From Kofleriaceae bacterium (lineage in GTDB: Bacteria; Myxococcota_A; Polyangia; Haliangiales; Haliangiaceae): a stretch of 37,607 bases of DNA. A model generated the notes under the pieces. The model did no database searches. It was given only the letters and a program-made list of their open reading frames with translations, and was not told where the DNA came from. Made by a program: the position numbers and the translations under genes. The stretch covers positions 1 to 37,607 of the forward strand of contig JAGPCY010000060.1 in NCBI GenBank assembly GCA_018057825.1, in the 5' to 3' direction. Position 1 is the first letter of the stretch. Each line of letters opens with the position of its first letter. Shown here piece by piece: positions 1 to 37,607 of this stretch.

Positions 1-95
1 CGCTGATCCTCCCGCCCCGCGGCCGCAACGACGACGTTCACCTCCCTAGAAACCCGGCGGATTCCGATCGCCTAGCCACCTAACTGATCGGCATT

Positions 96-153
96 GGTCT
101 CGGTCTCGGTCTCGGCCTCCGCCTCGGTCTCCGCCCCCGCCTCCGCCTCCGCC
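96..153. repeat. Degenerate GAGnCC/GGnCTC hexamer array 1
   Basis: About ten 6-bp units alternating GGTCTC, GGCCTC and CGCCTC on the + strand. The array ends exactly where the feoB stop codon begins (TGA, + strand tca at 154-156). Three further arrays of the same hexamer family lie at 9331-9442, 31481-31583 and 36766-36878, each touching or within about 10 bp of a stop codon. No gene is visible in bases 1-95 to its left. Confidence 0.85.
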
Positions 154-2255
<2,102 letters not shown>

Positions 2256-2259
<4 letters not shown>

Positions 2260-2480
2260 CGACGCACGCGGATCTGGGCAGCCTCGTCGCGGCGGATCGA
2301 CAGGCGACCGCCCCGGACCTCGATCTCCAGGGGATCACCCAGGGGCGCGACGTTGGTCACCCGGACGGTCGTGCCCGGGCACAGGCCGAGCTCGAGCAGG
2401 CGCCGGCGGAAGCCGCGCTCACCGTCGACCGCTTCGATCGCGACCGCGACGCGTTGACCGACCTCGAGCAGGGTGGGCAT
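2256..2480 (-). CDS. feoA: Ferrous iron transport protein A (FeoA)
   Basis: Small cytoplasmic SH3-like partner of FeoB. From the ATG at 2480 it is 74 residues, the usual FeoA size, beginning MPTLLEVGQRV and containing the family pattern LLELGLCPGTTVRV followed by GDPLEIEVRGG. A longer reading from an ATG at 2516 would add 12 residues, but that start lies inside an AT-rich palindrome that looks like an operator, so I reject it. The stop overlaps the feoB start by 4 bp (ATGA). No Shine-Dalgarno precedes ATG 2480; a -10-like TACACC sits 7 nt upstream, so the mRNA may be leaderless. Confidence 0.92.
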
Positions 2481-2487
2481 CGCTGGC

Positions 2488-2516
2488 GGTGTAGCAATAA
2501 TGAAATCGGTTTTCAA
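2488..2516 (-). promoter_or_regulatory. Fur-like operator and candidate feoA promoter
   Basis: The + strand at 2501-2515 reads TGAAATCGGTTTTCA, a 7-1-7 imperfect palindrome (TGAAA/TTTCA arms) inside a rare AT-rich island in very GC-rich DNA. It resembles the 7-1-7 Fur box (TGATAATnATTATCA) in layout and partly in sequence. On the minus strand TTGAAA (2511-2516) followed 17 nt later by TACACC (2488-2493) could be -35/-10 elements, so a repressor here would cover the -35. The Fur assignment is inference from position and symmetry. Confidence 0.55.
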
Positions 2517-2585
2517 CTTTGGCCGAGCCCGATCGGCGCGGCGGATCGGCGCGCCGTGGCCCCGATGCTACGCTTGGGCCCACCG

Positions 2586-3122
2586 ATGGACGCGGCCAGC
2601 GCCACGCTCCTCCTGTCGCAGAGCTACGAACCGATCAAGGTCATCCCGTGGCAACGGGCGATCACGCTCCTGTTCCTCGGCAAGGTCGAGGTGGTCGAGG
2701 AGTACAGCCACGAGGTCCGGTCGGTCACGGTCATCCTCAAGATCCCGGCCGTGGTCCGGCTCCTGCGCGCGTTCCGTCGGCACCACAAGCCGGTCAAGTT
2801 CTCGCGGGTCAACATCTACGCCCGGGACGCCTACACCTGCCAGTACTGCGGCACCCGGCTCGGGGTCGCCGAGCTGACCTACGATCACGTCGTGCCGCGG
2901 TCCCAGGGCGGCGCCACCGACTGGACCAACATCGTCACCTGCTGCCATCCGTGCAACCACACCAAGGGCGGACGGACTCCGCGCCAGGCCGGCATGACCC
3001 TGCGGGCGCCGCCGGTCCAGCCCAACTGGGTGCCGGCGATCGCGATCCGGGTCAGCCTGCGCTCGGTGCCCGAGGCGTGGCGCGACTACCTGTACTGGAC
3101 CGGCGAGCTCGACCGCGGGTGA
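2586..3122 (+). CDS. HNH endonuclease family protein
   Basis: Predicted 178-residue HNH nuclease. The N-terminal region (about residues 8-40) reads LLSQSYEPIKVIPWQRA, typical of a widespread group of stand-alone HNH proteins. The nuclease core has paired zinc-type cysteines (CQYCG, about 81-85), a DHVVPRSQGG His/Asp segment (about 97-106), then NIVTCCHPCNHTKGG with the second Cys pair and catalytic-motif Asn/His. I chose ATG 2586 because family homology begins a few residues later; the ORF is open further upstream to 2454 but that part overlaps feoA and its operator. A TACGCT hexamer lies 11 nt upstream; no clear Shine-Dalgarno. Divergent from feoAB. Substrate unknown; these proteins are found in many genomes outside restriction or phage loci. 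Confidence 0.88.
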   Translation: MDAASATLLLSQSYEPIKVIPWQRAITLLFLGKVEVVEEYSHEVRSVTVILKIPAVVRLLRAFRRHHKPVKFSRVNIYARDAYTCQYCGTRLGVAELTYDHVVPRSQGGATDWTNIVTCCHPCNHTKGGRTPRQAGMTLRAPPVQPNWVPAIAIRVSLRSVPEAWRDYLYWTGELDRG

Positions 3123-3135
3123 GCGGGCGCCGCGG

Positions 3136-4152
3136 TCAGCGCGCGGCCAGGTTGATCAGCTCGCGGTGGCAGCGGACGACCTCGGCGGCGACGGCCGGCG
3201 ACGCGGTCGCCAGGGCGCGCGCGAGATCGCTGGCCACCGGCAGCGGCTCGCCGCGCACGATCGCCACCAGGTACGTCGACAGCACCGGGTCGGAGTGCTT
3301 GTGGACCAGCCGACGGGCGTTGCCGACCCACGACCGCGCCAGGTCGGGGCCACGCCGGTGGAGCTGGTGGTACGACCGGCCGCCGTCGAGCAGGTAAACC
3401 CGCGCCCCGGCCTGGCACAGCCGGTAGTGGAAGTCGGTGTCCTCGAGACCCCAGCTCACGAAGCCGTCATCGAGGTAGCCGACCGCGGCGGCCAGCTCGG
3501 CCGGCACCGACGTGTTGCCGCCGATCGCCGCCGCCCACGGGAAGGCGAAGCCCTCGAGGTCGGCGCCGTAGCGCGCGCGCAGCGGCCCGCCGTGGCGGAC
3601 CCACCACGGCTCGTCGACCGCCAGGCGGGCCAGCGCGCCGTCGAGATCCGCGGCCAGGGCCTCGGGGCTGACCAGCTCGACGGCGGGCGCGCCGACCGCG
3701 GCCGCCACCGCCGGGTCGCGCGCCACCACCGCGGCCAGCGCCGCCGCGGGCAGGTCATCGGCGACCGACCAGGCCGCGAGCAGGCCGCGCTGCTGTCCGG
3801 CCACCACCCGGGGCCCCACGGTCGCGGCCGCGGCGTGGGCGGCGACGTGATCGGCGACGAAGTTGGCGTCGGGCACGCGATCGTCGTCGCTCTGGATCAA
3901 GATCGGCGCCCGCGCGGCCCGCATCGCCACGGTGCGCGCGGCGGCGATGCCCCGCCCGGCCTGGCGCACGACCGTGAGGTCGAGGCGGTCGCGGAAGCCG
4001 TCGAGCATCGCGGCGGTGTCGTCGGTCGAGCCGTCGTCGACGATCACCACCTCGAAGTCGGTGCGGCGTTGGCGGGTCAGGGCGGCGAGGGTGCGCGCCA
4101 GCGCGCGCGATCGATCGCGGGTCGGGATCACCAGGCTAGCGCACGGCACCAT
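3136..4152 (-). CDS. Family 2 glycosyltransferase
   Basis: Predicted 338-residue nucleotide-sugar-dependent glycosyltransferase of GT-A fold. The N-terminus shows SLVIPTRDRS, then VVIVDDGSTDDT (about 35-46) and a metal/sugar-nucleotide Asp cluster QSDDDRVPD (about 85-93). A later GLEDTDFHYRL block (about 265-275) resembles the galactosyltransferase C-terminal WGxEDxD motif, which binds acceptor and contains the catalytic acid. No membrane helix is evident. Start: ATG 4152 begins just before the first beta strand; the open frame continues to 4209. A TATGCT hexamer 7 nt upstream of ATG 4152 supports it. The downstream end is 13 bp from the convergent HNH gene. Acceptor unknown. Confidence 0.88.
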   Translation of the reverse strand: MVPCASLVIPTRDRSRALARTLAALTRQRRTDFEVVIVDDGSTDDTAAMLDGFRDRLDLTVVRQAGRGIAAARTVAMRAARAPILIQSDDDRVPDANFVADHVAAHAAAATVGPRVVAGQQRGLLAAWSVADDLPAAALAAVVARDPAVAAAVGAPAVELVSPEALAADLDGALARLAVDEPWWVRHGGPLRARYGADLEGFAFPWAAAIGGNTSVPAELAAAVGYLDDGFVSWGLEDTDFHYRLCQAGARVYLLDGGRSYHQLHRRGPDLARSWVGNARRLVHKHSDPVLSTYLVAIVRGEPLPVASDLARALATASPAVAAEVVRCHRELINLAAR

Positions 4153-4159
4153 CGCCCCG

Positions 4160-4165
4160 AGCATA
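4160..4165 (-). promoter_or_regulatory. Candidate -10 hexamer of the glycosyltransferase gene
   Basis: Minus-strand TATGCT lies exactly 7 nt before ATG 4152. No Shine-Dalgarno is visible, so this would give a leaderless or nearly leaderless mRNA. No convincing -35 box is seen. Confidence 0.35.
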
Positions 4166-4300
4166 TGCCGCCTCAGGCGGTGGCCGGGGCCCGGCGCGCG
4201 TCGCGGCACGCCGCTGCACCCTCAGTCTGACGCAACCCTGACCGCCGGCGGGAATCCTCGCGAGCGGTGGCGCGTTGTCCGCGACCACCGGGAGGAAGCG

Positions 4301-5215
4301 ATGCGCTCGTCTGTCATCCGCGGACTGATCTGGATCACGCTCGGCTTCGTGACGCTGTGGGGCCTACGCCTCGGCGTCGGCTACCTCGAACAACCCAACG
4401 GCCGGGCCACCACCGTCCCGTCGCGGGCCGACGACGACGGCTTCGAGCTGACCAAGCGCAACTACGCCTCGACCAAGGTGGTGCGCCAGGGCGGCGGCAC
4501 CGGGGCCGGCGCGGCCATGGATCAGAAGTACGAGCGGGTCGCCGATCTGCGGGCCCGCACCCGGGGCTTCGACGCCGACGAGGCGAGCCTGCGCCGCACC
4601 GCCGCCGAGCACGGCGGGGTGGTGCAGCTCGAGCACAAGCGCGGCCTGGCCGGCGCGCGGGTCCTGCAGCTCGCGGTCGGGGTCCCGCCGGAGCAGTTCG
4701 ACGGCTTCGTGACCGCGGCCCGCGCGATCGGCGTCGCGACCCACCTGACGATCGACAAGCAGGACCGCACCAACGCCTGGCGCGAGCTCGAGGCCAAGCG
4801 CGCGACGCTCGAGACCACGCGGGCATCCCTGGCCGAGCTCAAGCGTGTCCCCGGCACGATCGCCGAGCGCACGGCCCTCGAGGATCGCCTGCTCGACCTC
4901 GAGGATCAGCTCCGCTCCCTGGGGGTGTCGCTGGGCGACTTCGACCAGGTCAACGAGCTGTGCACGGTGAAGCTGACGCTCCTCGAGGAGACCACGACCC
5001 GGATCACGGTCGGCCCGACGATCCCGCTATGGCGCCGGGCGCGGGTCGCGTTCGAGTGGACAGTGCCGATCTACCTGCGGCTGTGCGGCGCGCTCTTGTC
5101 CGGCGTGCTGTTCGCGCTGATCGCCGCGGTGGTGGCCGAGCGGGTGCGACCGTGGGGCAAGCTGGCCGCCCGCGTCGAGACTGGCCGCGAGGGCCCCGCC
5201 GAACCCGCCCGCTGA
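4301..5215 (+). CDS. DUF4349-type membrane protein
   Basis: 304-residue protein of unknown function. ATG 4301 is preceded by a good GGAGG Shine-Dalgarno. One N-terminal membrane segment (about residues 8-30, RGLIWITLGFVTLWGLRLGV) and one near the C-terminus (about 258-282, LRLCGALLSGVLFALIAAVV) bracket an extracytoplasmic domain of about 220 residues. That domain shows the DUF4349 pattern: a Gly-Gly strand (EHGGVVQLE), LQLAVGVPPEQFDGFV, then a Lys/Glu/Leu-rich coiled coil with AERTALEDRLLDLEDQL, returning to a beta strand. The family is found in many bacterial envelopes without known function. Its end is 25 bp from the convergent outer-membrane protein gene. Confidence 0.82.
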   Translation: MRSSVIRGLIWITLGFVTLWGLRLGVGYLEQPNGRATTVPSRADDDGFELTKRNYASTKVVRQGGGTGAGAAMDQKYERVADLRARTRGFDADEASLRRTAAEHGGVVQLEHKRGLAGARVLQLAVGVPPEQFDGFVTAARAIGVATHLTIDKQDRTNAWRELEAKRATLETTRASLAELKRVPGTIAERTALEDRLLDLEDQLRSLGVSLGDFDQVNELCTVKLTLLEETTTRITVGPTIPLWRRARVAFEWTVPIYLRLCGALLSGVLFALIAAVVAERVRPWGKLAARVETGREGPAEPAR

Positions 5216-5240
5216 ACCCGCCGCCACCGCCTCCGAGAAC

Positions 5241-5879
5241 TCAGAACCAGTTGAAGCCGACGCCGATCGAGCCCGAGGTCAGGTCCTGGCCCTCCTCGTA
5301 GGAGCCCTGGATCATCCGGGCCTGGGCGTCGATCGAGAAGGTGCGGGCGCTCAGGATCTCGTAGCCGACTGCGCCCATGACCGCGCCGCCCTTGGCGAGG
5401 GACTCGCTCTGGGTGGTCTGGCCGCCGTCGTCGTAGCTGTAGCCGAGCTGGGCGCCGCCGATGCCGCCCTTGATCCAGAGCTGCGGCGTCACCCAGTACT
5501 GGACCGCGACCATCGCGGTGCCCTGGACCAGGCTCTTGGCGGAGAACTGGTTCTCCTCGACGGTCTGGGCGTTGGCCTGGGCCTCGAACATGATGGCCAG
5601 GCGCGGGTTCAACATGCCGCCGATGTGGGCGTCGAACTCGATCGCGATCGGCTCGTAGTCACAGCCCGAGCAGTTGACGTCGGCGTCGCCGATCTTCATG
5701 CCGCCCATGCCGAACGAGAAGCCGAGCATCATGCGGCCGCCGCGGTCGTGGAACCCACCGGCGACCGGCGGGTTGGGATTGACCGGGGCGTAGCCCACCT
5801 GGGGGGCAGCCATCGGCTGAGCGACGGCGGCGGCGGGAGCGAGGAGGGCGGCGGCAAGGATCAGGGGGCGTGGGTTCAT
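5241..5879 (-). CDS. Putative outer-membrane beta-barrel protein
   Basis: 212-residue secreted protein. A clear signal peptide ends near AAAVAQ (about residues 15-20). The mature part alternates hydrophobic and polar residues in Gly/aromatic-rich strands and ends in Phe (GVGFNWF), as expected for insertion by the BAM machinery. It has a CSGC pair near residue 72. ATG 5879 is chosen because it starts the signal peptide and has GAGG 6 nt upstream; the open frame reaches 6017. No specific family recognised; it resembles small outer-membrane-protein-like or lipid A deacylase-like barrels only in general pattern. Confidence 0.7.
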   Translation of the reverse strand: MNPRPLILAAALLAPAAAVAQPMAAPQVGYAPVNPNPPVAGGFHDRGGRMMLGFSFGMGGMKIGDADVNCSGCDYEPIAIEFDAHIGGMLNPRLAIMFEAQANAQTVEENQFSAKSLVQGTAMVAVQYWVTPQLWIKGGIGGAQLGYSYDDGGQTTQSESLAKGGAVMGAVGYEILSARTFSIDAQARMIQGSYEEGQDLTSGSIGVGFNWF

Positions 5880-5898
5880 GGTTTGCCTCGGCGGTTCG

Positions 5899-5927
5899 AT
5901 CGTAAGTCGATGCCCGGGGTACTGCAA
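5899..5927 (-). promoter_or_regulatory. Candidate promoter of the outer-membrane protein gene
   Basis: On the minus strand TTGCAG (5922-5927) and TACGAT (5899-5904) are separated by 17 bp and end 19 bp before the ATG at 5879. The match to -35 is modest and to -10 is 4 of 6. Confidence 0.4.
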
Positions 5928-6094
5928 GGCGCGGCCCAGGGTGGTCTCGTCGACGAGCAGGCCGGCGCCGTGAATGATCCCGGCCGGTTGGCCCACCGAC
6001 CCGGTTGGTTCGGCCACCGACTGTGAACGCCGGTTGGTGGGCCGTGCGTCGCGGCCGCTACGGGTTCGGGTTCACTGGGGAGGTTTGTCGCCAA

Positions 6095-6180
6095 GTCGCC
6101 AAACCTCCCCTCGTCGGGGTCATGCCCCCGACGAGCCTCCCCTCCAAGACGCGCGCCTCTGGCGCGTTGGCGGTAGAGCG
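6095..6180. repeat. 86-bp direct repeat, copy 1, with hairpin
   Basis: Identical over 86 bp to 6211-6296. It contains a perfect 10-bp stem (CTCGTCGGGG, 6-nt loop, CCCCGACGAG at 6110-6135) and a second inverted repeat CGCGCC-TCT-GGCGCG near the right end. Shorter pieces of the left edge (GGGGAGGTTTGTCGCCAA at 6077-6094) recur beside both copies. No coding gene is visible in 5928-6304 apart from these repeats. The pair lies just 3' of the large leftward gene ending at 6305, so it could also act in transcription termination. Confidence 0.9.
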
Positions 6181-6210
6181 AGGTTTGTCGCCAATTCTCC
6201 GGGGAGGTTC

Positions 6211-6296
6211 GTCGCCAAACCTCCCCTCGTCGGGGTCATGCCCCCGACGAGCCTCCCCTCCAAGACGCGCGCCTCTGGCGCGTTGGCGGTAGAGCG
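6211..6296. repeat. 86-bp direct repeat, copy 2, with hairpin
   Basis: Second identical copy, offset 116 bp from the first, with its 10-bp-stem hairpin at 6226-6251. It lies 9 bp beyond the stop codon of the gene ending at 6305. The perfect identity suggests recent duplication or a mobilised non-autonomous repeat (REP or MITE-like); no transposase is nearby. Confidence 0.9.
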
Positions 6297-6304
6297 CGAA
6301 GGAT

Positions 6305-9265
6305 CTAGGTGTCGGCCCGGGCGACCACGCGCACGGTCACGCCGCGCGCGAGCGCGAGCTCGACCGCGACCCCGACCTTCACGCGCAGGAGCGGCCAGGC
6401 CAGGCTCGATCGCGCGCCGCGGACGTCGTAGCCATCGATCGCGACGATCACGTCGCCCGCGACGATCCCGGCCGCGGCCGCCGGACCGCCGGGCTCGACG
6501 CGGCTGACCTTGAGCTGGTACTGGCGAGGGTCGCTCCCCGGTTCGCGCTCGACGAACGACATCCCGACATCGCTCCGCGGGTCGCCGGGCTCCACGCGCC
6601 GCGGCACGACCGGGATGTCGCCGACGTCGACCTCGCCGGCCCCCGCCACGTCGACCACCCAGCGGGTCGCGCTGTAGGTCGCCCGCGGATCCTCGGGGAT
6701 GCCCAGGAGGTAGGACAGCCCGCGACCGGCTCCCGCGACGCGGAAGCTCCCGGTCTCGTCGCTGACGTCGGCGCGCTCGCCGTCGCGGTCGCCGAAGCTC
6801 ATGCGACCGCCGCCCTGGACAGGCGTGATCCGCGCGCGCAGCCCTTGCACCGGCGCGCCGGTGTCGACGTGGACGAAGCGGCCGCGCACCGCCAGGTTCG
6901 CGGCCAGGGTCAGGCGCAGCTCGGTCTTGTCCTCGCCGGCCGCCAGGGTGACCGTGGTCTGGACCTGAGCGCCCTCGGCCGCCGCGCTGACGATGAAGGT
7001 GCCGGCCGGCAGATCGCGGAGCGCGAACCGGCCGCTGGTCCGGTAGAAGGACTCCTCGCGGCGGAACCCGGTGCGCTCGTCGCGCAGCGCGATCGTGAAC
7101 TCGTCGAACGGCGCGCCGTCGTCGCGCACGACCGTGCCGCCCAGGGAGCCGGTGGCGGCGATCGTGAGGGCCAGCGCGGTGGTGCCGAGCGCGACCTTCT
7201 CGGCCACGGCCTCGCCGCCGCCGCGCCGGAACGCCCGCACGGTGTAGGTCCCGGCGCCGAGCCGGTCGAGCCGGAACCCGCCGTCGACGCCCGTGACCAC
7301 CGGTCGGGCGTCGTTGCCCCACGCCCAGCGGCTCCAGCGCAGCGCGCCGCCAGCCGCCGCGCCGGCGGCGTCGGACTCGCGGGTAGCCGAGATCCAGGCG
7401 TCGGCGACCGGCGTGCCGGCGGCGTCCTTGACCACGCCGGCGATCGTGCCGCGCTCGGTCTCGACCACCAGGCGGACGTTGGCGCGCTGTCCGGCCACCA
7501 CCTTGACCACCACGCCCTGCTTGTCGTCGTCGGTCGTCCCGGGCGCCCGCAGCTCGTCGGCCCAGCCGCGGCTGGCGGTGACCCGACGCTCGCCGGGCTC
7601 GACGCCGCGCAGGACGAAGCCGCCGTCGTCGCCGGTGCGGGTGTCCGCGCGGCTCCACCGTCCGGAGCCGGAGGTCTCGACCCGGGCGCCGCGCACCGGC
7701 GCGCCCTCGGCATCGACCACGACCCCTGCGACCTCGCCGCCCGCCGGCAGCGTCACGTCATAGACGGTGTCGCCCGGGCCGACCTCGACCACCGGCGCCG
7801 GCGACAGCGCGCGCTGGTCGTCGGCATCGACGGACAGCTCGTAGCTGCCGGGGAGCAGCTCATCGATCACGTAGCTGCCGTCGGGCCGGCTCTGCGCCAT
7901 CGCCCAGATCGACCGGGCCCGCGACGCGCCGCCGGTCGTGCGCGCGAAGAGCTGGACGCCGCCGAGCGGTTCGCCGCCGGAGGCGCGCACGGTGCCGCGT
8001 AGGCGTACGCCTGGCTGGACGATCCAGGTCAACCCGGTGACGTCGGCGGCGGCGACCTCGACCGGGTCGTAGCGGTCAGCTTCGACGTGACCGGCGCACG
8101 ACACCTGAACCTGGTAGCGACCAGGCCGGACCGCGGACACGCTGACGGCGCCGTCGGCGGCGGCGGTGCCGAAGACGCTCCGCTCGGTGCCTGGCACCCG
8201 GAGGCTGAGGTAGCCGCTGGCGCACGGCGGACCATCGGCGGCGCCGATCACGACCCGGCCACTGACCCGCGCCACCGGCGCGACCTCAATGACCAGGCCG
8301 TCGACCGACTGGCCGAGCCCGAGCAGCACGCTGTCGGCGGCCTCGCCGTACCAGCCATCGCCCTGGGCGACCGGCTTCCACCGCCCGGGCGCCAGGCGGT
8401 CGAGGCGGAACCGCCCGGCCTCGTCGGTCCGGGTCCGGCCGCCGCCCGCGCCATCGGTCCAGTCGCCGCCGGCCTCGACCACGGCGCCCGCCACCGGTCG
8501 ACGATCGCCGGCGGTGACGACCACGCCGGTGAGGCTCGACTCCGGCGTCAGGTAGATCGCGACCTGGCGCGACGGCGCCGCGGCGTCGACCGCGCCCGGC
8601 GCGTAGCCGTCGGCGCTAGCCCGGAGCGAGACCTCGCCCGGCTGGGTCCACAGCGTGAAGCTGCCGGTGGCGTCGGTCACCGCGCCGACGTGATCGCCGC
8701 CGAGCCAGCGGCCGAGCGAGACCGAGACGACCGCCCCCGCGATCGGGCCGCCGCTCACGTCCTCGACCACCCCCGTCACCTCGACGCCGCCCGGGGTCAA
8801 CACCAGATCGACGCCGGTCCGGGTCTGGCCGGCCGTCAACCGCAGGTCGTCGTCGTCGTCGGTCGGATGGCGCCAGCGCGCCGGCCGGAACCGCGGCGCC
8901 GACGCGGACACCGCGTGAGGCGCGGCGAGGAGCTGCTCGAGGCGATAGGCGCCGGCGCCGTCGGTCGCGATGCAGGTCGGCGTCCGGGTGTCGTGGTCGA
9001 CGACGTCCTCGCCATACGGCGCGGCGCACACGCGCGCGCCGGCGATCGGCGCGCCCGCGGGATCGCGCACGGTGCCGGCGATCGCGGCGCGGGCCTGGCC
9101 GTGAGGCGCGCGGGCCGCGGCCACCTGCAGCGACGGCGACGACGGGGCGGTCGACGAGCCGGCCACCGGTCGCGGTGGCGCCGAAGCGCCGCGGCCCCGC
9201 CACCACCAGAGCGCCACGACCGCGGCGACGATCAACCCGAGGACGACGATGGTCCGCTTGGCCAT
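6305..9265 (-). CDS. Carboxypeptidase-regulatory-like repeat protein with C-terminal PDZ domain
   Basis: 986-residue envelope protein. An N-terminal membrane anchor (about residues 4-21, TIVVLGLIVAAVVALWWW) is followed by a low-complexity linker. About nine beta-sandwich repeats of the carboxypeptidase-D regulatory type follow, each opening like GTVRDPAGAPIAGARV, GVVEDVSGGPIAGA or GVVVDAEGAPVRGARV, spaced about 80-100 residues. The last about 90 residues form a PDZ domain (KVSRVEPGGPAAAAGIVAGD followed by VIVAIDGYDVRG). It is probably exported and surface- or periplasm-facing; PDZ suggests peptide binding or partner recruitment. I prefer ATG 9265 with GAGG 5 nt upstream; a GTG at 9271 is also open. 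No peptidase domain is present despite the family name. Confidence 0.85.
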   Translation of the reverse strand: MAKRTIVVLGLIVAAVVALWWWRGRGASAPPRPVAGSSTAPSSPSLQVAAARAPHGQARAAIAGTVRDPAGAPIAGARVCAAPYGEDVVDHDTRTPTCIATDGAGAYRLEQLLAAPHAVSASAPRFRPARWRHPTDDDDDLRLTAGQTRTGVDLVLTPGGVEVTGVVEDVSGGPIAGAVVSVSLGRWLGGDHVGAVTDATGSFTLWTQPGEVSLRASADGYAPGAVDAAAPSRQVAIYLTPESSLTGVVVTAGDRRPVAGAVVEAGGDWTDGAGGGRTRTDEAGRFRLDRLAPGRWKPVAQGDGWYGEAADSVLLGLGQSVDGLVIEVAPVARVSGRVVIGAADGPPCASGYLSLRVPGTERSVFGTAAADGAVSVSAVRPGRYQVQVSCAGHVEADRYDPVEVAAADVTGLTWIVQPGVRLRGTVRASGGEPLGGVQLFARTTGGASRARSIWAMAQSRPDGSYVIDELLPGSYELSVDADDQRALSPAPVVEVGPGDTVYDVTLPAGGEVAGVVVDAEGAPVRGARVETSGSGRWSRADTRTGDDGGFVLRGVEPGERRVTASRGWADELRAPGTTDDDKQGVVVKVVAGQRANVRLVVETERGTIAGVVKDAAGTPVADAWISATRESDAAGAAAGGALRWSRWAWGNDARPVVTGVDGGFRLDRLGAGTYTVRAFRRGGGEAVAEKVALGTTALALTIAATGSLGGTVVRDDGAPFDEFTIALRDERTGFRREESFYRTSGRFALRDLPAGTFIVSAAAEGAQVQTTVTLAAGEDKTELRLTLAANLAVRGRFVHVDTGAPVQGLRARITPVQGGGRMSFGDRDGERADVSDETGSFRVAGAGRGLSYLLGIPEDPRATYSATRWVVDVAGAGEVDVGDIPVVPRRVEPGDPRSDVGMSFVEREPGSDPRQYQLKVSRVEPGGPAAAAGIVAGDVIVAIDGYDVRGARSSLAWPLLRVKVGVAVELALARGVTVRVVARADT

Positions 9266-9273
9266 GAACACCT

Positions 9274-9304
9274 CGCGGCATGTGCCGCGTGGGGGAGGAT
9301 AGCA
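9274..9304 (-). promoter_or_regulatory. Palindrome and extended -10 before the PDZ/repeat protein gene
   Basis: Positions 9274-9289 form a perfect inverted repeat CGCGGCA-TG-TGCCGCG directly upstream of the Shine-Dalgarno. On the minus strand TGCTATCCT (9296-9304) looks like an extended -10 box. The dyad would sit between transcription start and ribosome site, where a repressor or RNA hairpin could act. Confidence 0.4.
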
Positions 9305-9330
9305 CCGGCCGCGTGAGCGGTCGGAACGGA

Positions 9331-9442
9331 GCCGAAGCCGAGGCCGAGACCGAGACCGAAGCCGAGACCGAGACCGAGACCGAGGCCGAGACCGAGACCG
9401 AGGCCGAGACCGAGGCCGAGGCGGAGGCCGAGACCGAGACCG
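9331..9442. repeat. Degenerate GAGnCC hexamer array 2
   Basis: About 18 consecutive 6-bp units of GAGACC, GAGGCC, GAAGCC and GAGGCG on the + strand. The array ends 8 bp before the stop of the leftward lipoprotein gene at 9451 and lies between it and the promoter region of the next leftward gene. Confidence 0.9.
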
Positions 9443-9450
9443 CTAGGCGC

Positions 9451-14639
<5,189 letters not shown>

Positions 14640-14644
14640 AGTCG

Positions 14645-14655
14645 CCGATACTATC
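14645..14655 (-). promoter_or_regulatory. Candidate -10 region of the VWA gene
   Basis: Minus-strand CGATAGTATCG is palindromic and contains TAGTAT 8 nt before the ATG at 14639. No Shine-Dalgarno is visible, so the mRNA may be leaderless. Confidence 0.35.
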
Positions 14656-14721
14656 GCGAAGCGGGGGCGAGCCGACGGTCGTCGCGATCACACGTACCCC
14701 ACCGACTACCCGCTCGGCGGG

Positions 14722-15938
14722 TCACTCGTGGCGCAGGGCGACGATCGGGTCGAGCCGGGACGCCCGTCGAGCCGGGTACCAGCCAAAGACCACGCCGACG
14801 GTGGCGGCCACCACGACCGCCAGGACCACGACGTCGGCCCGGACCAGCAGCGGAAACCCAAAACGTGCGGCCATGGTCCGACCAGCGGCGACGCCGACCG
14901 CGATCCCCAGCACCCCGCCGGCCGACGACAGCAGGATGGCCTCGACCAAGAACTGCTGGCGCAGGTGCCGGGGCCGGGCGCCGATCGCCAGCCGCAGGCC
15001 GATCTCCCGCGTGCGCTCGGTCACGCTCACCAGCATCACGTTCATGATCCCGATGCCACCGACCAGCAGGCTGACCAGCGCGACCCCGGCGAGCAGCGAG
15101 GTGATGGTCGCGGTCGAGGCCTTCATCGCGTCGGCGACCTGGGTCAGGTCGCGGACCGTGAAGTCGTCGGCGGCGTCGGCGCGGAGCTGATGGCGGGTGC
15201 GCAGGAGCTCCTCGATCGCGACCTTGGTCTCGGCGGTCTGGTCGCGCCCGGCGGCCATGACCATGACCTGACCGTTCACGTAGCGGGCGTTGCCGCCGAC
15301 CTTGCGCACGAAGGTCGTCGACGGCACGACGACGACGTCGTCGTTGTCCTGGCCGAACCCCGAGGTGCCCTGGCGGGCCAGGACGCCGATCACGGTGTAC
15401 GGCGTGCGATCGATGCGCACGGTCTGGCCGATCGGATCGACGTCGGGGAACAGGTTGGTCACCACGGTCTGCCCCAGGACCGCGACCCGGCGAGCGCCCG
15501 CGACGTCGGCCTCGGTCAGCGCCGCGCCGCGGGTCACCGCCCACGACCGGATCGTGAACCACGCCGGGGTGGTCGCGGTGATCTGCGTCTGCCAGTTGGC
15601 GAGGTCGGTCACGACCTGCGCGCCGGCCCGGAGCTGGGGCGCGGCGGCCGCGACCTCGGGCAGCGCCGCGATCGCGTTCAGATCGTCCCAGGTCAAGGTC
15701 GGCTTCGAGCCGGCGCCGCCGCGCGCGCCGCCGGCGGTCGAGGCGCCGCTGGTGACGATCAAGGTCGAGGTGCCCATGGCCTGGAACTGCTGGGCGACCC
15801 GGGCCTTGGCGCCCTCGCCGATCGCGACCATCGCGATGACCGCGGCGACGCCGATCACGACGCCGAGCACGGTGAGGAGCGAGCGGACCTTGGCCCGGCC
15901 CAGGGCGGTGACGGCGATCGCGGTGGTGCGGGTGAGGT

Positions 15939-15942
<4 letters not shown>
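14722..15942 (-). CDS. MacB-type ABC transporter permease
   Basis: 406-residue permease of a MacB/LolE-like (type VII) ABC exporter. First helix at about residues 20-45 (SLLTVLGVVIGVAAVIAMVA), a periplasmic domain of about 230 residues, then three helices near the C-terminus with the family motif GGIGIMNVMLVSVTERTREI (about 290-309) and a closing ARRASRLDPIVALR. The true start is the GTG at 15942, which overlaps the ATPase stop as GTGA and has GGAGGAG upstream. The open frame extends to 17979, but that upstream portion is an antisense-like shadow of other genes. In E. coli MacB the ATPase and permease are fused; here they are separate. Confidence 0.94.
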
Positions 15943-16742
<800 letters not shown>

Positions 16743-16766
16743 GGGAGCCTCGGCGCCTCGCGGCGG

Positions 16767-18080
16767 TCAGAACATCGGCGGCGGACCGGGGGGCCGGCCG
16801 CTGGAAGAGGTGGCGCGCCCGGTCGAGGCGGCGCGGGCGCCGGCGCCGCTGGGGCGCGAGTCGGCGGTGATGACCAGGTCGTCCTCCTGGAGGCCGTCGC
16901 CAGCGACCGCGGTCACCGCGCCATCGGACAGGCCGGGGGTCACCGCGATCGCGACCGGCGCGCCGGCGCGCAGGACCCACACCGCGGCGCGCGGCGCCCC
17001 GCCGGGCGATGGCCCCACGCCGGTCGGGCCCGGCGCGCCGGCGGAGCCTTCGGCGGGACCACGCGCCCGCCGCGCGGCGGCCGGGCGATAGCGCAGCGCC
17101 TTGGCCGGGACGATCAGCGTGTCGCGGGCCTGGTCGACGATGAAGGTGGCGGTCGCGGTCATGCCCGGGCGGAGCGCGCCATCGGGGTTGGCGACCGCGA
17201 TGACCGCGTCGTACGACACGACGTTGGCGGTGGTGAGGGCCTGGTTGCGGACCTGCCGCACCACCCCGCCGAAGCTGCGGTCGGGGAACGCGTCGAAGCG
17301 CAGCTCGACGGTCTGGCCGTCGCGGACCTGGCCGACGTCGGCCTCGGCGACGCTGGCGTGCAGCTCCATGCGCGCCAGGTCGCCGGCGATCACGAACAGC
17401 TCGGGGGCCTGCAGCGACGCGGCGACGGTGTTGCCGGGATCGACCGAGCGCGACACCACCACGCCCGCGATCGGCGCGGTGATCGTCGCGTAGGTCAGGT
17501 TGGTGCGGGCGGTGTCGACCTGGGCCTTGGCCTCGATCGACCCGGCGCGCGCGGCCGCGACCGCGGCCTCGGCGACCCGCAGCGCCGCCAGCGCGGCGTC
17601 GACCTCGGCGGTGGCGACCGCGCCGCTGGCGACCAACCCGGCCGCGCGCTGATGGGCGGCGCGGGCGTTGGTCAACGTGGCCGTGGCCCGCGCCACCTCG
17701 GCCTGGGCGGCGGTCAAGCGCGCCCGCGCCGACGCGAGCTGGGCGGTGAGCAGCGTCGGCTCCAGGCGCGCCAGCACCTGGCCGGCCTCGACCCGATCGT
17801 TGTAGTCGACCAGCACCTCGGCGACCCGCCCAGACACCTGACTGCCGACGGTCGACGCCACGACCGGTGACAGCGTGCCGGCGGCGGTCACCGTGCGCGT
17901 CACGGCGCCGCGGGTCACGGGCGCGGTGGTGTAGGTGAGCGCGGTCGGCGCCGCGCGCCAGCGCTGCCAGCCGAACCAACCGACGGCCAGCGCCCCGACC
18001 AGGAGCGCGGGGGTCAACGCGCGCCGAGCGAGGCGCGGCAGCGGCGAGTCATGGGCGACGCGAGTCGGCGGCGAAGGCAT
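16767..18080 (-). CDS. MacA-like periplasmic adaptor (HlyD/RND-MFP family)
   Basis: 437-residue membrane-fusion protein linking the ABC permease to the outer-membrane channel. One N-terminal membrane helix (about residues 21-38), lipoyl-type domain (SQVSGRVAEVLVDYNDRVEA, about 77-96), an Ala-rich alpha-helical hairpin (about 105-185), second lipoyl half (APIAGVVVSR) and beta-barrel (RPGMTATATFIV). A Pro/Gly/Ala-rich insert near 335-370 and a disordered tail ending PPGPPPMF are extra. Start: ATG 18080; the frame is open to 18203, but a sigma-54-like promoter and dyad motifs occupy that stretch. No Shine-Dalgarno; predicted transcript start is 2 nt upstream. Confidence 0.93.
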   Translation of the reverse strand: MPSPPTRVAHDSPLPRLARRALTPALLVGALAVGWFGWQRWRAAPTALTYTTAPVTRGAVTRTVTAAGTLSPVVASTVGSQVSGRVAEVLVDYNDRVEAGQVLARLEPTLLTAQLASARARLTAAQAEVARATATLTNARAAHQRAAGLVASGAVATAEVDAALAALRVAEAAVAAARAGSIEAKAQVDTARTNLTYATITAPIAGVVVSRSVDPGNTVAASLQAPELFVIAGDLARMELHASVAEADVGQVRDGQTVELRFDAFPDRSFGGVVRQVRNQALTTANVVSYDAVIAVANPDGALRPGMTATATFIVDQARDTLIVPAKALRYRPAAARRARGPAEGSAGAPGPTGVGPSPGGAPRAAVWVLRAGAPVAIAVTPGLSDGAVTAVAGDGLQEDDLVITADSRPSGAGARAASTGRATSSSGRPPGPPPMF

Positions 18081-18092
18081 GCCGAGCGCGAT

Positions 18093-18109
18093 TGCAAGCG
18101 TCAGGCCCG
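18093..18109 (-). promoter_or_regulatory. Candidate sigma-54 promoter of the macA-like gene
   Basis: Minus-strand CGGGCCTGACGCTTGCA keeps the GG-N10-GC spacing and a perfect TTGCA -12 element; the -24 element is GGGCCT instead of TGGCAC. The predicted start of transcription (about 18082) is 2 nt before the ATG. Confidence 0.5.
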
Positions 18110-18158
18110 CCGCGCCGCGCGACCGCGCGCGCGCCGCGAGGCCGCGCCGACGAGCGGA

Positions 18159-18193
18159 CTGCGAGAGTTGCAGGACGTCTGCAGCGGCCGCGG
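18159..18193. promoter_or_regulatory. Two candidate regulator dyads upstream of the macA-like gene
   Basis: CTGCGAGAGTTGCAG at 18159-18173 matches, on the other strand, the divergent-region dyad CTGCAGGTCTCGCAG at 13 of 15 positions. A weaker half-matched dyad CTGCAGCGGCCGCGG follows at 18179-18193, centres about 20 bp apart. They lie about 50-90 bp upstream of the -24 element, the usual place for an NtrC-type activator. Confidence 0.5.
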
Positions 18194-18209
18194 TCCCGGC
18201 CAAGGACCA

Positions 18210-19549
18210 TCACTCGATGCCGTAGCGCTTGAGCTTGTCGTACAGCGTGCGCTCGGCGATGCCGAGCAGCTCGGCGGCCTTGCGGCGGTTGCCGCCGACC
18301 GAGGTCAAGGCGGCGACGATCGCGTCGCGCTCGAGCTCGACCAGCGGCCGCGCGACCGCGACCGCCGGGGCGACCGACGCGCTGCTGTCGTGGGGCGGCC
18401 CGCCGGTCTCGAGCCAGACGTCGGCCGCGCCGATCACGTCGCGCTCGGCGAGGATCGCGGCGCGCTCGAGGGTATTGGCCAGCTCGCGGACGTTGCCCGG
18501 CCAGTGCCACGCCGCGAGGCGCGCCTCGGCGTCAGGCCCCAGGGTCAGGACCCGACCGCGCACGCTGGGGCCGAGGCGCGCCAGGAGCGCGCGGGCCAGC
18601 GGGATCAGATCGCCTCTGCGCTCGCGCAGCGGCGGCAACCGGATCGGAAAGACCGCCAGGCGATGGAACAGATCCTCGCGGAAGCGCCCGCTCGCCATCA
18701 TCGCCCCGAGATCGCGGTTGGTGGCCGCGATCCACCGCACGTCGACCTCCAGGCTGCGGGTGCCGCCCAGGCGCTCGAAGCGGCGCTCCTGCAGGACCCG
18801 CAGGAGCTTGGCCTGCAGCTCGCCCTTGAGCTCGCCGACCTCGTCGAGGAAGAAGCTGCCGCCGTCGGCCAGCTCGATCTTGCCGCGGCGCCGCTCGACC
18901 GCGCCGGTGAACGCGCCGCGCTCGTGGCCGAACAGCTCGCTCTCGAGGAGGTTCTCGGCCAGGGCGGCGCCGTTGACCGCCAGGAACGGGCGGGCCCGGC
19001 GCTCGCTCTTGGCGTGGATCGCGCGGGCCGCGACCTCCTTGCCGGTGCCGGTCTCGCCCAGGAGCAGCACGCTGGCGCTGGTGCGCGCGACCTTGTCGAT
19101 CGCCGCGACCACCGGCGCCATCGCGGGATCGCCGTAGGTGAGCGGCGGCAGCCCGTCGTCGACCGCGGCCCGGGCGTCGAGCAAGCGGCGCCGTTCGAGG
19201 GCCCGCTCGACCACCAGGCGCAGCTCGTCGGGTCCGCCCAGGGGCTTCTGCAGGTAGTCGAGGGCGCCGAGCTTCATGGCCTCGACCGCGGTGTCGACCG
19301 TGCCGTAGGCGGTCATCACGATCACCTCGACCTCGGGCTGCTCGGCCTTGAGCTTGCGGACCAGGGCCAGGCCGTCGAGGTGCGGCATCTTCAGGTCGGT
19401 GATGAGCAGGTCGAAGCCGCGCTCGTCGAGCCGTCGGGCCGCGACCCGACCGTCCTCGGCCTCGACGACGTCGTGGCCCTCGAGGCGCAGGGCGTCGCCG
19501 ACGAACTCGCGCAGCCCCGGCTCGTCGTCGGCCACCAGGATCCGCGCCA

Positions 19550-19550
<1 letters not shown>
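18210..19550 (-). CDS. NtrC-family sigma-54-dependent response regulator
   Basis: 446 residues. Receiver domain 1-115 with acidic pair DDE (about 8-10), phospho-acceptor Asp in LLITDLKMP (about 52), conserved Thr in MTAYG and Lys in LQKPL. AAA+ domain about 135-370 with Walker A GETGTGKE, the sigma-54-contacting GAFTGA loop, Walker [13 protein letters not shown] and arginine-finger region. The C-terminus is a Fis-type helix-turn-helix ([24 protein letters not shown]). ATG 19550 overlaps the kinase stop by one base (TGATG); a GTG at 19553 is also possible. It lies in one direction with the kinase upstream and the pump genes downstream, so it most likely activates the sigma-54-like promoters around it. 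Confidence 0.96.
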
Positions 19551-20812
<1,262 letters not shown>

Positions 20813-20825
20813 TCTACCGCGTGAC

Positions 20826-20842
20826 AGCAAGCCGCGGGCCAC
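20826..20842 (-). promoter_or_regulatory. Candidate sigma-54 promoter of the kinase-regulator-pump operon
   Basis: Minus-strand GTGGCCCGCGGCTTGCT matches the -24/-12 consensus YTGGCACGnnnnTTGCW except at the leading Y and one A, with exact GG-N10-GC spacing. Predicted start about 20815, 3 nt before GTG 20812. Confidence 0.6.
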
Positions 20843-20877
20843 GCGCACGGCCCCACGTCGACGGCGATGACCGCGCC

Positions 20878-20914
20878 GACCTGCAGGATCCGCAGGCCGC
20901 TGCAGGTCTCGCAG
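20878..20914. promoter_or_regulatory. Shared tandem dyads between divergent sigma-54-like promoters
   Basis: Two 15-bp CTGC-N7-GCAG dyads, CTGCAGGATCCGCAG (20881-20895) and CTGCAGGTCTCGCAG (20900-20914), lie 19 bp apart centre to centre, about two helical turns. Together they also form 9-bp inverted arms GACCTGCAG (20878-20886) and CTGCAGGTC (20900-20908). They sit midway between the two outward promoters, about 55-92 bp from either predicted transcript start, as expected of an enhancer-type activator site. Confidence 0.6.
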
Positions 20915-20934
20915 GCGCACCGGGTGGGTTCGCG

Positions 20935-20951
20935 CTGGCGCGTCCCTTGCT
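20935..20951 (+). promoter_or_regulatory. Candidate sigma-54 promoter of the tolC-like gene
   Basis: CTGGCGCGTCCCTTGCT matches YTGGCACGnnnnTTGCW with a single A-to-G change and exact GG-N10-GC spacing. Predicted start about 20962, 2 nt before ATG 20964. Confidence 0.65.
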
Positions 20952-20963
20952 GCGCGCTCGATC

Positions 20964-22382
20964 ATGCCTCGCGCCCGCTCGACCTTCGCCGCCCTCGTCC
21001 TCACCGCCGGTTGTGTCCACACCGCGCCGCCCACGCCGCGCACCGCGCTCGATCCGATCGCCGCGTTCTCGGTCAGCGGCGCCGCGCGCGCGCCGGCCCG
21101 GTGGTGGCAGGCCTTCGGCGATCGCGCGCTCGACGCGCTGATCGCCGAGGCGATCGCCGACGGCTTCGACGTCCGCCTGGCCTGGACCCGCCTGGCCGCC
21201 GCCGAGGCCGCGGCCCGCAGCGCAGGCGCCAGCGCGTGGCCGACCCTCGACGCCAGCGCCAGCGCCGGCGCGGCGATGACCGTCGATGGCGACGGCGCCG
21301 TCACCCGTCGCTCGACCAGCGTCGGCCTCGGCGCCAGCTACGAGCTCGATCTGTGGGGGCGCCTGGCCGCCGGACGGCGCGCCGCGACCGACTCCGCGGC
21401 CGCCGCCGCCCTCGAGGTCGAGGCCGCGGCGATGACCGTGGCGGCGCAGCTCGCCACCGCCTGGTTCCAGCGCGCGACGACCGCCGCGACGATCGAGCTC
21501 CTCGAGGCGCAGCTCGCGGCCAGCGCGTCGACCCTGGCCTTGATCGAGGCCCGGGTCGCGGCCGGGGCGGCGCCGCCGACCGAGCGCGCCAGCCAGGCCC
21601 AGGCCGTCGAGTCCCTGCGCGGTCAGCTCGCGACCGCGCGGCCGCAGCTCGCGATCGCGGCGCACACGATCAACTTGCTGCGCGGGGCCCCGCCGAACGC
21701 GCCGCTACCGCCGCCGCCGCGCCTGCCCGAGGTGCCGGACCTGCCGGCGACCGGGATCCCGTCCGAGGTCCTGACCGCGCGCCCCGACGTGGCCGCGGCG
21801 TGGCGCCGGGTCGAGGCCGCCGACGCCGCCGTGGCCCAGGCCCTGGCCGACCGCTACCCGCGCCTGTCGCTGTCGTTCGGCGTCAGCACCGCCGCGTCCT
21901 TGGCCAGCGCCCTGGCCGACCTCGGCGCCAACCTGATCGCGCCGCTGTTCGACGGTGGCGCGCGCGCGGCGACGCTCGATCGCCGGCGCGCCGAACTCGA
22001 CACCGCGTGGCTGACCTACCAGCGCGCCGTGGTCGCCGCCGCCGTCGAGGTCGAGGACGCGCTGGCGACCGAGGCCGGTCAGGCCGCGCTGGTCGCCAGC
22101 CTCGACGCCCAGGCGCTCCACGCCGAGGTCGCCCTGGCCGGGGTCCGGGCCCAGTACGCCGCCGGCGCCGCCGATCAGCTCCGGGTCCTCGACGCCGAGC
22201 GCACCGCCCAGACCGTCGCGCGCGCGCGGCTCGTGGCCCACGCCGCCCAGCTCGCCGCCCGGGTGGCCCTGTATCGGTCGCTCGCCGGTCGCCTGGCCCT
22301 GCCCCGCCCTGCGGATCCCGCAGCCCTCCCGCGGATCCCGCAGCCCGCCGTCGCGCCGACCCGCGCTGCCGAGGCCGGTTAG
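20964..22382 (+). CDS. TolC/NodT-family outer-membrane efflux lipoprotein
   Basis: 472 residues. Signal peptide with lipobox LTAGC (Cys17), then two outer-membrane-efflux halves rich in Ala-Leu coiled coils; the first contains SYELDLWGRL (about 129-138), characteristic of the NodT class, the second LSLSFGVS and LIAPLFDGG. A Pro-rich break (PLPPPPRLPEVPDLP) separates them. It should form the trimeric outer-membrane exit duct for the MacA/MacB-like pump encoded divergently. No Shine-Dalgarno before ATG 20964; the signal peptide excludes a much later start. The C-terminus ends in a Pro/Ala-rich tail. Confidence 0.93.
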   Translation: MPRARSTFAALVLTAGCVHTAPPTPRTALDPIAAFSVSGAARAPARWWQAFGDRALDALIAEAIADGFDVRLAWTRLAAAEAAARSAGASAWPTLDASASAGAAMTVDGDGAVTRRSTSVGLGASYELDLWGRLAAGRRAATDSAAAAALEVEAAAMTVAAQLATAWFQRATTAATIELLEAQLAASASTLALIEARVAAGAAPPTERASQAQAVESLRGQLATARPQLAIAAHTINLLRGAPPNAPLPPPPRLPEVPDLPATGIPSEVLTARPDVAAAWRRVEAADAAVAQALADRYPRLSLSFGVSTAASLASALADLGANLIAPLFDGGARAATLDRRRAELDTAWLTYQRAVVAAAVEVEDALATEAGQAALVASLDAQALHAEVALAGVRAQYAAGAADQLRVLDAERTAQTVARARLVAHAAQLAARVALYRSLAGRLALPRPADPAALPRIPQPAVAPTRAAEAG

Positions 22383-22393
22383 GCCGCTCGCGG

Positions 22394-22410
22394 CTGGCCC
22401 GCGCCATGCA
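22394..22410 (+). promoter_or_regulatory. Weak candidate sigma-54 promoter of the EF-hand lipoprotein gene
   Basis: CTGGCCCGCGCCATGCA keeps GG-N10-GC but differs from consensus at one -24 base and has ATGC for TTGC. Predicted start about 27 nt before ATG 22448. GC-rich DNA makes chance matches likely. Confidence 0.25.
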
Positions 22411-22447
22411 CTACCGAAGCCCGACTGACCGTCGTCAGGAGGACGTC

Positions 22448-23143
22448 ATGATCGCCAAGCTCTCTCCCCTCTCGCTCATCGCCTTCGGTCTCCTCGCCGC
22501 GCTCGGTTGCGCCGAGGACGCCGATCCCGCCACCACCACCACCACCGCGGCCGAGCGCATGGCCGCCTCCGAGGATGGCCGCCGCGGTCATCGCGATCGC
22601 CACCAGCGCCTCGACACCGACGGCGACGGCGCGATCTCGGACGCCGAGCGCGCCGCCGCTCACCAGGCCCGGCTCGACGGTCTGTTCGCCGACCTCGACA
22701 CCGACGGCGACGGCAAGCTCACCGCGGACGAGCTGGCGGCCCGCCCCGGACGACGGGGCCCCGACCTCGCGCGCCTCGACACCGACGGCGACGGCGCGTT
22801 GTCCAAGGCCGAGCTGGCCGCCGGCAAGCCGCCGCGCGATCCCGACCGCGGGCGCGGCGGGCGCGGCGGGCCGCCCGGCGATTGGCTCGCGAAGCACGAC
22901 ACCGACGGCGACGGCACGCTGTCCGACGCCGAGCGCGCCGCGGCCCATCAGGCGCGCGCCGCCGAGCGGTTCGCGCGCCTCGACGTCGACGGCGACGGCA
23001 AGGTCACGGCCGCCGAGTGGGACGCCGCGCCCAGCCGCGGCCATCGCCGCCCAGCCCTCGCCGAGCTCGACGGCGACGGCGACGGCGCGCTCTCGCTCGC
23101 GGAGCTGCAGGCCCACCAGCCGCCGCGCCCGCCGCGGCCGTGA
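22448..23143 (+). CDS. EF-hand calcium-binding lipoprotein
   Basis: 231 residues. Signal peptide with lipobox LAALGC (about Cys21). Six EF-hand loops follow: DTDGDGAISDAE, DTDGDGKLTADE, DTDGDGALSKAE, DTDGDGTLSDAE, DVDGDGKVTAAE and DGDGDGALSLAE, all with acidic positions 1, 3, 5 and 12 intact. Loops 1 and 4 and their flanks are near-duplicates (SDAERAAAHQAR), indicating internal duplication. AGGAGG lies 6 nt before ATG 22448. It is 65 bp after the tolC-like gene in the same direction, so it may be cotranscribed, and only 11 bp from the convergent acyl-CoA dehydrogenase gene. Probably a periplasmic or surface calcium-binding protein; partner unknown. Confidence 0.9.
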   Translation: MIAKLSPLSLIAFGLLAALGCAEDADPATTTTTAAERMAASEDGRRGHRDRHQRLDTDGDGAISDAERAAAHQARLDGLFADLDTDGDGKLTADELAARPGRRGPDLARLDTDGDGALSKAELAAGKPPRDPDRGRGGRGGPPGDWLAKHDTDGDGTLSDAERAAAHQARAAERFARLDVDGDGKVTAAEWDAAPSRGHRRPALAELDGDGDGALSLAELQAHQPPRPPRP

Positions 23144-23154
23144 AGCGCGGCGCG

Positions 23155-24786
23155 CTACCCGCGCCCGGCCAGGAGCGCGCGCCCGACCACCTTGAGCGCG
23201 AGGATCGGGCGAACCCCCTCGAAGATCGGCAGGACCAGCGCGTCGACCACGTAGCGGCTGATCGGGTACTCCTCGGCGTAGCCCCAGCCGCCGTGCAGCA
23301 CCTGGCCGAGCTGGGTGATCTCGACCGCGGCGTCGCACGCGAACAGCTTGGCCTGGGCCGCCAGCGGCGCAGCGGCGCGCTCGTCGCCGTCCATGGCCAC
23401 CGCCGCCTCGTAGGTGATCGCCCGCGCGGCCGCCAGCCGGCACGCCATCCGGCCGAGCTGATGCTGGGTCAGGCCGTACTCGATGATCGGTCGACCGAAC
23501 TGGCCGCGCGCGACCACGTACTCAGCGGTGCGCTCGACCGCTGCCTGGGCCAGGCCGCAGGCCCGGCCACCGGTCTGTAGGCGCCCGGCGGCGAAGCCCG
23601 CCATCTGCAGGTAGAAGCCGCGGCCGAGCCCGGCGGCCTCGCCGACCAGGTGGGTCGCGGGCACGAACCAGTCGTCGAACGCCAGCGTGAACGAGTGCAT
23701 GCCGCGGTAGCCGGGCGTGCGATCGGCCTTGCCGGTCAGGCGTCCACCGCTCGGCTGGGTCGCGACGAACTCGTGGCCGTCGAAGCGCGGCTTCTCGACG
23801 ATGAACAGCGACAGGCCCTTGGCGCCCTTGGTCGGATCGGGATCGGTCCGCGCCAGCACCGCGATCACGTCGGCGCGCCCGGCGAAGGTGCACCAGGCCT
23901 TGGCGCCGTCGATCCGATACCCAGCGACGCCGTCGACCGTCGCGGCGATCGCGCGACACGCCACCGCCGCGACGTCGGAGCCGACGTTGGGCTCGGTCAC
24001 CGAGATCGCGACCATCCGCTCGCCGGCCGCGAGCTTCGGCAGCCAGGTCGCCTTCTGGGCCTCGGTGCCGCCAGCGAGGAGCGCCTTGGCCAAGATCTCG
24101 GGGCGGGTGATGAGCGAGCCGGCGCCGGCCAAGGACGCCCGCGACAGCTCCTCGGTGGTGAGGACCATGGCCAGGTTGCCCAGCTCGTGGCCACCGAAGG
24201 CCTCGGGCACCGACAACCCGAAGTAGCCGAGCTCGGCCATCTGCGCGATCACCGAGTCGGCGACCAACTCGTCGTGGCGGTGCAGGTGCTCGGCGCCCGG
24301 CGCGATCACGCGGTCGGCGAACTGCCGCACGCTCTGCCGGACCTCGGACAGCGTGGGCTCGAGGGGCCAGGGATTCTTGCCGCGGGCCGCCGCGACCTCG
24401 CGGCCGATCGCCCGGACCACCTCCTCGGCTCCGAGCCGCGCGATCGCGGCCCGGGTCGCGCCGTCGTAGGCCACCTCCGGCAACCCGAGGGCGTCGGCCA
24501 CCGGCTCGAGGCGCTCGCGAGCGCTGCGGGCCAGGTCGGCCAGGGCCGCGGTGGCCGGCGCGCGGAAGCTGTCGTCGGCGCCCGGATGAGCGTCGAGGGC
24601 CGCGGCCAGCGACCGCGCGACCCGGGCGTCGGTCGCCGCCGACGCTACGCGCTCGACCACGACCTGGTGGTCGTCGATCCGCTCACCGCCGCCGGTCTGG
24701 CGACCGGCCGCGGCCAACGCCGCCTCGGTGTAGGCCGCGACCGCCTGGACCACCAACCGAGCATCGTCATCGCGCGTGGTCGTCAT
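23155..24786 (-). CDS. Acyl-CoA dehydrogenase family protein
   Basis: 543 residues, FAD-dependent alpha,beta-dehydrogenation of an acyl-CoA. The core (about residues 170-543) shows YFGLSVPEAFGGHELGN, the FAD/substrate motif SVTEPNVGSD, GAKAWCTFAGRADV, and the C-terminal helical domain with GRPIIEYGLTQHQLGRM, HGGWGYAEEYPISRYVVD and PIFEG, whose Glu aligns with the catalytic base of medium-chain acyl-CoA dehydrogenase. An N-terminal extension of about 165 residues, predicted helical, makes it longer than the usual about 380. ATG 24786 starts the protein; the frame is open to 24903 but overlaps the phosphatase gene. A TACGCT hexamer 7 nt upstream and no Shine-Dalgarno suggest a leaderless start. 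Substrate not predictable. Confidence 0.93.
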   Translation of the reverse strand: MTTTRDDDARLVVQAVAAYTEAALAAAGRQTGGGERIDDHQVVVERVASAATDARVARSLAAALDAHPGADDSFRAPATAALADLARSARERLEPVADALGLPEVAYDGATRAAIARLGAEEVVRAIGREVAAARGKNPWPLEPTLSEVRQSVRQFADRVIAPGAEHLHRHDELVADSVIAQMAELGYFGLSVPEAFGGHELGNLAMVLTTEELSRASLAGAGSLITRPEILAKALLAGGTEAQKATWLPKLAAGERMVAISVTEPNVGSDVAAVACRAIAATVDGVAGYRIDGAKAWCTFAGRADVIAVLARTDPDPTKGAKGLSLFIVEKPRFDGHEFVATQPSGGRLTGKADRTPGYRGMHSFTLAFDDWFVPATHLVGEAAGLGRGFYLQMAGFAAGRLQTGGRACGLAQAAVERTAEYVVARGQFGRPIIEYGLTQHQLGRMACRLAAARAITYEAAVAMDGDERAAAPLAAQAKLFACDAAVEITQLGQVLHGGWGYAEEYPISRYVVDALVLPIFEGVRPILALKVVGRALLAGRG

Positions 24787-24793
24787 CGCCGCA

Positions 24794-24799
24794 AGCGTA
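24794..24799 (-). promoter_or_regulatory. Candidate -10 hexamer of the acyl-CoA dehydrogenase gene
   Basis: Minus-strand TACGCT exactly 7 nt before ATG 24786, in the 73-bp gap after the phosphatase gene. The same hexamer precedes the HNH gene (2569-2574). Confidence 0.35.
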
Positions 24800-24859
24800 A
24801 CGGCTCCCGCGCGCCTTGGCAGCCGCCGCGTCGACGAACCGACCTCACGGCAGCGGGCC

Positions 24860-25321
24860 TCACGGCGGCAGCGTCGCCAGGAGCCCGCGACACGCCGCCA
24901 CACACAGATCGTAGACCACCTCGAAGTCGGCGCGGTCGCCGTAGTACGGATCGGGGAGGTCGGCCTCGCGGGGCGCCGCCGGGTCGAAGGCCCGCAGGAG
25001 CTTGACCTTGGCGGCGGCGGCAGCGTCGGGGGCCAGGGCCAGGACCGCGCGCCGGACCGCGGCGTCGACCGGCACGATCAGATCGAAGGCGGCGAAGTCG
25101 GCGCGGGTGAAGTGGCGCCCGAGATGGTCCATCGCGACGCCGCGGTCGCGCGCGGTCGCGATCGCGCGCGGATCGGGCGGCTCGCCGACGTGCCAGCGAC
25201 CGGTCCCGGCGCTGGCGATCTCGAGGTCGGTCCGCCCGGCCGCCCGGGCCAGATCGCGGAGGATCGCCTCGGCGGTCGGCGAGCGACAGATGTTGCCGAG
25301 GCAGACGAAGATCACCCGCAT
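24860..25321 (-). CDS. Low-molecular-weight protein-tyrosine phosphatase
   Basis: 153 residues, the family size. The P-loop is CLGNICRSPTAEA (Cys7, Arg13), and the general-acid loop is DLPDPYYGD (about 128-136), both intact. It dephosphorylates tyrosine on proteins in the cytoplasm; in other bacteria such enzymes pair with tyrosine kinases for exopolysaccharide, but no such kinase is in the window. It lies 73 bp upstream of the acyl-CoA dehydrogenase gene, same strand. Only 38 bp separate it from the divergent Gly-rich lipoprotein gene, so their promoters must overlap. Confidence 0.95.
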   Translation of the reverse strand: MRVIFVCLGNICRSPTAEAILRDLARAAGRTDLEIASAGTGRWHVGEPPDPRAIATARDRGVAMDHLGRHFTRADFAAFDLIVPVDAAVRRAVLALAPDAAAAAKVKLLRAFDPAAPREADLPDPYYGDRADFEVVYDLCVAACRGLLATLPP

Positions 25322-25359
25322 GAGCGCACGGCGCGATCGTGTACCATGGCCCGTCGTCT

Positions 25360-26538
<1,179 letters not shown>

Positions 26539-26589
26539 CCTATCGACCGAAGCCGCGGGGCGCCGATCAGCCGCGCCCGCCCGGCGTCG

Positions 26590-28614
26590 TCACGGCGCGA
26601 CTTCGAGCGCGCCGTCGCCCCAGTAGCTGCGCAGCACCGTGGTCTCGTAGACCAGGTCCTTCAGCTTGGTGTTGCCCTCGCCGGCAGCGATGGCCTCGTC
26701 GAGCTTGGCGCCACAGTCCTTGCAGTCCTTGCCCGCCACCTTGGGCAGCGCGAGGTTGACGCTCTGACGGATCAGGCGGTCCTCGTTCTTGGCCGCCTCG
26801 AGGAGCGCCGGGGCCTGGCTCGCGGCCTTGTCGCCCATCTTGGCCAGCTCGATCATCGCGCGCTCGATCTGCGCCGCGAGGAGCTCCTTCTGCTCGGCCT
26901 CGTTCATCTCGTCGAGGCCGGCGATGTACTGGCTGAGCGCGGCCTTCACCTCAGGCCACTTCGCGGTCAGGGTCTTGCCGTAGCACTCGGCGTCAGCGCC
27001 GCAGCGCATCGCGATCTCGATGCGCGCGATGTGGGTCTCGAAGACCCGCTGCGACGCCTTGTAGTTCTTCGACTTCTGATCGGGCTCGTCGTACTTGGCC
27101 TTGGCCTCGGTGTACGGGATCGTGACCTTGTCGAGAGCGACCTTGGCCTCGGTCATGGCGTTGATCAGCTCGGGCGAGGCGCGCTTCTCGCCGCCGGCCC
27201 GGGCCACCTTGTCCTTGGCCGCCTTGAGCGCGTCGCGCGCGGCGTCATACGGGATCTTGGCGGTGGACAGGGCGGCCTTGGGCGCGCCGTCGGCCTTGGC
27301 CCGCTCTTCCTTGGCGCCGGCGGCGTACTTCTTGACCTGATCCTGGAGGATCTTCATCGCCCCGGCGGTCCGCGACAGGCGCGCGTAGGTGGTCGCGGCC
27401 TCGAAGGTCGCGTCGCCGCTGTCGCTGACGATCTTGGCCATGTGCTCGAGGCCGGTCAGGGTGCCGGACTTCTCGCTGCCGTCGCGCGAGACGTGGGAGT
27501 AGACGTCGATCGCCATCGACCGCAGGATCCGATCCTTGCTGTTGACCGCGATCTCGAGGACCGGCGCCGCGGCCTGGGGCGCGCCGATCTTGCGGAGCGC
27601 GTCGAGGACGCCGTTCTGGGCCGGCGGGCCGGGGGTGTCATCGACCAGGTACGACGGCTTCTGCTCGCGGGCCAAGGCCTTGAGCAGCGACGGCACCAGC
27701 GCCGGATCGTACAGATCGCCGGCGATGATCGACGCGTAGTAGTCCATCGCCGACACCGGCACGCACTCCGACAGCGCGCGCTGCTCCTTGCCGACGTCGC
27801 CGCAGTACAGGTCGAGCTTCTTGTCCTTGAACAGCGTGTTGAGATCGCTGTCGGTGCCCTCGAGGGCGCCCTTGATGCGGTCGTTGACGCTCGGGCCCGA
27901 GGCCACGAGCGCGCGCCGCACCTGCTTGAAGAAGAACGGCAGCCGGTACATCACCTCGACCAGGACCGGGACCGCGGTCGGGCTCTTGATCTTGCCGAGC
28001 GCGATGATCGCCGCGCCGTGCATCGCCGGGTTGGTCGGATCGAAGTCCTCGCGCAAGATGTTGGCGAGGGTCGGCACCGCCTGGGGGTTGCCCAGGGCGC
28101 CGAGCGAGAGGATCGCCTGACCGCGCACCGGCTTGGCGCCGCTCTCGGTCGCCGCCCGGACCAGGGGCTCGAGGGCCTCCTCGAGCTTGGCCTGGCCGAG
28201 GGCCTCGGCGGCCAGCCGGGCGCTCTCGACCGAGCGCGGGTTGGCCGGGTCGACCTCGTCGATCGCCTTGACCAGGATCGGCAGCGACCGATCCCACGCC
28301 GCCGGCCGGGCCTTGCCGTTGTTCTTGTACTGGTCCTTGGCCTGTTGCTCGGTCAGCGGCTTCGACAGGTCGATGATGACCTGCAGGATGCGCTCGGGCC
28401 GGCCCTGCTTCTCCCACGCCTTGCCCAGCGCCGGGATCGCGCTCGACTCACCGAGGCGCTCGAGCTCGGTGACCGCGCGCTCGACCTCCTTGGGGCTGCT
28501 GAGCTTCTTGGTCCAGGTCTTGGGGTCGAAGGGGTCGTCGGGACACCCGGTCAGAGTCGCCGTGCTCAACCCGCAGGCGAGGAGGACGGCCAGTTTGTGG
28601 ATCCGGAGGGTCAT
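26590..28614 (-). CDS. HEAT-repeat lipoprotein next to an ExbBD-like cluster
   Basis: 674 residues. Signal peptide with lipobox LTGC (Cys24). HEAT/PBS-lyase-type helical repeats cover about residues 40-360, for example ALGQAKLEEALEPLVRA, SLGALGNPQAVPTLANIL and ALGKIKSPTAVPVLVEVM. Residues about 400-560 are charged, Lys/Ala-rich and coiled-coil-like. CKDCG lies near the C-terminus (about 637). ATG 28614 has AAAGGA 6-9 nt upstream; the frame is open to 28683. It follows the ExbB/ExbD/ExbD genes, separated by 136 bp with a hairpin. A lipid-anchored helical scaffold beside a proton-driven motor suggests an envelope partner of that motor; this is inference. Confidence 0.85.
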   Translation of the reverse strand: MTLRIHKLAVLLACGLSTATLTGCPDDPFDPKTWTKKLSSPKEVERAVTELERLGESSAIPALGKAWEKQGRPERILQVIIDLSKPLTEQQAKDQYKNNGKARPAAWDRSLPILVKAIDEVDPANPRSVESARLAAEALGQAKLEEALEPLVRAATESGAKPVRGQAILSLGALGNPQAVPTLANILREDFDPTNPAMHGAAIIALGKIKSPTAVPVLVEVMYRLPFFFKQVRRALVASGPSVNDRIKGALEGTDSDLNTLFKDKKLDLYCGDVGKEQRALSECVPVSAMDYYASIIAGDLYDPALVPSLLKALAREQKPSYLVDDTPGPPAQNGVLDALRKIGAPQAAAPVLEIAVNSKDRILRSMAIDVYSHVSRDGSEKSGTLTGLEHMAKIVSDSGDATFEAATTYARLSRTAGAMKILQDQVKKYAAGAKEERAKADGAPKAALSTAKIPYDAARDALKAAKDKVARAGGEKRASPELINAMTEAKVALDKVTIPYTEAKAKYDEPDQKSKNYKASQRVFETHIARIEIAMRCGADAECYGKTLTAKWPEVKAALSQYIAGLDEMNEAEQKELLAAQIERAMIELAKMGDKAASQAPALLEAAKNEDRLIRQSVNLALPKVAGKDCKDCGAKLDEAIAAGEGNTKLKDLVYETTVLRSYWGDGALEVAP

Positions 28615-28692
28615 GAGTCGGTCCTTTCGAGCTCGGCGGCACGATAACGCATCGGCCGAGCAGAGAGCGATCGCGGGGGCCACCTGTACGAA

Positions 28693-28727
28693 AGCCCGTC
28701 GGCCGGAGGGTGTCCGACGAACGGGCT
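28693..28727 (-). terminator. Hairpin between ExbD-like and HEAT lipoprotein genes
   Basis: AGCCCGT (28693-28699) and ACGGGCT (28721-28727) form a perfect 7-bp stem, extendable by CGG/CCG with an asymmetric bulge. On the minus strand the 3' arm is followed by TTTCGT, a weak U-rich tail. It could terminate or attenuate readthrough into the HEAT lipoprotein gene. Confidence 0.45.
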
Positions 28728-28750
28728 CGGTTGACCGACCGCCTGCGGGG

Positions 28751-29356
28751 CTACTTCTTCTTGACCGCGAACAGGATGTTGTCGAAGTTGGCGTACTTCG
28801 CGGTGGTCACCACCATCGTGATGATCCGGGCGTCGGTGTCCTCGTCGGCCTGGAGGATGACCAGGCCCTCGGGACACAGGAAGTCGTTGCTGACGATGCC
28901 GGCCTTGGCGTCGTCGCACGCCTTCTTGGCGCGCTTGTCCTTGAGCCCACCGAGCGCGGTCGTCTCCTTGATCTTCTTGCCGCGCGCGTCGAGCTTGAGG
29001 AACAGCGCCTCGATCTTCATCTGCGGGTTGTCGTCCTTCAGCAGGCTGTCCAGGGTCGCCACCTGGGTGCCCTCGAACGACAGGTCAGAGCGCGTGATCG
29101 TGATGATCGGCGCCTCCTGCAGCTTCTCCTTGTTCTCGGCCTTCGGCAGCTCCAGGTTCTTCTGGGCCTTGATCAGCTCGCCGCTGGTCGAGAACACGAT
29201 GAGGAGGAAGGTGACCAAGATCGTCATCATGTCGACGAACGGGGTCAGGTTGAGCGCGACGTTGCTCGACCGCGCGGTGCCGTGCGCACCGCCCTTGGCC
29301 AGGTGCTTGAACGGCACCGAGCGATACAACCGGGGTCCTGCCTTGTGGATCGCCAT
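28751..29356 (-). CDS. ExbD/TolR-family protein (second)
   Basis: 201 residues. Cytoplasmic N-terminus of about 34 residues, one membrane helix with the proton-relay Asp in LTPFVDMMTILVTFLLIVF (Asp42), then a periplasmic domain with Lys-rich insert (KIKETTALGGLKDKRAKK) and CDDAKAG/FLCPEG cysteines, likely a disulfide. It ends ILFAVKKK. AGGAG precedes ATG 29356, 9 bp after the first ExbD gene. Longer than E. coli ExbD (141) because of the periplasmic insert. Confidence 0.92.
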   Translation of the reverse strand: MAIHKAGPRLYRSVPFKHLAKGGAHGTARSSNVALNLTPFVDMMTILVTFLLIVFSTSGELIKAQKNLELPKAENKEKLQEAPIITITRSDLSFEGTQVATLDSLLKDDNPQMKIEALFLKLDARGKKIKETTALGGLKDKRAKKACDDAKAGIVSNDFLCPEGLVILQADEDTDARIITMVVTTAKYANFDNILFAVKKK

Positions 29357-29365
29357 CGTGGACTC

Positions 29366-29869
<504 letters not shown>

Positions 29870-29942
29870 GAAGGGCCTCCCTTAACCCGCCGCTCGAGGG
29901 ATCGAGGGCGGGAGGCGTGAAGGGTCGACGGACAGACGGCGG

Positions 29943-29965
29943 GCGGGGAGCGCGACGCCCCCCGC
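29943..29965. other. GC hairpin between ExbB-like and ExbD-like genes
   Basis: GCGGGG (29943-29948) and CCCCGC (29960-29965) form a 6-bp stem in the 101-bp gap. No U-tract follows on the minus strand, so it is more likely a processing or stability element than a full terminator; it may adjust motor subunit ratios. Confidence 0.3.
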
Positions 29966-29970
29966 GTGGA

Positions 29971-30609
29971 TCACGCCGGCTGCATCTGGGCGCGGTGGTT
30001 GACGACCAGGTTGACGACCTGGACCGTCACCTCGTTGATGTCGTCGGTGACGTTGGTGGTCATGCCCTGGAGGATCGAGTAGCCGAGCAGGCCGATCAGC
30101 GAGGTGCCGATGCCGAACGCGGTGCAGTTCAGGGCCTCCGAGATCGCGCCGGCGAGCTCGGTGGCCTTGTTGCCGCCCTCGTCGGCGCCGACCGACTTGA
30201 AGGCCTTGATCATGCCGGTGATGGTGCCGAGGAGGCCGGCCATAACCGCGAAGTTGGCGAGCATCGCCAGGTACGGCGTGCGGGCGTTGATCTTGGGCAG
30301 CTCGCGGAGCGCGGCCTCGTCCATCGCGGCCTGGACCTCGTCGTCGCTCTTGTTGAACTTCATGAGGCCGGCCTGGACGATGCGGGTCATCGGGGTCGGG
30401 TTGCCCGAGCAGACCTTGATCGCGCCCTGGACGTTGCCGGCCATGACCTGGCTCTTGAGGAGCGCCAGGAGCTTGTCCTTGTCGACGGAGGCCTTGAACA
30501 GGTAGACCGCTCGCTCGACGATGATCGCGATGATGGCGATCGAGGACACGAGGATGGGCCACATGCCCCATCCGCCTTCGTGGAACGCTGCCGAGATCGT
30601 CTGCAACAT
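29971..30609 (-). CDS. MotA/TolQ/ExbB proton-channel family protein
   Basis: 212 residues. Three membrane helices: about 17-36 (MWPILVSSIAIIAIIVERAV), about 113-135 (YLAMLANFAVMAGLLGTITGM) and about 160-185 (ALNCTAFGIGTSLIGLLGYS). The family motif ANFAVMAGLLGTITGMI is intact. GGAGG lies 9 nt before ATG 30609. It is the channel subunit of the proton-driven complex with the two ExbD-like proteins encoded next. Upstream (30623-30671) is a tandem repeat with hairpins in the presumed leader. Confidence 0.94.
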   Translation of the reverse strand: MLQTISAAFHEGGWGMWPILVSSIAIIAIIVERAVYLFKASVDKDKLLALLKSQVMAGNVQGAIKVCSGNPTPMTRIVQAGLMKFNKSDDEVQAAMDEAALRELPKINARTPYLAMLANFAVMAGLLGTITGMIKAFKSVGADEGGNKATELAGAISEALNCTAFGIGTSLIGLLGYSILQGMTTNVTDDINEVTVQVVNLVVNHRAQMQPA

Positions 30610-30622
30610 GTCGACTTGCCTC

Positions 30623-30671
30623 CGAGAGCCGCGCCGTGCGCGGGGTTGCGCGAGAGCCGCGCCGTGCGCGG
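30623..30671. repeat. 21-bp direct repeat pair with internal palindromes before the ExbB-like gene
   Basis: CGAGAGCCGCGCCGTGCGCGG occurs at 30623-30643 and 30651-30671, period 28 bp. Each holds a perfect CCGCGC-ACG-GCGCGG inverted repeat on the minus strand. They lie 14-62 bp upstream of ATG 30609, so they are either two operators or two adjacent RNA hairpins in the leader. Confidence 0.8.
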
Positions 30672-30693
30672 ATTGCGTTGTGGCCTCCGGTTT

Positions 30694-30710
30694 TGCAAGG
30701 ACGGATCCAG
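30694..30710 (-). promoter_or_regulatory. Possible sigma-54 promoter of the ExbB-like operon
   Basis: Minus-strand CTGGATCCGTCCTTGCA has GG-N10-GC spacing, TGG at -24 and perfect TTGCA at -12, but mismatches in CAC. Predicted start about 30683, leaving a 74-nt leader that would contain the 21-bp repeat pair. Confidence 0.35.
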
Positions 30711-30849
30711 GCCTTAACCTGCCGGAATCGCTGGCCGCTCAGAGAATCTCGGTCTAGATCGGGCGGGGCGACCTGCCGCGCCGCGAGGCGAAATGCCACG
30801 ATCGCCAAGCCCTGGGAACCGGCCGCGATCCGTGGTGTCCTAGCGCTCG

Positions 30850-31476
30850 GTGAAAGCCCTGCGCCTCGCGTCGCTCGTCGACTTGGTCGTCCTGATGTTG
30901 GTCGCGGTGGCCGTGTTCCTCCCGCCGCGCCCGTTTCGGGTCGTCGCGGCGCCGCGGACCGACGCGGCGGGGCGCGCCCAGCTCGCCTTCGCCGAGGCCC
31001 GGGTGGTCGCGCGGCCCGATGACGGCGACGCGATCTACGAGCTGACGCGGCGGCTGGCGGACGCCCGCCAGTCGGACTGGGCGGTCCAGACCGCCGCGGT
31101 CGCCGCCGAGCGGGCCCGGACCTCGCCGAGCTACTGGCGGGCGCTCCTGGCGGTGTCGATCGCGCATGTCGATCGCCTCGAGGCCAAGCCGGCCCTCGAC
31201 TACGCGACCCAGGCCCTGGCCGCGTGCAACGCCGCAGCGGCGACCTGCCCGAGCTGGGAGCAGCTCCGCGTCGAGCTGTACCAGCGTCACCTCGACGCCG
31301 GCGTGCGCTCGGGGATCGATCCGCGGAAGAACCCCACTGGGTTCCGCGAGGCTGGTGAGGCCGCGCTGCGCCACGTCCGGGTGACCGGCTCGGGGATCGC
31401 GCCGACGCCCGCGCCGGCGCCGAGTGCCGGTAGTGGCGGTGGCAGTGGAAGTGGCAGCGGCAGCGCGACGCCGTGA
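30850..31476 (+). CDS. Small membrane-anchored protein, possibly TPR-like
   Basis: 208 residues, unknown function. Membrane anchor at about residues 7-25 (ASLVDLVVLMLVAVAVFLPP), then Ala-rich helices with a TPR-like rhythm (DAIYELTRRLADARQSDWAV, SYWRALLAVSIAHVD, KPALDYATQALAACNAAA) and a Ser/Gly-rich tail (GSGGGSGSGSGS). The start is GTG 30850; no strong Shine-Dalgarno. The tail ends just before hexamer array 3, and convergent with the EEP-family gene. No relatives recognised with confidence. Confidence 0.7.
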   Translation: MKALRLASLVDLVVLMLVAVAVFLPPRPFRVVAAPRTDAAGRAQLAFAEARVVARPDDGDAIYELTRRLADARQSDWAVQTAAVAAERARTSPSYWRALLAVSIAHVDRLEAKPALDYATQALAACNAAAATCPSWEQLRVELYQRHLDAGVRSGIDPRKNPTGFREAGEAALRHVRVTGSGIAPTPAPAPSAGSGGGSGSGSGSATP

Positions 31477-31480
31477 GCTG

Positions 31481-31583
31481 ACCGAGGCGGAGACCGAGGC
31501 CGAGACCGAGGCGGAGACCGAGACCGAGACCGAGGCCGAGACCGAGGCGGAGGCCGAGACCAAGGCGGAGGCGGAGGCCGAGG
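31481..31583. repeat. Degenerate GAGnCC hexamer array 3
   Basis: About 17 units of GAGACC, GAGGCC and GAGGCG fill the gap between two convergent genes. The left edge is 5 bp after the TGA at 31474-31476; the right edge touches the stop of the leftward gene at 31584. Confidence 0.9.
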
Positions 31584-32312
31584 CTAGCCGATGACCAGAT
31601 CGGCGATCAGGGGACGGTGGTCGCTGGCCCGGCGGGCTAGCTCGGTCTCGCCGCGGGTCAGGGCGTCGACCCGGACCGCGCCTCGGACGTAGAGCCCGTC
31701 GAGGGCGCGCAGCGGAGCCCAGGCGGGGAAGGTCCGCGGCCGCCGCTCGACGCCGGCGAAGCCGTGGGGCGCGAGCCAGCTCGCGAGGCTGCCCCAGACG
31801 TCGTTGAGGTCGCCGCCGATCACCACCGGCGTGTCGTGGTGCAAGCCGTGGAGCGGGTGACTCTCGACGAAGTGCTCGACCTGGATCCGGCGCTCGTACT
31901 GGGCCAGCCCGAGGTGCAGGTTGAAGACGTGGACCGTGCGGTGGTGGCCGTCGGGATGCCGGATCCGACACGCGACGTGGAGGGCGCTGCGCCGCTTCTT
32001 GGGGGCGACGGTGAGGTCGATGTTGCGGATCTCGTCGAGCGGATAGCGCGACAAGACCGCGTTGCCGTAGCTGCCGCCGCCGCGCACGGCGACGTTGGGA
32101 AACCACGCGTAGTGGGTGAGGCCGAGCCCCTCGGCCAGGAGCGTCGCCTGATGATCGCCGTTGGAGCGCCGGGCGCCGGCGTCGACCTCCTGCAGGAGCA
32201 CGACGTCGGGCTGATAGTGCTCGAGGCAGGCCACGGTGCGGGCCGGGTCGTAGCGGCGATCGACGCCGCCGATGCACTTGTGGATGTTGTAGCTGACGAC
32301 GCGCACCTTCAT
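31584..32312 (-). CDS. Endonuclease/exonuclease/phosphatase (EEP) family protein
   Basis: 242 residues. All EEP catalytic blocks are visible: VVSYNIHKC (Asn), VVLLQEVD (metal-binding Glu), FNLHLGLAQYERRIQ, GGDLND (Asp/Asn) and the closing SDHRPLIADL (Asp-His). It may cleave nucleic acids or phosphate esters; substrate not predictable. No signal peptide. ATG 32312 overlaps the phosphatase stop by 4 bp (ATGA) and has GGAG 7 nt upstream, so it is coupled to the SpoIIE-type phosphatase gene. Confidence 0.92.
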   Translation of the reverse strand: MKVRVVSYNIHKCIGGVDRRYDPARTVACLEHYQPDVVLLQEVDAGARRSNGDHQATLLAEGLGLTHYAWFPNVAVRGGGSYGNAVLSRYPLDEIRNIDLTVAPKKRRSALHVACRIRHPDGHHRTVHVFNLHLGLAQYERRIQVEHFVESHPLHGLHHDTPVVIGGDLNDVWGSLASWLAPHGFAGVERRPRTFPAWAPLRALDGLYVRGAVRVDALTRGETELARRASDHRPLIADLVIG

Positions 32313-34474
32313 GCCTGCGCTCCGCGCTCGACCCGGGCCACCACCAGGGTCATGTCGTCGTCGATCGGCAGCCCGCCGAGGTGGGCCACCAGCTCGCCGG
32401 CAAGGCGCCGCTGGACCGCGACCGGATCGCGCTCGTCCTCGGCCAGCCGCCGCAGCACCCGCTGCAACCGGCGATCGCCGAACTGCTTGCCGTCGGCGCC
32501 GTGGCACTCGATCAGGCCGTCGGTGTACCAGACCACCAGGTCGCCGTCGGCCAGGGGGCGGGTCGCGACCTTCGCCACCGGGCCGGCGCCGGCGCCCAGC
32601 GGATTGCCGCGGGCCACCAGCGCCGACAGCTCGATCGTGTCGCCGGTCGGCGTCGGCGTCGGCCGCGGCCGACACACGTACGGCGCCAGGTGGCCGGCGT
32701 TGGCGAACAGGACGGTGCCGGCGGCCGGGTCGACGATCGACGCGAAGCAGGTGAGGTGGAACCGCCCGGCCCCGACCTGACGGACCGCGGCGTCGAGCAG
32801 GCCGAGCAAGGTGACGACGTCGAGGGCATCGCCGGCGCCGGCGACCGCGGCATCACAGGCGCCGCGCGCGGCCGCGGTGACCATGGCCGATGCGACCCCG
32901 GTGCCGGTGACGTCGCCGACGACGACCAAGGTTCGGCCGCCAGACAGCGGATAGCGCGACCACCAGTCGCCGCCACACGCCGCCGCCGGCTGCCACGAGC
33001 CGACCACCGTCAGACCTCCATGGCGGACCGGCTCGGGGCCCGGGACGAAGCCAGCCTGGACCGCGGCCGCCAGCTCGACCTCGTGGACCAGCTCGGCGCG
33101 GGCCCGCGCGGTCTCGGCGATCCGGACGTAGTCGAGGGCGGCCGCGGTGCGATCGGCGATGCCGGCCAGGAACCGGGCCTGGCGCGGCCCGAGGGGGCGT
33201 CCGCGGATGATGATCAACCCGACCAGCTCGTCGCGGACCACCAGCGGGACCAGGCCGGTGGCGGCGAAGGCCGTGAACAGCCGCTCCGCCGACGGGCGGA
33301 GATCATCGAGGCCCGCGGCGTCGAGGTCGGTCGACGACAGCGGTTGCCGATAGGCGGCCAGCCACGGACCGAGGAGCGGATCGGGGATCTGATCGCCGAC
33401 CAGGACCTCGTGATCGGCGGTCTGCCACGACCAGTCGTCGCGCGCCGGGATGATCACGGTGACCGCGTCGCCCAGGCCGATGTGGCAGGCGTCGCCGGCC
33501 AGGGCGGCGACCTGCCCGGCGCGCTCGGCCTCGCGGACCCGGGTCGCGAACTGCGAGGCCACGCGATCGAGTGGCCCGGCGCCAGGCGCGCGCACCGCCC
33601 ACGCCCGCCCGACCAGCGCGAGCAGCACGCGGGCCCCGAGGATCGCCTCGAGGATGATGAGCGCGCCGACCCAGGCCGGCCAGCCGTCGAGCAGATACAC
33701 AGCCGCCGCCGCCACCAGCGCGAACGCCACCACCAGCGCGAAGAACGCCAGCGGCGCGCGGCCATCGAGGGCCCGGGCCCGCAGCAGATCGTCCTGGAAG
33801 ATCGAGCGCAGCGCCAGGAGCGCCCCGACGGCGACGAAGAACCAGCTCACCGGCAGGTAGCCGATGCCGAAGGCGAGCAAGACGTCGACCAGACCGAGAA
33901 ACGACACCGCCAGCGCCACCAGGCCACCCCAGAGCTGACGTCGGCGCAAGCCGGGCGCCGCGGCCCGGGCCGCCCGCAGGGTCTCGACGAAGGCGGCCAC
34001 CGAGCACGCGGTGATGATCGCGACCGCGGGCGCCACCGCCGGCCCGGCGGCGAAGAACCGCAGGCCCGACGGCGTGTGCACCACGCCGGCCACCGCCCAC
34101 GGCGTCGCCAGCGCCACGATCATGAACCCCACCGCGACCGCGCTGGCCAGCGCGATCACCGCGCGGTAGGAGGACAGGCGTTCGGCCAGGGCCAGCTCGA
34201 AGACCGTCGCGCCGACCGCGGCGATCGGCACGAAGGCCGTACCGAAGCGAAAGAACCCGCGCGCCGCGTCGTCGGTCGGCGCCGCCACCGCCAGACCGAA
34301 GCCGACGACGAAGGGCAAGAGCCCGCCGGCGAAGACGATGATCGGCGCTCGCAGGTGGGGTGCGCCGCGCATGAAGAGCGCGTAGACCAGCACCGCCGCG
34401 AGGGCGCACGCCGCCAACCAGAACGGCAGCCCGACCAGGCTGAGCTGGAAGTTGTCGGGGTCGAGCAACCGCAC
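32309..34474 (-). CDS. Membrane SpoIIE/PP2C-type serine phosphatase with GAF-like domain
   Basis: About 721 residues. The N-terminal about 285 residues hold roughly seven to nine membrane helices (for example LPFWLAACALAAVLVYALFM, WFFVAVGALLALRS). A GAF-like region follows at about 300-450 (GLVPLVVRDELVGLIIIRGR). The C-terminal SpoIIE phosphatase domain (about 470-720) shows AAVQAGFVP, GGDWW, VVVGDVTGTGVASAM, FANAGHLAPYV, WYTDGLIE and DDDMTLVV, with metal-binding Asp residues intact. Start uncertain: GTG 34474 is preferred; a TTG at 34498 would add 8 residues. It is divergent from a Ser/Thr kinase and overlaps the EEP gene, suggesting a signalling unit that reverses phosphorylation of a shared target. 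Confidence 0.9.
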   Translation of the reverse strand: MRLLDPDNFQLSLVGLPFWLAACALAAVLVYALFMRGAPHLRAPIIVFAGGLLPFVVGFGLAVAAPTDDAARGFFRFGTAFVPIAAVGATVFELALAERLSSYRAVIALASAVAVGFMIVALATPWAVAGVVHTPSGLRFFAAGPAVAPAVAIITACSVAAFVETLRAARAAAPGLRRRQLWGGLVALAVSFLGLVDVLLAFGIGYLPVSWFFVAVGALLALRSIFQDDLLRARALDGRAPLAFFALVVAFALVAAAAVYLLDGWPAWVGALIILEAILGARVLLALVGRAWAVRAPGAGPLDRVASQFATRVREAERAGQVAALAGDACHIGLGDAVTVIIPARDDWSWQTADHEVLVGDQIPDPLLGPWLAAYRQPLSSTDLDAAGLDDLRPSAERLFTAFAATGLVPLVVRDELVGLIIIRGRPLGPRQARFLAGIADRTAAALDYVRIAETARARAELVHEVELAAAVQAGFVPGPEPVRHGGLTVVGSWQPAAACGGDWWSRYPLSGGRTLVVVGDVTGTGVASAMVTAAARGACDAAVAGAGDALDVVTLLGLLDAAVRQVGAGRFHLTCFASIVDPAAGTVLFANAGHLAPYVCRPRPTPTPTGDTIELSALVARGNPLGAGAGPVAKVATRPLADGDLVVWYTDGLIECHGADGKQFGDRRLQRVLRRLAEDERDPVAVQRRLAGELVAHLGGLPIDDDMTLVVARVERGAQA

Positions 34475-34513
34475 GTCGCTACCCGAGGATACCGACAACC
34501 CTCGCCGCGGGTG

Positions 34514-34519
34514 TACTAT
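34514..34519 (+). promoter_or_regulatory. Possible -10 element in the kinase/phosphatase divergent gap
   Basis: TACTAT, one of few AT-rich hexamers in the 148-bp gap, lies about 105 bp before the kinase start. No good -35 is seen. Confidence 0.25.
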
Positions 34520-34622
34520 CGGACGCGGATCGCCAACCGATCACCCGTGGTAGCCACCTTCCCCCTCGCCGCTGGCCCCCTCGCCGCTGGCCGCGCGGCG
34601 CTTCGCCGCCGCGGAGCCCGTC

Positions 34623-36758
<2,136 letters not shown>

Positions 36759-36765
36759 CCCATCG

Positions 36766-36878
36766 GGGCCTCCGTCTCGGCCCAGCCCCAGCCCCCGGGA
36801 TCGGCCCCGGCCTCCGTCTCGGCCTCGGTCTCGGCCTCGGTCTCGGCCTCCGTCTCGGTCTCGGCCTCGGCCTCGGCG
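36766..36878. repeat. Degenerate GGnCTC hexamer array 4
   Basis: Units of GGCCTC, GGTCTC and CGTCTC on the + strand, interrupted at about 36782-36808. It begins about 8 bp after the kinase TAG (36756-36758). Confidence 0.85.
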
Positions 36879-36894
36879 ATACACCCGCGACTTT

Positions 36895-37030
36895 TCGTCG
36901 CGCGCCCCATCCCCGCGACCGATCCCTACCCCTCGTCGCGCGCCCCATCCCCTCGACCGATCCCCGCCCCCTTCGTCGCGCGACCATCCGCTCTCGTCGC
37001 GCGCCCCATCCCCTCGACCGATCCCGCTCT
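36895..37030. repeat. Dispersed about 33-bp module
   Basis: A module starting TCGTCGCGCGCCCCATCCCC and continuing (T/G)CGACCGATCCC occurs at about 36895, 36933 and 36994, with a partial copy at 36973 and a further copy inside the duplicated unit at about 37327. No coding frame is credible here; the long minus-strand frames are low-complexity. Confidence 0.75.
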
Positions 37031-37607
37031 CCGCCGCGCGGTGTCCGTGCCCCCGCCGATCGGCCGCTAGCCTCGCGCGCAGGGCAACCCCTGGGCGGCC
37101 CGAGGGAGGGCCCCTGGGCCGCGCGCAGTTCCGCAGCGCCCTGGCGCCGAGCACCGGTCCCCGCCCACCACCGCCCGACACCTCGCAGGATCCCCCGCCC
37201 AACGCCAGCGCGAGGACTGTTTGAGCACGGCCCAGGAGGCCCGACCGACTGGCCGCCCGGCCGCCGTCCCCCGCCTCTCACGATCCTCGCCCCGGCCGAT
37301 CCCCCTCCTCGCGCGTCCATCCGCTCTCGTCGCGCGCCCCATCCCCGCGACCGATCCCCGCCACCCCGCTGCTCTCCGCCGCGCGGTGCCCGTGCCCCTG
37401 CCGATCGGCCGCTATCCACGTCGACCCTGCCGGCCCTGGGCGGCCCGAGGGAGGGCCCCTGGGCCGCGCGCAGTTCCGCAGCGCCCTGGCGCCGAGCACC
37501 GGTCCCCGCCCACCACCGCCCCCGCCCCCCGCCGGATCCCCCGCCCCACGCCCGCGCGAGGACTGTTTGAGCACGGCCCAAGAGGCCCCACCGCCCGGCC
37601 CCCCGGC
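36984..37607. repeat. About 345-bp tandem duplication with conserved core, gene-free
   Basis: Two units start near 36984 and 37317. The core CTGGGCGGCCCGAGGGAGGG (37091 and 37436) and the segment GAGGACTGTTTGAGCACGG (37212 and 37558) recur about 345 bp apart; intervals between matched blocks range from 333 to 346 bp because of small indels. The core forms a 7-bp stem GCGGCCC/GGGCCGC (37095-37101 with 37116-37122) and contains the palindrome GGGCCC. The window ends inside unit 2, so more units may follow. No gene is supported in 36759-37607. Confidence 0.8.

Follow-up and report, generated by a model that had tools for sequence, protein, structure and literature searches.

A candidate NtrC-type regulon with a recurring 15-bp dyad and putative near-leaderless σ54 promoters at a MacAB-like pump locus of a Kofleriaceae bacterium

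A gene for a MacA-like periplasmic adaptor lies directly behind the genes for a sensor kinase and an NtrC-type response regulator, which raises the question of whether this regulator also controls the pump and, if so, through which DNA site. We analyzed this locus within a window of 37,607 nucleotides (the whole stretch of DNA under study) and at the loci of relatives of the regulator. On the minus strand the genes follow each other in the order kinase, regulator, MacA-like adaptor, MacB-like ATPase and FtsX-type permease. Divergently from the kinase gene, the plus strand carries the genes for a NodT-type outer-membrane lipoprotein and then for an EF-hand lipoprotein.

14722-15942, minus strand: MacB-like FtsX-type permease, separate gene (profile matches)
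15939-16742, minus strand: MacB-like ATPase, separate gene (profile matches)
16767-18080, minus strand: MacA-like periplasmic adaptor (TIGR01730 above cut-off)
18210-19550, minus strand: NtrC-type response regulator (REC, AAA+ with GAFTGA, Fis HTH)
19550-20812, minus strand: sensor histidine kinase (GTG start at 20812)
20964-22382, plus strand: NodT-type outer-membrane efflux lipoprotein (TIGR01845 above cut-off)
22448-23143, plus strand: EF-hand lipoprotein (PF13202 and others)

The regulator combines the domains Response_reg, Sigma54_activat and HTH_8 with a GAFTGA motif, which places it in the NtrC-type class. The gap between regulator and macA had been given as 18081-18209 (129 bp) in a preliminary description of this DNA; this interval is correct, since on the minus strand the regulator gene ends with its stop codon at 18212-18210 and macA begins with an ATG at 18080-18078. 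Elsewhere in the window, 11904-14639 (minus strand) encodes a Cys-rich secreted protein, the MYXO-CTERM-like tail of which scores below the cut-off (15.9 versus 20 bits), and a 15-bp unit, CGAGCCCCGGTCTGG, forms a tandem array at 35268-35384.

The genome encodes σ54 itself (rpoN; PF04552, E 9.3e-65). Candidate σ54 elements were scored over 12 consensus letters, with GG-N10-GC placed within TGGCAC and TTGCW surroundings, and four of them precede genes of the locus.

18093-18108, minus strand: macA element GGGCCTG-ACGC-TTGCA (GGGCCTGACGCTTGCA), 9/12, 12 nt before the macA ATG
20826-20841, minus strand: kinase element TGGCCCG-CGGC-TTGCT, 11/12, 13 nt before the GTG (20812), conserved in G003
20936-20951, plus strand: outer-membrane-protein element TGGCGCG-TCCC-TTGCT, 11/12, 12 nt before the ATG, conserved in G003
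22395-22410, plus strand: EF-hand element TGGCCCG-CGCC-ATGCA, 10/12, followed by a leader with AGGAGG

The kinase and outer-membrane-protein elements are the joint best σ54 matches in the whole window. The -24/-12 element that had been proposed for the macA gap is indeed there: a minus-strand 16-mer (18108-18093) retains both GG-N10-GC and TTGCA. However, its score of 9/12 is not significant alone, as scores of at least 9 are reached by about 20 sites of the window. The preliminary description further proposed that this putative internal promoter may lift the pump genes above the regulator genes; compared with macA, the kinase/regulator operon has the stronger σ54 match (11/12) plus two dyads.

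From promoter end to start codon, the distance is 13 nt for the kinase, 12 nt for the outer-membrane protein and 12 nt for macA, and a Shine-Dalgarno sequence is absent from all three. With GC at -13/-12, such a spacing would leave a leader of only 0-3 nt, into which a Shine-Dalgarno sequence cannot fit. A promoter core so close to the start codon that a Shine-Dalgarno sequence is excluded, the arrangement by which a leaderless gene is recognised, is thus found here. The same geometry dominates consensus σ54 promoters across the family. In the genome of the window, among 44 listed matches of GGCNCG-N4-TTGCW upstream of an ATG, 16 have a spacing of 12 nt and 8 one of 13 nt (reversed control, 9), and the TGGCNCG-N4-TTGCW sites of this genome include no independent leader of 20-49 nt. 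In the remainder of the family, 58 of the 134 matches listed lie at 12 nt, 21 at 13 nt and 96 at 11-15 nt; all of these tallies refer to listed matches, and a few promoters are counted with more than one ATG. Elsewhere in the order and class, spacings of 11-14 nt are 3.7-fold denser than those of 20-49 nt; in 112 genomes of other classes of the phylum they are 1.2-fold denser, barely over background. A GC preceding the ATG is often conserved in the genome of the window (G000) and in the family (TTGCT-N10-GCATG).

This reading depends on the start codons, which are predictions; the kinase start is a GTG and the macA frame is open for 132 nt upstream. If the starts were mis-assigned and the true ones lay further downstream, the mRNAs would have ordinary leaders. 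We consider this unlikely, because the peak at 12-13 nt recurs across dozens of unrelated genes in the genome of the window and in the family, where the ATGs concerned open long frames and many of these begin with a signal peptide or lipobox, and because no alternative start of the outer-membrane protein is plausible ahead of its lipobox. Moreover, TTGAC/TANNNT promoters of the same genome behave alike: their distance from -10 to ATG peaks at 6-7 nt, from which leaderless transcripts seem to be common in this genome.

The second component of the proposed promoters is a 15-bp dyad, CTGCRNNNNNYGCAG, which lies at the following positions.

18159-18173: CTGCGAGAGTTGCAG, exact match in the macA gap, proposed activator-binding site for macA
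20881-20895: CTGCAGGATCCGCAG, divergent gap
20900-20914: CTGCAGGTCTCGCAG, divergent gap
22309-22323: CTGCGGATCCCGCAG, within the outer-membrane-protein gene at its 3' end; the EF-hand σ54 element follows 86 bp downstream
22329-22343: CCGCGGATCCCGCAG, degenerate second copy, read directly off the sequence

The reported likeness between the two gaps holds, as the macA-gap dyad, read as its reverse complement CTGCAACTCTCGCAG, agrees with CTGCAGGTCTCGCAG at 13 of 15 positions. The dyad at 20881-20895 and the fourth pair of dyad and σ54 element (22309-22323 with 22395-22410, upstream of the EF-hand gene) had been missed in the preliminary description. The window contains 5 copies of CTGCRNNNNNYGCAG versus 0.51 expected, a number reached in 0 of 100 shuffles; one dyad in the shuffled macA gap has a P of 0.003, and none of 2000 shuffles of the divergent gap yielded two. 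The fifth copy, at 18789-18803 within the regulator gene, is most readily attributed to conserved coding sequence (LLRVLQER). When counted on the window sequence, 43-80 bp separate the dyad centres from the -12 C at three promoters, those of macA, the kinase gene and the outer-membrane-protein gene.

All 56 genomes searched contained relatives of the regulator, and the flanking stretches of 20 of these relatives were examined. The HTH stretch of the regulator, GNRR(K/R)AAELLGI(A/G)ERTLYDKLK, is nearly invariant among them. In ten gaps we counted 14 dyads versus 0.046 expected by shuffling. Taking the window locus and the 20 stretches together, 33 dyad/σ54 pairs were found at 15 of 21 loci, whereas at the same loci the reversed motif gave 0 pairs and eleven rearranged palindromes gave 0 or 1 each; a recognised pair is missing at 6 of the 21 loci, some of which are cut by contig ends. 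The genes behind the pairs vary. In G013, G015, G018 and G019 an unrelated small secreted protein is encoded behind the regulator instead of the MacA found in G000, G003, G005 and G009, and its gene nevertheless retains the dyad, the σ54 element and an ATG at 12-13 nt. Other relatives carry a dyad and a σ54 element at an EF-hand gene close to the kinase gene. The consensus derived from the relatives is CTGC-R-N5-Y-GCAG, in which position 6 prefers G and position 10 prefers C, and the invariant letters of which follow partly from the search pattern used. This is close to the specific binding motif CTGCrrnnnyyGCAG that had been suggested from the window, and conservation strongly supports that candidate. 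In the divergent gap of G003 (L075:10753-10785), three dyads overlap in a 9-bp register (CTGCGAAACCTGCAGGTCCTGCAGCGCCTGCAG).

Sequence alone cannot establish binding, and 15-bp dyads suit repressors too, so that another factor, for instance a separate pump repressor, could bind the dyad while the regulator acts elsewhere. This is very unlikely in view of the fact that the dyad accompanies relatives of the regulator, stands before different targets and keeps an enhancer distance from a σ54 element.

For macA itself, transcription could also come only from read-through from the kinase promoter, the weak 9/12 element being a chance match; kinase, regulator and macA share a strand, and the gap measures 129 bp. 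The relatives leave this possibility a slim chance. The macA-macB order is kept in three of the 20 stretches (G003, G005 and G009), and in each of these a σ54 element lies 12-13 nt before macA, in the same position as in the window. The elements of G003 (GGGCGCG...TTGCA) and G005 (CGGCCCG...TTGCA) both score 10/12, and the dyad in the macA gap is exact in these two genomes and imperfect in G009. The earlier suggestion of a putative promoter directly upstream of macA is therefore strongly supported by conservation. An RNA hairpin or a terminator between the regulator gene and macA is a hardly credible reading of the dyad, since this inverted repeat within an intergenic gap has arms of only 4-6 bp and no T-run, the interval 18081-18209 contains neither a terminator nor a σ70 promoter that we could find, and protein binding fits both the divergent-gap dyads and the overlapping 9-bp register of G003.

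The motif had been expected to be rare at random positions of the genome. The bare motif does not live up to this and was rejected as evidence: CTGCA-N5-CGCAG has 71 copies in the 8.9 Mb genome, which is fewer than its reversed control (189). What is specific is the combination of dyad, σ54 element and start codon, 5 of the 7 genome-wide matches of which fall in the macA gap and the divergent gap. Several motif matches in regulator genes were set aside as coding repeats such as CTGCGCGTGCTGCAG (LRVLQ). Outside the locus, the composite pattern is no commoner in the genome of the window than the reversed control, in a search that covered promoters with short leaders; likewise, a composite search of 32 genomes gave no excess over the control beyond the regulator locus. 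The regulon of the activator therefore looks local to the locus.

The sequence elements, their conservation, the geometry and the rpoN gene are seen directly. From these we infer binding, activation, start sites and leaderless translation as follows. The kinase would activate the co-encoded NtrC-type regulator, which would then bind the dyad upstream of the -12 element as an enhancer and, by means of its AAA+ ring with the GAFTGA loop, open promoter complexes of the σ54 polymerase. Four promoters would use like dyads, namely those of the kinase-regulator operon, the divergent outer-membrane-protein gene, the internal macA-macB unit and the EF-hand gene; the dyads at the kinase-regulator promoter would imply positive autoregulation. 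At the kinase, outer-membrane-protein and macA promoters, the polymerase would start about 0-3 nt from the start codon, and the resulting mRNAs would thus be leaderless or nearly so, while the EF-hand mRNA would have a leader bearing a Shine-Dalgarno sequence. We regard it as very probable that the regulator acts on its own operon, the pump, the outer-membrane protein and the EF-hand gene in this manner, with the first three being (near-)leaderless.

The promoters listed for kinase, outer-membrane-protein, macA and small-secreted-protein genes all show the 12-13 nt spacing without a Shine-Dalgarno sequence. At the EF-hand promoters of the window and the relatives, the leader contains at least GGAG (AGGAGG in the window, 22395-22447), as it does at the promoter of a WXXGXW-protein gene in G009. 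This division of the regulon into leadered and leaderless mRNAs is a hypothesis, spotted post hoc on about two dozen promoters. With leaderless and Shine-Dalgarno-led mRNAs under a single activator, the output of the regulon could split at translation. We are inclined to favour, with some reserve, the reading that the family has a dominant (near-)leaderless σ54 class with the core at 12-13 nt, and that one activator governs leaderless kinase, adaptor and outer-membrane-protein mRNAs together with a Shine-Dalgarno-led EF-hand mRNA. Such a regulon would allow leaderless mRNAs to be compared with leadered ones in a natural setting, and an uncharacterised σ54 activator gains a concrete candidate site for binding, along with proposed targets among which is a MacAB-like pump.

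Among known systems, the nearest functional analogue is ZraPSR of Salmonella and E. coli (PMC4987338), in which an envelope-stress kinase and a σ54 regulator act on divergent σ54 promoters for their own operon and a periplasmic metal-binding protein. Both systems pair a sensor kinase with a σ54 response regulator, and both have their own operon and a divergent promoter as targets (proposed targets in the case of our locus). By analogy, the inducing signal may be cell-envelope stress. However, the locus falls outside ZraPSR by its scores and its periplasmic partner: the regulator reaches 373.7 versus 760 bits for ZraR and the kinase 166.2 versus 479 for ZraS, both below the cut-offs, and no Pfam match to a ZraP-type periplasmic chaperone was found at the locus, which encodes an EF-hand protein instead. 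Unlike ZraPSR, it also has a MacAB-like pump in the proposed regulon and putative near-leaderless promoters. The pump in turn scores above the RND_mfp and NodT subfamily cut-offs, has its MacB-like ATPase and permease split into two genes, and stays below the MacAB-TolC equivalog models (MacA 163.2 versus 342 bits; MacB 258.5/233.3 versus 966).

The Nla28 regulon of Myxococcus xanthus (PMC9765219) resembles the locus in its NtrC-type response regulator, the targeting of its own operon, its σ54 promoters and its repeated sites of similar letters. The Nla28 half-sites are tandem 8-mers, CT(C/G)CG(C/G)AG, set at varying distances, whereas the dyad of the locus spans 15 bp and keeps its centre fixed at 7 bp. 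Across phyla, σ54 promoters have been predicted for FtsX-type (MacB-type) permease genes (PMC12316311); in the accessible part of that report these genes are given neither an activator nor a binding site, and their start-codon geometry is not described. We found no published account of leaderless σ54 genes as a class in the literature searched, which does not prove its absence; single cases may already be known, since a study of Sinorhizobium (PMC3616915) maps both leaderless starts and σ54 promoters. Leaderless genes were predicted in 8 of 33 delta-proteobacteria (PMC3160421). Those whose -10 box adjoins the ORF (PMC3160421; PMC12340547) share with the promoters described here a fixed short distance between core and start without a Shine-Dalgarno sequence, but they are of the -10 type, whereas the core at the locus is -24/-12, so that the start-codon geometry would carry leaderless transcription from -10 type to activator-dependent σ54 promoters across the family.
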